The translations under genes were made by a program, and so were the position numbers. A stretch of DNA of 64,000 bases. Source: Selenomonas ruminantium subsp. ruminantium ATCC 12561 (GTDB lineage: Bacteria; Bacillota; Negativicutes; Selenomonadales; Selenomonadaceae). Under the pieces are notes generated by a model. That model worked only from the letters and a program-made list of their open reading frames with translations. It was not told the DNA's origin and made no database searches. The DNA lies in the NCBI RefSeq assembly GCF_000424065.1, contig NZ_KE384126.1:14637-78636 (forward strand), read 5' to 3'. Numbering within the stretch: the first letter of the stretch is position 1; each line of letters starts with the position of its first letter. Shown here in pieces: positions 1 to 64,000 of this stretch.

Positions 1-69
1 AATATTTTCCTTCGCCATAGACAGGCTTGTCAAAAGCTGCGGAAAACATCACCAGCCCCGCCGGGCTTA
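1..69 (+). repeat. Palindromic array element, forward copy (left arm cut by window edge)
   Basis: This is the right-hand part of the 80-90 bp element seen again at 5689-6244 and 58939-59243. It holds the conserved core (CCTTCGCCATAGACAGGCTT followed by GTCAAAAGCTGCGGAAAA) and the right arm ending CCAGCCCCGCCGGGC. The conserved 3' flank CTTATTGCGTGCATTACA follows. The left arm lies outside the window. Function is unknown. Confidence 0.8.
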
Positions 70-101
70 TTGCGTGCATTACATAGCGGTGATGAAACTA
101 A

Positions 102-184
102 GGAGGGAAGGGGAGGCAATGGCTTTCGGCAGCGTTTGACAAGCTTGTCTAAGCAGACGAAAGTTATTGACTCCCCGTCCCTCC
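102..184 (-). repeat. Palindromic array element, inverted terminal copy
   Basis: This is the reverse complement of the family core (TTTGACAAGCTTGTCTAAGC in the middle) with G-rich left and C-rich right arms, GGAGGGAAGGGGAGGCAAT at 102-120 and ATTGACTCCCCGTCCCTCC at 166-184. The arms pair imperfectly, with two mismatches. It closes the first cluster in the same position and orientation as the inverted copies at 6381 and 59298. Confidence 0.8.
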
Positions 185-213
185 GCCTTGTGGCTAGAAC
201 TGCTGGTGAAAAT

Positions 214-242
214 TTGACAAAAATTGCTTAAGAGCGTAAAGT
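214..242 (+). promoter_or_regulatory. Sigma-A-type promoter
   Basis: TTGACA at 214-219, a 17-bp spacer and TAAAGT at 237-242. It lies 54 bp upstream of the GTG start of the small membrane protein gene at 296. Confidence 0.6.
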
Positions 243-295
243 ATTGTCTAGATATTCTTAGAGAAAGATTAAATTTTACGAGAGGGAGATGGACG

Positions 296-646
296 GTGAG
301 TCAACAGGGACGCCTGGAAAAAGGGATAGTGACATTATGCATTGCGGCTGTGCTGTTGTTGACACTGACCTGTTTGGCAGGGCTTTTTGTAGAGGATACA
401 GTGGGGGAGAAAAATCCGGTTGTATCGATGGTTACGGCAGCAGGGGTTAAGGAACAGCCACAGATTGTCGGTGGTTATGTACCGGAACATCATCAAGGGC
501 CGCCACCGCCCAGGCAGGAGTCTATCTTCCTTAGTTGGGATTTTATCAACGGATTGTTTGCGATAATCCTGGTGGTGGAATTTGTTGTTTTTCCCTTCTT
601 GTTCTGGTTGTGGTTTGGTAAGGACAAACGTACAGAAAGCAAATAG
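296..646 (+). CDS. Small two-segment membrane protein of unknown function
   Basis: I do not recognise this 116-residue protein. GTG at 296 is preferred over the upstream ATG at 224 because a GAGGGAGA ribosome-binding site lies just before it and the 214-242 promoter would leave no leader for 224. There is an N-terminal hydrophobic segment at about residues 11-31 and a Pro-rich stretch (GPPPP). A second hydrophobic segment at about residues 85-106 is followed by a short basic tail. The probable topology is two membrane passes with a loop of about 50 residues between them. It stands alone with its own promoter and a terminator shared with the convergent gene. Confidence 0.6.
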   Translation: MSQQGRLEKGIVTLCIAAVLLLTLTCLAGLFVEDTVGEKNPVVSMVTAAGVKEQPQIVGGYVPEHHQGPPPPRQESIFLSWDFINGLFAIILVVEFVVFPFLFWLWFGKDKRTESK

Positions 647-685
647 AGCATTGCCTCGTGAGTGAAGCAATGCTCTATTTTTATT
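641..685. terminator. Bidirectional terminator between convergent genes
   Basis: A 14-bp stem, AAATAGAGCATTGC at 641-654 and its exact complement at 667-680, is flanked by A and T runs. It overlaps the stop codon of the + gene and abuts the stop of the - gene, so it can serve both directions. Confidence 0.85.
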
Positions 686-2534
686 CGGATATATTTTCTT
701 CCGGAGCGCCGTCGGGGTCTTCGGTGAGTTTGTGCTGCCCAAGCATCGTGGTCAGGGTTTCGCGGTTAAAGCTATAGGTGAAGCTGGCGAAATCCTGTTC
801 CGGATTGTAGCGGCTGGAGGGGGCGTTTAGGAGCCCGCAGATGGTATCGTAGAGCATGTCGTTGGTAAAGTAACGGTGCTGATGCTCATAGAGCGCCGCC
901 GTATGGCGGGGCATGGTTTCCTGATACTGCGGGGAAATGTAGACCCAGAAGGGAATCCGCACCATGTCGAAGCTGAATACATCGGGATTATGGGAGATTT
1001 CCAAATTTTCGCCGTGGTCGGAGAAGTAGACCATAGCCTGCAGATTGAGGTGCTTTTGCGCATAGTCGTAAACCTGGCTCACCACATAATCGGTGTAGAG
1101 AATGCTGTTGGCATAAGAGGGCGTCGAGGTAGCCCGGGAATCCTCCTCCAATGTCTGGAACTTGTCAAAGGAAGCGGGGTAGCGGTTGTTGTAATAGATA
1201 TGGCTGCCCATGATATGCAGGACGATGAAATTATTTTTTGACGGGTCAAGCTGCTGAAGATAGGGCAGCAGGGATTCATCGTATTTATCGGTGAACGTGT
1301 AAGAATCGTCTGTCCAGGTGGCATGGTCAGCGGTTTTTGCCACCAGAGTGATGGCACTGTCATACTGGCCGTAGCGGCCCTGATTGCTGAACCACCAGGT
1401 TTCATAGCCGGCCTTTTTGGCCACATCGAGGATAGAGGCGGATTCAAAGAATTCCTTGCCATTGTACTGGCTTTGTTCTGTAAGCGCCCGCTGCAGTACG
1501 GGGACGGTCTGGGACCAGGAGGCATAAGCATTGGAGTAGCTGATAAAGCCAGGGGCATTGCTGCTCAGTTTTTCACTGAGCCAGGGGGTATCCTCAAAGG
1601 GAAATTGTGGCGTATAGGCTTTCATATAGTTGCGGGAAGCCGATTCGCCGATGATGAGGATAACGGTACCGGGAGCCTTGGCCGCCAGCGTATTTTCCGC
1701 ATCGATAATCAGGCTGTTGAACCGTTCGTCATGTCCTGTGCTATACTCCTGGGTCTGAGTTACGTAAGTGGTTACATCATTCCACAGTTCAGCAAAAGAG
1801 GTCAGAGGAAGGTAGAAACTATGTGCCCAAAGGGAGAGAAAGGTCAGCACGCCCAGCGTAGAAAGGCGCAGAGCGCTGGCTTCATAGTCCTCCGTGAGCC
1901 GGGCAAAATGCAGATGCGCCCGGTAAGCGAGATAGATAAAGAGAGAAAAGCCGGCGATAATGAGAAGCGTGGGGAAAAGCCCCAGATTGGACTGGATAAA
2001 GTCGATGCTCTCATTGTAGTTGGTCAGGTACAGGGCCATAAGTGAGGCCGGCGTCAGACAGTGCCAGAACAGGCAGTAGTAGACCCACTGGATAAAGGGA
2101 ATGGCAAGGCCGGCAAAGTTCAAGAGTGCCATAAATAAGGAACTTATCTTTACGTGGCCCAGCCGGGAAAGTACGCTTTCAATGCTCATCATGAGCACAA
2201 AAGCAGCGGTTCCCACAACGAAGTCGAAACAGATTTTTGACGGATACCAGCCGGTGTTATAGGTCCAGGCATAGAGGAGTGGGAACGTCATGCTCCAACC
2301 CAAACTGGTCAACAGGTTGGGCAGAGCTGCCCGGCTGAAGATGGATACCCGCGTAGCGTACTGAGTAAGTATCAGAGCGGCGATAACCGGTATGAGAATG
2401 GGCATAAAGTACTTTGCCCCCATATCCTGTCCGATATCGATGTAAAAAGCGATAAGACAGCAGAAGTAGCTGGCCGCTGCCGCAAGACGGCGGATAAAGG
2501 CATCTTGCTGATTGCTGGTTATAGTCATAAACAT
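681..2534 (-). CDS. Phosphoethanolamine transferase (EptA/CptA-like, sulfatase fold)
   Basis: This 617-residue inner-membrane enzyme probably transfers phosphoethanolamine from phosphatidylethanolamine to lipid A or LPS core. About six hydrophobic segments occupy residues 20-245, followed by a periplasmic alkaline-phosphatase-like domain. Visible catalytic motifs are GES (E297, metal ligand), the SQTVP segment with the expected threonine nucleophile T343, HIMGSH (440-445) and SDHGE (505-509). The start is ATG at 2534 or ATG at 2528; an AAGGA site fits either. An LPS-modifying enzyme supports an outer membrane in this host. Whether the target is lipid A, core sugar or another glycan cannot be read from sequence. 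Confidence 0.88.
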   Translation of the reverse strand: MFMTITSNQQDAFIRRLAAAASYFCCLIAFYIDIGQDMGAKYFMPILIPVIAALILTQYATRVSIFSRAALPNLLTSLGWSMTFPLLYAWTYNTGWYPSKICFDFVVGTAAFVLMMSIESVLSRLGHVKISSLFMALLNFAGLAIPFIQWVYYCLFWHCLTPASLMALYLTNYNESIDFIQSNLGLFPTLLIIAGFSLFIYLAYRAHLHFARLTEDYEASALRLSTLGVLTFLSLWAHSFYLPLTSFAELWNDVTTYVTQTQEYSTGHDERFNSLIIDAENTLAAKAPGTVILIIGESASRNYMKAYTPQFPFEDTPWLSEKLSSNAPGFISYSNAYASWSQTVPVLQRALTEQSQYNGKEFFESASILDVAKKAGYETWWFSNQGRYGQYDSAITLVAKTADHATWTDDSYTFTDKYDESLLPYLQQLDPSKNNFIVLHIMGSHIYYNNRYPASFDKFQTLEEDSRATSTPSYANSILYTDYVVSQVYDYAQKHLNLQAMVYFSDHGENLEISHNPDVFSFDMVRIPFWVYISPQYQETMPRHTAALYEHQHRYFTNDMLYDTICGLLNAPSSRYNPEQDFASFTYSFNRETLTTMLGQHKLTEDPDGAPEENISE

Positions 2535-2608
2535 TCTTCCTTTATATATAATGAAAATCCACCGACAATTTTACACGAATTTAGCGGCATAGTCAATTTA
2601 TAGAAAAA

Positions 2609-2620
2609 GGACATGTGTCC
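2609..2620. promoter_or_regulatory. Possible operator: GGACA-TG-TGTCC inverted repeat
   Basis: A short inverted repeat lies in the 212-bp gap between the divergent transferase gene and the MarR-family gene. It could bind a regulator of either gene. There is no functional evidence beyond symmetry and position. Confidence 0.3.
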
Positions 2621-2682
2621 GAAAAAAGTATGATTTTCAGAAAAAAATCATTAAATTTCTGTATTGCGAAATAGTTTTATAC

Positions 2683-2711
2683 TTGACTTTTTGACAAATA
2701 TGTACTAATAT
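2683..2711 (+). promoter_or_regulatory. Sigma-A-type promoter of ohrR-like gene
   Basis: TTGACT at 2683-2688, a 17-bp spacer and TAATAT at 2706-2711, 35 bp before the ATG at 2747. The A/T-rich sequence around the -10 would be the natural place for autoregulation by the encoded repressor. Confidence 0.6.
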
Positions 2712-2746
2712 TATAGTTGTAAAAATTTAGAAATGAGGGAGTTCTT

Positions 2747-3211
2747 ATGGACAAAAAAGATTCATTGCGTTTGGAGAATCAGCTTTGTTTCCCCTTGTAT
2801 GCCTGCGCCCGGGAAGTCGTTAAGGCATACCGTCCCCATCTCGATGGGTTAGGTCTTACCTACACCCAGTACATTACCATGATGGTCCTTTGGGAAGAGG
2901 GCAAGGTCAGTGTACGGGATTTGGGCAGGAAACTTCATTTGGATTCAGGGACGCTCACGCCGCTTTTGAAAAAGCTGGAAAGCAAGGGATATTTGAAGCG
3001 GGAACGTTCTACGGTAGATGAGCGTGTGGTTATTGCCTGTATTACGGAGGAAGGCCGTAAACTGAAGAGGGCAGCTGCCAAGATTCCACAGGCCATGTCC
3101 CAGGAAATCACCGATTTCCCGATGGAAGATGCGCAGGAACTCTACCGGTTGCTGTATAAGTTGATTGGACTTTTAGAAGTCTGCAACAGCCAGCAGGACA
3201 CAAAAAGTTAA
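2747..3211 (+). CDS. ohrR: OhrR-type MarR family peroxide-sensing repressor
   Basis: A 154-residue winged-helix regulator. The N terminus (LENQLCFPLYACAREVV) closely resembles Bacillus OhrR. It keeps the reactive cysteine (C14) and both tyrosines that hydrogen-bond to it (Y18, Y28). The recognition region LDSGTLTPLLKKLE and a wing rich in charged residues (VDERVV) follow. OhrR proteins release DNA when the cysteine is oxidised by organic hydroperoxides. No ohr peroxidase gene is adjacent: upstream is a divergent LPS-modification gene, downstream nrdD. The regulated gene may therefore lie elsewhere. A strong GAGGGAG site precedes the ATG. Confidence 0.85.
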   Translation: MDKKDSLRLENQLCFPLYACAREVVKAYRPHLDGLGLTYTQYITMMVLWEEGKVSVRDLGRKLHLDSGTLTPLLKKLESKGYLKRERSTVDERVVIACITEEGRKLKRAAAKIPQAMSQEITDFPMEDAQELYRLLYKLIGLLEVCNSQQDTKS

Positions 3212-3223
3212 AATGCCTGTATG

Positions 3224-3255
3224 ACGGCAGAATCAGCGGATTCTGCCGTTTTTTT
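3224..3255 (+). terminator. Rho-independent terminator after ohrR-like gene
   Basis: The stem ACGGCAGAATC (3224-3234) pairs with GATTCTGCCGT (3239-3249) around a 4-nt loop, followed by seven T residues. Confidence 0.9.
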
Positions 3256-3289
3256 ATGCGGGAAAAGCTTTGCCTGTTGATTTTTATCG

Positions 3290-3318
3290 TTGCGTAAAGG
3301 TACGTTATTTGCTACAAT
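3290..3318 (+). promoter_or_regulatory. nrdD promoter with possible NrdR box
   Basis: TTGCGT at 3290-3295, a 17-bp spacer and an extended -10 (TGC-TACAAT, 3313-3318). The -10 is embedded in ACAATATATACCGT, which loosely resembles the NrdR-box consensus ACAC-AT-rich-GTGT. NrdR control is inference. Confidence 0.6.
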
Positions 3319-3362
3319 ATATACCGTTACGACATTAAATAACCACAAGATGTAGAGGGGGC

Positions 3363-5660
3363 GTGAGGGATTACCGCAAGATAGCGGTATCCATAGATAT
3401 GAACTTAAAAACAGTGACGAAGCGTTCTGGCCATACGGTGCCTTATAATCGGGAAAAAATCTACAATGCGATTTTAGGTGCGAATAAAGACGCTGGCAAA
3501 AAGATGACGGAAAAAGACGTGGACGAAGTAACCAGTCAGGTTGAATGGGATATTCAGGACCGGGAAAACGTCAGCGTTGAGGAAATTCAGGATATCGTAG
3601 AACAGGAACTCATGAAGTATGATTTCTACGATATTGCCAAGAAGTATATCACCTATCGCCAGAAGCATGCGGAACGCCGTATTGCGCAGAAACATCTCAT
3701 GTCTTCCTATAAGGATATTTTCTTTGCTGATGCCGTAGATGTGGATTCCAAGCGCGATAATGCCAATATCAATACAGATGCTTCCATGGGCATTATGTTG
3801 AAGCTGGGCGCTGAAGGAGCCAAGCACTTCGTGGATAATTATGTGCTCACCGATGAGTTCCGGGAAGCGGATAAGGAGAACTGGATTCATATTCACGACA
3901 AGGATTTCTCCCTGATTACGTTTAACTGCTGTCAGATTGACCTCTTAAAGCTTTTTAAGGGTGGTTTTTCCACGGGACATGGTTTCCTGCGTGAGCCGAA
4001 TTCCATTCGTTCTTATGCCTCTTTGGCAGCGATTGCCATTCAGTCCAATCAGAACGATATGTTCGGCGGCCAGGCCATCAACGCCTTTGACTATGCGATG
4101 GCCGATGGTGTGCGCAAGTCTTTCCGCAAGGCCGTTATCAGCGAAGCCCATAAGGCGCTGATGTACCAGTTTGATGAGCAGGATTTCGGTACGGAAAAAG
4201 AATTTAAGGCTGTGTTCAAGCCGGCTATGGATTTCAGCGCCTGCAGCTATACTGAAAAGAAGGAAGACCCACGGGCAGCTGAATCTGTACAGGCCATTAA
4301 GCAGGCACTGGAATGTGTGATGACTGACCATTATCATCTGCCTGTGGACGAATCTGCTCGTCTGGCACGCAATGTTTATCGTCTGGCCTGCGCTGATGTG
4401 GTGGAAGAAACCCATCAGGCCATGGAGGCGATGATTCATAACTTCAACACCCTGCACAGCCGTGCAGGTGCGCAGGTGCCGTTCAGCTCGCTGAACTACG
4501 GCATGGATATAAGTCCCGAGGGCCGTTTGGCTACCCGCGAGGTCTTGAATGCCATTTGGTCGGGGCTGGGCAACGGAGAAACGCCGATTTTCCCGATTTC
4601 AGTATTCCAGTTAAAGGCCGGGGTCAACTATAATCCCGAAGACCCCAATTACGATTTGTTCCAACAGGCCTGCAAGGTCAGTGCCAAACGTCTGTTCCCG
4701 AACTTCGTGAACATCGATGCGCCTTACAATCTGCAATACTATAAGCCGGGGGATTACAATTCCACGGTGGCTACAATGGGCTGCCGCACCCGTGTCATGA
4801 GCAATGTAAACGGCCCGGAAGAATCTGGCAGCCGTGGCAATTTTGCCTTTACGACCATCAACCTGCCTAAGCTGGCATTGGAAGCCAAGGGCGATATGGA
4901 CAAATTCTGGCAGCTTTACGATAAATATATCGAAATCAGCCATGATTATATCCAGGCCCGTCTGGCGGTGATTGCAGAAAAGCATGTCTACAACTACCCG
5001 TTCCTCATGGGGCAGGGCGTTTGGATGGACAGCGAAAAACTGCGTCCGGATGACAGCATCAAGGATGTGCTGAAACATGCTTCCTATTCGGTAGGCTTCT
5101 GTGGTCTGGCTGAGTGTCTCAAGGCGCTTATCGGCAAGCACCATGGTGAAAGTGCTGAGGCGCAGGAATTGGGCCTCAAGATTGTCGGTCATCTGCGTGA
5201 GCGCATGGATAAATATACGGAAGAAGAGCATATGAACTGGTCCTGCTTTGCTACGCCGGCAGAATCCACGGCTGGCCAGTTCCAGCGTTCTAACCGCAAG
5301 GTTTACGGCGTGATTGAGGGCGTTACGGACAGGGATTACATGACCAACAGTTCTCATGTGCCGGTATATTATCCGATTAAGGCCATCGACAAGATTCGCA
5401 TTGAGGCGCCTTATCATGCACTGGAAAATGCGGGTCATATTGCTTACATTGAAATGGATGGCGACCCGACGAAGAATGTGAAGGCCTTTGAACGTCTGGT
5501 GCGGGCTATGCATGATGCGGATATGGGGTATTTTTCCATCAACCATCCGGTGGACCGTGACCCAGTGTGCGGGTATACGGGGCTTATCGAAAATGAGTGT
5601 CCGCATTGTCATCGCAAAGAAGTGGAGACGGGGCGGTTCACGATTAAACGCATGAAGTAA
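3363..5660 (+). CDS. nrdD: Anaerobic ribonucleoside-triphosphate reductase, C-terminally truncated
   Basis: This is a class III ribonucleotide reductase large subunit (765 residues). It has an N-terminal ATP-cone (about 15-105) and a ten-stranded barrel with the first conserved cysteine (FNCCQID) and the thiyl-radical cysteine (MGCRTRV). The C-terminal zinc region is incomplete: VCGYTG and CPHCH are visible, but the first cysteine of the usual CxxC is Asp. The chain stops at FTIKRMK, where the family normally continues into the RxxGYL glycyl-radical loop and about 25 more residues. No GYL is readable in any frame before the repeat array at 5689. The start is GTG 3363 (AGAGGGGG site); ATG 3399 is possible. 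No nrdG activase follows. It is either an inactivated gene or one needing a radical domain in trans. Confidence 0.85.
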   Translation: MRDYRKIAVSIDMNLKTVTKRSGHTVPYNREKIYNAILGANKDAGKKMTEKDVDEVTSQVEWDIQDRENVSVEEIQDIVEQELMKYDFYDIAKKYITYRQKHAERRIAQKHLMSSYKDIFFADAVDVDSKRDNANINTDASMGIMLKLGAEGAKHFVDNYVLTDEFREADKENWIHIHDKDFSLITFNCCQIDLLKLFKGGFSTGHGFLREPNSIRSYASLAAIAIQSNQNDMFGGQAINAFDYAMADGVRKSFRKAVISEAHKALMYQFDEQDFGTEKEFKAVFKPAMDFSACSYTEKKEDPRAAESVQAIKQALECVMTDHYHLPVDESARLARNVYRLACADVVEETHQAMEAMIHNFNTLHSRAGAQVPFSSLNYGMDISPEGRLATREVLNAIWSGLGNGETPIFPISVFQLKAGVNYNPEDPNYDLFQQACKVSAKRLFPNFVNIDAPYNLQYYKPGDYNSTVATMGCRTRVMSNVNGPEESGSRGNFAFTTINLPKLALEAKGDMDKFWQLYDKYIEISHDYIQARLAVIAEKHVYNYPFLMGQGVWMDSEKLRPDDSIKDVLKHASYSVGFCGLAECLKALIGKHHGESAEAQELGLKIVGHLRERMDKYTEEEHMNWSCFATPAESTAGQFQRSNRKVYGVIEGVTDRDYMTNSSHVPVYYPIKAIDKIRIEAPYHALENAGHIAYIEMDGDPTKNVKAFERLVRAMHDADMGYFSINHPVDRDPVCGYTGLIENECPHCHRKEVETGRFTIKRMK

Positions 5661-5688
5661 GGCTCGGTTTACATCGATATACTAAGAC

Positions 5689-5767
5689 GCCCGGCGGCTG
5701 ATAATACTTTTCCTTCGCCATAGACAGGCTTGTCAAAAGCTGCGGAAAGCATTATCAGCCGCCGGGC
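5689..5767 (+). repeat. Palindromic array element A (forward)
   Basis: Arms GCCCGGCGGCTGATAAT and ATTATCAGCCGCCGGGC are perfect complements, enclosing the conserved core with GACAGGCTTGTC. The element starts 29 bp after the nrdD stop. The conserved downstream flank is CTTAATTTGTACATTACA. Confidence 0.9.
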
Positions 5768-5806
5768 TTAATTTGTACATTACAGCGATGTGCTAAGTGC
5801 TAAGGC

Positions 5807-5886
5807 GCCCGGTGGGGCTGGCAATATTTTCCTTCGCCATAGACAGGCTTGTCAAAAGCTGCGGAAAGCATTATCAGCCGCCGGGC
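5807..5886 (+). repeat. Palindromic array element B (forward, chimeric arms)
   Basis: The left arm matches that of element C (GCCCGGTGGGGCTGG) but the right arm matches element A (CAGCCGCCGGGC), so the arms pair poorly. This is the expected product of unequal recombination between neighbours, and it creates a perfect 119-bp direct repeat in this part of the array. Confidence 0.9.
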
Positions 5887-5925
5887 TTAATTTGTACATT
5901 ACAGCGATGTGCTAAGTGCTAAGGC

Positions 5926-6007
5926 GCCCGGTGGGGCTGGCAATATTTTCCTTCGCCATAGACAGGCTTGTCAAAAGCTGCGGAAAACATCACCAGCCCC
6001 ACCGGGC
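5926..6007 (+). repeat. Palindromic array element C (forward)
   Basis: The left arm GCCCGGTGGGGCTGGCAAT pairs with the right arm ending CACCAGCCCCACCGGGC. The core is identical to elements A and B. The 3' flank TTGTACATTAC is conserved. Confidence 0.9.
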
Positions 6008-6051
6008 TTTAGGTTGTACATTACCTGGAGATTACATCGTTGTGCTGAGAC

Positions 6052-6132
6052 GCCGCTGGGGCAGATAATATTTTCCCTTTGCTTAGGCAGGCTTGCCAAA
6101 CGCGACGGGAAAACATCATCTGCCCCAGCGGC
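6052..6132 (+). repeat. Palindromic array element D (forward, covarying core)
   Basis: Arms GCCGCTGGGGCAGAT and ATCTGCCCCAGCGGC are complementary. The core centre is GGCAGGCTTGCC instead of GACAGGCTTGTC, a paired change (A to G on one side, T to C on the other) that keeps the central stem. The 3' flank is CTTATTGCGTGCATTACA. Confidence 0.9.
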
Positions 6133-6163
6133 TTATTGCGTGCATTACATCGATATGTTAAGG

Positions 6164-6244
6164 CGCGCGGTTGCTGATGATATTTTTCCTTCGCCATAGA
6201 CAGGCTTGTCAAAAGCTGCGGAAAAACATCATCAGCACCCGCGC
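6164..6244 (+). repeat. Palindromic array element E (forward)
   Basis: The left arm GCGCGGTTGCTGATGAT pairs with the right arm ATCATCAGCACCCGCGC, with one mismatch. The core equals that of elements A to C. Beyond it, 6245-6380 holds AT-rich unique sequence in which I see no gene. Confidence 0.9.
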
Positions 6245-6380
6245 TTAGTACACAGCTTAAAATGAGAGGGAGCATTGTTTAGGCAGGGGACAAATGTGGT
6301 GAAAAATATTGCTATCTTCTGCATTTAGGCCAACAAGTATGGTTGCTTTTTCACATTGCAGCATTATAGATAAAACGTGA

Positions 6381-6463
6381 GGAGGGGAGGGGCGGCAGTG
6401 GCTTTCGGGAGCGTTTGGCAAGCTTGTCTAAGCGTACGAAAGTTACTGCCGCCCCTCCCCTCC
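6381..6463 (-). repeat. Palindromic array element F (inverted terminal copy)
   Basis: Perfect 19-bp arms, GGAGGGGAGGGGCGGCAGT at 6381-6399 and its complement at 6445-6463, enclose the reverse-complement core (GGCAAGCTTGTC). This ends the second cluster. The G-rich arm has four runs of two or more G and could form a quadruplex. Confidence 0.9.
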
Positions 6464-6609
6464 GTCTTGTAGGCGCGAATTTTTCTGTTAGAAATAGAAG
6501 GAAATTGTAATTAATGGTGGAAAATATTTATGAATAAAAGCTGTAAAGTGTTGCATAATTTCTAAATTTTTGTTATGGTTGTATAACGTATAGACTAGGT
6601 GGCGATAAT

Positions 6610-7716
6610 ATGGCTGAAAGTCGGGAAGAAAATTTTTATCTGGCGGCGATGCTGCGGTGTCCGGGGATTGGTTGTCGTTATTTGCGGCAGTTGTTGGAAG
6701 TTCTGGGAAGTGCTGAGGCTGTCTGGCGGGCGGATAGGGATGTTTTGACAGCGACAAGGATTTTATCGCTGCGACTCTCTGAGCGGTTGGCAAATTTTTG
6801 TCGGCAGCATGAGGCTGTGCCCGAGGAGATAAAGAAGGTCTGTGAAAAGAAGGTCATTTCTACCGTATCTATAATGGAAGAAAACTACCCGGAAGTGCTG
6901 CGGGAAATCTATGCGGCACCTGTGATTCTTTACTATACGGGAATACTAGAGCCAGATGCCCGGCGGGTGGCTATGGTAGGAGCGCGGAAGTCCTCCGGCT
7001 ATGGGCAGGCGACGGCGTTGGATTTTGGCGAAAAACTGGCCGCAGCGGGGCTGACGGTGGTCAGTGGTGCGGCCAGGGGGATTGATACCTTTTCCCATCA
7101 AGGGGCGCTCAAAACGGGGCGCACGGTTGCGGTTTTAGGCTGTGGTGTGGATATCGCCTATCCGTCTGAGAATCGGAAGCTGCTTTACGATATTGCCGAT
7201 TCTGGTGGTGCGGTCGTTTCAGAATATGAGCCGGGAACTCGGCCTTTGCCGGCGTATTTTCCAGCCCGCAACCGCATCATCAGCGGTCTTGCGGAAGGGA
7301 CGCTGGTGGTGGAGGCTGCTGCCCGCTCGGGGTCACTGATTACCGCCGAGATGGCGCTGTCTGCCGGGCGTGATGTCTATGCCGTTCCGGGCAGTATTTA
7401 TGCACCGGGATGTGCGGGGTGCAACCACCTCATTCAGCAGGGGGCAAAACTGGTCGCCAAAGCGGAAGATGTTTTGGAGGAATTTCAGCTTTCCCTGCCC
7501 AAAACCTCCGCTAAGCCAGCTATAAAGCTTACGGCGGAGGAACAGGAGATTTATCAGGTATTGTCCTTTGATCAGGCATTGAGCATGGATGAAATCATGA
7601 ACAATCTGCCTGATGGTGAAATAGCAAATTTATCCTATCTGCTTCTGCAAATGGAGCTAAAGGGGATTGTGATAGAAAACGAGCTGCATGCCTTTAGGCG
7701 TGCCGAGAGGGAGTGA
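6610..7716 (+). CDS. dprA: DNA-processing protein DprA
   Basis: A 368-residue protein that binds incoming single-stranded DNA and loads RecA during natural transformation. There is an N-terminal SAM-like/HhH region (MLRCPGIGCRYLRQLLE) and a central Rossmann DprA/Smf domain at about 110-310 (VGARKSSGYGQ, SGAARGIDTFSH, LGCGVDIAYP, NRIISGLAEG). A C-terminal winged-helix-like domain (DprA/DML1) follows at about 315-360. AGGTGG precedes the ATG. It heads the dprA-topA-trmFO-hslVU-codY block, an arrangement common in Firmicutes. The topA start lies 4 bp after its stop. Confidence 0.93.
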   Translation: MAESREENFYLAAMLRCPGIGCRYLRQLLEVLGSAEAVWRADRDVLTATRILSLRLSERLANFCRQHEAVPEEIKKVCEKKVISTVSIMEENYPEVLREIYAAPVILYYTGILEPDARRVAMVGARKSSGYGQATALDFGEKLAAAGLTVVSGAARGIDTFSHQGALKTGRTVAVLGCGVDIAYPSENRKLLYDIADSGGAVVSEYEPGTRPLPAYFPARNRIISGLAEGTLVVEAAARSGSLITAEMALSAGRDVYAVPGSIYAPGCAGCNHLIQQGAKLVAKAEDVLEEFQLSLPKTSAKPAIKLTAEEQEIYQVLSFDQALSMDEIMNNLPDGEIANLSYLLLQMELKGIVIENELHAFRRAERE

Positions 7717-7720
7717 AAGT

Positions 7721-9979
7721 TTGGCTGCAGAAAAAGCAAAAGCCAAGGCGAAACCTCGCGCCAAAGCGAGCAAGGTAAAAAAGACCTTGGTTATTGTGGA
7801 GTCGCCGGCAAAAGCGAAGACCATTGAAAAATATTTGGGGAAAAAATATATGGTGCGGGCCTCGATGGGGCATTTGCGCGACCTGCCCAAAAGCCAGTTC
7901 GGCATTGATGTGGAAAACGATTTTGCACCCAAGTATATCAATATCCGGGGAAAAGGGGACTTAATCAAGGCACTGAAAAAAGATGCTAAAAATGCCGATA
8001 AAGTTTATCTGGCAAGCGACCCTGACCGTGAAGGTGAGGCTATTGCCTGGCATCTGTCCTTCATACTGGGCTTAAATCCGGAAGAGGACTGCCGCATTGT
8101 CTTCAATGAAATCACGAAACCGGCTATTCAGGATGCAGTAAAGCATCCGCGCAGCATCAATATTGACCAGGTGGATGCCCAGCAGGCCCGTCGTATGCTT
8201 GACCGCATTGTGGGCTATAAGCTGTCGCCGCTGCTTTGGCGTAAGGTGCGCAAGGGCCTTTCGGCAGGCCGTGTGCAGTCTGTAACGGTCAAGCTTATCT
8301 GCGACAGGGAAAAGGAAATTCAGGCCTTTGAGTCCGTGGAATACTGGACGGTGGGCATGAAGCTGCGGAAGGACAAGTCCGCGATGTTCGAGGCCGAGCT
8401 TACGCATGTGGATGGGGAAAAACTTGACCTGCACGATGAGAAGGCAGCCGAAGCGTTGGTGGCTGATTTCCAGCAGCAGAGACTTCTGGTGGACAAGGTG
8501 AAAAAGAGCGAGCGCAAACGTAAACCCGCAGCACCCTTTACCACGAGCTCACTGCAGCAGGATGCGGCCCGCAAACTGGGCTTTACCTCCCGCAAGACCA
8601 TGATGCTCGCACAGCAGCTCTATGAAGGTATTGAATTGGGCCGTCATGGTGCTACAGGTCTGATTACCTATATGCGAACCGACTCCACGCGCTTGTCGGA
8701 TGTGGCCCTTAACGATGCCCGCGCCTTTATCGGCGAGCAGTTCGGTGAAGACTATCTGCCGCCCAAGGCCAATGTCTATGTGACGGGGAAAAAGGCTCAG
8801 GATGCCCATGAAGCTATCCGCCCGACGGATGTGAACCTGACGCCGGAAAGTGTCGAGAAGCACTTAAATAAAGACCAGTTCAAGCTATATAATCTCATTT
8901 GGCAGCGCTTTACGGCAAGCCAGATGGTACCGGCTGTCTATGACACGCTGAGCATTCAGATTAAGGCGGGCGAGCGCTATACGGCCAAGGCCGCAGGCTC
9001 CAAGCTCAAGTTCCCCGGATTTACGGCCGTATATGCCGGTGCGGAAAGCAGCAAGAAGGAAAAAGATGTACTGCTGCCGGATTTAGCCGAAGGCGATGAA
9101 CTGAATATCGCCAAGATGCTGCCGCAGCAGCATTTTACAGAACCGCCTCCACGCTACAACGATGCTTCGCTGGTTAAGACGCTGGAGGAAAAGGAAATCG
9201 GCCGTCCGAGTACCTATGCGCCGATTATCGAAACCATTCAGGCCCGTGGCTATGTCCAGCGCATTGACAAGCATTTCCAGCCTACGGAATTAGGCTTTGT
9301 CGTGGTGGATATGCTGGAAGAGTACTTCAAGGATATCGTTGATGTGAAGTTTACGGCAGATCTCGAAAATGAGCTGGATGAAATCGCCGAAGGCAAGGTG
9401 GAGAAGAATCATCTGCTTAAGGAATTTTATGACCCCTTTGCCGTTACGCTGGAAAAGGCCGATGAAGCCATCGGTCATGTGGAACTGCCGGAGGAAGAAA
9501 CCGATATTCCCTGTGACAAATGCGGCCGCATGATGGTCGTAAAGCAAGGGCGTTTCGGCAAGTTCCTGGCCTGCCCCGGCTTCCCGGACTGCCGCAACAC
9601 CAAGCCGCTGCTCGTGGATACCGGCGTGCAGTGCCCCAAATGCGGCGGGGCGATTGTCGAGCGCAAGTCGCATAGGGGCAGAAAGTTCTACGGCTGCAAG
9701 AATTACCCGGAATGTGATTACACGACCTGGGACCAGCCGCTGCAGGAAAAATGCCCGAAATGCGGTGCATTTATGCTCAAGCATCATTATAAGAATGGCC
9801 GCGGCCTGACCTATTGCAGCAATGAGTCCTGTGAGACGCGTATCGATCACCCCATCAACAAGGAACTCGAGAAGATGCGTCAGCGGGCGGAAGCCAAGAA
9901 GGCCAAGGAAGCGGAAGCAGCTGCACAGGCTGAGGCGGCAGAACAAGAAAGCAAGACGAAAAAAGGGAAAAAGAAATAA
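7721..9979 (+). CDS. topA: DNA topoisomerase I (type IA)
   Basis: A 752-residue enzyme that relaxes negative supercoils. It has a Lys/Ala-rich N-terminal tail, a Toprim domain ([30 protein letters not shown]) and the active-site tyrosine in [11 protein letters not shown]. Three C-terminal zinc ribbons ([35 protein letters not shown]) are followed by a Lys-rich tail. TTG at 7721 is chosen as start: GAGAGGGAG lies 9 bp upstream, and starting at the ATG 7688 would overlap dprA by about 29 bp without a ribosome site. The stop codon overlaps the trmFO start (TAATG). Confidence 0.95.
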
Positions 9980-11313
9980 TGAAAGATATCATCATCATTG
10001 GGGCGGGGCTTTCCGGTGCAGAAGCTGCCTGGCAGGCAGCCAACATGGGCGCAAACGTAACCCTTTACGAAATGCGTCCGGTCAAATCCACGCCTGCCCA
10101 TAAGACGGCAGAATTTGCCGAGCTGGTCTGCAGCAACTCCCTGAGGGGAGCCGGTATGGAAAATGCCGTGGGGGTGCTCAAAGAGGAAATGCGCCGCCTG
10201 GGTTCCATTATCATGGAAGCTGCCGATGCGACGCAAGTACCGGCAGGCGGGGCACTGGCTGTAGACCGTCATGGGTTCAGCCAGTATATTACCGACAAGG
10301 TGAGCAGTCACCCCAATATCACCGTTATTCACGAGGAAATCGAAACCATCCCCTTGCGGGATGATGCGATTACCATTGTGGCCAGCGGCCCGCTGACGGA
10401 AGGCAAGCTGGCTGAGGAAATCGCCAAATTAACGGGCAATGATTCCCTCTATTTCTACGATGCAGCGGCTCCGATTGTGAGCCTGGAATCCGTGGATATG
10501 ACCAAGGCCTACCGCGCTTCCCGTTATGGCAAGGGCGAGGCGGCTTATATCAACTGTCCGATGACCAAGGAAGAATATCAGGCGTTTTGGACGGAATTGG
10601 TCAATGCTGAAAAAGCACCGACCAAGGATTTTGAAAAAGAAAAATTCTTTGAAGGCTGTATGCCAGTGGAAGTGATGGCCAGCCGTGGGGAAGATACCCT
10701 GCTGTTTGGCCCGTTAAAGCCGGTGGGGCTCGAGCATCCGGAAACCGGTGTGCGTCCCTATGCGGTGGTACAGCTGCGGCAGGATAATGCCTCGGCAACC
10801 CTATATAACATTGTCGGTTTCCAGACCCATCTCAAATGGCCGGAACAGCGCCGTGTCTTTGGCATGATTCCAGGGCTGGAGAGCGCCGAATTCCTGCGCT
10901 ATGGCGTTATGCACCGCAATACGTTCCTGAATTCGCCGACGCATATGCGTCCAACCTTCCAGTTCAAGGGCATTGATAATTTGTTCTTTGCCGGACAGAT
11001 GACGGGGGTGGAAGGTTATGTAGAATCGGCGGCTTCGGGGCTGGTAGCAGGTGTCAATGCCGCGCGTATGGCCATGGGCAAGGAACCGTTGGTCTTCCCG
11101 GAAGAAACCTGTCATGGGGCGCTGGCTCACTACATTACCACCAGTGAAGCCAAGCATTTCCAGCCCATGAATGTGAACTTTGGCATTTTGCCCACCATTG
11201 TTATGCGCAATGAAAACGGCAAAATCATCAAGGATAAAAAAGCAAAGAAAATGAAACTAGCTGAGCGGGCGTTAAAGGCTATTGAGGACTTTAAGCCGGC
11301 TATTGGAGGCTGA
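9979..11313 (+). CDS. trmFO: Folate-dependent tRNA (uracil-54-C5) methyltransferase TrmFO
   Basis: A 444-residue flavoenzyme that makes ribothymidine at tRNA position 54 using methylene-tetrahydrofolate and FAD. The N-terminal dinucleotide-binding motif is [17 protein letters not shown]; the family signature [11 protein letters not shown] and the C-terminal FAD-binding segment ([20 protein letters not shown]) are present. Length matches the family. It is translationally coupled to topA upstream and to hslV downstream by overlapping stop/start codons. Confidence 0.95.
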
Positions 11314-11861
11314 TGAACATGGAAACGCAATTTCATGCAACGACAATCTGCGCTGTGCGCAAAAATGGCAAGACGGCTATCGCGGGGGATGGCCAGGTAA
11401 CTTTTGGTGAACATACCATCATGAAAGCCAATGCCCGTAAGGTACGCCGTTTGTATCATAATCAGGTATTGGCAGGCTTTGCCGGTTCAGTGGCAGATGC
11501 TTTTACGTTATTTGAAAAGTTTGAGGCCAAGCTGGAGGCGTATAATGGCAATCTTCAGCGGGCGGCGGTAGAGCTGGCTAAAGAATGGCGTACGGACAAA
11601 ATCCTGCGCAAGCTGGAAGCCCTGCTTTTGGTAGCCGACAAGGATACCATGCTGATGCTCTCCGGCAATGGTGAGGTCATTGAGCCGGACGGAGATGTAG
11701 CCGCGATTGGTTCTGGCGGATTCTATGCACTGTCTGCAGGCCGGGCTATGGCCAAGCATACGGAAATGACGGCGGGGGAAATTGCTAAAGAAGCCCTGTC
11801 CATCGCAGCGGATATCTGCGTATTTACCAATCATAATATCAAAGTGGAGGAACTGGACTAA
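11313..11861 (+). CDS. hslV: ATP-dependent protease subunit HslV (ClpQ)
   Basis: The 182-residue proteolytic subunit of the HslUV two-component protease, a proteasome beta-like fold. The mature N-terminal catalytic threonine is in [12 protein letters not shown], so a short propeptide (about 8 residues) is removed. [14 protein letters not shown] and [14 protein letters not shown] are family hallmarks. The start is ATG 11313 or ATG 11319. Its stop codon overlaps the hslU start (TAATG). Confidence 0.95.
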
Positions 11862-13261
11862 TGGAAGAACTTTTTGGCACAAACGAACAGACTCCGCGTC
11901 AGATTGTGGAGGAATTAAACAAATATATTGTAGGTCAGGACGAGGCGAAAAAGTCTGTGGCCATTGCTCTGCGCAATCGCTGGCGCAGCCGCAAGCTGCC
12001 TTCCGATATGCAGGAAGATGTAGTACCCAAGAACATTCTGATGATAGGTTCCACCGGTGTAGGTAAGACCGAAATTGCTCGCCGTCTGGCCAAACTGGTC
12101 AAGGCGCCCTTTATTAAAGTAGAGGCGACTAAGTTTACGGAAGTTGGCTATGTGGGCCGTGATGTGGAATCCATCATTCGTGACCTGGCAGAAACTTCTG
12201 TACGCATGGTGCGTCAGCAGCGGATTGAATCCGTACAGGATAAGGCCAAGGAAATGGCCGAAGAACGCATTTTGGACGTATTCGTTCCTGAGCCGAAGAA
12301 GAATACCAATCCTTTGGGCAGACTCTTTGGCGGCAGTGATGATGACAGCGAAGAAAAAGAACAGCCGGCAGAACCCAAATATCAGGCTGGCCGTGAATGG
12401 GTGCGTAAACGTTTGCAGAAAGGCGAACTCGAACAGGAAACCATCGAGATTGATGTAGAAGATTCCGGCAAGCCTATGGTGGGCATGTTTGCTGGTTCCA
12501 GCCTGGAGAGCATGGGCGACAACATTCAGGACATGATTGGCAACCTCATGCCCAAGCGTCATCGCAAGCGCAAGGTTACGGTGGAACAGGCCCGCAAGAT
12601 TTTCACGCAGGAAGAAGCAGACAAGCTCATTGATATGGAAGCTGTGGCCGATGAAGCCGTGAAGGTGGCTGAATACAGCGGTATTGTGTTCCTGGATGAA
12701 ATTGACAAGGTGGCCGTAAAGGGCAACAGCTCTGGTGCCGATGTGAGCCGTGAAGGCGTGCAGCGCGATATCCTGCCCATCGTGGAAGGTTCTACGGTTA
12801 TGACGAAATATGGTCCCTTAAAGACAGACCATGTGCTCTTTATTGCTGCTGGTGCTTTCCATATGGCTAAGCCTTCGGATCTGATTCCGGAACTGCAGGG
12901 CCGCTTCCCCATCCGTGTGGAACTCAAATCCCTGCGCAAGGAAGATTTCCAGAAAATCCTCACGGAGCCGCAGAATGCACTGATCAAGCAGTATCAGGCT
13001 ATGCTGGCAACAGAAGATGTGGAACTGGAATTCAAGGACGATGCCATTGCCCGTTTGGCGCAGCTGGCCTGTGATGTAAATGAACAGGCTGAGGATATCG
13101 GTGCCCGCCGTCTGCATACGCTGCTGGAAAAATTGTTGGAAGAAGTAAGCTTTACCGCTCCAGAACTTACAGAGAAAAAAGTTGTCATTGATGCTGCCTA
13201 TGTGGATAAGCAGCTGGCTGATATTGTAGTGAACCGCGATTTGTCGCAGTTTATTCTCTAA
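11861..13261 (+). CDS. hslU: ATP-dependent protease ATPase subunit HslU (ClpY)
   Basis: A 466-residue AAA+ unfoldase that feeds substrates to HslV. Walker A is STGVGKTE, the pore motif region is [12 protein letters not shown] and Walker B is VFLDEIDK; a charged I-domain insertion lies at about 135-210. The C-terminal SQFIL tail is the segment that docks between HslV subunits in this family. It is coupled directly to hslV. The downstream gap to codY contains an AT-rich stretch and a 12-bp hairpin. Confidence 0.95.
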
Positions 13262-13353
13262 GAAAAAATAATATGAAAATTTAATTAAAAATATTATTCT
13301 GCATCTATGATTATTTTGAAAAATGTGATAAAATATCTATAGATGTGTATGAG

Positions 13354-13381
13354 CAGTCCTGTTCATGAGTGAACAGGACTG
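13354..13381. promoter_or_regulatory. Perfect hairpin in the codY leader
   Basis: CAGTCCTGTTCA (13354-13365) pairs perfectly with TGAACAGGACTG (13370-13381) around a TGAG loop, 29 bp before the codY ATG. Only a weak T-rich tail follows, so it may be the hslU terminator, an attenuator or an operator. The 11-mer AGCAGTCCTGT recurs in the terminator after codY. Confidence 0.65.
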
Positions 13382-13410
13382 TCAAAATATTTTGTAAAGG
13401 AGAAAGCTAC

Positions 13411-14187
13411 ATGGCATCATTATTAGAAAAAACCAGAAAAATCAATCGTCTCCTGCAGCGTTCAGAGAATGTGGAATACGATGGAATATCCCGGGTGCTC
13501 AGCAACGTTCTTAATGCGAATGTCTATATCACCAACAAGAAGGGCAAAATCTTTGGTTATGCCTTTGTGGATGATTTTGAATGCGATCTGATGGTGGATA
13601 AGGTAATCAATCAAGGCGAATTCCCCAAGACTTACGTAAGCTGGCTTATGCGCATGGACGAAACCAATGCTAACCTGCATTCCAAGACAGGCATGTGCGC
13701 TTATGAGGAGAATACGAAATGTCTCTTCAACGGCAAGAACACCACGATTGTTCCAATCTATGGTGTAGGTGAGCGCATTGGTACATTGGTTGTAGCTAAG
13801 TACGATGAAGAATTCAGTGATGAAGATTTGTTGCTCTGTGAATATGGTGCTACGGTAGTAGGCATGGAAATGCTCCGCGACCATGCAGAAAAAATCGAAA
13901 TCGAAGCCCGCAAGAAAGCTACGGTACAGATTGCGCTCAATACGTTGTCCTTCTCGGAAAGCCGGGCAGCCAAGGCTATTTTGGAAGCCTTGCCGGATAC
14001 GGAAGGTCTGCTGGTTGCCTCTAAAATCGCTGACAAGGTGAAAATTACCCGTTCGGTTATCGTCAATGCACTGCGCAAGTTCGAATCTGCTGGCGTGATT
14101 TCCTCCAAGTCTCTGGGCATGAAAGGAACGTACATCAAGGTACTCAATGAATACCTGTTGGAAGAAGTGCAGAAATTAAAGATTTGA
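13411..14187 (+). CDS. codY: GTP- and branched-chain-amino-acid-sensing repressor CodY
   Basis: The 258-residue global nutritional regulator. It has an N-terminal GAF domain (about 1-155) that binds Ile/Val/Leu and a C-terminal winged helix-turn-helix (ASKIADKVKITRSVIVNALRK). AAAGGAGAAAG sits 6 bp before ATG 13411; an upstream in-frame start at 13369 would run through the leader hairpin and is rejected. Linkage of codY to hslVU and the flagellar cluster is the same as in Bacillus, and CodY often represses motility genes there. The gene ends in its own terminator, so flgB is not co-transcribed by default. Confidence 0.95.
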   Translation: MASLLEKTRKINRLLQRSENVEYDGISRVLSNVLNANVYITNKKGKIFGYAFVDDFECDLMVDKVINQGEFPKTYVSWLMRMDETNANLHSKTGMCAYEENTKCLFNGKNTTIVPIYGVGERIGTLVVAKYDEEFSDEDLLLCEYGATVVGMEMLRDHAEKIEIEARKKATVQIALNTLSFSESRAAKAILEALPDTEGLLVASKIADKVKITRSVIVNALRKFESAGVISSKSLGMKGTYIKVLNEYLLEEVQKLKI

Positions 14188-14212
14188 CATGGCTTACAAG
14201 GCCTGTTTTGTG

Positions 14213-14251
14213 GGACTGTTGCGGAAAAGCAGCAGTCCTGTATTTTTTTTT
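14213..14251 (+). terminator. Rho-independent terminator after codY
   Basis: GGACTGTTGC (14213-14222) pairs with GCAGCAGTCC (14229-14238), with one mismatch, and is followed by a run of ten T residues (14242-14251). Confidence 0.9.
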
Positions 14252-14264
14252 GCCATATTGCCTA

Positions 14265-14293
14265 TTGTTTAATAACGAAAAAAATGATAAAGT
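14265..14293 (+). promoter_or_regulatory. Candidate sigma-A promoter of the flagellar operon
   Basis: TTGTTT at 14265-14270, a 17-bp spacer and TAAAGT at 14288-14293. It would yield a leader of about 185 nt before flgB, matching the structured sequence at 14340-14425. Confidence 0.45.
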
Positions 14294-14339
14294 GGGAAGG
14301 AGTTAGAGGGCTTATGTAGAAAATAAATAAAAGGCAACT

Positions 14340-14425
14340 ATGACGAGACAGGCAAATGACCCGCCTTGTTGAAACGCCAAGAGGAAGTTTTGTCTGCGGC
14401 AAAGCTGGAACAACGGCGTTATAAG
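14340..14425 (+). ncRNA. Candidate structured leader (possible riboswitch) upstream of flgB
   Basis: The leader contains paired segments: ACAGGC/GCCTTGT (about 14349-14373) and AACGCC/GGCGTT (about 14373-14420), and two purine-rich loops GGCAAA and GCGGCAAAGC. The loop motifs recall the GGCAAA and GCAAAGC strings of the c-di-GMP-I aptamer, and such a switch precedes flgB in Clostridioides difficile, but the spacing here does not fit that consensus. Treat it as a structured 5' UTR of unknown ligand. Confidence 0.3.
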
Positions 14426-14483
14426 GATAAGCGAACAAATAACCATTGTGTGGAATGGCGGATTGAAGGGATGTGATTAAGGC

Positions 14484-14906
14484 ATGTTGGAACAGATTAT
14501 GAATTCGTCTAATTTTGATTACCTTTCCCGTGGGCTGGAGGCTGCCAATTTACGTCACGAAGTAATCAGCAACAATATCGCCAATGTGAATACCCCACAT
14601 TTTAAGCGTAGTGCGGTGAATTTTGAGGATTTGCTGGCCAAAGAAATGCATTTGGATGATGATGGCAATCGTATGGCTGTTGTTCGAACCCATGACCGGC
14701 ATTTGCCCATTCCTCTGCGGGGGAAGGCAGGTGCTGTCATCGAAGAGGATGAATCTACGACTATGCGTGTAGATGACAATAATGTGGATATTGATATGGA
14801 AATGGCAGGATTGTCGAAAAATCAGTTGTACTACAATGCCTTGACTACCCAGCTGGGTGGATTTATGACTAGAATGAAAAATGTTATCACCAGCGGCCAG
14901 AGCTAA
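14484..14906 (+). CDS. flgB: Flagellar proximal rod protein FlgB
   Basis: A 140-residue rod subunit. The N-terminal heptad region LRHEVISNNIANVNTPHFKR is the flagellar rod/hook signature. The C-terminal helix (DNNVDIDMEMAGLSKNQLYYNALTTQLGG) is the usual partner. It is first gene of the 33-kb flagellar-chemotaxis cluster, 190 bp beyond a candidate promoter. A GAAGGGATG site precedes the ATG. Confidence 0.95.
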   Translation: MLEQIMNSSNFDYLSRGLEAANLRHEVISNNIANVNTPHFKRSAVNFEDLLAKEMHLDDDGNRMAVVRTHDRHLPIPLRGKAGAVIEEDESTTMRVDDNNVDIDMEMAGLSKNQLYYNALTTQLGGFMTRMKNVITSGQS

Positions 14907-14943
14907 ATTTTAGCTGGCGATAGAAAGTGTAAAGGAAATTGCT

Positions 14944-15393
14944 ATGAGCATGTTTTTGGGGATTGATGCAGCTGCTTCAGGGCTTACGGCAGAGCGGCTG
15001 CGCATGGATGTTATATCCAATAATATTGCCAACGCCAATACGACCAGAACGCAAGAGAGGGGGGCCTATCATCGACGCTATGTGGTCTTTGAGCCACGTG
15101 TTAAGAATAATGGTCCGTTTCAAAGTTTTTTGAAAAAAGCGGCAAATAAGCTGGAGGCCGGAGATGGTGTAAGAGCTACCCGTATCGAGAGTGATGATAT
15201 GCAGGGGCCGCTGGTTTATGATCCGGGACATCCCGATGCTAATGCAGATGGTTACGTGGAAAGACCTAACGTCAACGTGGTAGCGGAAATGGTGGACATG
15301 ATTACGGCCTCCCGTGCCTATGAAGCCAATACCACTACGATTAATGCGGCTAAATCCATGGTGACTAAGGCTTTGGATATGGGAGCTAAGTAA
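14944..15393 (+). CDS. flgC: Flagellar proximal rod protein FlgC
   Basis: A 149-residue rod subunit partnering FlgB. The N-terminal signature LRMDVISNNIANANTTRTQE is followed by the conserved C-terminal segment VNVVAEMVDMITASRAYEAN. The order flgB-flgC-fliE is the standard Firmicute start of the cluster. Confidence 0.95.
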   Translation: MSMFLGIDAAASGLTAERLRMDVISNNIANANTTRTQERGAYHRRYVVFEPRVKNNGPFQSFLKKAANKLEAGDGVRATRIESDDMQGPLVYDPGHPDANADGYVERPNVNVVAEMVDMITASRAYEANTTTINAAKSMVTKALDMGAK

Positions 15394-15428
15394 CGTTTAC
15401 GATATTGGTGATTCGAGAGGATAGAGAT

Positions 15429-15731
15429 ATGGAAATTGCACCACTCGCGATGACACCTGTGTCCATGCGCGCTACAAGTCATTTGGGTGAGACACAGGAA
15501 ACGCAGGAAGTCAAGAACTTTGGTCAGTATTTGACAGATGCTTTGAAAAAAACGAATGCTTTGCAGTTGGAATCAGACAGGCAGAATGCTTTACTGGCTG
15601 CCGGGCGCATAGAAGATGTTTCTCAGGTGGTTATTGCATCCCAAAAGGCCGACATTGCCATGCAGCTGACCCTTCAGATGAGAAATCGGGCAATGTCAGC
15701 TTATCAGGAAATTATGCGCATGCAGGTATAA
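15429..15731 (+). CDS. fliE: Flagellar hook-basal body complex protein FliE
   Basis: A 100-residue MS ring-rod junction protein. The conserved C-terminal region DVSQVVIASQKADIAMQLTL then QMRNRAMSAYQEIMRM marks the family. ATG 15429 is chosen over an upstream in-frame start at 15405 because of the AGAGGATAGAG site just before it. Confidence 0.93.
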   Translation: MEIAPLAMTPVSMRATSHLGETQETQEVKNFGQYLTDALKKTNALQLESDRQNALLAAGRIEDVSQVVIASQKADIAMQLTLQMRNRAMSAYQEIMRMQV

Positions 15732-15770
15732 TTTGAATACAGTGTGATTCTACGTGAAGGGATTGAGATC

Positions 15771-17360
15771 ATGGGAGATTGGAAAGAGCGGTATAAGGAG
15801 CTGCTGGAGAGATTCAGTAAGCGCCAGCGATATATTATGCTGGGCTCCGCTTTGGCTATTCTCATTGCCATAATTGGTGTAAGTGCGTGGTATGGCAATA
15901 AGCCGGATATGGTTCCCTTGTTTACCAACATGGAAACCAAGGATGCCGGTGAAGTAGCTGCAAAATTGAAAGAGGCGAAAATCGAATACGAGGTGCAGGA
16001 AACGCGGCAAGGCACTACCATCATGGTTCCGTCACGGGATGTACACAATGCCCGGCTGGATTTGTCAACTCAGGGGCTCCCTCGGGGAAACAAAGGCTTT
16101 GAGATTTTTGATGACAGCAAGCTGGGTGTTACGGAATTCCAGAACCGGGTAAACTATCTGCAGGCTTTGCAGGGAGAACTTACGCGTACGATTGAGCAGA
16201 TTGCTGCTGTAGAAAAAGCGCGGGTGCATATCGTTCTGCCAGAGGACAGTTTGTACAAAAAGAACGAGAAACCTGCTACGGCTTCCATCATGCTGCATCT
16301 GCGTCCAAATATGGAATTGTCCAAGAAGGAAATCAAGGGTATCGTCAATTTGACGGCCAATAGCGTTCAAGGCTTGAAACCGGAAAATATCACGATTGTG
16401 AATGATACCGGTAAGATTTTGAATGACCCGGATGAAAATGAGGAACAGTCAGTCGGCATCAAGACCATGACCCAGCTGGATATGACCAAGAAAGTTCAGG
16501 ATAATATCCAGAAGAATATCCAGTCCATGCTGGATGATTCTATGGGGGAAGGCAAGGCCTTTGCCCGGGTCAGTGTTGAACTGGACTTTGATGACCGGAC
16601 TACGGATAAGCAGACCTTTACGCCGGTGGTGGATGACTCTGGTATTATTCGCAGTCAGCAGGATTTGAGTGAATCCTATAACGGCACTTCGAATCAGCCT
16701 GGCGGTGCAGCAGGGGTACAGTCCAATGTGCCTGGTTATGTCGCGCAGAATGGCAATGCTAACGCTGAGTACGAGAAAAAAGAGTCCACGAAAAATTACG
16801 AAATAAATGAAGAGAAGTCCAAGACAGTAGCAGCTCCCGGCTCCATCCGCCGTCTGAATGTGGCTGTGCTGGTCGATGATACCGTAACACCGCAGCAGCA
16901 GGACAGCATTATGCGGACGGTGAGCAGTGCAGCGGGAATCAATACCAATCGTGGTGATACGGTTTCCGTTGAACCGCTGCCCTTCAGCACAGAGCTTCGT
17001 GATAGACGGGCTGCAGAAGAACAGGCTGCCAAAGATAGAGAAGATATGATTTTCTACGGCACCATCGGTGCTATTCTGCTGGTTTTAGCTTCCATTGCAG
17101 GGTATCTTTTCTACCGTCGCAAGAAGAAACTGGATGCTATTGCGGCAGAACAGGAGCGGATTCGTCAGGAGGAGGAAGCAAGGAGAAAATTGGAAGAACA
17201 AGAGCGTGCTGCGCTTTTGGCTGCTGGTGCCTTGGATACTGAGGAACTTACGGAAGAAGAACAGCAGCATCTTACTGAAAAACAGACTCTGCAGCAGCTT
17301 ATTGATCAGCGGCCGGCAGAGGTGGCTATGCTTGTTAAAACTTGGCTTGCGGAGGAATGA
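15771..17360 (+). CDS. fliF: Flagellar MS-ring protein FliF
   Basis: A 529-residue protein that forms the MS ring in the inner membrane. There are two transmembrane segments (about 22-42 and 427-448) with a large periplasmic part containing two ring-building domains. A cytoplasmic, charged C-terminal tail binds FliG. ATG 15771 follows GAAGGGATTGAG; the upstream in-frame start at 15744 lacks a site. Confidence 0.95.
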   Translation: MGDWKERYKELLERFSKRQRYIMLGSALAILIAIIGVSAWYGNKPDMVPLFTNMETKDAGEVAAKLKEAKIEYEVQETRQGTTIMVPSRDVHNARLDLSTQGLPRGNKGFEIFDDSKLGVTEFQNRVNYLQALQGELTRTIEQIAAVEKARVHIVLPEDSLYKKNEKPATASIMLHLRPNMELSKKEIKGIVNLTANSVQGLKPENITIVNDTGKILNDPDENEEQSVGIKTMTQLDMTKKVQDNIQKNIQSMLDDSMGEGKAFARVSVELDFDDRTTDKQTFTPVVDDSGIIRSQQDLSESYNGTSNQPGGAAGVQSNVPGYVAQNGNANAEYEKKESTKNYEINEEKSKTVAAPGSIRRLNVAVLVDDTVTPQQQDSIMRTVSSAAGINTNRGDTVSVEPLPFSTELRDRRAAEEQAAKDREDMIFYGTIGAILLVLASIAGYLFYRRKKKLDAIAAEQERIRQEEEARRKLEEQERAALLAAGALDTEELTEEEQQHLTEKQTLQQLIDQRPAEVAMLVKTWLAEE

Positions 17361-17363
17361 CCT

Positions 17364-18395
17364 ATGGCACTTGAAGATATGTATGGCGATAGTGAGGAAG
17401 AACTCTCTAACACAGAAAAAGCGGCCGTTTTGTTCATTGCTCTTGGCCCGGAGTATTCAGCTAAACTATTTCAGCATCTGGACGATGATGAAATTGAGCG
17501 CATAACCTTGGAAATCGCTAACCATAAAAAGGTCAGTGCTGAGAACAAAGCAAAGGTAGTCAGTGAATTTTATCAGATGGCCATGGCTAGTGACTATATT
17601 TCCACAGGTGGTCTGGAATATGCGCAGAATGTATTGGAAAAGGCGCTGGGGTCGGAAAAGGCGATGGAAATTCTCAATCGCCTCACCACCAGTCTGCAGG
17701 TTCGTCCTTTCGATTTCCTGAGAAAGACAGATCCGTCGCAGTTGATGACGTTTATCAACAACGAGCATCCGCAGACGATTGCCCTTATTACAGCATATTT
17801 GGATCCGGATCAGGCAGCTACAATCATTGGCTCGCTGCCGCCGGAATCGCAGGCTGATGTTGCCAGGCGCATAGCGCAAATGGACAGGACATCACCGGAT
17901 TTGGTAAGAGAAGTGGAACGGGTGCTCGAGAGGAAACTTTCCTCCATGGTTACGCAGGATTTCACTGCGGCAGGTGGCGTCAAGGCCATCGTGGATGTAC
18001 TCGGCCGAGTGGATCGTACCACCGAAAAATCCATTATTGAAACGTTGGAAGTGGACAATCCGGAACTGGCAGAGGAAATCAAACGGCTCATGTTTGTATT
18101 CGAAGATATTGTTCAGCTGGACGACCGCTCTATGCAGATGGTTTTGCGTGATGTGGATACCAAAGATTTGTCTCTGGCGCTCAAGGCTACTCCGGCAGAG
18201 GTTTCGGACAAGGTGTTCCGAAATATGTCGAAGCGTGCGGCAGATATGCTCCGAGAGGAAATCGAATTTATGGGGCCGGTTAAGATTCGCGATGTAGAAG
18301 AAGCACAGCAGAAAGTCGTTAATGTTATTCGTGCCCTGGAAGAAAAGGGCGATATTGTAATATCACGTGGACAGGGAGACGAGATGATTGTCTAG
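17364..18395 (+). CDS. fliG: Flagellar motor switch protein FliG
   Basis: A 343-residue rotor protein that couples torque from the stator. It has an N-terminal FliF-binding domain (TEKAAVLFIALGPEYSAKLF), a middle domain with the EHPQ motif (NNEHPQTIALI) and a C-terminal armadillo domain with torque-generating charged residues (VLRDVDTKDLSLALK). The start follows fliF by 3 bp; the stop overlaps fliH by 8 bp. Confidence 0.96.
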   Translation: MALEDMYGDSEEELSNTEKAAVLFIALGPEYSAKLFQHLDDDEIERITLEIANHKKVSAENKAKVVSEFYQMAMASDYISTGGLEYAQNVLEKALGSEKAMEILNRLTTSLQVRPFDFLRKTDPSQLMTFINNEHPQTIALITAYLDPDQAATIIGSLPPESQADVARRIAQMDRTSPDLVREVERVLERKLSSMVTQDFTAAGGVKAIVDVLGRVDRTTEKSIIETLEVDNPELAEEIKRLMFVFEDIVQLDDRSMQMVLRDVDTKDLSLALKATPAEVSDKVFRNMSKRAADMLREEIEFMGPVKIRDVEEAQQKVVNVIRALEEKGDIVISRGQGDEMIV

Positions 18396-19179
18396 AGTTA
18401 TCAAAGCCGCGATATGGGAGGAAAATCCTCATCTTATACAAACCCCCGAGCCGCCTAAGCCCGAGGCCGATGCGGCGAAGGATAATGGATTGGATGAAGA
18501 AACCCGTACCCGTATGCTGGCAGAAATTGCTGCCAAGGAGCAGCGTGCAATTCAACTGCTGAAAGATGCCAAGGTAGATGCGGAAATACTCAAACAGGAG
18601 GCGATGGCCGAATGTGAGCGTATGAAAGCTGAGGCACAGGAAGAGATTAAAAATCTAAAAGAAGAAGCAATTGAGGCTGGTCATCAGGAGGGCTATGAAG
18701 CTGGCTACAAGGATGGAGAGGATAAAGTCCGCGAGGAAATGGAAGCGGCAATCATAGAGGGAAGTGCCAAAGCGGAAAAAACCCTGCAGGATGCAAAAGA
18801 AGCTACACGTGACTATATTCAGCAGGCTGAACAGGATGTGGTGAAATTGGTAATGGCCGTGGTGGAAAAGATTCTGCCACAGCACTTTATCGATGCCCCC
18901 CAGGTGGTGTTGCCCATAGTAAGGGACGCTATCCTTAAAGTGAAAGATCAAAAGGAATTGAAAATCCATGTGGCGCCGCAGGATTATGATATGGTACTGT
19001 TGGCACGCAATGAATTACGAGGAATTTTGACCTATGGTGATGCCAGCATTGATTTGTTATCTGACCAAAGTATGCGCCCCGGAGACTGTTTGATTGAAAC
19101 ACCAAATGGTACGGTAGATGCCCGTTTGGCTACACAGATCGAACTGATACGGCAGGCGGTAAAAAATGTTATGCTTTAA
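18388..19179 (+). CDS. fliH: Flagellar export ATPase regulator FliH
   Basis: A 263-residue stator-like partner of the FliI ATPase. A Pro/Glu-rich N terminus is followed by a long coiled coil (about 45-130) containing a GYEAGYKDG glycine-repeat segment. The C-terminal domain (about 140-260) resembles V-ATPase subunit E. TTG 18388 overlaps fliG, with GGGAGACGAG upstream. Confidence 0.9.
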   Translation: MSRVIKAAIWEENPHLIQTPEPPKPEADAAKDNGLDEETRTRMLAEIAAKEQRAIQLLKDAKVDAEILKQEAMAECERMKAEAQEEIKNLKEEAIEAGHQEGYEAGYKDGEDKVREEMEAAIIEGSAKAEKTLQDAKEATRDYIQQAEQDVVKLVMAVVEKILPQHFIDAPQVVLPIVRDAILKVKDQKELKIHVAPQDYDMVLLARNELRGILTYGDASIDLLSDQSMRPGDCLIETPNGTVDARLATQIELIRQAVKNVML

Positions 19180-19203
19180 GAAATTTCCTTGAGGTAATGC
19201 CCT

Positions 19204-20544
19204 ATGGATGAGTTGCAGGTAAAAAAACCATTCAAACTGAATATCGACAAATTTACCGATGCGATTCATGAGTGTTCCAGTGTTAAGCTCACGGGCAAGG
19301 TAACGCAGGTCATAGGGCTGGTCATTCAATCACAGGGGCCTACGGTAAGTGTGGGGGAGCTTTGTTATATAAGTTCCCATAATCCTGATGTACCGCCTAT
19401 TCCTGCTGAAGTCGTGGGGTTCCGCGAAGGTTATGTCATGCTGATGCCTGTTGGTGAAATGCAGGGGATAGGACCGGGCTGCGAAGTGACGGCAGCGCAG
19501 AAGATGCTGAATGTCAAAGTAGGAGATGAACTTTTAGGCCGTGTTTTGGACGGTTTGGGCAATCCTATTGATGGAAAAGGTCCGTTGCTTTCGAAAAAGG
19601 AATACCCTTTGCAAGCTGATCCGCCACACCCGCTGTCAAGGCCGCGTATTCATGAGAGTCTTTATGTAGGTGTGCGGGCGATTGATGGTCTGATTACCAT
19701 GGGCGAAGGTCAGCGTATCGGCATTATGGCTGGTTCCGGGGTAGGAAAATCTACGCTGCTTTCCATGATTGCCCGCAACACGGAAGCCGATATCAGTGTT
19801 ATTGCCCTAGTGGGAGAACGTGGCCGTGAGGTGCGGGATTTTATCGAACGCGACTTGGGTGAAGAGGGAATGAAGCGTTCTGTGGTTGTCGTGGCAACCT
19901 CGGATCAGCCGGCGCTGGTGCGTATAAAAGGGGCCATGACGGCCACTGCTATTGCAGAATACTTCCGTGATCAGGGGCGCAAGGTCATTTTGATGATGGA
20001 TTCCGTTACCCGTTTTGCTATGGCACAGCGTGAGGTGGGGCTGACCATTGGTGAGCCGCCGGCTACCCGTGGGTACACGCCTTCCGTATTTGCTATGCTT
20101 CCCAGACTGCTGGAACGGGCCGGGACCAGTGCTACAGGATCGATTACCGGTATTTATACGGTACTGGTAGATGGTGATGACATGAATGAACCGATCGCTG
20201 ATGCGGTGCGTTCCATTTTAGATGGTCATATTGTACTATCCCGCAGCATTGCAGCCCAGAATCATTTCCCGGCGATAGATATTATGCCCAGCGTCAGTCG
20301 TGTCATGAATGAAGTGGTATCGCCGGAACATTTAAAGGCAGCCCAGCAGATGCGGCAGCTTATGGCAGTTTACCGGGACGCTGAGGATTTGATCCATATC
20401 GGTGCTTATGTAAAAGGGTCAAGTGCCAAGATAGATGAATCCATACAGAAAATAGATGCCATCAACGGTTTCCTCTGTCAGGGAATTTTTGAAGTGGATT
20501 CTTATGATGAAACGGAAAAGAAATTGATGCGGATTTCCGGGTGA
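19204..20544 (+). CDS. fliI: Flagellum-specific export ATPase FliI
   Basis: A 446-residue F1-beta-like ATPase of the type III export apparatus. Walker A GSGVGKST (about 179-186), ALVGERGREVRDF, Walker B KVILMMDSVTRFAMAQREVG and the GEPPATRGYTPSVFA segment specific to FliI/YscN are present. The N-terminal beta-barrel domain is short, as usual. Confidence 0.96.
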   Translation: MDELQVKKPFKLNIDKFTDAIHECSSVKLTGKVTQVIGLVIQSQGPTVSVGELCYISSHNPDVPPIPAEVVGFREGYVMLMPVGEMQGIGPGCEVTAAQKMLNVKVGDELLGRVLDGLGNPIDGKGPLLSKKEYPLQADPPHPLSRPRIHESLYVGVRAIDGLITMGEGQRIGIMAGSGVGKSTLLSMIARNTEADISVIALVGERGREVRDFIERDLGEEGMKRSVVVVATSDQPALVRIKGAMTATAIAEYFRDQGRKVILMMDSVTRFAMAQREVGLTIGEPPATRGYTPSVFAMLPRLLERAGTSATGSITGIYTVLVDGDDMNEPIADAVRSILDGHIVLSRSIAAQNHFPAIDIMPSVSRVMNEVVSPEHLKAAQQMRQLMAVYRDAEDLIHIGAYVKGSSAKIDESIQKIDAINGFLCQGIFEVDSYDETEKKLMRISG

Positions 20545-20550
20545 TAGGGC

Positions 20551-21015
20551 ATGAAAAAGTTCAAGTTTCAGTTGGAAACCCTGCTCAAGGTTACCCGGCG
20601 GAAAAAAGATGATGCAGAACGGGAATTTGCAGAAGCCTCCCGCCGTTTGGAAGAAGCGCGGGAAGGCTTGAGTACCCTGCTGGATGAAATGCAAAAAGGC
20701 CAGCGGGATTATGATGCGCTTTCCCAGGAAGGTGTTCGTGTTACCGTGGGCAGACTTATGACGTTTAACAGTTTTTTTGCCTGGAAGCGGGAACAGATTG
20801 AAATGCAGCAAGGAATTGTGCTGCAGATGAAGAGTGAAAAACAAAAAAAACTCAAAGCGTTGATGGAAGTTATGAGTTATCTGAAAAGCATAGAGCAGCT
20901 AAAGGAGCGCCGCTATCAGGAGTATCAGGCAGAAGCCTTGCAAGAAGAACAGAAAATGCTCGATGAAATTGGCTTGCAGCTTACGATGCGGCGCAGAAGG
21001 GAAGGAATGAGCTGA
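20551..21015 (+). CDS. fliJ: Flagellar export chaperone-escort protein FliJ
   Basis: A 154-residue, almost entirely helical coiled-coil protein, starting with the family-typical KFKFQLETLLKVTRRKKDDAE. It corresponds to the gamma-like stalk inside the FliI ring. It begins 6 bp after fliI; its stop overlaps the next start codon (TGATG). Confidence 0.9.
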   Translation: MKKFKFQLETLLKVTRRKKDDAEREFAEASRRLEEAREGLSTLLDEMQKGQRDYDALSQEGVRVTVGRLMTFNSFFAWKREQIEMQQGIVLQMKSEKQKKLKALMEVMSYLKSIEQLKERRYQEYQAEALQEEQKMLDEIGLQLTMRRRREGMS

Positions 21016-21635
21016 TGATGGATTTAACCGGTGTGCGCCAGGTACAGGCAAGGATTGCTCAATTGCAGGAGCAGTTTGGTATGCCGGGAAATATTCCCGG
21101 CAGAGGTTTTTCACAAAAGTTGGAAAAGGAAATGCAAAAATCCATGGAGGGAACGGCTGCGGATAAGACGTCTGCGACAGCTGCTTTGGATAAAAGCCAG
21201 CCGTTGCCTGCAGCACATAAGGCGGATAAGACGCAAAAAGTGTTGGCAGATATGCCCCTGGCAGACCAGAATCTCAGCACATTGATTGAAGCTGCAGCCC
21301 GGAAGTATAAAGTTGATCCCAAGCTGGTAGCAGCTGTGGCAGAAGTAGAGTCTAATGGCAATCAGGAGGCGGTTTCTTCTGCGGGTGCCATTGGCGTTAT
21401 GCAGCTGATGCCGGATACAGCAGCGTCTTTAGGCGTTGACCCATACAATAAACAGCAGAATATTGAGGGCGGGGCTAAATATCTCCGCCAGATGCTGGAT
21501 ACCTTTGGGGGAGATACGAAAAAGGCAGTGGCGGCGTATAATGCCGGACCAGGGGCCGTGAAGGATTATGGCGGGGTACCACCGTACAAGGAAACCCAGA
21601 ATTATGTGAGCAAAGTATTGGATATTTATCGGTAA
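21015..21635 (+). CDS. SLT-family lytic transglycosylase of the flagellar cluster
   Basis: A 206-residue protein with a C-terminal goose-lysozyme-like transglycosylase domain (about 85-205). The catalytic Glu is in VAAVAEVESNGNQEAVSS, followed by GAIGVMQLMPDTA and AYNAGPGAVKDYGG. The first 80 residues are low-complexity and carry no obvious signal peptide. Given its place between fliJ and motE it probably opens peptidoglycan for the rod, possibly exported through the flagellar apparatus itself. That route is inference. Confidence 0.88.
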   Translation: MMDLTGVRQVQARIAQLQEQFGMPGNIPGRGFSQKLEKEMQKSMEGTAADKTSATAALDKSQPLPAAHKADKTQKVLADMPLADQNLSTLIEAAARKYKVDPKLVAAVAEVESNGNQEAVSSAGAIGVMQLMPDTAASLGVDPYNKQQNIEGGAKYLRQMLDTFGGDTKKAVAAYNAGPGAVKDYGGVPPYKETQNYVSKVLDIYR

Positions 21636-21661
21636 CTTAGAAATAGAAGGCGGGTTGGACA

Positions 21662-22309
21662 ATGGCAGCGAAGAAGAAAAAGAAAAAAGGCAGTAAAATA
21701 GTGAAAGTGCTATTAATGCTCTTCCTGCTATTGGTGCTTATTGCAGGCGGTTTTGCTTTGGGTGTTTATCTGCAGCTCATTGATACCCAGGAGGCAAATG
21801 AGAAATTAAAGCTTTATGACCTGCCTGTTATTGGTGAATACTTCGTGCGTCCAGCACCAAGTGAAGAGGATATGGACAAAATGCCGGTGGAAGATGCCAA
21901 GCCGGACAAGGATAAAGATGTAAAAAAAGATGAAAAAGATAAGCAGGAGTCCAAGAAGATTGTCATAACCAAAGAAGAAATTGAAAAGCAGATGAAGCAG
22001 CGTGAAGCTGAGGAAAAGAAACGGGTGTCCAAGCTGGCTCGTCTGTATAATCAGATGAAACCTAAAGATGCGGCCAAAGCCATGGATGAATTAGATGATG
22101 ATATGTGTATCGCCATTTTGCAGCGTATGGATGAAGCCGTTGTGGCTAAGATTATGACGGAATTTGACGAAGGGAAAACTGCCAGGATTACGCGGATTAT
22201 GTATGCAGGTACCAAGAAAGAGGTAAATACAGAAGAAGATATTCGTCGGATGCTGGAAGAAAAAGCCAAGAGTGACGGACAGACAGAGCAGGAAAATTCA
22301 GCACAGTAA
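21662..22309 (+). CDS. motE: MotE-like membrane protein with MgtE N-terminal-type domain
   Basis: A 215-residue protein with a Lys-rich start and one transmembrane segment (about 16-38). A charged, Lys/Glu/Asp-rich linker and coiled coil span about 70-120. A helical repeat domain like that of MgtE (YNQMKPKDAAKAMDELDDDM, AILQRMDEAVVAKIMTEFD) follows. It resembles the MotE/YlxF proteins found after fliJ in Firmicutes, reported partners of the stator. A clear terminator follows. Confidence 0.75.
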   Translation: MAAKKKKKKGSKIVKVLLMLFLLLVLIAGGFALGVYLQLIDTQEANEKLKLYDLPVIGEYFVRPAPSEEDMDKMPVEDAKPDKDKDVKKDEKDKQESKKIVITKEEIEKQMKQREAEEKKRVSKLARLYNQMKPKDAAKAMDELDDDMCIAILQRMDEAVVAKIMTEFDEGKTARITRIMYAGTKKEVNTEEDIRRMLEEKAKSDGQTEQENSAQ

Positions 22310-22317
22310 GAAATAAT

Positions 22318-22352
22318 TTCCCCACATTATCTAAAAGTGGGGAATTTTTATT
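22318..22352 (+). terminator. Terminator between motE and fliK
   Basis: TTCCCCAC (22318-22325) pairs with GTGGGGAA (22337-22344) and is followed by TTTTTATTT. It lies inside the flagellar cluster, so fliK onward may need read-through or a separate promoter. Confidence 0.85.
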
Positions 22353-22403
22353 TAAGTAAAATACGATTTTCATCGATAAATACCATGAGAAGGAGGTGAT
22401 TTG

Positions 22404-25274
22404 GTGAACGCAGCAAATGTAATGGCTATTTCTCCTAAGGCAGGTGCCGTAAATAAGGTGCAGCTCACAAGGACGGTGGGAAAACTTGGCAAAGCATCTG
22501 CAAATATGACCAGTGACTCATTTGATGAGGCAATGGGAAAAGCAGGAGAAGAAGTATCAGGAAAAATGGCAAAATCGCCGGTAGAGGCTCAGGGAAGTAT
22601 ACAAGGGAAGGTTAACGCTAAGGAAGCTGATATAAAGGACGATATGCCAGAAGGAACGGAAGCTGCTTTTTTACAGAAGCAGCAGGGCAGGAAGCCACAA
22701 ATGACTAAGGAAGGCAAAACGAACACGCAGGAAGCGAAGGTCAACGAGGAAGAACCTGGGGAGCCAGGAGAACAGGATGCAGGTACGGCAACTGCCTCAG
22801 CAGCTGTACTGAATTTTACCACGGAGGGAAAGGCATCACTGGTCATGGACGACACAACGGAGCAGACAGAATCGGTAGAACCGGCAGCTGGAGTGAACCT
22901 GCAACGTTTATTGCCACAGTCAGGTGACGATGTTCAGAAAAATAAAAATTTCCTGGCGATGCTTTCAGGGCAGCAAATAAAGCCGCTTCAGGCACAGGGG
23001 GCAACTCCAAATCAGCAGACAAATTCGGGGCAGGAGATTTTGCAACGGATAAAACCGGCAACGATGTTGGAAGCACAGCTGAATAATCACCAGTTAGCGA
23101 ATCAAACAATTCAGCCAGATTTAGGTCTTGGCAAGTCTATGGGGAGCAATCTGACGCAGCAATCCAATCTATTGAGGCCGCAATTGGGTGATATGCAGCA
23201 AAACAAGCAGGCAGAAGGCTTAACGCAGGTGAATAGGCCAGCGGGAGTGCAGGAGGCCGTTTCCGCAGAAGCGGTATTAAACAAACCACAGCCAATGGCA
23301 GCGTTTTTCACACAGAATCTGCGTGCAGACCAATCCAATCAGACACAGCAGTCAAATCAGCCAGGAATACAATTCAATCTGCCACAGCAGTCAAATCAGC
23401 TGCGAACGCAATCCAATCTACTGAGGCCGCAATTGGGCGATATGCAGCAAGACAAGCAGGCAGAAAGCTTAATGCAGGTGAATAGGCCAGCGGGAGTGCA
23501 GGAGGCCGTTTCCGCAGAAGCGGTATTAAACACACCACAGCCAATGGCAACGTCTTTCACACAGAATCTGCGTGCAGACCAATCCAATCAGACACAGCAG
23601 TCAAATCAGCCAGGAACACAATCCAATCTGCCACAGCAATCAAATCAGCTGCGAACGCAATCTAATCTGACGCAGCAATCAAATCTACTGAGGCCGCAAT
23701 TGGGCGATATGCAGCAAAACAAGCAGGCAGAAGGCTTAACGCAGGTGAATAGGCCAGCGGGAGTGCAGGAGGCCGTTTCCGCAGAAGCGGTATTAAACAC
23801 ACCACAGCCAATGGCAACGTCTTTCACACAGAATCTGCGTGCAGACCAATCCAATCAGACACAGCAGTCAAATCAGCTGCGAACGCAATCTGATCTGATG
23901 CAGCAATCCAATCTATTGAGGCCGCAATTGGGCGATATGCAGCAAGACAAGCAGGCAGAAGGCTTAACGCAGGTGGGAGTACAGGCAACGGTTTCTTCAG
24001 ACGAGGTATTAAACGCACCGCAGCCACTGGAACCGGCCTTCACCCAGAATCTGCGTGCAGACCAATCCAATCTGACGCAACAGACAAATCAACTGCGAAC
24101 GCAATTCAATCTGACGCAACAAGTGGGCGATATGCAGCAAAATAAGCAAGCAGAAGGCTTGACGCAACAATCAAATCAGTCAACCCCATTAGAAGCACAG
24201 TTGAGCAGCATTCAGCAAAATAAACAAGCAGCTGATTCGATGCTGGCGGGAAATTGGGCAGAGAGAGGGCTGTCAGCTCAGGACCGTATTATCAATCCGC
24301 AAGCGGCGGCGCTGGATAATGGCAAGGAAAGACACGATGCCAAGGGAGTGGCACTCTTTGGGCAGAGCGAGGAGACGATGCCGTCCATGTCTGCCGGGAG
24401 GGTGAATGATTCAGTAACGCTGCAGGAAACTGGACGTGTGATCGTTCCTGAAGGAAATACACAAGCACAGCCCCGTAAGGAAAATGATGCTCGTCTGGTG
24501 AATAATCCTCTGATGGGAGCTGGCAGAGTGGTGGAAGATGATGGGCAAATGGTAAATCCGTTCATGAATATGCAGGATAATTCCCGTCAGGATTTATTCC
24601 GGCAAAATCAGCCGCCTGTACCGCCAACCATTGAGATAGTTACAAATGAAGATGGTGAAGAGGTCAGCCAGCTTGCAGAAGAAGCTGTGGGGGATAAGGC
24701 GCCGCAGACGGACTCAGCCCGAGCAGCCAATGAACCGCTGAGCATGTTCCAGCAGAGTCTCAATGAGAACCTGACGGGAATAAAGCGGGCGGAGGCGGCG
24801 AACCAACCGCAGAATCTGCAGAATGACTTTGATGTTCCACGGCAGATTGTGGAGCAGGCAAGGCTTTTGCGCAGAGGAGAAGATACCCAGATGGTCATAA
24901 AACTCCACCCTGACCATTTAGGTGAGCTGACTTTGAAGGTTTCGGTCAGTGCTAATGGTGCCGTTAATGCATCTTTCCATAGCGATAATGCTCAGGTAAG
25001 AGCTATTATCGAAAATACGCTGGTACAGCTGAAACAGGAATTGAATAATCAGGGCTTGAAAGTAGATAATGTCGATGTCTATGCCGGACTCACGGACGGA
25101 CAGCTGCCTCAGGGAGAGGGTCAGCAGGCATGGCAGCAGAATCAGGGACATAATAGCAATAGCAGTGTTCGGAATTTAGGGAATATGGAAGATTATGGAG
25201 AAGAGACCGAAAATATAGCTGTTAGCAGCCCAAGCAATACAGATGCCTCTGATGGAGTGGATTACCGAGTCTAA
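22404..25274 (+). CDS. fliK: Flagellar hook-length control protein FliK, repeat-expanded
   Basis: The molecular ruler that sets hook length and switches export specificity. At 956 residues it is about twice the common length. The conserved C-terminal domain is at about 820-900 (MVIKLHPDHLGELTLKVSVS). The middle is Gln/Asn-rich and holds about five tandem copies of a 76-89 residue unit (LLRPQLGDMQQNKQAEGL ... VQEAVSAEAVLNTPQPM ... FTQNLRADQSNQTQQ). Copies start near 23174, 23423, 23690, 23918 and 24125, the last being partial. GTG 22404 is preferred over TTG 22401 for its spacing to AGGAGG. Confidence 0.93.
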   Translation: MNAANVMAISPKAGAVNKVQLTRTVGKLGKASANMTSDSFDEAMGKAGEEVSGKMAKSPVEAQGSIQGKVNAKEADIKDDMPEGTEAAFLQKQQGRKPQMTKEGKTNTQEAKVNEEEPGEPGEQDAGTATASAAVLNFTTEGKASLVMDDTTEQTESVEPAAGVNLQRLLPQSGDDVQKNKNFLAMLSGQQIKPLQAQGATPNQQTNSGQEILQRIKPATMLEAQLNNHQLANQTIQPDLGLGKSMGSNLTQQSNLLRPQLGDMQQNKQAEGLTQVNRPAGVQEAVSAEAVLNKPQPMAAFFTQNLRADQSNQTQQSNQPGIQFNLPQQSNQLRTQSNLLRPQLGDMQQDKQAESLMQVNRPAGVQEAVSAEAVLNTPQPMATSFTQNLRADQSNQTQQSNQPGTQSNLPQQSNQLRTQSNLTQQSNLLRPQLGDMQQNKQAEGLTQVNRPAGVQEAVSAEAVLNTPQPMATSFTQNLRADQSNQTQQSNQLRTQSDLMQQSNLLRPQLGDMQQDKQAEGLTQVGVQATVSSDEVLNAPQPLEPAFTQNLRADQSNLTQQTNQLRTQFNLTQQVGDMQQNKQAEGLTQQSNQSTPLEAQLSSIQQNKQAADSMLAGNWAERGLSAQDRIINPQAAALDNGKERHDAKGVALFGQSEETMPSMSAGRVNDSVTLQETGRVIVPEGNTQAQPRKENDARLVNNPLMGAGRVVEDDGQMVNPFMNMQDNSRQDLFRQNQPPVPPTIEIVTNEDGEEVSQLAEEAVGDKAPQTDSARAANEPLSMFQQSLNENLTGIKRAEAANQPQNLQNDFDVPRQIVEQARLLRRGEDTQMVIKLHPDHLGELTLKVSVSANGAVNASFHSDNAQVRAIIENTLVQLKQELNNQGLKVDNVDVYAGLTDGQLPQGEGQQAWQQNQGHNSNSSVRNLGNMEDYGEETENIAVSSPSNTDASDGVDYRV
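23150..24180 (+). repeat. In-frame tandem repeats inside fliK
   Basis: The marker string GAGGCCGCAATTGGG occurs at 23174, 23423, 23690 and 23918, giving unit lengths of 249, 267 and 228 bp, all multiples of three. A fifth degenerate copy begins near 24125. Shorter CAATCCAATCT/CAGCAATC sub-repeats expand between units. Confidence 0.95.
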
Positions 25275-25293
25275 TGCATAGAAGGTGAAAAAA

Positions 25294-25812
25294 GTGGCAA
25301 ATTCATTAAATACGATTACCGTTGATGGGGTAACCCAGACAATGGAAAGTTATCAGGCAAGTCAGACGCAGGCCAATAAGGATAATAGTACCTTAGGCAA
25401 GGATGCCTTCTTGCAGCTGCTGGTCACGCAGATGAAATATCAGGATCCATTAGATCCACAGGATAATGGTGAATATCTGGCCCAGTTGGCCCAGTTCTCT
25501 GCTTTGGAGCAGATGACCAATGTGGCTGAAGGGCTTGGGGATGTATCGAAATTAGTCAGCAATATTGATACATCGGTATTGGTAGGACAGCTTAGCAATA
25601 TGATTGGCAAAGATGTACAATGGAATGTAGAAAGCACGAGTACGGATGCTGATGGCAAAGCAACAACTACCACCACTAAGCTGGAAGGAACGGTTACTGG
25701 TGTAAGTATTTCTGATGGCTCGCCAACGATTATTGCCAGCTCTGGCGGCAAAACTTATCAGGTATCTATTGGTGATATCAGTCGTATCGGCGAAGGTACA
25801 CAGGGGAATTGA
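25294..25812 (+). CDS. flgD: Flagellar hook-capping protein FlgD
   Basis: A 172-residue scaffold for hook assembly. The N-terminal signature LGKDAFLQLLVTQMKYQDPL is followed by QDNGEYLAQLAQFSALEQM. It has a short C-terminal domain typical of Firmicute FlgD. GTG 25294 is preferred over GTG 25285 because GAAGGTG is then 6 bp upstream. The expected next gene, flgE (hook), is missing; a hairpin terminator follows instead. Confidence 0.92.
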   Translation: MANSLNTITVDGVTQTMESYQASQTQANKDNSTLGKDAFLQLLVTQMKYQDPLDPQDNGEYLAQLAQFSALEQMTNVAEGLGDVSKLVSNIDTSVLVGQLSNMIGKDVQWNVESTSTDADGKATTTTTKLEGTVTGVSISDGSPTIIASSGGKTYQVSIGDISRIGEGTQGN

Positions 25813-25852
25813 TACTTATAGCAGGCAGGAGAAGTTGGCTGCTTGAGGATAT

Positions 25853-25903
25853 AAAGGTCGGTGTAGCTGCACCGGCCTTTACTGTTTAACAGTATTTTTT
25901 TTT
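25853..25903 (+). terminator. Terminator after flgD (two hairpins)
   Basis: AAAGGTCGGTG (25853-25863) pairs with CACCGGCCTTT (25870-25880), with one G-T pair. A second small palindrome ACTGTTTAACAGT leads straight into a run of nine T residues. Confidence 0.8.
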
Positions 25904-26008
25904 GGATTTTACGAAGAAAGTTTTCACGTGAAAAAGGGAAAAAGGGCATTCGTGACGAAATTTAAGAGAATAGGAAGCATGGTAAAGATGTAAGGGGGAG
26001 GAGCAGCC

Positions 26009-26206
26009 ATGATTAAGCTGACAAAGTTTAATTCTCAGACAAATAAAAAAGGAGAATTCGTGCTTAATGCCGAAATAATAGAAACAATAGAAGAAACTCC
26101 GGATACAGTGGTAACCTTGACAAATGGCAAGAAGTTCATTGTGGAGGAGCCTATGGAGGAAATTGTTCGTCGTGTGATGAAGTATCGTCGGGCACTTCAT
26201 CAGTAA
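26009..26206 (+). CDS. flbD: Flagellar protein FlbD
   Basis: A 65-residue protein of the FlbD family, a small protein of unclear role usually encoded just after flgE. IKLTKFNSQ and the central VVTLTNGKKFIVEEPMEEIV block are characteristic. AAGGGGGAGGAG lies before the ATG. Confidence 0.85.
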   Translation: MIKLTKFNSQTNKKGEFVLNAEIIETIEETPDTVVTLTNGKKFIVEEPMEEIVRRVMKYRRALHQ

Positions 26207-26277
26207 TTTAAATATGGACAAGTCCTCATTAACTGGTATAATATTTTAAAGAAAACAATGTACGGAGGGATAGACCT

Positions 26278-26787
26278 ATGGCTGACGAAGAAAAAGACAC
26301 AGATGAAGTGGAAGAAGAACCGAAGAAGAAATCTCCGATAATTCTAGTGGTCATCTTGGTTTTGGTAGGCCTGGTGCTCGCCGGTGGCATATCATTTTTT
26401 ATCACGACCAAAATGATGGCCGATACTGCTACAGAACAGGTCAATGAACATCATGACCCTGGTAAATTTATCAAGTTAGGTGATGCCAAAGATGGCATTA
26501 TGGTAAATGTTGGCGGGCAAAAAGCCGGTAAATTCCTGAAAGCCGGCATCGTCTTAGAGATGAATCCTGGAAAAAAGAGCAATCTTACTGAGGAAGGTGC
26601 ACTGCTTCCAGAAGCCGAAACCAAAATTCTCGATACGACCATGCAGATTCTCCGCAGTGCTAAGCTGGACGAATTCGATGCGACGCGTCAGGATGATTTG
26701 AAAAAAAAGATTAAGGATGAGCTAAACACCAAGCTGGGGCCTGGTTCTGTGTATGATGTGTATATAACGAGCTTCCTGCTTCAGTAA
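26278..26787 (+). CDS. fliL: Flagellar basal body-associated protein FliL
   Basis: A 169-residue single-pass membrane protein. An acidic cytoplasmic N terminus is followed by a transmembrane helix at about 21-43 and a periplasmic stomatin-like FliL domain ending KLGPGSVYDVYITSFLLQ. FliL rings surround the stator and stabilise it. The stator genes motAB, often adjacent, are not here. Confidence 0.9.
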   Translation: MADEEKDTDEVEEEPKKKSPIILVVILVLVGLVLAGGISFFITTKMMADTATEQVNEHHDPGKFIKLGDAKDGIMVNVGGQKAGKFLKAGIVLEMNPGKKSNLTEEGALLPEAETKILDTTMQILRSAKLDEFDATRQDDLKKKIKDELNTKLGPGSVYDVYITSFLLQ

Positions 26788-26823
26788 AAGTGTTCATATT
26801 CCAGCAGGGAGGAGGGCGTAAGA

Positions 26824-27828
26824 TTGGCAGATGAAGTACTATCTCAGTCTGAGATAGATAAACTGCTTTCCGCGCTGTCAGACGGAACCGTATCGGCAGA
26901 AGAAGTAAAAGCAGATGAAGAACAAAAGAAAGTAAAGACCTACGATTTCAAACGGCCGGACAAGTTTTCCAAGGACCAGATACGAACGCTCTTTATGCTT
27001 CATGAGAGTTTTTCCAGACTCTTAAATACGTATTTGTCCGCACACTTGCGTACGTTGGTAAATGTGGAGGTGGCCTCGGTTGAGCAGCTGACTTATCAGG
27101 AATTCATCCAGTCTTTGGCCAATCCTTCGGTTATCAGTATCGTGGCTGTACCACCCTTAAAAGGCAATATTGTCATGGAAATAAACACAGAGATTGCTTT
27201 TGCATTCATTGATCGTGTGTTTGGCGGTGAAGGCCGGGTAGGTATAAAAACTCGTGTCCTCACCGAAATTGAGGATGTGGTAATGCGCCGTTTCATTGAA
27301 ACTGCGCTGGGTCATTTGAAGGAAGCTTGGATGAATGTAGTGGAATTTTTCCCTGCATTGGAAACTACGGAATCAAATCCTCAATTTACGCAGATTGTAC
27401 CGCCAAGTGATATGGTGGTTATTGTCACCATTCAAGTGAGGGTGGGCGAAGTTGAGGGGATGATGAATATATGTATCCCCTATTTGGTGCTTGAACCAGT
27501 TATGTCAAAACTCACGACTACATTTTGGGTGGCATCATCAGTATCAAGGGATAATAATCCTGAACAGGTTAAACTCCTGCAAAAGAAGATTGAGCGTACC
27601 AAAGTACCTTTTGTGGTGCAGTTAGGACAACTCCATCTGACCATTAATGAGTTCCTGACTTTGGGATTTGGGGATGTCCTGCAAATGGACACCCGAGTGG
27701 ATGATAATTTATTGTGCTTGGTAGGTAAGCGGCCTAAGTTTTACAGCCGTCCGGGTAAGTCGGGCAAAAAAATGGCGGTCCAGATTACCAAAATTATAAG
27801 TGAAGGAGATGAAAGTGCTGATGAGTGA
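26824..27828 (+). CDS. fliM: Flagellar motor switch protein FliM
   Basis: A 334-residue C-ring protein. The N-terminal CheY-P binding motif LSQSEIDKLLSAL is followed by a CheC-like middle domain (about 45-230) and a C-terminal SpoA domain. TTG 26824 follows GGGAGGAGGGCG. The stop overlaps the fliY start. Confidence 0.95.
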   Translation: MADEVLSQSEIDKLLSALSDGTVSAEEVKADEEQKKVKTYDFKRPDKFSKDQIRTLFMLHESFSRLLNTYLSAHLRTLVNVEVASVEQLTYQEFIQSLANPSVISIVAVPPLKGNIVMEINTEIAFAFIDRVFGGEGRVGIKTRVLTEIEDVVMRRFIETALGHLKEAWMNVVEFFPALETTESNPQFTQIVPPSDMVVIVTIQVRVGEVEGMMNICIPYLVLEPVMSKLTTTFWVASSVSRDNNPEQVKLLQKKIERTKVPFVVQLGQLHLTINEFLTLGFGDVLQMDTRVDDNLLCLVGKRPKFYSRPGKSGKKMAVQITKIISEGDESADE

Positions 27829-29077
27829 CGATATGATCTCGCAAGAGGAGATTGACGCCCTGCTTAATGGCGGAGGAATACCCGCGGCAGACGACAGTCC
27901 GGCACCGGCGGGAGAGTCCGAAGCCCCGGCTGATCCATCAGCTGGCTCCGACAGTAGTTCATCTCAGTTTGATGATATACTCACGGATGTAGAAAAGGAT
28001 GCTCTGGGGGAAATCGGTAATATCTCCATGGGCAGTGCGGCAACAACCCTTTCGGTGTTGCTCGGACATAAGGTGAACATTACCACGCCTTCGGTTTCTG
28101 TTTCATCGATGAGCATGATTCAGGAAAAATACCCCATGCCCTATCTGATTGTTGAAGTAGGGTATACCATTGGTATAGACGGTAATAATGTCTTGGCCAT
28201 TCAGGCACAGGATGCAGCGATTATCGCCGATCTGATGATGGGGGGCGATGGTACCAACCCGGATACGGAAATCAATGAAATCGCCATGAGCGCGGTGGGC
28301 GAGTCCATGAATCAGATGATGGGCACTGTGGCAACGTCACTGTCCACCATGTTCAACAAGAAGATTGATATCTCGCCGCCCAAGGTAAATCTCATTGATT
28401 TTGGCAGTGAGGATAAGATTTCTGAAGTTTTAGGGCAGACAGAACCTATCGTTTGTACATCTTTCCGGATGGAAGTTGATGGCCTTATCGATAGCGAAAT
28501 CATGCAGATTTTGCCTGTGGAAGTGGCTAAGGAAATGGTTGAGGCTTTGACAAATGGCTCCGTTGAGGAACCAGAGCCGGAGCCGGCACCAGCACCTGCG
28601 CCTCCTCCACCACCGGCGCCAGCGCCAGCACCTGCACCAGCAGCTGCGCCGCCGCCAACGGCACCCCCTGCACAACAAATGGCGCCTCCGGTTATGGCAG
28701 CGCCGCCAGCAGGAGGTTATGGTGCTTATGGTATGCCTATGCAGGGAATGGCGGCAAACGTACCGGTGCAGCCTGCACAATTTATTCCGTTGAACACGCA
28801 GCCCGTGCAGGTAAATGATGCAAATATTGGTTTGATTCTCGATGTTCCGCTGTCGGTGACTGTGGAACTCGGCAGAACCAATAAATCCATTAAGGATATA
28901 TTGGAACTTACCAATGGTTCGATTGTCGAACTGGATAGACTGGCCGGTGAGCCGGTGGATATCAATGTTAATGGTAAGTTCCTGGCCAAGGGTGAAGTTG
29001 TAGTTATCGATGAGAATTTCGGTGTACGTATCACGGAAATTGCCAGCCCGGCTGAAAGGGCTGCAAAACTGCAATGA
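27821..29077 (+). CDS. fliY: Flagellar motor switch phosphatase FliY (FliN-type)
   Basis: A 418-residue switch protein combining a CheY-P phosphatase with a FliN C-terminal domain. The N terminus MISQEEIDALLNGG mimics the FliM CheY-binding motif. Two phosphatase sites follow, DALGEIGN and SAVGESMN (D/S-x3-E-x2-N). A linker of about 75 residues, mostly Pro and Ala, joins them to a SpoA domain (LDVPLSVTVELGRTNKSIKD). The start is ATG 27821 or GTG 27815; both overlap the end of fliM. Confidence 0.94.
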   Translation: MSDDMISQEEIDALLNGGGIPAADDSPAPAGESEAPADPSAGSDSSSSQFDDILTDVEKDALGEIGNISMGSAATTLSVLLGHKVNITTPSVSVSSMSMIQEKYPMPYLIVEVGYTIGIDGNNVLAIQAQDAAIIADLMMGGDGTNPDTEINEIAMSAVGESMNQMMGTVATSLSTMFNKKIDISPPKVNLIDFGSEDKISEVLGQTEPIVCTSFRMEVDGLIDSEIMQILPVEVAKEMVEALTNGSVEEPEPEPAPAPAPPPPPAPAPAPAPAAAPPPTAPPAQQMAPPVMAAPPAGGYGAYGMPMQGMAANVPVQPAQFIPLNTQPVQVNDANIGLILDVPLSVTVELGRTNKSIKDILELTNGSIVELDRLAGEPVDINVNGKFLAKGEVVVIDENFGVRITEIASPAERAAKLQ

Positions 29078-29099
29078 ACATAAGGTCGTAGAGAAGTTC

Positions 29100-29128
29100 T
29101 TGTCTAAAACAAGACTTTCTTATATAAT
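29100..29128 (+). promoter_or_regulatory. Sigma-A-type promoter upstream of cheY
   Basis: TTGTCT at 29100-29105, a 17-bp spacer and a consensus TATAAT at 29123-29128, in the 103-bp gap between fliY and cheY. It could boost cheY and the export-gate genes independently of the upstream operon. Confidence 0.6.
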
Positions 29129-29180
29129 AGAGGCAATGCTAACCAAGTCGGATGTTTTTTAAGATGAGGAGAGATGGAAC

Positions 29181-29543
29181 ATGGCAGTAAGAGTATTGGT
29201 CGTTGACGATGCGGCATTCATGAGAATGATGGTTAAAGACATCCTGTCCAAGAATGGCTATGAAGTCGTGGGCGAGGCTGAAAACGGTATGAAGGCACTG
29301 GAAAAATATCAGGAACTTAAGCCGGATCTTGTAACCATGGATATTACGATGCCGGAAATGGATGGTATCAGTGCCGTTAAGGAAATCAAAAAAGTTGATC
29401 CCAACGCCAAGATTGTTATGTGCAGTGCAATGGGCCAGCAGGCAATGGTTATTGAAGCAATTCAGGCTGGTGCTCGTGACTTTATTGTTAAACCCTTCCA
29501 GGCAGATCGCGTATTGGAGGCTGTCCGTAAAGCAGTGGGCTGA
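29181..29543 (+). CDS. cheY: Chemotaxis response regulator CheY
   Basis: A 120-residue stand-alone receiver domain. The acidic pair is in VVDDAAFMR, the phosphorylated Asp in LVTMDITMPEMDG, the Thr/Ser switch region in MCSAMG and the conserved Lys in DFIVKPF. It is phosphorylated by CheA (39471) and acts on FliM/FliY. Its stop overlaps the fliO start. Confidence 0.95.
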   Translation: MAVRVLVVDDAAFMRMMVKDILSKNGYEVVGEAENGMKALEKYQELKPDLVTMDITMPEMDGISAVKEIKKVDPNAKIVMCSAMGQQAMVIEAIQAGARDFIVKPFQADRVLEAVRKAVG

Positions 29544-30067
29544 TGGAAAGAAAACATGTGTTTTTGGCGTGTTTCGTGGGTGTGCTCATATTATTACTGA
29601 TTGCAGATCCTGCCTTGGCAGCCGATGAGGCTGCCAAGGGCGGGTATCTGGCTGGTTATGAGAATACTGACCCGCGGCCGGCGCCGATTTCCTGGTGGTC
29701 AACAATTGCTTATTTGGTCAGCCTCTTTGCTATTTTTGTCTTTGTAGTAGGGCTGGCTTATTTTGCTGCCCGCTTTATTGGCGGCAAATTTGCACAGCAG
29801 AAGCTGGGCTATGGTGGCAGGATCCTGTCGCATTTGCCCCTGGGGCCTAACCGTTCGGTATGTGTGATTGAAATGAGTGGCCGCGTGTTTATGCTGGGCG
29901 TTACAGAGCATTCCATTACACTTCTGACGGAAATTACCGATGCGGATGAAATTGACCGTTTGCATCGGGAGGACTTAGCTTTCAGCAAAATGCCGGATAT
30001 GTTCTCACAGCAGTTTGGGACATTGGCAGGGTTGGTACAGAAAGTACCGCCGCTGTTTCGTAAGTGA
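29543..30067 (+). CDS. fliO: Flagellar biosynthesis protein FliO (FliZ)
   Basis: A 174-residue protein with an N-terminal signal-like segment ending LAADEA, one transmembrane helix (about 51-73) and a cytoplasmic FliO domain (GGRILSHLPLGPNRSVCVIEMSGRVFMLG). It assists FliP assembly and heads the canonical fliOPQR order. Confidence 0.88.
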   Translation: MERKHVFLACFVGVLILLLIADPALAADEAAKGGYLAGYENTDPRPAPISWWSTIAYLVSLFAIFVFVVGLAYFAARFIGGKFAQQKLGYGGRILSHLPLGPNRSVCVIEMSGRVFMLGVTEHSITLLTEITDADEIDRLHREDLAFSKMPDMFSQQFGTLAGLVQKVPPLFRK

Positions 30068-30105
30068 TTGACTACCAAAATGGTTAAAAAAGGAGTTGTG
30101 GGCAG

Positions 30106-30864
30106 TTGAACCGCCGTAAGGTCTTTTTCATGCTGGGAGGAATAGCCTTCCTGCTGTTTATGGCACAGAACGCTGCTTTGGCTGCACCGCTTATCCCTTC
30201 GGTAAATGTTGATGTAGGTTCGTCGAACAAGCCTCAGGATGTAGCGGTGACGCTGCAGGTAATGGCGTTTTTGACCGTTCTGTCATTAGCACCGGGCATT
30301 TTGATCATGACCACGTCTTTTGTGCGAATTGTGGTGGTTATTGGTTTTTTGCGCAATGCTTTATCTACGCAAAATGCACCACCAAATCAGGTGGTTATTG
30401 CGCTATCCCTGTTTTTGACCTTTTATGTCATGTCTCCTTATTGGAGTCAGGCTAATGAAAATGGCATTCAGCCATATATGGCGGGACAGATAACACAAGA
30501 GCAGGCACTTACTAATGTGGTAGCACCGATTCGTGAGTTTATGTTTAAGCAGACCCGTGAATCGGATTTGGCATTGTTTGTGAATCTGGCTGATGATGAA
30601 CGCCCGGAAACGCAGGAAGATGTATCGACCTTTACCCTTATTCCGGCATTTATTATCAGTGAATTAAAGACAGCCTTTCAGATAGGCTTTATGATTTATG
30701 TGCCTTTTATCGTCATAGATATGATTGTGGCCAGTACACTGATGTCTATGGGTATGATGATGCTGCCGCCAGTAATGATATCCCTGCCGTTTAAGATATT
30801 ACTCTTTGTTATGGTTGATGGTTGGCATTTGTTGATTAAGTCGTTGATTATCAGCTTCAAATAG
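30106..30864 (+). CDS. fliP: Flagellar export gate protein FliP
   Basis: A 252-residue export-gate subunit with a cleavable signal peptide (about 1-26, ending ALAAP) and four hydrophobic segments. Family signatures are TSFVRIVVVIGFLRNALSTQ, FFTFY-like LFLTFYVMSP and the GMMMLPPVMISLPFK block. TTG 30106 is the only plausible start, 11 bp after AAGGAG. Confidence 0.95.
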   Translation: MNRRKVFFMLGGIAFLLFMAQNAALAAPLIPSVNVDVGSSNKPQDVAVTLQVMAFLTVLSLAPGILIMTTSFVRIVVVIGFLRNALSTQNAPPNQVVIALSLFLTFYVMSPYWSQANENGIQPYMAGQITQEQALTNVVAPIREFMFKQTRESDLALFVNLADDERPETQEDVSTFTLIPAFIISELKTAFQIGFMIYVPFIVIDMIVASTLMSMGMMMLPPVMISLPFKILLFVMVDGWHLLIKSLIISFK

Positions 30865-30901
30865 TAAAGCTAAGAACTAAAGGGATAGAGGAGCGGGGCA
30901 T

Positions 30902-31171
30902 ATGTCTGGGGATTTGGTTGTACAGCTGGGACAGGAAGCGCTGTTTATCGTTATGATTGTGGCGGCTCCCATGCTGGGATTGGGACTTATTGTCGGTTTG
31001 ATGGTCAGTGTTTTTCAGGCGACGACTTCTATTCAGGAGCAGACTTTGGCATTTATTCCCAAGATTATAGCGGTGTTTGTAGCAATTTTGATTTTTGGCC
31101 CATGGATGTTGAGAATAATGACGGAATACCTGACGAATATTTTGGTTAATTTGCCCGGCTATATCGGCTGA
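30902..31171 (+). CDS. fliQ: Flagellar export gate protein FliQ
   Basis: An 89-residue, two-helix membrane protein with the family segment GLIVGLMVSVFQATTSIQEQ then TLAFIPKIIAVF. It lies 12 bp before fliR. Confidence 0.94.
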   Translation: MSGDLVVQLGQEALFIVMIVAAPMLGLGLIVGLMVSVFQATTSIQEQTLAFIPKIIAVFVAILIFGPWMLRIMTEYLTNILVNLPGYIG

Positions 31172-31182
31172 AGGAGCAGGTT

Positions 31183-31965
31183 ATGGATTTTTTTGAACTT
31201 CTGCAAGGTCATGCGGCGGTTTTTCTGCTTCTGCTAACCCGGGTGAGTGGCATATTCATTATTTCTCCATTTTTTGGCAGCATGAATATTCCCGTATATT
31301 TTCGTGCAGCAGCTTCGCTGGCTTTTGCTTTGGTGCTTTTCCCTGTGGTGGATAATCTTCAGGGCGTAACGGCGCCGGCTGCGATTTTAGGTTATGCAGG
31401 CGCAGTGCTGGCAGAACTTTTTGTAGGCTGGCTTATCGGGTTTGTGGCCTATATTGCTTTTGCCGCCATTACCATGGCCGGCAAGGTTATGGATATGCAG
31501 GTAGGTTATGCCATAGTAAACGTAATGGATCCGACTTCCGGTCAGCAGATGCCGCTTATCGGAAGTTTTCTTTATAACTTGGCGATTATTGTCTTTGTGG
31601 TGACCAATGGACATCACATGATTATATCGGCGCTGGTGGAAAGTTTTAAGCTGGTACCTATCTTAGGTGTTAGTCCGGATTTGTCTTTGCCTATGATTAT
31701 TGCGCGTTTTACAACAGGAATATTTTTTACTGGTATGAAAATTGCTATGCCAGTAACCTTTGCTATTTTGCTGGTTAATGTTGGTATGGGGATACTAGCG
31801 CGTACAATGCCCCAAATGAATATTTTCGTAGTGGGGATTCCGATGCATCTCATGATAGGTACGTTGATTCTTATCATGGTATTGCCATTTTATGTTTTAT
31901 TTCTGGATGTGTTGTTCAATGAAATGTATGGAAATATCACCATTGCGTTGGAAGCCCTGCAATAG
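31183..31965 (+). CDS. fliR: Flagellar export gate protein FliR
   Basis: A 260-residue protein with six hydrophobic segments. GSFLYNLAIIVFVVTNGHHM and ILARTMPQMNIFVVGIPMH are conserved family motifs. Its 3' end overlaps the likely start of flhB. Confidence 0.94.
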   Translation: MDFFELLQGHAAVFLLLLTRVSGIFIISPFFGSMNIPVYFRAAASLAFALVLFPVVDNLQGVTAPAAILGYAGAVLAELFVGWLIGFVAYIAFAAITMAGKVMDMQVGYAIVNVMDPTSGQQMPLIGSFLYNLAIIVFVVTNGHHMIISALVESFKLVPILGVSPDLSLPMIIARFTTGIFFTGMKIAMPVTFAILLVNVGMGILARTMPQMNIFVVGIPMHLMIGTLILIMVLPFYVLFLDVLFNEMYGNITIALEALQ

Positions 31966-33052
31966 AAGCAGCTTTGTCTTTGACCTGCAGCTTTTTGCCA
32001 GTGATGACAAGACTGAAGAGCCGACAGCAAAAAAACGTGCTGATGCCAGGAAAAAAGGACAGGTAGGCCGCAGTACGGATATGAGTGCTGCTTTTGTCCT
32101 GCTCATGGGCTTTTTCATTCTGAAAATGCTGTGGGAATCTATTTATCATAAGATAGCAGATTATACAGCCTATGTGTTTTCCCATCTCAATCAAACGGTG
32201 GACACAGAAAGCGTGGTGCGCATCTTTATTGGTATTATTGAATTGCTGGCACAGACAGCCTTGCCAATCATGCTGGCTATTATGATGATGGGGCTGGCTG
32301 TTAATTTCTATCAGGTGGGGCTTAATTTTAATACGGAAGCGATTGGCTTTAAGCCGGACAAACTTAATCCAATCAACGGTTTTGGACGTATTTTTTCCAA
32401 GAGATCGTTGATGGAGCTGGCAAAGTCATTAATGAAAATAGCAATTATTGGTTTTTTCTTATATGATTTTATTTCTGACCATTTAATGGATTTGCCGCAG
32501 TTTATCTATTTCGATTTAACAACCAGTCTTGCGCAGATTTCGGATATCATCTTTAAGATGGCCTTTGAGGTTATCGGCGTTATTATGATTGTTGGTTTTA
32601 TTGATTATGCTTATCAGAAATGGCAGACTACGCAGGATCTGAAAATGTCCAAGCAGGAAGTCAAGGACGAAATGAAGCAATCCGAAGGTGACCCGCAGAT
32701 TAAAGGCAAGATCAAACAGAAACAGCGGCAGATGGCCATGTCCCGCATGATGCAGGAAGTGCCCAAAGCCGATGTGATTGTCACCAACCCGACCCATTTT
32801 GCTGTAGCCTTGAAATATGATAAAGGCATGGTGGCTCCGCAGATTGTGGCTAAAGGGCAGGATCTGCTGGCGCAGCGCATAAAGGAAATTGCCCGGGAGA
32901 ATAAGGTGCCTATTGTAGAGAACAAGCCACTGGCTCGTGCGCTTTATGCAACTGTGGAAGTCGGGGATATCGTTCCGGCAGAACTCTATCAGGCGGTGGC
33001 AGAGGTCCTGGCTTATGTATACCGTTTGAAAAATAATCGCCGTCGGGCGTAA
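31928..33052 (+). CDS. flhB: Flagellar export switch protein FlhB
   Basis: A 374-residue protein with four transmembrane helices and a cytoplasmic autocleavage domain holding the NPTH motif (VTNPTHFAVAL). It flips export from rod/hook to filament substrates in concert with FliK. ATG 31928 is my choice, giving a 38-bp overlap with fliR. ATGs at 31892, 31907 and 31919 are also in frame and none has a strong ribosome site. The conserved part begins at FDLQLFASDDKTEEPTAKKR. Confidence 0.93.
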   Translation: MEISPLRWKPCNRSSFVFDLQLFASDDKTEEPTAKKRADARKKGQVGRSTDMSAAFVLLMGFFILKMLWESIYHKIADYTAYVFSHLNQTVDTESVVRIFIGIIELLAQTALPIMLAIMMMGLAVNFYQVGLNFNTEAIGFKPDKLNPINGFGRIFSKRSLMELAKSLMKIAIIGFFLYDFISDHLMDLPQFIYFDLTTSLAQISDIIFKMAFEVIGVIMIVGFIDYAYQKWQTTQDLKMSKQEVKDEMKQSEGDPQIKGKIKQKQRQMAMSRMMQEVPKADVIVTNPTHFAVALKYDKGMVAPQIVAKGQDLLAQRIKEIARENKVPIVENKPLARALYATVEVGDIVPAELYQAVAEVLAYVYRLKNNRRRA

Positions 33053-33074
33053 GTAAGTTAAAAGGAGAAGCACT

Positions 33075-35162
33075 ATGGCTGCACAACAGGCAGCTGCCCC
33101 AAATGCTGTTTTTGGCAAGGGCAGTTTCGTTCAAAAATACAGCGATGTTATGATAGCGGTAGCTATCGTGACTATCGTTGTCATGATGATTATTCCGCTG
33201 CCGACATTGCTGCTGGATATGCTGATCTGCTTGAATATCACCATCGCATTATTGCTGGTTATGTCGGTAATCTATAACAAAGAAGCTTTGGACTTATCGA
33301 TTTTTCCGTCGTTGCTGCTCATTACTACTTTGTTCCGGCTGGCACTGAATATATCGTCTACGCGTCTTATTCTGCTGGATGGTTATGCCGGAGAAGTAAT
33401 CACGGCATTTGGTAATTTCGTTGTCGGTGGTAATCCGGTAGTCGGCTTTATCATGTTCGTCATTCTGGTTGCCATTAACTTTATTGTTATCACGAAAGGT
33501 TCGGAACGTGTGGCTGAAGTATCGGCACGTTTCACCTTGGACGCAATGCCCGGTAAGCAGATGTCTATTGATGCTGACCTCAACCAGGGGGCTATCACCG
33601 ATGCAGAAGCGAAGATTCGCCGTGAGAAAATCCAGCATGAAGCGGATTTCTTCGGTGCCATGGACGGTGCTTCCAAGTTCGTAAAGGGCGATGCGATTGC
33701 CGCAATCATCATTATGTTGATCAATATTGCCGGCGGTTTTGTCATCGGCATGATGCAGCGCAATATGGAAGCGGTGCAGGCCTTGCAGACCTATACTTTG
33801 CTCACCGTAGGTGAAGGTCTGGTCAGCCAGATTCCAGCCCTGCTCATCTCGACGGCTACAGGTCTTATCGTTACCCGCGCAGGGGCTGAAGGGAACTTGG
33901 GCAGCGACATTGTAGCCCAGCTTTTCCATAATGACCGCATATTCTTTATTCTGGGTGGTGTCTTGGTATTCTTCTCAGTAGTACCAGGCCTTCCGGGGAT
34001 TCCGTTCTTTGCACTGGCCTTGTTCTGTTTCCTGATTGGCCGTCTGCTGAAACAGCAGACCGAGGTCAAGACGGAAGTTCAGCAGGAAGAAAAGAAAGTT
34101 CAGGAAAAGAAGAAGGCGACCACACCGGAAAATATTGTTTCCCTGCTGCAGGTTGACCCCATGGAACTGGAAATCGGCTATTCTTTGATTCCTTTAGTGG
34201 ATACCGGTCAGGGCGGCGATTTGCTTGACCGTATCGTTATGATTCGCCGCCAGTGTGCTTTGGAATTGGGCTTGGTGGTGCCGACCATTCGCATTCGCGA
34301 TAACATTCAGATAAAGCCCAATGCCTATATCATCAAGCTGAAGGGGATAGAGGTTGCCAAGGGCGAATTGATGCTGGACCATTATCTGGCCATGAATTCC
34401 GGAACGGTTTTTGAGGAAGTTCCAGGGATTGAAACAACAGAGCCGGCCTTTGGCCTGCCCGCTTTATGGATTCCGGAGAGTGAACGTGAACAGGCAGAAT
34501 TGAATGGTTATACGGTAGTAGATGCGGTGTCTGTATTGGCCACGCATCTTACTGAAGTCATCAAGCAGCATGCCGATGAAATTTTGGGCCGTCAGGAAAC
34601 GCAAAATCTCATCGAAAATCTCAAAAAATCCAATCAGGCATTGGTGGACGAAGTCGTTCCAGACCTGTTGAATGTAGGCGAAATCCAAAAAGTGCTGTCC
34701 AACCTTTTGCGGGAGCGCATTTCCATTCGCGATATGAGTACCATCTTGGAAGTTTTGGCAGACTATGGCCGTGCAACCAAGGACACGGAAATACTCACGG
34801 AGTATGTCCGGCATGCTATGGCACGTCATATCACTCAGCAGAACGTGCAAAATGGGACACTTCCCTGCATCACCTTGGACCCGGCTTTGGAAAACCGTAT
34901 TGCCGGTGGCGTACAGCGTACCGAACATGGTTCCTATGTAAGCATCGATCCGGATTCCATGCAAAAGCTGATTACGGCACTCAATACGGAACTGCCGAAG
35001 CTTACCAATATGGGCTATCAGCCAATTGTGCTGACCAGTCCGGCCGTGCGTTTATATTTCCGCAAGCTGGTGGAGCGGTCCGTTCCCGGACTTATCGTCT
35101 TGTCTCATGCGGAGATTGATCAGAGCGTTGAGATTCAAATTCTTGGGGTGGTGAAGATTTAA
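33075..35162 (+). CDS. flhA: Flagellar export gate protein FlhA
   Basis: A 695-residue protein. Eight N-terminal membrane segments contain the FHIPEP loop region (ERVAEVSARFTLDAMPGKQM). A linker of about 30 charged residues near 330 leads to the cytoplasmic ring domain that docks chaperone-substrate complexes. GGAGAAGC precedes the ATG. flhF follows after 1 bp. Confidence 0.96.
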   Translation: MAAQQAAAPNAVFGKGSFVQKYSDVMIAVAIVTIVVMMIIPLPTLLLDMLICLNITIALLLVMSVIYNKEALDLSIFPSLLLITTLFRLALNISSTRLILLDGYAGEVITAFGNFVVGGNPVVGFIMFVILVAINFIVITKGSERVAEVSARFTLDAMPGKQMSIDADLNQGAITDAEAKIRREKIQHEADFFGAMDGASKFVKGDAIAAIIIMLINIAGGFVIGMMQRNMEAVQALQTYTLLTVGEGLVSQIPALLISTATGLIVTRAGAEGNLGSDIVAQLFHNDRIFFILGGVLVFFSVVPGLPGIPFFALALFCFLIGRLLKQQTEVKTEVQQEEKKVQEKKKATTPENIVSLLQVDPMELEIGYSLIPLVDTGQGGDLLDRIVMIRRQCALELGLVVPTIRIRDNIQIKPNAYIIKLKGIEVAKGELMLDHYLAMNSGTVFEEVPGIETTEPAFGLPALWIPESEREQAELNGYTVVDAVSVLATHLTEVIKQHADEILGRQETQNLIENLKKSNQALVDEVVPDLLNVGEIQKVLSNLLRERISIRDMSTILEVLADYGRATKDTEILTEYVRHAMARHITQQNVQNGTLPCITLDPALENRIAGGVQRTEHGSYVSIDPDSMQKLITALNTELPKLTNMGYQPIVLTSPAVRLYFRKLVERSVPGLIVLSHAEIDQSVEIQILGVVKI

Positions 35163-35163
35163 G

Positions 35164-36555
35164 TTGCAGATAAAAGTAGTGAAAGCACCCTCCATGAAGG
35201 AAGCCATGGAGCAGGTCAAAGAGGAACTGGGCCGAGATGCGGTCATATTGCATACCAAAAAATACCGTGAAGGCGGCTTCATGGGATATAAAGGTAAAGA
35301 GGTAGTGGAGGTAACTGCTGCGATTGAAGAAAACGCTCAGGATAATCAGTTGAAGAGCCGTGCCAAAAGGAGTATTTCTACTGAGCCTGAACGTCAGACG
35401 GGCAATCGATTGGATATTGTGTCTAAAGCAGCACCGATGCCCAATACGATATTATCTCAATATAAGACAAATGGGACAGAAGCAGGAGTACATATGGCAG
35501 AAGCACCCATTACAGCACCGGTTTTTAAACCATTGACTCCTGAGAATGCAGGGGAAAATCTACAAGCATCAGGTATGATGACCTCAGACACAGTTGAAGA
35601 AGTAAATGTAGCAACAAAGGAAGATGGACAAGTGACTCCCGTAAATGATATGCAGTCTGTGGTACAGCCTGTGATGATTGCTTCCAATCCGGAAGATGCT
35701 GAAAAAATTCAAAGACTCGAAGCGGAATTAGCGCAAATGAAGACGCTTTTGACGCAGGTGATGAGCAAGGATCAACCGCAGGATGAAGTATCCCTGCAAG
35801 AGGCTTTGCGTCGTCAGGAAGTTGATGAAGACATATTAAAAGACATGGCGGCTAAGACTGCTGCCGGAGATATGTTGATGGATTCCCTGGATAAGCGGGC
35901 TCCTGAAGTGGTAGCAGGTTATCTGGAGGGCAAGATGAATTTTGCCGAGGGAATTACACTCAATAAACATGGCGTGCGGATTGTGGCCTTGATTGGTGCT
36001 ACAGGTGTAGGGAAAACCACGACACTTGCCAAGATTGCGGCCAGATTTGTGTTGGAAAGGAATATACGGGCAGCGCTGATAACGGCTGATACGTATCGCA
36101 TTTCCGCTGTTGAGCAGTTGAAAACCTATTCGGATATCATCGGCTTGCCATTGGAGATTGTTTATTCTCCAGATGAATTGAAGGTGGCTATCCATAAGCA
36201 TCGGGATAAAGATTTGATTCTCATTGATACTGCAGGTCGCAGCCAGCATAATGATTATCAAATGCGGGAACTGCAGGATTTCCTGGCTGTAGATTCCCGC
36301 ATTGAAAAACATTTGGTCATGAGTGCCACGACCAAAAACCGTGATGTGGCAGAAATCTTACAGAAATTTTCCGTTTGCGAACCGGGCAGGGTTATCTTTA
36401 CCAAAACAGATGAAACCAGTACTTTGGGGATGATTGTGAATCTTTTGGCCGACAAGGACATTTCTTTATCTTTTATGACCAACGGGCAGAGTGTACCCGA
36501 TGATATTATACCGGCTTCTGCTGATAAATTAGCTGCATTACTGTTGAGGGAATAA
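35164..36555 (+). CDS. flhF: Flagellar placement GTPase FlhF
   Basis: A 463-residue SRP-family GTPase that marks the site of flagellar assembly. The N-terminal B domain (MQIKVVKAPSMKEAMEQVKE) is followed by a variable linker (about 60-210) and an NG domain with GATGVGKTTTLAKIAARF, DTYRISAVEQLKTY, DTAGRS and TKTDET. The start is TTG 35164, directly after flhA. Selenomonads carry a lateral flagellar tuft, so FlhF/FlhG here may set an unusual position; that is speculation. Confidence 0.94.
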   Translation: MQIKVVKAPSMKEAMEQVKEELGRDAVILHTKKYREGGFMGYKGKEVVEVTAAIEENAQDNQLKSRAKRSISTEPERQTGNRLDIVSKAAPMPNTILSQYKTNGTEAGVHMAEAPITAPVFKPLTPENAGENLQASGMMTSDTVEEVNVATKEDGQVTPVNDMQSVVQPVMIASNPEDAEKIQRLEAELAQMKTLLTQVMSKDQPQDEVSLQEALRRQEVDEDILKDMAAKTAAGDMLMDSLDKRAPEVVAGYLEGKMNFAEGITLNKHGVRIVALIGATGVGKTTTLAKIAARFVLERNIRAALITADTYRISAVEQLKTYSDIIGLPLEIVYSPDELKVAIHKHRDKDLILIDTAGRSQHNDYQMRELQDFLAVDSRIEKHLVMSATTKNRDVAEILQKFSVCEPGRVIFTKTDETSTLGMIVNLLADKDISLSFMTNGQSVPDDIIPASADKLAALLLRE

Positions 36556-36556
36556 T

Positions 36557-37456
36557 ATGGGAGATCAGGCAGCAAGACTGCGTCAATTAGTCGACAAAAG
36601 TGAATATGAAGCTCAAGCGCCTGAAGTGTCTGATTCTCCGACGCTTTCATCTCTTGGCCCAAGGGTAATTGCTGTAACCAGTGGCAAAGGCGGCGTAGGG
36701 AAAACGAATATCACGGTGAATCTTGCCATAGCTTTAAAACAGGCAGGACAGCGGGTGCTGGTTATTGATGCTGACCTGGGGATGGCCAACGTGGATGTTG
36801 TGTTGGGCAGCATGTCCAAAAAGCATTTGCTGAATCTCCTGGAAAAAGATACGGCCTTAAAAGATGTTTTGATTGATGGTCCCTATGGAGTGCGCTACAT
36901 ATCTGGCGGCTCAGGTATTGAAAAAGCCGCTGATTTTACCTATGAAGAACGTCAGCGGCTTATGCAGAAGCTGACAGCTTGTGGGCAGATGGCGGATATT
37001 ATTTTGATCGATACGGGAGCTGGCTTGGGAAAAAATGTCATGGATTTTATCCTGGCAGCCGATGAAGTGCTGTTGGTGACGACACCTGAGCCAACCGCAC
37101 TGACTGATGCGTATGCAGTGCTCAAGGCGTATAGTATGTATGCTTCGCAAAAGAATATCAAGTTATTAGTGAATCGTGTATATGATGAGGCTGAAAGCCG
37201 TGAGGTTGTGGCAAAACTGCAGCAGACGTCTACTCGTTTTTTAAATATGCCTATCGATTGTGTAGGCTATATTTTTGAAGATAGTGCTGTGATGAAATCG
37301 GTGCGTCAACAGCAGCCGTTTTTGGCTGCACAGCCAGATACTGTGGCATCCAGATGTATTAAAGGTTTAGTCAACAGTATCTTGTATGGCAGTAAAATGA
37401 CGGTTAAACGTGGATGGAAGGGATTTTTACGGCAAATTTTTAATTTTGCACGTTAA
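36557..37456 (+). CDS. flhG: Flagellar number regulator FlhG (MinD-like ATPase)
   Basis: A 299-residue ParA/MinD-family ATPase with a deviant Walker A (TSGKGGVGKTNITVNLA), DADLGMANVDVVLG and LIDTGAGLGKNVMDF. The N-terminal segment RLRQLVDKS matches the DQAxxLR motif that stimulates FlhF GTPase. It starts 1 bp after flhF. A basic C-terminal amphipathic tail (KRGWKGFLRQIFNFAR) probably targets the membrane. Confidence 0.93.
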   Translation: MGDQAARLRQLVDKSEYEAQAPEVSDSPTLSSLGPRVIAVTSGKGGVGKTNITVNLAIALKQAGQRVLVIDADLGMANVDVVLGSMSKKHLLNLLEKDTALKDVLIDGPYGVRYISGGSGIEKAADFTYEERQRLMQKLTACGQMADIILIDTGAGLGKNVMDFILAADEVLLVTTPEPTALTDAYAVLKAYSMYASQKNIKLLVNRVYDEAESREVVAKLQQTSTRFLNMPIDCVGYIFEDSAVMKSVRQQQPFLAAQPDTVASRCIKGLVNSILYGSKMTVKRGWKGFLRQIFNFAR

Positions 37457-37474
37457 ACATGGAGGAACTTGATT

Positions 37475-38155
37475 ATGACAGGCGAATTAGTAAAAGCAAA
37501 GAAAATATTAAAAATTGGCCAGCGGGTCGAGTTCTATGTAGAAGGTGACGATAACCGCTATGCAAGCCGTATTGAGGACATTACTGAAGATACTTTAGAA
37601 GTGGCTATGCCGATGAGCAGGGCTGGGGTACCCATTATCCCTCGGGAGAATGAGAAAATTTATGGCGTGGCTGTTGGTGACCAATGCCGTTATCGTTTCT
37701 TTACGATGTTTAAGGGGAAGGGGCGCAAGGATGAGCGTATTCCAATATGGTACATCACATTTCCAGAGACTTTGGAACGTTTCCAAAACCGCGAGTTTGT
37801 ACGGGTTAAAGTTAATCTGAAAGCGAATGTAAGTATAGTGGATGATGATGGAACTATTCATGATAGTGAATTGGTACCTGTAGTAGATTTAAGTGGCGGG
37901 GGCATTTGTCTGGCCTTCAACCATGAAGTGGCTGAAAAAACAAAGGTCGGGCTGGAGCTTACTGGAATTCCGGGAGCCAGTACAATTGATGTCATGTGTC
38001 GTGTTGTACGCTGTTCGCCAGTAGAACGCTCTGATGGATTGGTGATTTATCATGTAGGGGCGGCTTTCCAGCATTTACCTCGGGCCACATCAAATAAGAT
38101 TGTTCGTTACTTATTTGCTGTACAGCGGGCTAATATTGCAAAGGGAATTAAATAA
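37475..38155 (+). CDS. YcgR-like PilZ-domain flagellar brake protein
   Basis: A 226-residue protein with an N-terminal YcgR-like domain and a C-terminal PilZ domain. Both c-di-GMP contact motifs are intact: REFVR (RxxxR) and DLSGGG (D/NxSxxG). Proteins of this type bind c-di-GMP and slow or stop the motor. ATG 37475 is chosen for the GGAGG 9 bp upstream. It lies between flhG and cheB, as ypfA/dgrA-like genes do in other Firmicutes. Confidence 0.88.
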   Translation: MTGELVKAKKILKIGQRVEFYVEGDDNRYASRIEDITEDTLEVAMPMSRAGVPIIPRENEKIYGVAVGDQCRYRFFTMFKGKGRKDERIPIWYITFPETLERFQNREFVRVKVNLKANVSIVDDDGTIHDSELVPVVDLSGGGICLAFNHEVAEKTKVGLELTGIPGASTIDVMCRVVRCSPVERSDGLVIYHVGAAFQHLPRATSNKIVRYLFAVQRANIAKGIK

Positions 38156-38213
38156 TCGTTAGCATGATAATGATGTAAGGAAAATTTTTGCCGGATAAAA
38201 AGAGGTGAGCGGG

Positions 38214-39449
38214 ATGATTCGAGTCTTGATCGCGGACGACTCTGCCTTTATGCGCAGAGTATTGTCGGATTTTTTTACCAAACAGCCGGACTTTGAAGTG
38301 GCAGGTACGGCGATAAATGGCAAGGAAGCCATAAACAAAGTGAAAGAGCTTAGTCCGGATTTGGTGACTATGGATGTGAATATGCCGATTATGGACGGGC
38401 TGAACGCTTTGGCCGTTATTATGGAGGAAAAACCTACCCCTGTATTGATGCTCAGCAGTCTGACCCAACAGGGGACGGAAGCCACAATACGGGCATTGAG
38501 CCTTGGGGCAGTTGACTTTATCAGTAAGGCAGGCGGCAGCATTTCCAAACTGGATTCCATAGAAGATGAGTTATTGGAGAAGTGTCGTAATGCAGCCAGA
38601 GCCAAGGTGCATAAAATACCGTATGTTCCCCAAAAAAGACTGGCAGATGCCAATCCCGTAAAAAACAATCCCGCACCGCCCGTAATGAAGCGCGTGGAAC
38701 TGCCTGTAAGGCAGGGCTTGAAGCTCAGAAGCACAGAACTGCCAACCACGTCACAAAATTCAGGCAATGCTGTTTTTGGCAGTAAACGGCCTAATCTTAT
38801 CTTGCAGGCCAGAGGAAAGCCTCAGCCTGCAGCAGCGAACAAGGTGACTCCGGTGGTCATGACCAGTATGGGGAGCGGCTCCAAAAAGCTGGTAGCAATT
38901 GGCACATCAACGGGAGGGCCACAGGCTTTGCAGCAGGTGATAACCCGCTTACCGGAAAATCTGCCCTGTGGCGTAGTGGTTGTCCAGCATATGCCAGCAG
39001 GCTTTACCAAGGCCTTGGCTGACAGGCTCAATACCATTTCACAGGTATCGGTAAAGGAAGCGGAAGACGGTGATGTGATTGAGCCAGGTCATGTATATAT
39101 AGCTCCCGGCAGTCATCATTTGCGCGTCAGGGAAGAAGGCAGCACGCGCAGGATTGTATTAGGGCAGGATCCTCCAGTAGGGAATCATCGGCCGGCCGTA
39201 AATGTCATGTATGATTCGGTAGCCTCGATTGGCAAGAATCTGGTGGCAGTTATCATGACAGGCATGGGATGCGATGGCTGTGAAGGCATGAAAAAAATCA
39301 AAGCCGCAGGCGGTTATAGTATCGCTCAGGACGAGCCTACCTGCGTGGTTTACGGGATGCCTAAAGCTGTGGTGGATGCAGGATTAGCCGATGAAATTAA
39401 GCCCGTACAAAACATAGCTCAGGCCATCGTCGAGGCTGTAAAGAGATAA
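38214..39449 (+). CDS. cheB: Chemotaxis protein-glutamate methylesterase CheB
   Basis: A 411-residue protein with an N-terminal receiver (IADDSAFMRR, LVTMDVNMPIMDG), a linker of about 90 residues, and a methylesterase/deamidase domain. The catalytic Ser is in GTSTGGPQALQ, His in VVQHMPAGFT and Asp in MTGMGCDGCEGM. ATG 38214 is preferred over GTG 38205 for its spacing to AAAGAGG. No cheR is present in the window. Confidence 0.95.
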   Translation: MIRVLIADDSAFMRRVLSDFFTKQPDFEVAGTAINGKEAINKVKELSPDLVTMDVNMPIMDGLNALAVIMEEKPTPVLMLSSLTQQGTEATIRALSLGAVDFISKAGGSISKLDSIEDELLEKCRNAARAKVHKIPYVPQKRLADANPVKNNPAPPVMKRVELPVRQGLKLRSTELPTTSQNSGNAVFGSKRPNLILQARGKPQPAAANKVTPVVMTSMGSGSKKLVAIGTSTGGPQALQQVITRLPENLPCGVVVVQHMPAGFTKALADRLNTISQVSVKEAEDGDVIEPGHVYIAPGSHHLRVREEGSTRRIVLGQDPPVGNHRPAVNVMYDSVASIGKNLVAVIMTGMGCDGCEGMKKIKAAGGYSIAQDEPTCVVYGMPKAVVDAGLADEIKPVQNIAQAIVEAVKR

Positions 39450-39470
39450 AAGGATATAGGGGGAATACAA

Positions 39471-41564
39471 ATGGATACCAATCAGTATATGGACATGTTT
39501 TTGGATGAATCTCATGAGCATTTACAGTCCTTGAACGAAGGCCTTTTAAGCTTGGAAGAAAATTCCGAAGACGTTTCAGTGGTAAACGATATTTTCCGTA
39601 ATGCACATACCCTAAAAGGCATGTCGGCAACCATGGGATATAATAAGATTGCTGAGCTGACACATGAAATGGAAGATGTGTTGGACCTTATCCGTAAGGA
39701 GCAGCTGAAACTTGACGAAGATATTATCGATACCTTATTCAAATGTCTGGACTCATTGGAACAGATGATTGACAGTGTAGCAAATGGTGAATCCGAAGAC
39801 GTAGTCGATGTAAGTGATTTGGTAGCCAAGTTAAGCTCCATTTCTAAGGGCGAACCGGCACCTGCTGCCGCACCTGCTGCACCCGCAGCGTCTGCAGCCG
39901 CACCTGCAGAAACGGCTGCTGCTCCGGCAATCCCCGGTATGGACCTTACCGATACGGATAAGGATATGCTCCGTCAGGCTAAAGAAGGCGGCATGATTGG
40001 TGTTCATATTCAGGTGACCCTGTCGGAAACCTGTTTGCTTAAATCCGCACGTTCTTACATGGTTATGAATGCTTTGGATGAACTAGGGGATGTAATTAAA
40101 TCTGTGCCTCCTGCAGAAGATTTGGAACAGGAGAAATTTGAACACAGCTTTGACATCCTGATGGTTACGGGCTCGGATAAAAAAGCTGTGGAAGACGCTT
40201 TGGGGACAATTTCGGAAATCGACAAATTGGTCGTGGAGATTGTCGACCCGGATAAGCCCGCAGCAGCACCGGCTCCAGCAGCGCCTGCAGCACCAGCACC
40301 AGCTCCGGCACCTGCAGCAGCACCTCCAGCAGCTCCAGCACCGAAACCTGCAGCACCGAAGCCTGCAGCCAAACCGGCGGCTAAACCTGCGGCTGCTGCC
40401 GCCAAGAAGGGGCATCAGAGCCAGTCCGTGCGTGTAGATATCGACAAACTGGATACGCTGATGAACCTTATGGGTGAATTGGTTATCAACAAAGTTCGTC
40501 TGGAGCAGATTGGTCAGGCACACCGTTTGGGTGAGCTCACCGAAACTTTGGAGCAGATGGACAGAGTTACCACCGACCTTCAGAACATTGTCATGAAAGT
40601 CCGCATGGTGCCGGTAAGCGCAGTATTCAACCGTTTCCCGCGCATGGTGCGTGACGTATCCAAAGAACTGAATAAGGAGATTAACCTGACCATTGAAGGT
40701 GAGGAAACAGAACTTGACCGTACTGTAATTGATGAAATCGGCGATCCGATTATGCATCTTTTGCGTAACTCCCTTGACCATGGTGTTGAGCACCCGGATG
40801 AGCGTGAAACAAAAGGTAAGCCCCGTACTGGTGAAGTAGGACTTATCGCCCGTCATGAAGGCAATAACGTGGTTATCATGGTTACTGATGATGGTAAAGG
40901 TATCGATGCCAGCAAGATTCGCAAAAAGGCTGTCGAAAAGGGCATGATTTCGCAGGAAGATGCAGACAAACTCGATGATGCAGATGCAGTTCGCCTGATT
41001 TTCCTTCCGGGCTTCTCCACTGCCGAGCAGATTACGGATATTTCCGGCCGCGGCGTAGGTATGGACGTTGTGCGCAGCAAGATTGAATCTCTGTCCGGTC
41101 ATGTAGATGTAGAAACCAAGATTGACGAAGGTTCCGTATTCAAGATCAAGCTGCCGCTGACGCTGGCTATTATTCAGGCCATGCTGGTTAAGGTGCAGGA
41201 AGAAATCTATGCAATTCCTTTGGGTTCCATCGACAGCACGATCAACATTCAGCCCACAGATATTAAGACGGTACGTAATCGGGAAGTTATTGTCCTGCGC
41301 GGTGAAATCATTCCGATTATCCGCATGGAAGAAACCCTGCAGATACCGCATGTGAAGGATTCGGATGAGATTTTCGTTGTAGTTGTACATGCCGGCGAAG
41401 CCAAAGCTGGTATCGTAGTAGACAATCTGATTGGCCAGCAGGAAATCGTTATCAAGACCCTGGGCAACCTCTTTACGGGGCTCAAGATGTTCTCTGGTGC
41501 AACGGTTCTCGGCGATGGCCGTGTAGCCCTGATTCTCGATGTGGCTACGATGATGCAGCAGTAA
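39471..41564 (+). CDS. cheA: Chemotaxis histidine kinase CheA
   Basis: A 697-residue kinase. It has a P1 HPt domain with the phosphorylated H46 (NAHTLKGMSATMG), a P2 CheY/CheB-docking domain (about 175-260), and P3 dimerisation. P4 ATPase motifs are LRNSLDHGVEHPDERE, VTDDGKGID and ISGRGVGMDVV, followed by a P5 CheW-like domain. Two Ala/Pro-rich linkers flank P2 (about 127-155 and 263-313), strongly biased in codon use and probably flexible tethers. Confidence 0.96.
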   Translation: MDTNQYMDMFLDESHEHLQSLNEGLLSLEENSEDVSVVNDIFRNAHTLKGMSATMGYNKIAELTHEMEDVLDLIRKEQLKLDEDIIDTLFKCLDSLEQMIDSVANGESEDVVDVSDLVAKLSSISKGEPAPAAAPAAPAASAAAPAETAAAPAIPGMDLTDTDKDMLRQAKEGGMIGVHIQVTLSETCLLKSARSYMVMNALDELGDVIKSVPPAEDLEQEKFEHSFDILMVTGSDKKAVEDALGTISEIDKLVVEIVDPDKPAAAPAPAAPAAPAPAPAPAAAPPAAPAPKPAAPKPAAKPAAKPAAAAAKKGHQSQSVRVDIDKLDTLMNLMGELVINKVRLEQIGQAHRLGELTETLEQMDRVTTDLQNIVMKVRMVPVSAVFNRFPRMVRDVSKELNKEINLTIEGEETELDRTVIDEIGDPIMHLLRNSLDHGVEHPDERETKGKPRTGEVGLIARHEGNNVVIMVTDDGKGIDASKIRKKAVEKGMISQEDADKLDDADAVRLIFLPGFSTAEQITDISGRGVGMDVVRSKIESLSGHVDVETKIDEGSVFKIKLPLTLAIIQAMLVKVQEEIYAIPLGSIDSTINIQPTDIKTVRNREVIVLRGEIIPIIRMEETLQIPHVKDSDEIFVVVVHAGEAKAGIVVDNLIGQQEIVIKTLGNLFTGLKMFSGATVLGDGRVALILDVATMMQQ

Positions 41565-41577
41565 GGAGGCAGTAACC

Positions 41578-42039
41578 ATGGCAAATGAAGAAAACAAACA
41601 GAATGATGAAGTGCAGGTCGTGGCGTTCAAGCTGCGTGATGAAGAATACGGTGTCAGCATCCTGAATGTGCAGGAAATCCGCAATATGACGGATATTACC
41701 CGTGTCCCCTTTGCCGCTGACTTCATCAAGGGCGTTATCAACCTGCGTGGCTCGGTGCTTCCTGTTATCGACTTGAAGAAACGTTTGGGGCTGGCAGAAA
41801 CTCCTTATACAGAAAATACCCGCATCGTTACGGTGACCATTGATGAACTCCATGTGGGCATGCTGGTGGATGCGGTTACAGAAGTTTTGACCATTGGCAG
41901 CAAGACCGTAGATACCAAGAAGGCCACTAATGACCGCAGCGGCTCCCGTTTCCTCAATGGCATAGGCAATGTAGATGGCAGACTTATCATTATGTTGAAC
42001 CTTGAAGAAATCATTGGCGCAACTGGCGATGGGAAGTAA
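41578..42039 (+). CDS. cheW: Chemotaxis coupling protein CheW
   Basis: A 153-residue adaptor linking receptors to CheA. The SH3-like fold shows EYGVSILNVQEIRN, GVINLRGSVLPVIDL and VGMLVDAVTEVLTI. AAGGAGG precedes the ATG. Confidence 0.95.
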   Translation: MANEENKQNDEVQVVAFKLRDEEYGVSILNVQEIRNMTDITRVPFAADFIKGVINLRGSVLPVIDLKKRLGLAETPYTENTRIVTVTIDELHVGMLVDAVTEVLTIGSKTVDTKKATNDRSGSRFLNGIGNVDGRLIIMLNLEEIIGATGDGK

Positions 42040-42059
42040 ATAAAAATGAGGTGTCTGAT

Positions 42060-42674
42060 ATGACCGATGAATTAAATCTTTCCGCCAATCAGCTGGATGC
42101 TTTGCGTGAGATTGGTAATGTTGGTGCTGGGAATTCGGCGACAGCCCTTTCCCAGGTCATCAACCGGAGAATTGACATGAATGTGCCAAAAGTGGCACTG
42201 GTACCGTTGGAAGTGGTTCCGGATTTGGTCGGTGGCCCCGATGCTGTAGTAGTAGGTATTTTCCTGCGTGTTTACGGCAAAGCGCCCAGTAATATCCTGT
42301 TCCTGCTTCCGCAGAAATCCGCCTTTTATTTGGTGGATACCCTGATGGGTAAACCCCATGGAGAAACCAATAGTTTGGACTTCATGGATGAATCTGCCCT
42401 GATGGAAATCGGCAATATTTTGTCTGGTGCATACTTAAATGCATTTTTTACCTTTACGAAAATTACTATGCTGCCCTCTATTCCGGCATTGGCTATGGAT
42501 ATGGCAGGTGCTCTGCTGAATGTCGTATTGGCACAGCTGGGGCAGATGGGGGATCAGGCATTGGTTATTGAAACCGAATTCCTGTCGGAAGATGATGGAA
42601 TCAATGGCCAGTTCTTCCTGGTACCTGATCCGGGTTCGTTGGAGACGATTATAAAAGCTGTAGGAGTTGAGTAA
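42060..42674 (+). CDS. cheC: CheY-P phosphatase CheC
   Basis: A 204-residue phosphatase with both active sites intact, DALREIGN and SALMEIGN (D/S-x3-E-x2-N). It removes phosphate from CheY-P and is stimulated by CheD in Bacillus and Thermotoga. ATG 42060 is chosen over GTG 42051 because of TGAGGTG 7 bp upstream. cheD starts 2 bp after its stop. Confidence 0.94.
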   Translation: MTDELNLSANQLDALREIGNVGAGNSATALSQVINRRIDMNVPKVALVPLEVVPDLVGGPDAVVVGIFLRVYGKAPSNILFLLPQKSAFYLVDTLMGKPHGETNSLDFMDESALMEIGNILSGAYLNAFFTFTKITMLPSIPALAMDMAGALLNVVLAQLGQMGDQALVIETEFLSEDDGINGQFFLVPDPGSLETIIKAVGVE

Positions 42675-42675
42675 T

Positions 42676-43161
42676 ATGGCAGATCTTATCCGAGTCGGTA
42701 TGGCCGACTATAAAGTTGGTTCTGCTCCGTCAACCATCATCAGCTATGGTCTTGGATCCTGTATCGGGATTTCTCTGTATGACCCGCAGACGAAAGTTGG
42801 CGGGCTACTGCATATCATGCTTCCCGACAGCACGCAGGCTCGTCCCACGGACAATCCAGCCAAATTTGCGGATACAGGATTACCGCTGATGCTTAGAGAT
42901 GTATTGGCACAGGGGGCGGTAAAAACGCGCCTTGTAGCTAAAATCGCTGGTGGAGCACAAATGTTTGCATTCCAGAATGCTACCGATATTATGCGTGTCG
43001 GCAGCCGTAATGCAGAGGCAGCCAAGAAGGTTTTGAGGGAACTGGGCATAAAATTGATTGCCGAAGATACTGGTGGCACCTATGGCCGTACGGTATCCAT
43101 TGACCTCAATGACGGTGTATATAAAGTTAAGACGATCGATAAAGGCGAGAAAACGATTTAA
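42676..43161 (+). CDS. cheD: Chemoreceptor glutamine deamidase CheD
   Basis: A 161-residue deamidase that converts receptor Gln residues to Glu and activates CheC. The catalytic Cys is in GLGSCIGISLYD and the His in LLHIMLPDS; KIAGGAQMF is also conserved. ATG 42676 is preferred to TTG 42667, which overlaps cheC. Confidence 0.95.
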   Translation: MADLIRVGMADYKVGSAPSTIISYGLGSCIGISLYDPQTKVGGLLHIMLPDSTQARPTDNPAKFADTGLPLMLRDVLAQGAVKTRLVAKIAGGAQMFAFQNATDIMRVGSRNAEAAKKVLRELGIKLIAEDTGGTYGRTVSIDLNDGVYKVKTIDKGEKTI

Positions 43162-43192
43162 CTTTCAGATTAAATGTGCAGGTGAAAATATT

Positions 43193-43573
43193 TTGGCTAA
43201 ATTATATGCAGCACTGGTTTTTGCTTTTGTTGCCGCCACGGTGATCGTGATTACAGGAATATCCAGCGAGGCGCGGGGGATTACCGTTTTTTTCCGCGGA
43301 ATAGTCGGCTTTATTAGTGCAGGACTTTTGGTCTATATTCTGCTGAGAATCCTCGCAGCCAAGGATATTATGGATTTTGATGCCTTCATAGAGGCCAAGG
43401 ATGAAAAAGCCATGGCAATGGTTGAAGGCGAACCATCTTCGGCGGTAGATGAAGAAATCATCGAAGAGGAACAGACGGAGACAGGAGAAGCGGAACCAGC
43501 AAATACAGGCGGACAGGCACAATTTGAACCATTAAGCACTGGTGACCTGACGCGTATGAAAATGCCAGAGTAA
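43193..43573 (+). CDS. Small membrane protein between cheD and fliA, unknown function
   Basis: I do not recognise this 126-residue protein. TTG 43193 is chosen: AGGTG lies 9 bp upstream, and longer in-frame starts run into cheD. Two hydrophobic segments (about 4-22 and 31-50) are followed by an acidic cytoplasmic tail rich in Glu and ending LSTGDLTRMKMPE. Its place in the operon suggests a motility role; nothing in the sequence defines it. Confidence 0.65.
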   Translation: MAKLYAALVFAFVAATVIVITGISSEARGITVFFRGIVGFISAGLLVYILLRILAAKDIMDFDAFIEAKDEKAMAMVEGEPSSAVDEEIIEEEQTETGEAEPANTGGQAQFEPLSTGDLTRMKMPE

Positions 43574-43609
43574 AAATTTGTTTTCGAGTTAGTGGGAGGA
43601 GGGCGTTCG

Positions 43610-44377
43610 GTGGATTCTTTTGAAATAACAAATGATGCGCCGGCTATTGATGTCGCTTCTCTGTGGCAAGACTATCTGAAAAGTAAAAGTGTAGAGCTGC
43701 GCAACCAGCTGGCGGAATATTATTTGCCGCTTATCAAGCTGGTTGCGGGACGGCTCGCAATAAGTCTCCCTGCTCATGTGGACCGTGATGATTTGCTGTC
43801 CAGTGGTTTTTTCGGCCTGCTGGATGCCATTGACCGTTATGATATTGAGCGCAAGAATAAATTTGAAACTTACGCTGGTATTCGTATTCGCGGTGCTATG
43901 CTGGACTATCTGCGGGCTAAGGATTGGCTCCCTGTGACAATACGGCAAAGAATCCGCCGTTATGAACAGGCAGTTTTTGAGTTGGAAAATCGCTTGGGCA
44001 GAGCTGCAACGGATGAGGAATTGGCAGCGGAACTGGAAATATCCGTTAAAGATTTGCAGGCCTTAGAAGGGCAAATCAGTGTGGCCACGGTTATTCCGTT
44101 GGATGATTATCTACGAGCGGATTCTCCGTTGACTGGCGAGCCCGGCCCTTCAGAACGGATGGAGAAGGAAGAACTCAGGACAACTTTGACAGCAGCTATC
44201 GAGCGTTTACCGGAAAAAGAGAAAAAAGTAGTAGCCCTGTATTACTATGAAGAACTGACTTTGAAAGAAATCAGCTTAATCCTTAATTTATCGGAAGCTA
44301 GAATTTCCCAGCTGCATACCAAGGCAATATTCCGCATGCGGGGGTATCTGGCCAGGATGAAGGCGAGCTTAGTATAA
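43610..44377 (+). CDS. fliA: Flagellar sigma factor FliA (sigma-28/SigD)
   Basis: A 255-residue sigma-70-family factor directing late flagellar and chemotaxis genes. Region 2 is HVDRDDLLSSGFFGLLDAID and RGAMLDYLRAKDW, region 3 is GRAATDEELAAEL, and the region 4 helix-turn-helix is LTLKEISLILNLSEARISQL. GTG 43610 is chosen because GGGAGGAGGGCG precedes it; GTG 43592 lies before that site. The cheD-(unknown)-fliA order parallels Bacillus cheD-sigD. Confidence 0.95.
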   Translation: MDSFEITNDAPAIDVASLWQDYLKSKSVELRNQLAEYYLPLIKLVAGRLAISLPAHVDRDDLLSSGFFGLLDAIDRYDIERKNKFETYAGIRIRGAMLDYLRAKDWLPVTIRQRIRRYEQAVFELENRLGRAATDEELAAELEISVKDLQALEGQISVATVIPLDDYLRADSPLTGEPGPSERMEKEELRTTLTAAIERLPEKEKKVVALYYYEELTLKEISLILNLSEARISQLHTKAIFRMRGYLARMKASLV

Positions 44378-44399
44378 ATTAGCCTAAGGGGGACGCAAC

Positions 44400-46085
44400 A
44401 TGGATGACCAGGTATTACGCCCGGCAGTGGGCGGAACGGACGCAGGTTATCTGCTCGAATTCCTTCAAGATGGGATTTTTGTAACGATATATCCTAGCGA
44501 TGGCGCAGAGATGCTCTTTGAGCTTTCTGATGTGCGGCAGAGCCTGCATGATAACGGTGTAAATGACTATGACATCATCGAGCTTTCCAAGATTATCCGT
44601 GAGGCAGCAGGTGAGCGCCGTAAGATTGCTGATGCAGATAAGCTGGATATAGAGGAAGAAAATAGCGGCAGTCAGGAGTCTGAGGAAGCAGCAGAAGAAG
44701 ATGATGATGAGCGTGATAAAGCAGCGGAAGAACCCGTGGGCATTATCATTGATATCAGCCGTGACCAGATGATTGCTACCGTGCGTTATGATACAACCAA
44801 AGGGACGAAGTGCCCGCAGGTTAATGATATCAAGAATGCATTGGCTGAAAAAGGCGTGGTTTTCGGTATTAAAGAAGATGCTATCCAAAAAGGTGTGCAT
44901 AGTTTTACGCCATTTGTGGTGGCTGAAGGCAAACAGGTACAACATGGAGAAAATGCCCGTATTGAGCGCAAATTTGACTTGTCACAAAAAGGCAGGCCGA
45001 AGATAGACGAATATAACAGAGCGGATTACAAGGATATGAGTCTCTTTGTGCTGGTGAAAAAGGGCGATCTTTTAGCTGTGCGTATTCCGCAAACCGATGG
45101 TATACCAGGAAAAAATATATTTGGCATGGATGTGATGGCTCGTCCGGGACGTCCAATTCCTGTACCACAGGGGAAAAATACGGAAGTCCGCAATGATAAT
45201 GAACTGTATGCAACCATTGATGGGCAGATTGTAGATACTACGCGCAAAATAGATGTTGATCCCCATTTGAATATTACTTCCAGTGTGGGAGCGGCTACTG
45301 GCAATATTGATTTTGTAGGTGGTGTGTCTATAAGAGGCAATGTGGAAGCTGGCTTTGTGGTTAAAGCTACCGGCGATGTAGAAATTGGCGGTATGGTTAA
45401 TGGTGCCGTGGTAGAAGGCCGTAATATCATCATAAAAGGTGGCATTAATGGTCAAAATAAGGGATATGTCAAAGCTGAGGAAAATGTGCAGGCCTTGTTT
45501 GCTGAAAACGCTATAGTAGAAGCTGGCTGGGATATCACGATTATAGATACAATCCTGCATTCTCAGGTAAGAGCTGCAAATATGGTTTTTGTTGAAGAGA
45601 AACGCGGGATTATAACTGGCGGCAGCATTGCTGCAGGTGAAGAAATCCGTTGTAAAATGGCAGGTAATCCAGCAGCAGTAGTAACCAAGATGTCTGTAGG
45701 TGTTGACCCTACTATACAGAAACGTTATTTGGAAGTATGCAAGGAATGTAAGGAGGATAGAACCCGCCTTAAGCAGATAACGCAGATGCTCAATACTTTG
45801 GGGAAGATTGATGTAAGCCGTCTGCCTCAGCAGCGCATTGATCAAATCAATGCCTTGACACGTTCACAATTTCCACTGGCAGGAAAAATCAAGCGTGCTG
45901 AAAAAGAAATACAAGAGTTGGAAGAAGCTATGGGACGTATGAAAGAGGGAAAAATTCGTGTTTCCGATACGATTTATCCGGGAGTGCGTATAACCATTAA
46001 TTCTGTGATTATGAATGTACAGAGCAGCATTCCCCATTGCCTGTTGTCTGTAAAGGATGAACGCATTCATATCGGACCTTATTGA
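44400..46085 (+). CDS. FapA (DUF342)-family protein
   Basis: A 561-residue soluble protein. The N-terminal part (about 1-190) has an acidic insert near 85-115 (EEDDDERDKAAEE). A DUF342/FapA region follows with repeated Gly-Asn turns (GNIDFVGGVSIRGNVEAGF, GDVEIGGMVNGAVVEG), the pattern of a right-handed beta-helix. The C terminus (about 440-520) is coiled coil. Relatives sit next to fliA in many Firmicutes and their role is poorly defined. Confidence 0.85.
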   Translation: MDDQVLRPAVGGTDAGYLLEFLQDGIFVTIYPSDGAEMLFELSDVRQSLHDNGVNDYDIIELSKIIREAAGERRKIADADKLDIEEENSGSQESEEAAEEDDDERDKAAEEPVGIIIDISRDQMIATVRYDTTKGTKCPQVNDIKNALAEKGVVFGIKEDAIQKGVHSFTPFVVAEGKQVQHGENARIERKFDLSQKGRPKIDEYNRADYKDMSLFVLVKKGDLLAVRIPQTDGIPGKNIFGMDVMARPGRPIPVPQGKNTEVRNDNELYATIDGQIVDTTRKIDVDPHLNITSSVGAATGNIDFVGGVSIRGNVEAGFVVKATGDVEIGGMVNGAVVEGRNIIIKGGINGQNKGYVKAEENVQALFAENAIVEAGWDITIIDTILHSQVRAANMVFVEEKRGIITGGSIAAGEEIRCKMAGNPAAVVTKMSVGVDPTIQKRYLEVCKECKEDRTRLKQITQMLNTLGKIDVSRLPQQRIDQINALTRSQFPLAGKIKRAEKEIQELEEAMGRMKEGKIRVSDTIYPGVRITINSVIMNVQSSIPHCLLSVKDERIHIGPY

Positions 46086-46096
46086 ATTCGTTTAGG

Positions 46097-46128
46097 TGAG
46101 GGCATCGCGTGAGAGATGCCCTCAGTTT
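46097..46128 (+). terminator. Hairpin after the FapA-family gene
   Basis: TGAGGGCATC (46097-46106) pairs with GATGCCCTCA (46115-46124). Only a weak T tract (GTTTGT) follows, so termination may be partial. Confidence 0.55.
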
Positions 46129-46160
46129 GTATCGTCCATACAGGAAAGAAGGGAGATCGG

Positions 46161-46499
46161 ATGGATGTCAGTCCAATGAGTATGCAAATGATTGTACCTC
46201 GTGCTCCGGATGCAGGGCAAGTGCAGCACAATCTCAATCAGGCCAATGCATTGCAGTCTGATTATCAAGCTTTAATGCAAAAAAATGAGGATAAGCTGAA
46301 ACAAAAGCAGGTACGGGGAAAGGAAAATCCCGAAGATGGCCGTATAAAGGATGAACCTGAGCGGCAGAAAAATCGCGGCGGCAGCAAGCAGGGCAAGCGT
46401 CGGACGATCGAGGAACCCGCCGTCAATATTCCTGAGCAGCCAGCAGCAAGTATGGCTCCTGATCCTTCGAAGGGACGATTATTAGACATTAGCCTGTAA
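46161..46499 (+). CDS. Small hydrophilic protein of unknown function
   Basis: I do not recognise this 112-residue protein. It has a Met-rich, mildly hydrophobic first 15 residues and then a strongly charged, Lys/Arg/Glu/Gln-rich body that is probably disordered. AGAAGGGAG precedes ATG 46161. It is conserved in position only as far as can be judged: between the FapA-family gene and the SwrB-like gene at the end of the flagellar cluster. Confidence 0.6.
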   Translation: MDVSPMSMQMIVPRAPDAGQVQHNLNQANALQSDYQALMQKNEDKLKQKQVRGKENPEDGRIKDEPERQKNRGGSKQGKRRTIEEPAVNIPEQPAASMAPDPSKGRLLDISL

Positions 46500-46556
46500 A
46501 TAGCGTATAATCTATAAGGATTGTGCTATATTTTGAGAAGGAGTTTTGGTAAGTCT

Positions 46557-47303
46557 ATGTTTCCAGAAATATTTGGATTTCTTATTATAGCTGGTGCTTT
46601 GCTGGTTGTGTTCGTGCGATTGATTTCCAGGCGTCAGAAAGGCGTGAATACGGAGGAACTGCGAACATCAACGGAACAGCTGAAGGCGGAATTGACACGC
46701 TCCGCCGATGCGGTTATTAGTCGTATGGGCAATCATATTCAGCATTTGGAAAATCTACTCAGGCAGGCAGATGAACGCAACGTGCGGCTCGAAGCCGGAA
46801 TAAATGAATACAAGCGTTTGGCTGGAGAAATGGAAGACCGCTCCGCAGCGCTGAACCGGGAACTTAACGAAGCACGAAAAATGATAGCCGAATTGGCGGC
46901 CTATCAGTCCGTGCCCATGATGCCCAAGCCGCCAGTGATGCCGATGCCGAACTTGAGCAGTCAACAAATGCCGTCATCATCTGCACAAATGCAGCGGGTA
47001 GATGCGCAGGACTTTGCTGAGGTATTGCAAAATTCCATCAATCGGGGGGAAGTTGCTGGCGAAGTGGCGAATAATACCTTGCAACCGGAGTCTGTTCAAG
47101 AAAATACAAATCCCCCGATTGAGAAGCCTGTAGAGGAACAAACGGTTCCCAAAAGAGTACCGGAAAAACCAATTTCTCCTAATGCTGCTAAGGCAAAAGC
47201 CTTGCTCAGAAGTGGTTATTCAATAGAAGATACTGCCCGGGAAACGGGAATGGGGCGTGGAGCGATTGAGCTGCTAAATGAAATGAACAAACACGACTTG
47301 TAA
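46557..47303 (+). CDS. Membrane-anchored coiled-coil protein, SwrB/DUF6115-like
   Basis: A 248-residue protein with one N-terminal membrane anchor (about 3-21) and a coiled coil (about 30-125). A Pro/Met-rich linker follows, then a C-terminal helix-turn-helix-like motif (AKALLRSGYSIEDTARETGMGRGAIELL). Architecture and position downstream of sigma-28 match Bacillus SwrB (YlxL), which promotes flagellar export-gate assembly. Assignment rests on architecture and synteny, not clear sequence identity. ATG 46557 has only a distant AAGGAG. Confidence 0.6.
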   Translation: MFPEIFGFLIIAGALLVVFVRLISRRQKGVNTEELRTSTEQLKAELTRSADAVISRMGNHIQHLENLLRQADERNVRLEAGINEYKRLAGEMEDRSAALNRELNEARKMIAELAAYQSVPMMPKPPVMPMPNLSSQQMPSSSAQMQRVDAQDFAEVLQNSINRGEVAGEVANNTLQPESVQENTNPPIEKPVEEQTVPKRVPEKPISPNAAKAKALLRSGYSIEDTARETGMGRGAIELLNEMNKHDL

Positions 47304-47304
47304 A

Positions 47305-47352
47305 AAATAAGGCATGAAAGTAACGAAAGTATCTTTCATGCCTTATTTTTCA
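47305..47352. terminator. Bidirectional terminator closing the flagellar cluster
   Basis: AAATAAGGCATGAAAG (47305-47320) and its complement (47333-47348) form a 16-bp stem with A and T runs outside, between the convergent SwrB-like and DeoR-family genes. Confidence 0.92.
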
Positions 47353-47355
47353 TTA

Positions 47356-48108
47356 TTAATTATGATTTACCGGGTAGACGTGTATGCCTTGTTCATGAAG
47401 TTTGGTTAAGGTATCGCTGGCGGCTAAATCATCGGTATACAGGGCGCTGACCTGATTATAGGATAAGAGCTTGACCGTGCCATGTAGATTGAATTTAGCC
47501 GATTCGGTCAGCACAATGGTCTGTTCAGCCCGCTCCGCCATGCAGCGGGCTGCTTCAGCACGCATGAGGTCATTGGACATAAAACCAAGTTCATTTAGTC
47601 CATCTGTGCCAACAAAGAATTTGCTTACGTAAAAATCCTGGACGCAGCTGCGAATCATGGGGCCAATCATAACCTGAGATTCTTTTTGGTATTCGCCGCC
47701 CAAAAGTATCACCCGGACATGAGGGTACTTGCGAATGTAATCCGCAATGAAAGCAGAGTTGGTGATTATGGTTACATCCCGGCGGTTGGCAGCGACTTCT
47801 TCTGCCAGCAGGGCACAGCAGCTGCCGGATTCAATCATAATGGTTTCCCCGTTGTGTACACTCTCTGCTGCCCGGCGGGCGATACGCAGTTTGGCATCGT
47901 AATTGAAGGAAAGATGATTGCCCACATCATCGCTCGTGGTCAGGCGGGCAAAACCATGCTCACGGCGTAAAAGACCTTTTTTCGCAAGGATATTCAAATC
48001 CTTGCGGATGGTAACCTCCGAAACATCCAAAGCTTTGGCCAGGTCAGCTACAGCAATACGGTTATGCTGATTGACAAGGCTTAACAGCTTGCTATGACGA
48101 ATATGCAT
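47356..48108 (-). CDS. DeoR-family transcriptional regulator
   Basis: A 250-residue sugar-metabolism-type repressor. The N-terminal helix-turn-helix (IAVADLAKALDVSEVTIRKD then LNILAKKGLLRREHGFA) is followed by a DeoRC sensor domain (ETIMIESGSCCALLAEEVA, VRVILLGGEYQ, FFVGTDGLN). ATG at 48108 is chosen over the longer frame to 48168 because GGGGATG lies just upstream. No sugar operon is adjacent. The neighbours are two YihY genes, divergent, which may or may not be targets. Confidence 0.88.
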   Translation of the reverse strand: MHIRHSKLLSLVNQHNRIAVADLAKALDVSEVTIRKDLNILAKKGLLRREHGFARLTTSDDVGNHLSFNYDAKLRIARRAAESVHNGETIMIESGSCCALLAEEVAANRRDVTIITNSAFIADYIRKYPHVRVILLGGEYQKESQVMIGPMIRSCVQDFYVSKFFVGTDGLNELGFMSNDLMRAEAARCMAERAEQTIVLTESAKFNLHGTVKLLSYNQVSALYTDDLAASDTLTKLHEQGIHVYPVNHN

Positions 48109-48202
48109 AAAATCATCCCCTAAAAATATGTATAGGATAATTATAGCAAAAAAAGCAAAAGAATACATTACAAAAGTAGAAAATATTACGAATGAAATTT
48201 CC

Positions 48203-48232
48203 TTGCGAAGAAATAAGTCGTGGCGTTATAAT
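48203..48232 (+). promoter_or_regulatory. Promoter of the yihY pair
   Basis: TTGCGA at 48203-48208, an 18-bp spacer and a consensus TATAAT at 48227-48232, in the 283-bp gap between the divergent DeoR and YihY genes. The leader to the first yihY gene is about 150 nt. Confidence 0.6.
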
Positions 48233-48265
48233 AGATAAAAAGCTGACGGAATCGAGGTGGACGTT

Positions 48266-48298
48266 ATGCCAATAAACCAGCCATTGTCGTGGAGCTGA
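48266..48298 (+). CDS. Possible 10-residue leader peptide
   Basis: ATG at 48266 follows GAGGTGG with a 5-bp gap and encodes MPINQPLSWS before a stop. It lies in the leader of the first yihY gene. It may be a translated leader or chance; there is no attenuator-like amino-acid bias. Confidence 0.25.
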   Translation: MPINQPLSWS

Positions 48299-48391
48299 AA
48301 TGTCAGAATAGTGCAGGAAAATTCTGGGGTAAGTAGAACTATGTACGTATAAGGGATATATCCACAGCAGATGGTGTTCAAGGTGGTGTGT

Positions 48392-49363
48392 ATGCGGACG
48401 TTTCTCATCAATTGGTCTACTTATATAGGAGATATGCTGTATCTTTGGCTTAACGAAACACATAACCAGTTGGCAAGCGATGATGTAAAGGGAATAGCTC
48501 CGGGGATAGCGTTTTATTTTATCGTTGGATTTATTCCCTTTTTGATATTTTTGGTCAATGTTATTTTATTTTGCACTATGACGCGGTTGGATATTGTGCT
48601 CAATATGCTTTATGCGTATCTGCCGGGAAAAGCGGCCGTGACATTGGCAGCAGATATTCAGCGGATAGTGGCTCAACGCAGTGATTTATGGATGTGGATG
48701 GGGCTTTTGGTTTCATTGGCGAGTTTTCAAAAAGGTCTGGCGGTGCTGGTGCGGGCTACGGACGGGGAGCATTATGAAAGTGCGGATTATGAAAAAGCAA
48801 GGAAACTTGCTTTTTGGGTGCATGGTAAGGCATTGATTTTCGCTGTAGGCTTGATGGCAGCGATAATTTTATCCCTGGGCGTGTCGGTATTTGGCGAGGC
48901 TGTAGTCCAGTTTTTATGTCAGATATTTCCGTTGCCGGATTTCTTTTTGCGGATGTGGGACTGGGGGAAATATGTTCTGCCTTTTGGGGCGTTGATTGTT
49001 TATTTGACGGTGTTTTATGTTTTGGCACCATGTGAGAATCGCCCTGAGGTGCTGCCAGCCATGATTGTTTCGCTTATTGTCACCACAGCATGGATGGCTG
49101 CAACGGGGCTATATAGCTGGTATATGCTGGCCCATCCGGGTGTAAAGGAATATTATGGTTTATTGATTGGGCTGTTTATTTTATTTGGCTGGTTTGGGTG
49201 GATTACCTATATAATCATCATTGGCAATTGTCTTTTGAAGGTTTGGCAGGAAAGGACGGTTTTGTGGGAAAAATATAAAGAAAATGGAATTAAAGTAAAA
49301 ATTCTGCTGGTAAAGAAAAATATACGAAAATGGCATCAATATTGGCGCAAAAATGAGAGATAA
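48392..49363 (+). CDS. YihY/BrkB-family inner membrane protein, copy 1
   Basis: A 323-residue protein with six predicted transmembrane segments and the family motif GIAPGIAFYFIVGFIPFLIF near the N terminus. The older name as RNase BN for this family is obsolete; its actual function is unknown. ATG 48392 follows AAGGTGG. Copy 2 follows immediately and is closely similar, showing a tandem duplication. The C terminus is longer and more basic than in copy 2. Confidence 0.85.
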   Translation: MRTFLINWSTYIGDMLYLWLNETHNQLASDDVKGIAPGIAFYFIVGFIPFLIFLVNVILFCTMTRLDIVLNMLYAYLPGKAAVTLAADIQRIVAQRSDLWMWMGLLVSLASFQKGLAVLVRATDGEHYESADYEKARKLAFWVHGKALIFAVGLMAAIILSLGVSVFGEAVVQFLCQIFPLPDFFLRMWDWGKYVLPFGALIVYLTVFYVLAPCENRPEVLPAMIVSLIVTTAWMAATGLYSWYMLAHPGVKEYYGLLIGLFILFGWFGWITYIIIIGNCLLKVWQERTVLWEKYKENGIKVKILLVKKNIRKWHQYWRKNER

Positions 49364-49392
49364 AATAATGGATATTGGTTAAGGTGTTGCAT

Positions 49393-50316
49393 ATGCTGGA
49401 GCGTTTTATCAATTGGTGTGCTTATATAGGCGATAATCTGTTTCTGTTGACGAATGAAACCCGCAAGCGGTTGGAGGCGGATGATGTAAAGGGCATATCT
49501 CCGGGGATTGCGTTTTATTTTATCGTAGGATTTATTCCCTTTTTGATTTTTTTGGTCAATGTTATTTTATTCTTCACTGTAGCGCGGTTGGATATTGTGG
49601 TCAATATGCTCTATGCGTATCTGCCGGTGAAAGTGGCTGTGACATTGGAAATGGATATTCAGCGGGTGGTGGCGCAGCGCAGTGACTTATGGATGTGGAT
49701 GGGCCTGTTGTTTTCGCTGGTAAGTTTTCAAGAAGGTCTGGCGGTGATGGTGCGGGCTACGGACAGAGAGCATTACGAAATCGCAGATAGAAATGCGGAT
49801 AGTTTGCTGAAGGTAATGAAATTTTCCTTTTGGGTGCATGGCAAGGCCGTGATTTTCTCTGTAGGTTTGATTGTGGCGATTATTTTATCCCTGGGGCTGC
49901 TGGTATTTGGCGATGCTGTAGTACAGCTTTTATATCAGGCATTTCCTCTGCCGGAATTCTTTTTGCGGACATGGGACTGGGTGAAATATGTTTTGCCTTT
50001 TGGCGCGCTGATTGTTTATCTGACGATATTTTACGTTTTTGCGCCGTATGAGAATCACCCGGCGGTATTGCCATCAATGGTTGTTTCGGTGATTGTCACC
50101 GCAGCCTGGATGGCCGCAACGGGAATATACAGCTGGTTTATGCTGGTTATTCCCAGCATAGGAGAAGCTTATGGCCCACTGATGGGGTTGTTTGTACTGT
50201 TTCTTTGGTTCCGTTGGATTACCTATATTATCATCATGGGCAATTGTCTCTTGCGGGTATGGCAGGAAAGAGATGCTTTGTGGGAGAAATATAAGGAAAA
50301 AGGCATTGTAACGTAG
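49393..50316 (+). CDS. YihY/BrkB-family inner membrane protein, copy 2
   Basis: A 307-residue paralogue of the preceding gene. It shares long identical stretches (SPGIAFYFIVGFIPFLIFLV; AQRSDLWMWMGLL) and nearly the same six-segment layout. It carries a 6-residue insertion (RNADSLLKV region) in the cytoplasmic loop and lacks the basic tail. ATG 49393 follows AAGGTG, the same spacing as copy 1. It probably shares one transcript with copy 1 and the small gene that follows. Confidence 0.85.
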   Translation: MLERFINWCAYIGDNLFLLTNETRKRLEADDVKGISPGIAFYFIVGFIPFLIFLVNVILFFTVARLDIVVNMLYAYLPVKVAVTLEMDIQRVVAQRSDLWMWMGLLFSLVSFQEGLAVMVRATDREHYEIADRNADSLLKVMKFSFWVHGKAVIFSVGLIVAIILSLGLLVFGDAVVQLLYQAFPLPEFFLRTWDWVKYVLPFGALIVYLTIFYVFAPYENHPAVLPSMVVSVIVTAAWMAATGIYSWFMLVIPSIGEAYGPLMGLFVLFLWFRWITYIIIMGNCLLRVWQERDALWEKYKEKGIVT

Positions 50317-50337
50317 AACGATAACAGGAGCGTAATT

Positions 50338-50523
50338 ATGGGGCGACTGGTAAGACCGCATAAAAAGCATAGAACTTCCTCGGATAGTCTTGTACGAAAA
50401 GTTGTCCGAATGGGAAAAGGACTCTTGCGTAGTGTTAAACAGGGGGATTCTAAGGGAAATGGTCAATTTTCCGGAAAGCAGGTTGATAAGATTTTGGACG
50501 ATATGATTAAGTATGAAAAATAG
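50338..50523 (+). CDS. Small basic protein of unknown function
   Basis: A 61-residue, Lys/Arg-rich, soluble protein with no recognised family. ACAGGAGCG lies 6 bp before the ATG and a strong terminator follows the stop, which supports a real gene at the end of the yihY transcript. Confidence 0.55.
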   Translation: MGRLVRPHKKHRTSSDSLVRKVVRMGKGLLRSVKQGDSKGNGQFSGKQVDKILDDMIKYEK

Positions 50524-50527
50524 ACAC

Positions 50528-50559
50528 AAAAAAACCTGCCCTTTCGAGCAGGTTTTTTT
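50528..50559. terminator. Bidirectional terminator between the small basic gene and rpsT
   Basis: AAACCTGC pairs with GCAGGTTT around CCTTTCGA, flanked by A7 on one side and T7 on the other, between convergent genes. Confidence 0.92.
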
Positions 50560-50576
50560 CTATCTCATTCTGAGAA

Positions 50577-50843
50577 TTACTTAGCGAGTGCGTTCACTTT
50601 GCGAGCCAGACGGGACTTTTTGCGAGCTGCGCAGTTCTTGTGGAACACGTGGTTAGCAGCAGCCATGTCAATGGTCTTGCAAGCAGCTGTGAGGAGGGAT
50701 TTCGCTTCATCAACGTTTCCAGCCTCAACAGCGTCGAGAACACGACGGGAAGCAGTGCGTACACGGGACTTCTCAGCAGCGTTCTTCGCACGGCGCTTAG
50801 CGTCAGATTTTACACTAAGAATAGATGCTTTAATATTCGGCAA
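50577..50843 (-). CDS. rpsT: 30S ribosomal protein S20
   Basis: An 88-residue basic ribosomal protein (PNIKASILSVKSDAKRRAKN; ANHVFHKNCAARKKSRLARK). The start is TTG at 50843, with GGGGGGTG 7 bp upstream; the longer frame to 50861 lacks a site. E. coli rpsT also uses UUG, which there is linked to autoregulation. It is monocistronic and divergent from lepA, the common Firmicute arrangement. Confidence 0.94.
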   Translation of the reverse strand: MPNIKASILSVKSDAKRRAKNAAEKSRVRTASRRVLDAVEAGNVDEAKSLLTAACKTIDMAAANHVFHKNCAARKKSRLARKVNALAK

Positions 50844-50951
50844 GTAGTTCACCCCCCTCAAATGATTCGTTACCTTGCTATTTTAGCATGACATTTTCCA
50901 AAAAGCAATAGGTTTTATTTTTTTTCTATGGCAAAATCTGCATAACTACGT

Positions 50952-50957
50952 TATAAT
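50952..50957 (+). promoter_or_regulatory. Probable -10 element of the lepA promoter
   Basis: TATAAT at 50952-50957, 31 bp before lepA. The -35 region (GGCAAA, 17-bp spacer) is weak, so only the -10 is called. Confidence 0.4.
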
Positions 50958-50988
50958 AACCATTATATGGATAGAAAGTGAAAGGAAA

Positions 50989-52791
50989 ATGACAATGCAG
51001 AACAAGCATATTCGCAATTTCTCGATTATCGCGCATATCGACCATGGTAAATCGACCATTGCGGACCGGTTGATTGAATATACGGGAACGCTGACGCAGC
51101 GGGAGATGGAAGCGCAGGTCCTCGACAGCATGGACTTGGAGCGTGAGCGCGGCATTACAATCAAGGCGCAGACGGTGCGCCTTGACTACAAGGGTAAAGA
51201 TGGGGAGATGTACCAGTTAAACCTCATCGACACCCCGGGGCATGTGGACTTTACCTATGAGGTTTCCCGCAGCCTGGCCGCTTGTGAAGGGGCGCTGCTC
51301 GTGGTAGACGCCGCGCAGGGTGTTGAAGCGCAGACGCTCGCGAACGTCTATATGGCACTTGAAAATGATTTGGAAATCGTGCCGGTCATCAATAAGATTG
51401 ACCTGCCCAGTGCTGACCCTGACCGGGTAAAGGAAGAAATCGAAAATACCATTGGTCTTGATGCCACGGATGCGGTGCTGGCTTCGGCGAAAACCGGCAT
51501 TGGCATTGAGGAAATCCTCGATGCTATCGTCGAGCGTATTCCGGCCCCGGAGGGAGACGAAGATGCACCCCTGCAGGCCCTTATCTTTGACTCCTTCTTC
51601 GATTCCTACAAGGGCGTTATTGCCCATGTGCGCGTGAAGCAGGGCAAAATCAAGAAGGGCATGCGCCTCAAGATGATGGCTACGGGCAAGACCTTTGAAG
51701 TTACCGATGTGGGCTGCTTTAAGCCGCAGCCGGTGGATGTCGGCGAGCTCAATATGGGCGAAGTTGGCTTTGTGGCCGGTTCCTTAAAGGACGTCCGTGA
51801 TGTGCGGGTCGGCGATACCATTACCTTTGCGGACCGGCCGGCGGCAGAACCGCTGCCGGGCTACCGCGGCGTAACGCCGATGGTCTATTGTGGCCTGTAT
51901 CCGGTGGAAAGCGCCGATTACGACAATTTAAAGGACGCCCTGGAAAAGATGCAGATCAATGATGCGGCCTTGGTCTTTGAGCCGGAAACTTCGGTGGCTT
52001 TGGGCTTTGGTTTCCGCTGCGGTTTCTTGGGCCTCTTGCATATGGACGTTATTCAGGAGCGTTTGGAAAGAGAGTACCATCTGAAACTTATCACCACGGC
52101 ACCTTCGGTTATTTACCATGTATTCAAGACCGATGGTACGGTCTTAAATGTCAGCAATCCGGCAGAGCTGCCGCCGCAGACGGAGATTGAGCATATCGAG
52201 GAACCGTTCGTTAAGGCGACGGTGATTGTGCCCAATGATTTTGTCGGTGCAGTCATGGAGATTTCGCAGGACAAGCGGGGCGTGTTCAAGAATATGGACT
52301 ACCTCGATACCAACCGTGTGATGATTACCTACCATATCCCGCTCAATGAAATCATCTTTGACTACTTCGACCGCCTGAAGTCGGCGACCAAGGGCTATGC
52401 TTCGTTGGACTATGAACTGGCGGATTATCAGGAGTCGAAGCTCGTGAAGGTGGATATCCTCTTGAACGGCGACCCGGTGGATGCGCTGTCGACGATTGTG
52501 CATAAAGATAGAGCGCAGGGCCGTGGCCGTCAGCTGGCGGCCAAGCTTAAGGAAATCATTCCGCAGCAGATGTTTGAGATTCCTATTCAGGCGGCGATTG
52601 GTTCCAAGGTCATTGCGCGTGAAAACGTGCGGGCACGGCGCAAGGACGTTCTCGCTAAGTGCTATGGTGGCGATATTTCCCGTAAGCGCAAGCTATTGGA
52701 AAAGCAGAAGGAAGGCAAGAAGCGCATGAAGGCTGTCGGCTCGGTGGAAGTGCCGCAGGAAGCCTTTATGGCGATACTCAAGATAGATTAA
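50989..52791 (+). CDS. lepA: Elongation factor 4 (LepA back-translocase)
   Basis: A 600-residue translational GTPase. G1 is [10 protein letters not shown]2 is [11 protein letters not shown]3 is DTPGH and G4 is NKIDLP. EF-G-like domains II, III and V and the LepA-specific C-terminal domain ([20 protein letters not shown]) follow. The start is ATG 50989, or ATG 50995 two codons on. hemW follows after 11 bp, as is common. Confidence 0.96.
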
Positions 52792-52802
52792 AGGAAGATT
52801 TT

Positions 52803-53942
52803 ATGCAATGGGGAGTTTATATCCATATTCCCTTTTGCCGGCAGAAGTGCTTTTATTGTGATTTTCCTTCCTATGCAGGGAAGGAAAAGCTCATGGAAGT
52901 CTATACCGAGGCCCTGTGTCAGCAGATTGAGATACAGGGTCTTTCTTTTCGGCAAAAATGGGGAAAGCCTGCCACTATTTATATGGGCGGCGGGACGCCT
53001 ACGGCCTTGCCGCCGCAATACATGGCGCAGGTCTTGCAGGCCGTAAACGATTATATCGGGCAGGAGATTGCCGAATTTACGGTGGAGTGCAATCCCGGAA
53101 CCGTAGATGCCGCATATTTACAGCTGCTTCGCGCAGAAGGTGTCAATCGGCTGAGTTTTGGCGTGCAGAGTTTTCAGGATGAACTTTTGCGCCGTATCGG
53201 CAGGATTCACTCTGGTGAGGAGGCCGTGCAGGCGGTGAAGATGGCCCGGCAGGCTGGTTTTTCAAATATCAGTGTGGATTTGATGTACGGTTTGCCGGGG
53301 CAGATCTTAGCGGATTTGCAGGCGAGTGTCCAGCAGGCAGAGGAATTATCGGTCGAGCATATTTCCATTTATGGCTTGCAGGTGGAAGAATGTACAGCTT
53401 TTGCCCGCATGGAAGAAATGGGCAAGTTAAATCTGCCGTCGGAGGAACAGGCGGAGGTTATGTACGATTATATGACCACGGCCCTGCCGGAGCTGGGCTA
53501 TCGGCGCTATGAGGTGTCCAATTTTGCCAAGGAGGGCTTTGAGAGCCGCCATAACCGCAGCTATTGGCATGATGTGCCCTATCTCGGGCTGGGGGCGGCG
53601 GCGCATTCGTATTTGGCAGGAAAGCGCTATGCGGCAACGGCTGATATCGCAGAATATATCGCGGGGATAAAGGCTGGCCGGGATGTAAGAGCGCTCGAAG
53701 AAGAACCGACCCGTGAGCATGCCATGGAGGAATTTGCTTTTTTGGCTCTGCGGACGGCAGAGGGGCTTTCGCGGCAGGCGTTTGCGGATAAGTTCCATGT
53801 AGAGCTGGATAGTGTCTATGGTGAGGTTATGGCAAAACTTAGCGAGCAAGGGTTGCTTCTGGTGGACAAAGCGGGCTGTCGTTTGAGTAAGCAGGGCTTT
53901 AAATATGGGAATGTGGCTTTTGCAGAATTTATTTTGGACTAA
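52803..53942 (+). CDS. hemW: Radical SAM haem chaperone HemW
   Basis: A 379-residue radical SAM protein. The iron-sulfur cluster motif is CRQKCFYC (CxxxCxxC), followed by GGGTPTAL and an HRSYW-like stretch (HNRSYWHDVPYLGLGAAAHS). It is often annotated as oxygen-independent coproporphyrinogen oxidase, but the short form next to lepA is HemW, which handles haem insertion. Its 3' end overlaps the next gene's -35. Confidence 0.92.
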   Translation: MQWGVYIHIPFCRQKCFYCDFPSYAGKEKLMEVYTEALCQQIEIQGLSFRQKWGKPATIYMGGGTPTALPPQYMAQVLQAVNDYIGQEIAEFTVECNPGTVDAAYLQLLRAEGVNRLSFGVQSFQDELLRRIGRIHSGEEAVQAVKMARQAGFSNISVDLMYGLPGQILADLQASVQQAEELSVEHISIYGLQVEECTAFARMEEMGKLNLPSEEQAEVMYDYMTTALPELGYRRYEVSNFAKEGFESRHNRSYWHDVPYLGLGAAAHSYLAGKRYAATADIAEYIAGIKAGRDVRALEEEPTREHAMEEFAFLALRTAEGLSRQAFADKFHVELDSVYGEVMAKLSEQGLLLVDKAGCRLSKQGFKYGNVAFAEFILD

Positions 53943-53962
53943 GAGAACAGTTGTAGTATAAT
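53934..53962 (+). promoter_or_regulatory. Promoter of the deacetylase/serine hydrolase genes
   Basis: TTGGAC at 53934-53939 (within the end of hemW), a 17-bp spacer and TATAAT at 53957-53962. A perfect 10-bp palindrome, TTACATGTAA at 53977-53986, sits just downstream and could be an operator. Confidence 0.65.
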
Positions 53963-54008
53963 GTAAGATAATTGTTTTACATGTAAGAATGGTGGAGGCG
54001 CAGTTAAG

Positions 54009-54908
54009 GTGAAAAAGGTCGGTTTTCCCAAGGTTATCGGTGTCCTGATGGTTTTGCTGGTGTTAGGCAGTATAGTGGGTGCGGCCTGGTGGGCAAAGGT
54101 AAGGGCGACAGAGCAGGTGGAGCAGGAGCAGGAACCGGGCGTGGAATCCGCGGCTTACACATTGGCTAAAGGTGATTACAGTAATCTTACTTATGATAAT
54201 ATCAGCCTTGACCGGCCTGTTTATGACCGTTACACCTTGAAACAGCGGCTGGAAAAAGGTCTGCCCACAATGCTTCCTGCATTGCCGCATTATACGGCAG
54301 AGAAAGTGGCCTATCTGACGTTTGATGATGGCCCGGATAAAACCAATACGCCGGCGATTTTAGATGTGCTTAAAGCGAATGGTATTCATGCTACTTTTTA
54401 TGTATTGGGCAGCATGGTGGAGAAGAACCCGGAGGTCCTGAAGCGGATCTTTGCCGAGGGGCACGCCATTGGCAATCACAGTTATGACCATGATTATGAC
54501 CGGCTTTATGCCAGCAAGGAAAGCTTCGTGGAAGAATTGGAGCAGACCGATGAAGCCATCTTCAAGGTTATCGGCATGCGCCCGTTTATTATCCGCGCTC
54601 CCGGTGGGACAGTAGGAATGTTCACCGCAGATTTTTATGAACACCTGAACCTCTTAGGCTATGTGGAGCATGACTGGAATGTGCTTACAGAGGATGCTAC
54701 GTCAAAAAGACCTTCAGCAGAGGCACAGATTGGCTATATAGACCGGCGGACGGCAGGCCATTTAAAGGATAATATGGCGCTTATCCTCATGCACTGCAAT
54801 GGCGGCAAAGAGGAAACTGTACGGGCCTTGCCGGGGATTATCGCCAATCTTCGTGCCAAGGGGTATCGCTTTGGCGTGGTGACGCCCATCACACCGCAGC
54901 CATGGTAA
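54009..54908 (+). CDS. Polysaccharide deacetylase (NodB domain), membrane-anchored
   Basis: A 299-residue protein with an N-terminal membrane anchor or signal (about 9-29). The NodB domain at about 95-290 has the catalytic and metal-binding motifs LTFDDGPDKT and HSYDHDY, then RAPGG and LILMHCNGG. The likely substrate is peptidoglycan or another envelope glycan. The start is GTG 54009 after GGTGGAGGCG. A beta-lactamase-fold hydrolase follows after 25 bp, making a small envelope operon. Confidence 0.88.
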   Translation: MKKVGFPKVIGVLMVLLVLGSIVGAAWWAKVRATEQVEQEQEPGVESAAYTLAKGDYSNLTYDNISLDRPVYDRYTLKQRLEKGLPTMLPALPHYTAEKVAYLTFDDGPDKTNTPAILDVLKANGIHATFYVLGSMVEKNPEVLKRIFAEGHAIGNHSYDHDYDRLYASKESFVEELEQTDEAIFKVIGMRPFIIRAPGGTVGMFTADFYEHLNLLGYVEHDWNVLTEDATSKRPSAEAQIGYIDRRTAGHLKDNMALILMHCNGGKEETVRALPGIIANLRAKGYRFGVVTPITPQPW

Positions 54909-54933
54909 TTGACGTATTGGCTTTAGGTAACTT

Positions 54934-55899
54934 ATGATGAGAAGGAAGGAAAGGCTTTCCGTGAAGGTTAAGCGGATTATTACATTTTTTTCTGTACTGG
55001 TCGTTTTAGAAGCCGGAGGCATGTTATCGGCAATGTTATGGCAACAGCATGGCAGTGGCGGAACGGCTGCTCAGGCTGCTGAAAATCTGGTGGCGAAAAG
55101 CATTCAGCATGCGCCCAAAGCGGTGGATGAAGAGGAACTTACCGCGCAGACAGTTCGAATTATCGGTGATACCAAGAATCAGATGGCCGTTTATTTCCTG
55201 CGTCCGGACAGAGAGATAGAACCTTTTGTTTATAATTCTCAGCAGATGGCGCCGGCCAGCATGATAAAACTATTTGTGATGGCTAAGACCATGCAGGATG
55301 TTCATGATGGGAAACTGTCTTTGGAGGAAAAGATTACCATAAAGAAAAGCGATGCGGTGGGTGGTGCCGGTGTTACTACCTGGTATGATGCCGGGGAACA
55401 GCGCACGATTCAGCAGCTTATGACGGTGATGATAACCGACAGCGATAATACCGCTACGAATATCCTCATAGACCGCTTGGGGATGCAGAATATCAATCAG
55501 TATTTGCAGCAACAGGGATTTAATGATACGGTGCTGGTGTATAAGATGATGATGGGACGGAAAGGCAAAAAAAAGAATCTGTCCTCAGCGCGTGATATTG
55601 GCAAGCTTCTGTCACGCCTTTACTATCATCAGCTGGTGGGCGAGCAGGAAGATGAACTTATGCGTGATATCCTTTGCCAGCAGCATGATAAAGAATGTTT
55701 CCCGGCGGCACTTCCCGATTATGAGATTGCCCATAAGACAGGTGAGGTTAACGATGTGTATGTTGATGGCGGCATATTTTTTGGGCAGAAGGAAGATTTT
55801 GTGCTGGTGGTGTTGAGCAATGGCAAAGCAGGTCGTGGCGATGCGATTGAAAGGATGCAGAATTTAGCGAAGTACTATGCCGGTACTTTGCAGGAATAA
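54934..55899 (+). CDS. Class A beta-lactamase-fold serine hydrolase
   Basis: A 321-residue secreted or anchored protein (hydrophobic segment about 11-30). All three active-site motifs are present: PASMIKLF (SxxK), TDSDN (SDN) and HKTG (KTG). The class A Glu-loop (ExxLN) is not evident, so a peptidoglycan-active or signalling hydrolase is as likely as a true beta-lactamase. Pairing with a glycan deacetylase favours a cell-wall role. Confidence 0.8.
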   Translation: MMRRKERLSVKVKRIITFFSVLVVLEAGGMLSAMLWQQHGSGGTAAQAAENLVAKSIQHAPKAVDEEELTAQTVRIIGDTKNQMAVYFLRPDREIEPFVYNSQQMAPASMIKLFVMAKTMQDVHDGKLSLEEKITIKKSDAVGGAGVTTWYDAGEQRTIQQLMTVMITDSDNTATNILIDRLGMQNINQYLQQQGFNDTVLVYKMMMGRKGKKKNLSSARDIGKLLSRLYYHQLVGEQEDELMRDILCQQHDKECFPAALPDYEIAHKTGEVNDVYVDGGIFFGQKEDFVLVVLSNGKAGRGDAIERMQNLAKYYAGTLQE

Positions 55900-55932
55900 T
55901 GTAAGGTTTTTTGATTAAAGGAGAGATGTATA

Positions 55933-56883
55933 GTGCAGTGGGCGGAAGTCAGCATTCAGACAACCCATGAGGCCACCGATGTAGTGGCAGAGATTTACCA
56001 TGATTTAGGCGCATCCGGGGTGGTGATTGAAGACCCCGAAATGCTCAATAATTACATTGATGCCGGCCAGTGGGATTTTTCCGGCATTGAGCGGGCTGAA
56101 GATACCAGCGTGGTCACGGTCAAGGCCTATCTGCCGGTGGACGAGGATTTGGACGACAAACTGCGTGCTTTTGAACTGCGCATTCAGGAATTCAAGGCGC
56201 TTAAAGATGATGAAATCGAAAAAGGCCCTTGCACGATTTCCTGGAATACCGTTCGTGATGAGGATTGGGCGGATAATTGGAAAGCCTACTTCCATCCGGA
56301 AAAAGTGGGCGGCATGCTGGTCATTAAACCCACCTGGGAAGATTACGAAGCCAGCCCGGATGATATCGTGATTGAACTTGACCCGGGTTCTGCTTTTGGT
56401 ACCGGCACGCATCCGACTACCGCGATGTGCCTGCGGGAGCTGGAAACGCTCGTTAAGGGCGGTATGCGGATTTTTGACGTGGGCACCGGGTCTGGTGTGC
56501 TGTCGATTGCAGCCGCAAAGCTCGGGGCTACGGACGTTACGGCTATGGACTACGACAAGGTAGCCGTAGAAGTGGCGGCAGAAAATATTCGTCAGAACGG
56601 CGTGGAAGATGTGGTCAAGACTGGTGTCAGCGATATTTTGAAATCCTTTGATGGCAAGGCGGACTTAATCGTGGCCAACATTATCGCCGATATCATCATC
56701 ATGCTCTTTGATGAACTCGATGAGCATTTGGCCGAAGGCGGCCGTTTGCTGGCCTCGGGTATCATCTCCGAGCGTCTGGCTGATGTGACGGAAGCCTGTC
56801 TGGCCCATGGCTTTGTCGTGGACAAGGTGACGGAAGAAAAAGGCTGGGTGGCCATGACCATCAGCCGGGGAGACGATAAATGA
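55933..56883 (+). CDS. prmA: Ribosomal protein L11 methyltransferase PrmA
   Basis: A 316-residue SAM-dependent methyltransferase. An N-terminal L11-binding domain is followed by the methyltransferase motif FDVGTGSGVLSIAAAKLGA and the NIIAD catalytic segment. GTG 55933 follows GGAGAGATG. prmA-rsmE-mtaB is a standard Firmicute trio; the dnaK genes that often precede it are absent. Its end overlaps rsmE by 4 bp. Confidence 0.95.
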   Translation: MQWAEVSIQTTHEATDVVAEIYHDLGASGVVIEDPEMLNNYIDAGQWDFSGIERAEDTSVVTVKAYLPVDEDLDDKLRAFELRIQEFKALKDDEIEKGPCTISWNTVRDEDWADNWKAYFHPEKVGGMLVIKPTWEDYEASPDDIVIELDPGSAFGTGTHPTTAMCLRELETLVKGGMRIFDVGTGSGVLSIAAAKLGATDVTAMDYDKVAVEVAAENIRQNGVEDVVKTGVSDILKSFDGKADLIVANIIADIIIMLFDELDEHLAEGGRLLASGIISERLADVTEACLAHGFVVDKVTEEKGWVAMTISRGDDK

Positions 56884-57617
56884 GACGGCTGTTTTATAAA
56901 GGGATGCTTGCCGACACCATCGAAATCACCGGCAGTGATGCCCATCATCTCATGCATGTGATGCGGGCCAAAGCCGGGCAGGAAGTCACGGTGGTGGATG
57001 ATGAAGGCAGTGTGGCTCGCATGGAAATGACCGCCTTTCGGGAAGATGCGGTGACGCTGGTTTTGAAAGAACGGCTCGCGGCTAATACCGAATCCCCGTT
57101 GGAATTGGTGCTCGCCCAGTGCCTCTTGAAAGCCGACAAGATGGATTATGTGGTGCAGAAGGCGGTAGAACTCGGCGTAACGGAAATTGTCCCCGTAAAG
57201 AGCCATAACTGCGTGGTGCGCTATGATGCGAAAAAGGCGGCGGCAAGACAGGCGCGCTGGCAGAAAATCGCCGAAGAAGCGGCTAAGCAGTGCGGGCGTA
57301 CGGCATTGACAGAAGTGACGCCCATTACGGATTTGTCCATCCTGCTCAAGGAAAATAGTGGTACGGAAGATACGGAAATTGTCTTTTGTTACGAAAATGA
57401 GGACGAAACTACGGTAAAATCTTGTTTGCAGGCGGCGAAGGGCAAGCGGCTTATTCTGCTTATCGGCCCTGAAGGTGGCTTTACACTTGACGAGGCCGCG
57501 AAGGTGCAGGAAGCAGGCGGTAAGGCGGTAACGCTGGGGCCAAGAATCCTGCGGGCGGAAACTGCGGCAGTAGCGGCCGTGACGGTTGCCCAGTATGAAA
57601 ATGGCGACTTAGGTTAA
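56880..57617 (+). CDS. rsmE: 16S rRNA (uracil-1498-N3) methyltransferase RsmE
   Basis: A 245-residue SPOUT-family methyltransferase. It starts MRRLFYKG with a PUA-like N-terminal domain; the knot motifs LIGPEGGFTLDEA and TLGPRILRAETA are intact. It is translationally coupled to prmA (ATGA overlap). Confidence 0.95.
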   Translation: MRRLFYKGMLADTIEITGSDAHHLMHVMRAKAGQEVTVVDDEGSVARMEMTAFREDAVTLVLKERLAANTESPLELVLAQCLLKADKMDYVVQKAVELGVTEIVPVKSHNCVVRYDAKKAAARQARWQKIAEEAAKQCGRTALTEVTPITDLSILLKENSGTEDTEIVFCYENEDETTVKSCLQAAKGKRLILLIGPEGGFTLDEAAKVQEAGGKAVTLGPRILRAETAAVAAVTVAQYENGDLG

Positions 57618-57633
57618 GAAAGGAAGAAGTATA

Positions 57634-58932
57634 TTGCCAAAGGTGGCACTTACGACCTTGGGCTGCAAGGTCAATCAATTTGAAACGGAAACCATGGAAG
57701 GCCTGTTCAAGAAAAGCGGTTACGATATCGTGCCCTTTGAGGAAAAGGCGGACTTTTATGTAATCAATACCTGCTCGGTGACGAGCTTAGGAGACAGGAA
57801 ATCCCGGCAGATTATCCGCCGGGCACAGCGTACCAACGATAAGGCAATCATTGCCGTATGCGGCTGCTATTCGCAGGTTCACCCGGAAGAAATCAAGGCC
57901 ATTGAAGGTGTGCGGGTGGTCCTGGGCACGAAGGAACGCAGCAAGATTGTGGAATATGTGGAACAGGCGGCGCGCGAAGACGGTATCCTGGACGAAGTGG
58001 GCAATATCATGGAAGCTCATGAGTTCGAGGATATTCCCATCTACGATATGCCTCAGCGCACCCGTGCATTTTTGAAGATTGAGGACGGCTGTCAGAATTT
58101 CTGCTCCTACTGCATTATTCCTTATGCCCGCGGCCCGGTGAAGTCGCGGCATTTGGATAAGATTCACAGCGAAGCCAAGAAACTCGTGGAGGCCGGCTTT
58201 AAGGAAATCGTGCTGACGGGCATTCATCTGGGCGCTTATGGCAAGGACTTGGGCGGCGAAGTCACGCTGGCCGATGCCTGCCGGGAAGTGCTCAAGGTGG
58301 AGGGCTTAAAGCGCCTGCGCCTGGGCTCTTTGGAGTCCATTGAACTTTCACCGGATTTATTTGCGCTTATCCGCGAAGATGAGCGTTTCTGTGCGCATCT
58401 GCATCTGCCCTTGCAGGCAGGTTCCGATGAAGTGCTCAAGGACATGAACCGCCATTACGATACGGCAGAGTTTGGCCGCCTGATTGAGCAGGTGGAACGG
58501 GAAGTGCCGGGCGTGGCGGTATCCACGGATATTATCGTGGGCTTTCCGGGAGAAACGGAAGAACAGTTTGCTCGCGGACTGGAATTTGTGGAGAAGATGA
58601 ACTTCTCCCGCATGCATGTGTTCCCCTATTCCAAGCGCAGCGGTACGCCCGCGGCGGAGCGCAAGGACCAGATTCAGGAGACGGTGAAAAAGGAACGTGC
58701 GCACCGTATGCAGGAACTGGCAGCCCGCAAGACCGAGGAGTTCCATAAGAGCTTTTTGGGCAAGAGCATGCGTGTGCTGTTTGAAACCAATACCGACGGT
58801 GTTACCGATGGACTCACAGATAATTATATCCGCGTTTATACGGACGATGAAGTGGTCTGCGGGGAGATTTATACCGTTGAGCTGCAGAAGCTGTATAAAG
58901 ATGGTGTTTGGGGCAGAGTAACATCGCTGTGA
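57634..58932 (+). CDS. mtaB: tRNA t6A37 methylthiotransferase MtaB
   Basis: A 432-residue radical SAM enzyme that adds methylthio to t6A at position 37 of tRNAs. The MTTase N-terminal domain (TLGCKVNQFETETM, NTCSVTSLGDRKS, CGCYSQ) supplies three cysteines of the auxiliary cluster. The radical SAM motif is CQNFCSYC, and a C-terminal TRAM domain follows. TTG 57634 follows AAGGAAGAAG. The palindromic array begins 7 bp after its stop. Confidence 0.95.
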   Translation: MPKVALTTLGCKVNQFETETMEGLFKKSGYDIVPFEEKADFYVINTCSVTSLGDRKSRQIIRRAQRTNDKAIIAVCGCYSQVHPEEIKAIEGVRVVLGTKERSKIVEYVEQAAREDGILDEVGNIMEAHEFEDIPIYDMPQRTRAFLKIEDGCQNFCSYCIIPYARGPVKSRHLDKIHSEAKKLVEAGFKEIVLTGIHLGAYGKDLGGEVTLADACREVLKVEGLKRLRLGSLESIELSPDLFALIREDERFCAHLHLPLQAGSDEVLKDMNRHYDTAEFGRLIEQVEREVPGVAVSTDIIVGFPGETEEQFARGLEFVEKMNFSRMHVFPYSKRSGTPAAERKDQIQETVKKERAHRMQELAARKTEEFHKSFLGKSMRVLFETNTDGVTDGLTDNYIRVYTDDEVVCGEIYTVELQKLYKDGVWGRVTSL

Positions 58933-58938
58933 TAAGGC

Positions 58939-59017
58939 GCGCGGTGACCGGTAATACCTTTCCTTCGCTGAGACAGGCTTGTCAAACGCTGCGGAAAGGC
59001 ATCATCGGTCACCGCGC
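58939..59017 (+). repeat. Palindromic array element G (forward)
   Basis: The left arm GCGCGGTGACCGGTAAT pairs with the right arm ATCATCGGTCACCGCGC around a core with GACAGGCTTGTC. It begins 7 bp after mtaB, so it lies in that transcript's 3' end. The 3' flank is CTTAGTGCGTACATTACA. Confidence 0.9.
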
Positions 59018-59050
59018 TTAGTGCGTACATTACAAAGATATGTAAAGGAC

Positions 59051-59129
59051 GCCCAGTGGCTGATAATACTTTTCCTCTGCTTATGCAGGTTTGCCTAACG
59101 CGACGGAAAAGCATTATCAGCCACCGGAC
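59051..59129 (+). repeat. Palindromic array element H (forward, divergent core)
   Basis: The left arm GCCCAGTGGCTGATAAT pairs with ATTATCAGCCACCGGAC. The core centre is TGCAGGTTTGCC, more diverged than the rest. The 3' flank CTTAGTGCGTACGTTACA is conserved. Confidence 0.88.
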
Positions 59130-59161
59130 TTAGTGCGTACGTTACAATGATATGTTAAGGC

Positions 59162-59243
59162 GCCCGTGGGAACTGGTAATATTTTCCTTCGCCATAGACA
59201 AGCTTGTCAAAAGCTACGGAAAACATCACCAGCTTCCACGGGC
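59162..59243 (+). repeat. Palindromic array element I (forward)
   Basis: The left arm GCCCGTGGGAACTGGTAAT pairs with ATCACCAGCTTCCACGGGC. The core centre is the perfect palindrome GACAAGCTTGTC. Confidence 0.9.
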
Positions 59244-59297
59244 TTACTGCGTATAGTGGTGTGTCATATCCTGGTGTTAAGGTTAGGCTGGCAGTAA

Positions 59298-59380
59298 GGA
59301 GAGGAGGGGCGGCAATAGCTTTCGGCAGCGTTTGACAAGCTTGTCTAAGCAGACGAAAGTTATTGCCGCCCCTCCCCTCC
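59298..59380 (-). repeat. Palindromic array element J (inverted terminal copy)
   Basis: GGAGAGGAGGGGCGGCAAT at 59298-59316 pairs with ATTGCCGCCCCTCCCCTCC at 59362-59380, with one G-T pair, around the reverse-complement core. It is nearly identical to the inverted copies at 102 and 6381. A CCTTTTTTA tract right after it could make this copy a terminator. Confidence 0.9.
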
Positions 59381-59508
59381 GCCTTTTTTATGCGTAATGT
59401 TGTAAGAGTAAAGTTGTAAACCTTGCAGGAGTTTGGATATTTGTGTAGAATTATGTCTAACATTGAGAAAATTATTTTTTGATATAGTAAACAAATATAA
59501 TCAAACTA

Positions 59509-59537
59509 TTCAAAAATATTAAAAACAATGCTATAAT
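59509..59537 (+). promoter_or_regulatory. Promoter of the RNA candidate
   Basis: TTCAAA, a 17-bp spacer and an extended -10 TGC-TATAAT (59532-59537), all in AT-rich DNA beyond the array. Predicted transcription starts near 59545. Confidence 0.55.
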
Positions 59538-59544
59538 AAACTTA

Positions 59545-59860
59545 GCGAACCTACGAGGACTGTACTTTAGAAAGGTTGAGCCAAGAAAAGAGCCTCATTT
59601 CTAAGCAAATGACGGAGACATCGCCTTTGGGCTCGTAAAAATGTACAAAGTTGGCGCAGGGAATCTCGCTCAGCGGCAAAAGCCGCCTACTTGAAATCAG
59701 CAAAACGACTTAAAGTATTCCTAAATAGCTTTTAGCCTATGGGATAGAGGGCGTAGTGCTACGTCCAGTTGTAGTAGTTGCTACGTAGACCGCTTGCTTG
59801 GTGAGGGCTTGCCCTTACTCGGTTTGTCGAGAGTAGTTAATGAGCAATAAAGTTTATTAA
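59545..59860 (+). ncRNA. Candidate structured non-coding RNA or long rfbD leader
   Basis: About 315 nt of much higher GC than its flanks, without a convincing reading frame. Visible pairings include TGTAC (about 59561)/GTACA (about 59642), CTTTAGAAA/TTTCTAAG, GCGGC-AAAA-GCCGC (about 59679), GGGCGTAG/CTACGTCC (about 59748) and GTGAGGGC/GCCCTTAC (about 59801). It does not show the signatures of tmRNA, RNase P RNA or SRP RNA. It could be an independent RNA or the 5' UTR of rfbD at 59925. No clear terminator lies between them. Family unknown. Confidence 0.5.
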
Positions 59861-59924
59861 AAATTTTTAACATTATTTGTTAAGTTTGGTTATAAACATA
59901 GCATAAATGGAGAGGATGTTCTTA

Positions 59925-60788
59925 ATGAAGGTGTTGGTCACTGGGGTGACGGGGCAGTTGGGTCATGACTGCGTCAATGAATTTAAGAGCCGGGGCATTG
60001 AGGTGCGCGGGGTATCGAGCAAGGATTTTTCCTTGACCGATAGTGCGGCGGTAGAAAAGTATATTAAGGAATATGCGCCGGATGTAGTGATGCATGGGGC
60101 GGCTTATACGGCGGTGGATAAGGCCGAGGATGAGCAGGAAAAGTGCATGGCGGTCAATGCGGAAGGCACGCGTTATATTGCTAAGGCCTGTGCTGAAATC
60201 GGTGCCAAGATGATTTATATCAGCACAGATTATGTTTTCCCCGGTGATGGTGAAGAACCTTATGAAGTAAATGCACCCAAAGGGCCGCGCAATGTTTACG
60301 GCAAGTCGAAGCTGCTCGGTGAGCAGGCGGTACAGGAACTGTTGGAAAAGTATTTCATTGTCCGCATTTCCTGGGTGTTTGGGATTAATGGCAAGAACTT
60401 TATTCGCACGATGTTAAATCTTGCCAAGACGCATAAGGAACTCACCGTGGTTGGTGATCAGATTGGTTCGCCGACTTATACCCGGGATTTGGCGATATTG
60501 CTGGCGGATATGGCCGAGACGGAAAAATATGGTGTCTATCATGCGACCAATGAAGGGTTCTGTTCCTGGGCAGAATTTGCTGCTGAGGTTTTCCGTCAGG
60601 CAGGCAAGGAGGTCACGGTAACGCCGGTGGATTCTTCGGCCTATCCGACCAAGGCCGTGCGGCCGAAAAATTCCCGCATGAGCAAGGCGGCACTCATAGA
60701 AGCCGGCTTTAAGCCAATGCCGCGTTGGCAGGATGCTGTCGGCAGATACCTGATTGAACTGCAAACGAAAGAGAATCTTTTGGCATAA
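59925..60788 (+). CDS. rfbD: dTDP-4-dehydrorhamnose reductase
   Basis: A 287-residue short-chain dehydrogenase, the last step of dTDP-L-rhamnose synthesis. The NADP-binding motif is VTGVTGQLGHD, the catalytic region YISTDYVFPGDG and the YxxxK motif is in NVYGKSKLLGE. ATG 59925 is chosen for GGAGAGG upstream; ATG 59907 overlaps that site. The rfbABC partners are not adjacent. The preceding 380 bp holds the structured RNA candidate, and a terminator follows. Confidence 0.93.
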   Translation: MKVLVTGVTGQLGHDCVNEFKSRGIEVRGVSSKDFSLTDSAAVEKYIKEYAPDVVMHGAAYTAVDKAEDEQEKCMAVNAEGTRYIAKACAEIGAKMIYISTDYVFPGDGEEPYEVNAPKGPRNVYGKSKLLGEQAVQELLEKYFIVRISWVFGINGKNFIRTMLNLAKTHKELTVVGDQIGSPTYTRDLAILLADMAETEKYGVYHATNEGFCSWAEFAAEVFRQAGKEVTVTPVDSSAYPTKAVRPKNSRMSKAALIEAGFKPMPRWQDAVGRYLIELQTKENLLA

Positions 60789-60798
60789 GACTTAACTT

Positions 60799-60843
60799 CT
60801 GCCCTGTATATGGTTGTAAGGACTATATACAGGGCAGATTTTA
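60799..60843 (+). terminator. Terminator after rfbD
   Basis: CTGCCCTGTATAT (60799-60811) pairs exactly with ATATACAGGGCAG (60825-60837), followed by ATTTTATTT. Confidence 0.9.
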
Positions 60844-60857
60844 TTTGGCAGAATGGG

Positions 60858-60890
60858 AAAAAGGTAAAAGGTAAAAGGTAAAAGGTAAAA
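60858..60890 (+). repeat. Short tandem repeat (AAAAGGT)n
   Basis: Four to five head-to-tail copies of the heptamer AAAAGGT lie between the rfbD terminator and the export locus. Such tracts are prone to slippage; being intergenic, copy number could shift promoter spacing of the gene at 61022. Confidence 0.85.
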
Positions 60891-60918
60891 TTACGCAAAT
60901 AAAAGGAAATAATGCGAA

Positions 60919-60964
60919 TTTGTCGAAAATATTTCATAAGGATTGTTTGGTTTGTCGATATTTT
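60919..60964 (+). promoter_or_regulatory. Direct repeat TTTGTCGA-AT-rich upstream of the export locus
   Basis: TTTGTCGAAAATATTT near 60919 and TTTGTCGATATTTT near 60951 are two similar blocks 32 bp apart, about three helical turns, ahead of the first adaptor gene. It is a candidate tandem regulator site; there is no direct evidence. Confidence 0.35.
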
Positions 60965-61021
60965 GCCATAGTTGTTTGCGTTGGGGAAATAAATCCGTAT
61001 ATTGAAGGGGCATTAAGGGCT

Positions 61022-62188
61022 ATGAAAAAAATGTTTGGTCTGGCTGTGGTCATTATTCTATTGTTGGCGGCTGCCATTGTAGGGTGGGGAGCATGGCTCA
61101 ATTACAGCGATGAAAATCAGATAGCAAATCGTATGAACAGCCGTGTCGTAGAACTGACTGCAGTCAGGGCAGTGCGGCGGGAATTTGCGCCAGTCATTCC
61201 CTTAGATGCTGTACGTTTTAGCAGCGACAATATGACTGATGCCGTAGCTCTGACTGAAGGACGGATTCTGCGTTGGTATGTGGGGAAAAATGATGCTGTG
61301 CATGAAGGTGATGTGCTCGCGGAAATGGTAAATGAAAGTGTTCCGCTAAAAATTCAACAGGCAGAAAGTGCTATCAGCCGGGCAGAAGCCGTATTGGCTC
61401 AGGCTTACAATAGTTATCAGCGACAGGAGCGCTTGCTGGCAAGACGTGCTACGTCAAAGGAAAAATACGAGGAAGCTGAGGCTCAGTATCTGGCGGCACA
61501 GAGCTCACTTAGGGAGGCGCAGGTTCAGCGTGATCAATATTTGGTACAGCAGAGCTGGCTTTCGGTAAAGGCGCCTTTAGATGGCTCGGTGCTCATCATT
61601 TACCAGCGGGAAGGTGCGCATGTGCAGGCTGGTACGCCGATAGTGCTGGTGGGGGATTTTTCCTGGCTGCGGTTTTCGTTGAACATGGCCGATGTGAATG
61701 CCCGGCATTTGCAGGTGGGCCAGTCAAGCTTTTTGCGTTTCCCCGACCGCAAGCTGGCGGTTAAGGCTTATGATACGGATTTTGGTGCAGGCAACAAAGA
61801 GAACAGTATGGAGATAAGGGCGGTTCTCAAGGAAATTGTACCACCGCTGTCAGAACCTGCCGATATCCGGCGGACGGTTTGGGAAGTGGATAACCGTACC
61901 AAAATTCTCGAACCGATGACGTATAATGGTGTTACCATGCGAATGGGGGATTCCTATGAGGCATTGACCCTGCCCCTGTCGGCTATGGTGGATAAATCTC
62001 GCAACAAGGTGTTTGTTGTCGATGAACAGAATATCATCCATGAGCGCACAGTGGAAACCGGCGCAGTGGCGGACAAGTATATTGAGATACTCTCCGGGAT
62101 TAGTGAAGGAGAAGTGGTGGTAACAGGGAATTTTGAAGGCCTTGAGGATGGCATGCAGGTCGATATCGAGATAGGTGGTGAAGAATGA
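61022..62188 (+). CDS. HlyD/RND-type membrane fusion protein
   Basis: A 388-residue periplasmic adaptor. There is one N-terminal membrane anchor (about 4-24) and a biotinyl-lipoyl-like half-motif (EGRILRWYVGKNDAVHEGDVLAE). An alpha-helical hairpin spans about 105-165, then the second lipoyl half (SVKAPLDGSVLIIYQREGAHVQAG) and beta-barrel and membrane-proximal domains. ATG 61022 is chosen; the frame extends upstream to 60920 without a site and through the direct repeats. It is coupled to the NHLP secretion protein that follows (1-bp gap), so the two adaptors probably serve one export machine. Confidence 0.85.
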   Translation: MKKMFGLAVVIILLLAAAIVGWGAWLNYSDENQIANRMNSRVVELTAVRAVRREFAPVIPLDAVRFSSDNMTDAVALTEGRILRWYVGKNDAVHEGDVLAEMVNESVPLKIQQAESAISRAEAVLAQAYNSYQRQERLLARRATSKEKYEEAEAQYLAAQSSLREAQVQRDQYLVQQSWLSVKAPLDGSVLIIYQREGAHVQAGTPIVLVGDFSWLRFSLNMADVNARHLQVGQSSFLRFPDRKLAVKAYDTDFGAGNKENSMEIRAVLKEIVPPLSEPADIRRTVWEVDNRTKILEPMTYNGVTMRMGDSYEALTLPLSAMVDKSRNKVFVVDEQNIIHERTVETGAVADKYIEILSGISEGEVVVTGNFEGLEDGMQVDIEIGGEE

Positions 62189-62189
62189 G

Positions 62190-63194
62190 ATGGGGACGGA
62201 AGACAGAACCACGGAAGGCACAGCAGAACGCTGGAACCGGAAGGGACAAGAGATATTCAGCAAGGAAGCTCTGGATAAGATGCGCTCGCCGGAAAAATTG
62301 GATATGACGATGAGCATTACCACGCCTGTTGGCTGGATGGGGCTTATTGCCGTGGCTGTGATGGTTCTGGCAATAGTCGTATGGTCTGTTTTTGGCTCAT
62401 TCACCGTCAAGGCGGATGGTATGGGGATGATTATGGATCCTTCCGGCGTGACCAAGGTCTATGCCTTGGCCGGAGGAACGATAGATGAACTATATGTACA
62501 TTCTGGCGAAAAAGTGGAAAAGGGCGCCCTCATTGCCCATGTGCGTATGGCACAGGAAGATGCGGCTGCCCGTATGGCACAATATGCGCCGGAGCTCGCG
62601 GCAAGCTCTCGTGAGGCGGTGACGCGGGTTCATGAATTTGATTCCCGCCGTTATCAGAAGGAGTCTGCAGAATACATCTATTCGCCCTATGATGGGATAG
62701 TGGATGAAATTCTGGTAGGCGAAGGCAGTATTGTCAGCAGTGGTATGCCGATCATTCATGTGCGTATGGACGGAGGACGGGAAAATCTCAAGGGAATTTT
62801 ATACATTCCCGTGGACAAGGGGAAGCGTGTGGTAAAGGGACAGACTATACAATTGGCGCCCAATGGTGTAGATGTTTCTCAGTCCGGGAGTCTGTTGGGG
62901 ACGGTGCGTTCGGTTTCGCAGTATCCCGTGACGCCGCAGTCCATGCAGAAGGTTTTGGGGAATGAACAGCTGGCACAGTGGATTATTTCTTCCCAACAGA
63001 GTTCTGTGATGGAAGTCAATTTTGACTTGGTGCGTGACCCTGGTTCAGAATCTGGCTATCTTTGGACGTCCAGTGTAGGCAAACATAAACCGATTACCGC
63101 CGGCAGTTTTTGTACCGGCTCCATCATCATTGAACGGCAGCCCCCCATAGAAAAAGTCTTTTATAAATTGAGCCAGTGGCTGAGGGGAAGGTGA
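62190..63194 (+). CDS. NHLP-type bacteriocin system secretion protein (HlyD family)
   Basis: A 334-residue membrane fusion protein with a hydrophilic N terminus (about 45 residues), one transmembrane helix (about 53-74) and two lipoyl half-motifs (AGGTIDELYVHSGEKVEKGA; YSPYDGIVDEILVGEGSIVS). Its hairpin is short. This layout, followed directly by a C39-peptidase ABC transporter, matches the secretion protein of NHLP (nitrile-hydratase-like leader peptide) microcin loci. ATG 62190 is preferred over GTG 62175/62178, which overlap the upstream gene. Naming is from remembered family architecture. Confidence 0.8.
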   Translation: MGTEDRTTEGTAERWNRKGQEIFSKEALDKMRSPEKLDMTMSITTPVGWMGLIAVAVMVLAIVVWSVFGSFTVKADGMGMIMDPSGVTKVYALAGGTIDELYVHSGEKVEKGALIAHVRMAQEDAAARMAQYAPELAASSREAVTRVHEFDSRRYQKESAEYIYSPYDGIVDEILVGEGSIVSSGMPIIHVRMDGGRENLKGILYIPVDKGKRVVKGQTIQLAPNGVDVSQSGSLLGTVRSVSQYPVTPQSMQKVLGNEQLAQWIISSQQSSVMEVNFDLVRDPGSESGYLWTSSVGKHKPITAGSFCTGSIIIERQPPIEKVFYKLSQWLRGR

Positions 63195-63199
63195 GCCGG

Positions 63200-64000
63200 G
63201 TGAAATTTCCTTTTTCCAATAAAAAACGGGTTAAGGTCCCCACAGTGCTGCAAATGGAGGCCACAGAATGCGGTGCAGCCTCTTTAGGCATGGTGTTGGC
63301 ACATTATGGCCTTTGGATTCCTTTGGAGAAATTGCGTGCCGAATGCGGTGTAAACCGTGATGGTTCCAAAGCCAGCTGTGTGATACGGGCCGCGCGTAAC
63401 CGTGGTTGTGAAGCCGATGGCTATCGCTGGTCAGCTGGTGAACTTTTGGAACTTGTGGAGGAAGATATTTTTCCTTTGATCATTCATTGGGAGTTTAATC
63501 ATTTTGTGGTGCTGGAGGGCATTGAAAAAGGTAAGGCCTATTTGAATGATCCGGCGATGGGACGGCGCAGTGTACCTTGGGAGGAATTTCGCACATCCTA
63601 TACCGGTGTAGCCCTGCATATTGAACCCGGACCAGGGTTTCAAAAGGCCGGTCATCGCTATAATGTGTTTAAAGATGTAGTGAAAAAGCTGTTGCATGAT
63701 CGTGGGGCGCTGGTCTTTATCCTTATTCTGGAATTTTGCGCCATTATTCCGGGACTGGCAGGGCCGGTGATGAGTCAGATTTTTTTGGACGATATCCTGA
63801 CGCGTAAGCATCCGGACTGGATGACGAATTTTTGTCTGGCGATGACGGTGTCCTTTATTATCTCGGGAATCATAACCTGGCTGCGGGCAGTGGTGTTGAC
63901 CCAGTGGCAGAGAAGGCTTACTTTGGCGGATAGTTCCAGTTATTTCTGGCATCTTCTGAAGCTTCCTATGCAGTTTTTTCATCAGCGCTATGCCGCAGAG
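63200..64000 (+). CDS. C39-peptidase ABC exporter of an NHLP-type bacteriocin system (partial)
   Basis: The first 267 residues of a peptidase/permease/ATPase exporter cut by the window edge. The N-terminal C39 domain keeps the oxyanion Gln and catalytic Cys (LQMEATECGAASLGMV), the His (NHFVVLEGI) and the Asp (LNDPAMGRR), so it should cleave leader peptides after a double-glycine-type motif. The first transmembrane helices begin near residue 170. GTG 63200 is chosen over GTG 63191, which overlaps the previous stop. No precursor peptide gene is in the window. Confidence 0.88.
   Translation, partial: MKFPFSNKKRVKVPTVLQMEATECGAASLGMVLAHYGLWIPLEKLRAECGVNRDGSKASCVIRAARNRGCEADGYRWSAGELLELVEEDIFPLIIHWEFNHFVVLEGIEKGKAYLNDPAMGRRSVPWEEFRTSYTGVALHIEPGPGFQKAGHRYNVFKDVVKKLLHDRGALVFILILEFCAIIPGLAGPVMSQIFLDDILTRKHPDWMTNFCLAMTVSFIISGIITWLRAVVLTQWQRRLTLADSSSYFWHLLKLPMQFFHQRYAAE

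What the first reader, a model, noticed from the sequence alone, without database searches (positions are those of the whole stretch)
3363..5688. nrdD ends immediately before its glycyl-radical loop
Both catalytic cysteine regions are intact, but the reading frame stops at FTIKRMK, where class III reductases continue into RxxGYL with the essential glycyl radical. The first zinc cysteine is also replaced by Asp. The 29 bp after the stop resemble no NrdD tail, and a palindromic array then begins. Either the array invaded and cut the gene, or this reductase takes its radical domain from a separate polypeptide, as GrcA/YfiD does for pyruvate formate-lyase. No nrdG is adjacent.
Basis: partly seen in the sequence, partly recalled or inferred. 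Interest (0 to 1): 0.72.

Follow-up and report, generated by a model that had tools for sequence, protein, structure and literature searches.

The report
Split anaerobic DNA-precursor enzyme, detachable radical
The oxygen-free enzyme that makes DNA building blocks in this Selenomonas appears to be built from two proteins, with its essential radical on a small separate piece, and in other bacteria the same kind of small piece sits beside complete enzymes like a spare part.

Summary
In detail: window nrdD (ORF 3363-5660, probably ATG 3399) stops at FTIKRMK, just before the radical-glycine loop. Array invasion and sequencing error are contradicted by relatives. The genome's only other NrdD-family match is a free-standing protein of about 95 aa (G000:C39) with the missing loop (FERIRRITGYLVGTIDRWN...KH) behind a new ~58-aa N-terminal domain; nrdG starts 1 nt after it. 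No class I/II RNR was found, so this split class III enzyme is apparently the only RNR. Tandem NrdR-like boxes precede both loci. Truncated cores of lineage A are followed by the radical gene (27 of 27); those of lineage B (window type) are not (0 of 31). Truncation is scattered on core trees (at least six supported changes between full and truncated). In Clostridia and Eggerthellaceae the small protein co-occurs with full-length NrdD, like a GrcA/YfiD spare part. Best reading: a spare part became the obligate radical subunit, and the truncated core resembles O2-cleaved NrdD. Complex formation and activity are inferred. Counter-cases: three incomplete genomes with a truncated core and no small protein found. 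No report of a split or spare-part NrdD was found in nine searches of an open-licence library.

The parts
3399..5660 (+). nrdD core without radical loop (753 aa from ATG; open frame from GTG 3363)
   Evidence: start by comparison with L257
3411..3671 (+). ATP-cone
   Evidence: PF03477, 2e-22
3759..3767 (+). Asn-x-Asn flap (N121-A122-N123), the motif that the radical domain contacts in P. copri NrdD
   Evidence: invariant in A3; role from PMC11226230 passages, alignment
4782..4784 (+). Cys462, aligns with the radical-initiator Cys416 of P. copri NrdD
5262..5264 (+). Glu622, aligns with Glu581 of P. copri NrdD, which bonds the Tyr after the radical Gly
5559..5609 (+). Zn-site region, Asp721 Cys724 Cys734 Cys737 (first ligand Asp instead of Cys)
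   Evidence: sequence; Asp in 12 of 12 rows of A3
5634..5660 (+). C-terminal stub RFTIKRMK and stop, where full-length relatives read on as FERIRRITGYL
3312..3358 (.). tandem NrdR-box-like 16-mers (3312-3327, 3343-3358; start-to-start 31 bp)
   Evidence: 0 of 60 shuffles reach the score; box length and 15-16 bp linker from PMC12176259 passages; consensus recalled
5669..6244 (.). palindromic repeat array, not part of the gene and not its cause

Best explanation
The window encodes the catalytic subunit of a split class III ribonucleotide reductase. Its glycyl-radical loop is on a separate ~95-aa protein encoded elsewhere, directly upstream of nrdG. Proposed mechanism: NrdG puts the radical on the Gly of RIT-GYL in the small protein; the loop inserts into the barrel of the core next to Cys462; the core's Zn site and C-terminal stub and the small protein's N-terminal domain hold the two together. 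The small protein probably descends from a spare part of the GrcA/YfiD sort, of which relatives are still found beside full-length NrdD in other bacteria; in Selenomonadaceae the enzyme lost its own loop and became dependent on it. The core ends where full-length NrdD reaches the radical glycine, so the genome makes permanently what O2 cleavage would make by accident. Shown at sequence level: missing loop, free loop, its conservation, nrdG partner, no other RNR found, truncation on several branches. Inferred: complex, radical transfer, role of the N-domain, descent from a spare part, O2-related advantage.
For: (1) Two PF13597 matches in the 99.97% complete genome: the core (1-534) and the free tail (532-562); nrdG starts 1 nt after the small gene (TIGR02491). 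(2) No PF02867 (class I/II RNR) match in the own genome; 169 of 189 genomes of the order have none. (3) Of distinct truncated cores (full-length ones were left out of this count), 27 of 27 in lineage A are followed by a GRD motif within 500 nt and 26 of 27 by nrdG, 0 of 31 in lineage B; 29 of these 31 lineage-B genomes have a strong small-protein match and two a small gene in two pieces. (4) In 100 phylum genomes, 5 of 5 with a truncated core (the own genome included, two of one genus) have a free GRD, against 3 of 78 with a complete tail. (5) A careful tree of 38 hand-chosen cores needs 8 changes between full and truncated, at least 6 forced by well-supported branches, and 0% of 200 bootstrap trees allow one; stubs in other lineages end ...FERIHRITE...FERIKRIR...SERILRIRR. 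(6) Core residues that receive the radical domain in P. copri NrdD are kept; the small-protein profile matches 8p23 residues 700-738 at 1e-11. (7) Purifying selection: pN/pS 0-0.37 in the N-domain, 0-0.12 in the GRD, 9 pairs. (8) NrdR-like box pairs at both loci. (9) The N-domain profile hits 46 of 54 spare parts from outside the family at E<1e-3 (Z 1000), 0 of 54 reversed.
Against: No interaction or activity was tested; the complex could not be modelled with the tools. G064, G094 and G095 (81-82% complete) have a truncated core row but no free GRD found; G100 (84%) has an NrdD match whose place is not listed, and no free GRD. G405 and G424, which have a truncated core and a free GRD, also have a full-length NrdD. 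Fused NrdDs (G127; G141/G142) are nested among truncated lineage-A rows, so the changes counted may include re-fusions. The radical loop has low confidence in the model (pLDDT 52-63 by blocks) and the core model is mediocre (69.2). The samples were chosen by similarity to the small protein. In 6 of 32 upstream regions the box pair did not beat all shuffles.
Confidence: 0.86

Rival explanations
1. The nrdD gene was cut by invasion of the palindromic array and is a pseudogene.
For: The array starts within about 30 bp of the stop.
Against: Seven of seven relatives checked end within about six residues of the same place without the array; truncated cores of this lineage were read in 31 distinct sequences; the genome has no other RNR that could be found.
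Confidence: 0.01
2. The small protein is a spare part for another glycyl radical enzyme (the PFL-type enzyme at C7) and the truncated NrdD is dead or works otherwise.
For: The genome has a 769-aa frame with a Gly_radical domain (PF01228) at C7.
Against: The small protein hits PF13597 and NrdD families, not PF01228; it is followed by nrdG; the PFL-type frame has its own radical domain; no other RNR was found.
Confidence: 0.04
3. The core gets its tail in another way: recoding past the stop, or protein trans-splicing that joins the two chains.
For: Would restore a one-chain enzyme.
Against: No RxRRITGYL motif in the three forward frames over 6.3 kb downstream; Pfam reports no intein domain in core or small protein; the small protein has its own conserved N-domain and start.
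Confidence: 0.03
4. The free GRD is only a repair part and the truncated core normally works without a glycyl radical.
For: Elsewhere the small protein coexists with full-length NrdD.
Against: In this genome no full-length NrdD was found, and core residues that bind the radical domain are invariant in A3.
Confidence: 0.03

Closest known systems
Class III ribonucleotide reductase NrdD (P. copri 8p23, T4 1h78, T. maritima 4coi)
   Same: ATP-cone, catalytic barrel, initiator Cys, Asn-x-Asn flap, Zn-site region; NrdG activase; the small protein's tail aligns with the radical loop of 8p23.
   Different: The radical glycine is on another polypeptide; the first Zn ligand is Asp.
GrcA/YfiD and T4 Y06I, spare parts of pyruvate formate-lyase (PMC8683613, abstract and passages seen)
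   Same: Small free-standing glycyl radical domain with an extra N-terminal region, able to complement a core cut at the glycine.
   Different: Belongs to NrdD, not PFL (PF13597, not PF01228); adjacent to nrdG; a folded N-domain is predicted where YfiD's is disordered; apparently obligatory here.
Split class II RNR NrdJa/NrdJb (PMC9669993, one passage seen)
   Same: RNR in two chains, C-terminal module separate.
   Different: Other class; [quoted passage not shown]

Membership tests
Class III RNR (NrdD) | NrdD catalytic core with ATP-cone | tested here: met
   PF13597 2.8e-174, PF03477 2e-22, PRK07111 1.5e-287
Class III RNR (NrdD) | radical-initiator Cys in the barrel | tested here: met
   Cys462 aligns with PcNrdD Cys416 (+4 offset inferred)
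Class III RNR (NrdD) | glycyl radical loop at the C-terminus of the same chain | tested here: not met
   profile ends at 534 of 562; the loop is on a separate protein
Class III RNR (NrdD) | NrdG activase in the genome | tested here: met
   TIGR02491 1e-45 over cut-off, next to the small gene
Class III RNR (NrdD) | four-Cys Zn site | tested here: not met
   Asp-Cys-Cys-Cys, also in full-length relatives
Class III RNR (NrdD) | glycyl radical formation and NTP reduction | not testable with these tools
   needs EPR and an activity assay
GrcA/YfiD autonomous glycyl radical cofactor | member of the Gly_radical family (PF01228) | tested here: not met
   small protein hits PF13597 only
GrcA/YfiD autonomous glycyl radical cofactor | free-standing glycyl radical domain | tested here: met
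   ORF of up to 98 aa with RITGYL
GrcA/YfiD autonomous glycyl radical cofactor | coexists with a full-length partner enzyme (spare part) | tested here: not met
   no full-length NrdD in the own genome; met in 38 of 49 genomes reached through loci of the small protein
NrdR regulon | two 16-bp boxes, 15-16 bp apart, upstream | tested here: met
   both loci in the own genome, 0 of 60 shuffles reach the score (layout; consensus recalled; binding not tested)

The most novel reading that the evidence does not exclude
There is a widespread spare-part family for class III RNR, and it has repeatedly become the obligate radical subunit: in several lineages the catalytic gene shed its own radical loop at the point where O2 would cut it, so that the cell hard-wires the damaged form and keeps only a small radical carrier to replace. 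In some genomes one radical subunit would serve two core enzymes, and a conserved glycine-less paralogue may plug the same docking site as an inhibitor.
Probability: 0.5. Interest if true: 0.88.

Novelty: new variant of a known kind. Interest (0 to 1): 0.8.

Why it matters
RNR is essential. Here most genomes of a bacterial family appear to depend on a class III enzyme whose radical is carried by a detachable subunit. A 2021 paper on YfiD says that only two spare parts, both for PFL, had been validated and that parts for other glycyl radical enzymes are possible (PMC8683613, passages seen); this gives concrete NrdD candidates in named organisms, including a complete genome (Adlercreutzia hattorii). 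A separable radical subunit would also let the radical, activase binding and allosteric control by dATP be studied apart. Annotation may read the core as truncated and overlook the small gene.

Tried and rejected
Array invasion, recoding, trans-splicing and PFL spare part: rejected for the reasons given under rivals. Sequencing error: contradicted by the many truncated cores in other genomes. Foldseek of the small-protein model against the PDB: no match at E<=0.001; VIA second look: best Z 5.6 (ToxR periplasmic domain), too weak to name a fold. The 12-row core model was mediocre (pLDDT 69.2) and is not used as evidence. The FULL/trunc labels printed were wrong (the pattern matched the zinc-site motif) and were redefined. 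L247 (G179) is labelled truncated in the tree but its contig ends at 5,072, close to the end of its match; it was left out of the tree and not counted. That tree also holds the window core twice (WIN, L035). G507 (L235) was not in the trees. For the tree only 8 of the phylum-sample rows (L205-L234) were kept; the tree has 38 rows chosen by hand (39 asked, L019 missing). In one search full-length cores, duplicates, L001, L035, L009 and L247 were dropped before counting; 30 of the 31 lineage-B loci had 500 nt or more downstream and three had under 1,100 nt; L017 had 709. In one search one row (L074) fell out because the cutting pattern missed it, and the split into family and outside rows was made by hand. 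Rfam found no family in the interrupted g11 loci (12 loci, gathering, 5 loci, only weak unrelated matches). In one search, box pairs (spacing 29-33 allowed) were scored in 32 upstream regions (17 small-gene, 15 core); 26 exceeded all 60 mononucleotide shuffles; the other six were reached by 36 (L262), 30 (L251), 4 (L019), 2 (L267), 1 (L263) and 1 (L039) of 60.

Full report
OBSERVATION. The ORF at 3363-5660 is an NrdD: PF13597 positions 1-534 of 562, ATP-cone, NCBIfam PRK07111 3-713 of 746. It stops at ...CPHCHRKEVETGRFTIKRMK. In the P. copri enzyme (8p23) the chain continues from the matching place as ...HHIDKLQRITGYLVGTTDRWN... with the radical glycine. The likely start is ATG 3399 (753 aa), by comparison with L257. 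Asp for the first Zn Cys is real, but it is found in full-length relatives too, so it is not linked to the split.

THE MISSING PIECE. A search of the own genome (3.39 Mb, 67 contigs, 99.97% complete) gives two PF13597 matches: the core, and a match to 532-562 at G000:C39:11304-11402. There a small ORF of 94-98 aa, depending on the start, ends ...YVLQPQKFERIRRITGYLVGTIDRWNDAKRAEEHDRVKHTVMH; the ATG of a 165-aa NrdG lies 1 nt after its stop. An identical small protein lies in a record titled Selenomonas ruminantium (L065). No PF02867 protein (class I or II RNR large chain) was found; 169 of 189 genomes of the order lack PF02867 as well. PF01228 finds a 769-aa PFL-type frame with its own radical domain and, under its cut-off, a match inside the core. 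So the only RNR found is the split one.

FAMILY SURVEY. Two lineages of truncated core exist, about 52% identical. Among distinct truncated cores picked from the listing, lineage A is operonic: in 27 of 27 a GRD motif follows within 500 nt and in 26 of 27 nrdG follows. Lineage B, which holds the window, has 31, none with the GRD motif or nrdG downstream. In the small-protein search 29 of these 31 lineage-B genomes have a best match of 1e-21 or better, against about 3e-16 for the tails of fused NrdD; in the other two, G067 and G111, the small gene is found in two pieces (below), and both also have a full-length NrdD. G004, G008, G009, G011 and G017 hold both an A and a B core and one small-protein match each. 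Exceptions: G064, G094 and G095 (81-82% complete) show a truncated core and no free GRD; G100 (84%) has an NrdD match, place not listed, and no free GRD. Among the sequences read, full-length NrdD occurs in G127, G141 and G142 (lineage A type), in L020, L031, L279 and L280 of genus g11 (lineage B type), and in G041 as a distant second NrdD (L270).

BEYOND THE FAMILY. Of 50 of these 80 loci passed on, 49 genomes could be searched with PF13597: 39 have a match over the full 1-562, and 38 of these 39 also a free tail. The sample was chosen for the small protein, so this shows coexistence, not frequency. In Adlercreutzia hattorii (complete genome) the full-length NrdD and the small protein were both read. 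This is what a spare part would look like. Further truncated cores were read in G405, G420, G422, G424, G494, G432, G478 (same genus as G432) and G507, each with a free GRD protein in the same genome; G405 and G424 have a full-length NrdD in addition. Several stubs end on the very motif...FERIHRITE...FERIKRIR...SERILRIRR. The N-domain profile from Selenomonadaceae matches 46 of 54 outside N-domains at E<1e-3 (Z 1000) and 0 of 54 reversed ones; the sample was picked by similarity to the whole small protein, which favours this result.

PHYLUM SAMPLE. In 100 genomes, the own one and others drawn evenly from the phylum, 84 had a PF13597 match. One (G466) is a weak partial match and is left out; five have a core ending at 531-540 (G000, G432, G478, G494, G507) and 78 reach position 560-562. 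All five truncated ones have a free GRD (G000 and G494 by both profiles, G432 and G478 by A2, G507 by PF13597); of the 78, three do (G461, G477, G502). The profiles may miss diverged free GRDs.

TREES. On the GRD-free part of the core, 115 rows, the label 'truncated' needs 10 changes, at least 8 forced by supported branches (quick method, with long branches, one mislabelled row and the window core twice). A careful tree of 38 hand-chosen rows needs 8, at least 6 forced, and 0% of 200 bootstrap trees allow one. Changes may be losses or regains of the loop. In lineage B the truncated rows are sister to full-length g11 rows (98/94 and 100/93). In lineage A the fused G127 and G141 lie among truncated rows, so re-fusion, or more splits than counted, must be allowed.

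WHY IT SHOULD WORK. Passages of PMC11226230 say that the radical glycine sits by Cys416, that the next Tyr bonds Glu581, and that Arg719, eight residues on, bonds the Asn-x-Asn flap. Through the alignment (chain numbers run 4 ahead of the paper's, my inference) these core residues are Cys462, Glu622 and N121-A122-N123 in the window, invariant in A3. In the 20 Selenomonadaceae small proteins of A1 the Gly, the Tyr and the Arg at +8 are invariant; in A2 the Arg at +8 varies in some outside rows. Both domains are under purifying selection. The window nrdD and the remote small-nrdG operon each carry a tandem pair of NrdR-like boxes, 31 and 32 bp start to start; in 26 of 32 upstream regions tested no shuffle of 60 reached the score. 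The 16-bp box and 15-16 bp linker are as in passages of PMC12176259; the consensus was recalled.

MECHANISM (inferred). NrdG charges the small protein; its loop enters the core barrel; the radical goes to Cys462 and back. The core is the same shape as NrdD cut by O2 at the glycine. In PFL, rescue by YfiD is lost without residues 696-733 of the cut enzyme, and binding and radical installation are much weaker without YfiD's N-terminal half (PMC8683613, abstract and passages). By analogy, the N-domain here and the core's stub would be the two docking parts. The AlphaFold model of the small protein predicts a folded N-domain, strand-strand-helix-strand-strand (pLDDT 83-89 by blocks), and a loosely placed radical loop; no solved fold stands out.

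LITERATURE. Nine searches of an open-licence library, with passages seen in PMC9669993, PMC9531940, PMC4390871, PMC11528403, PMC11226230, PMC8683613, PMC12288474 and PMC12176259, brought no report of a split NrdD or of a spare part for it. Subscription journals are not covered, so novelty is not proven.

VERDICT. [quoted passage not shown] Activity remains to be shown.

Noticed in passing
L311:2469-2705 (G000:C4), 78 aa: A glycine-less paralogue: the N-domain plus FDRIRRI, but no TGYL. Matches in 22 of 22 genomes of the genus and, at E<1e-10, in 57 of 189 of the order; none of the 29 sequences read has TGYL. In 12 of 17 loci from other genomes it lies near an Rrf2-like regulator (named from sequence, recalled), in 8 with a cysK-like gene in view. 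Possibly a competitor for the docking site.
   Followed up: partly
L345, L346, L347, L348, L349, L350, L351, L353, L354, L366 (genus g11): In ten gene copies from nine genomes the small GRD gene is interrupted right after the radical-Gly codon by 237-744 bp; all ten inserts end in G and nine of ten 5' exons end in T, as in group I introns (recalled). Two unlike classes share the site; in the long class an endonuclease ORF is intact in four of five (HNH_3 in the one scanned). Rfam gives no family.
   Followed up: partly
window 1-84, 5669-6244, 58921-59375: One palindromic repeat family occurs at three places in the window.
   Followed up: no
L007/L251 (G004), L022/L252 (G008), L023/L286 (G009), L027/L253 (G011), L016/L254 (G017): Genomes with two truncated NrdD cores (lineages A and B) but a single small-protein match: one radical subunit may serve two reductases.
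   Followed up: partly
L004, L005, L003 (G141, G142, G127): Full-length NrdD nested among truncated lineage-A cores; may be re-fused.
   Followed up: partly
L309:1816-2055 (Adlercreutzia hattorii): A further 79-aa ORF with an RRITGYL tail, without the usual N-domain, about 9 kb from the full-length nrdD.
   Followed up: no
L241:3488-3649 (Oscillospiraceae bacterium MH27-2): A minimal 53-aa GRD protein without the N-domain between a truncated core and nrdG, so the N-domain may not always be needed; this genome also has a full-length NrdD.
   Followed up: no
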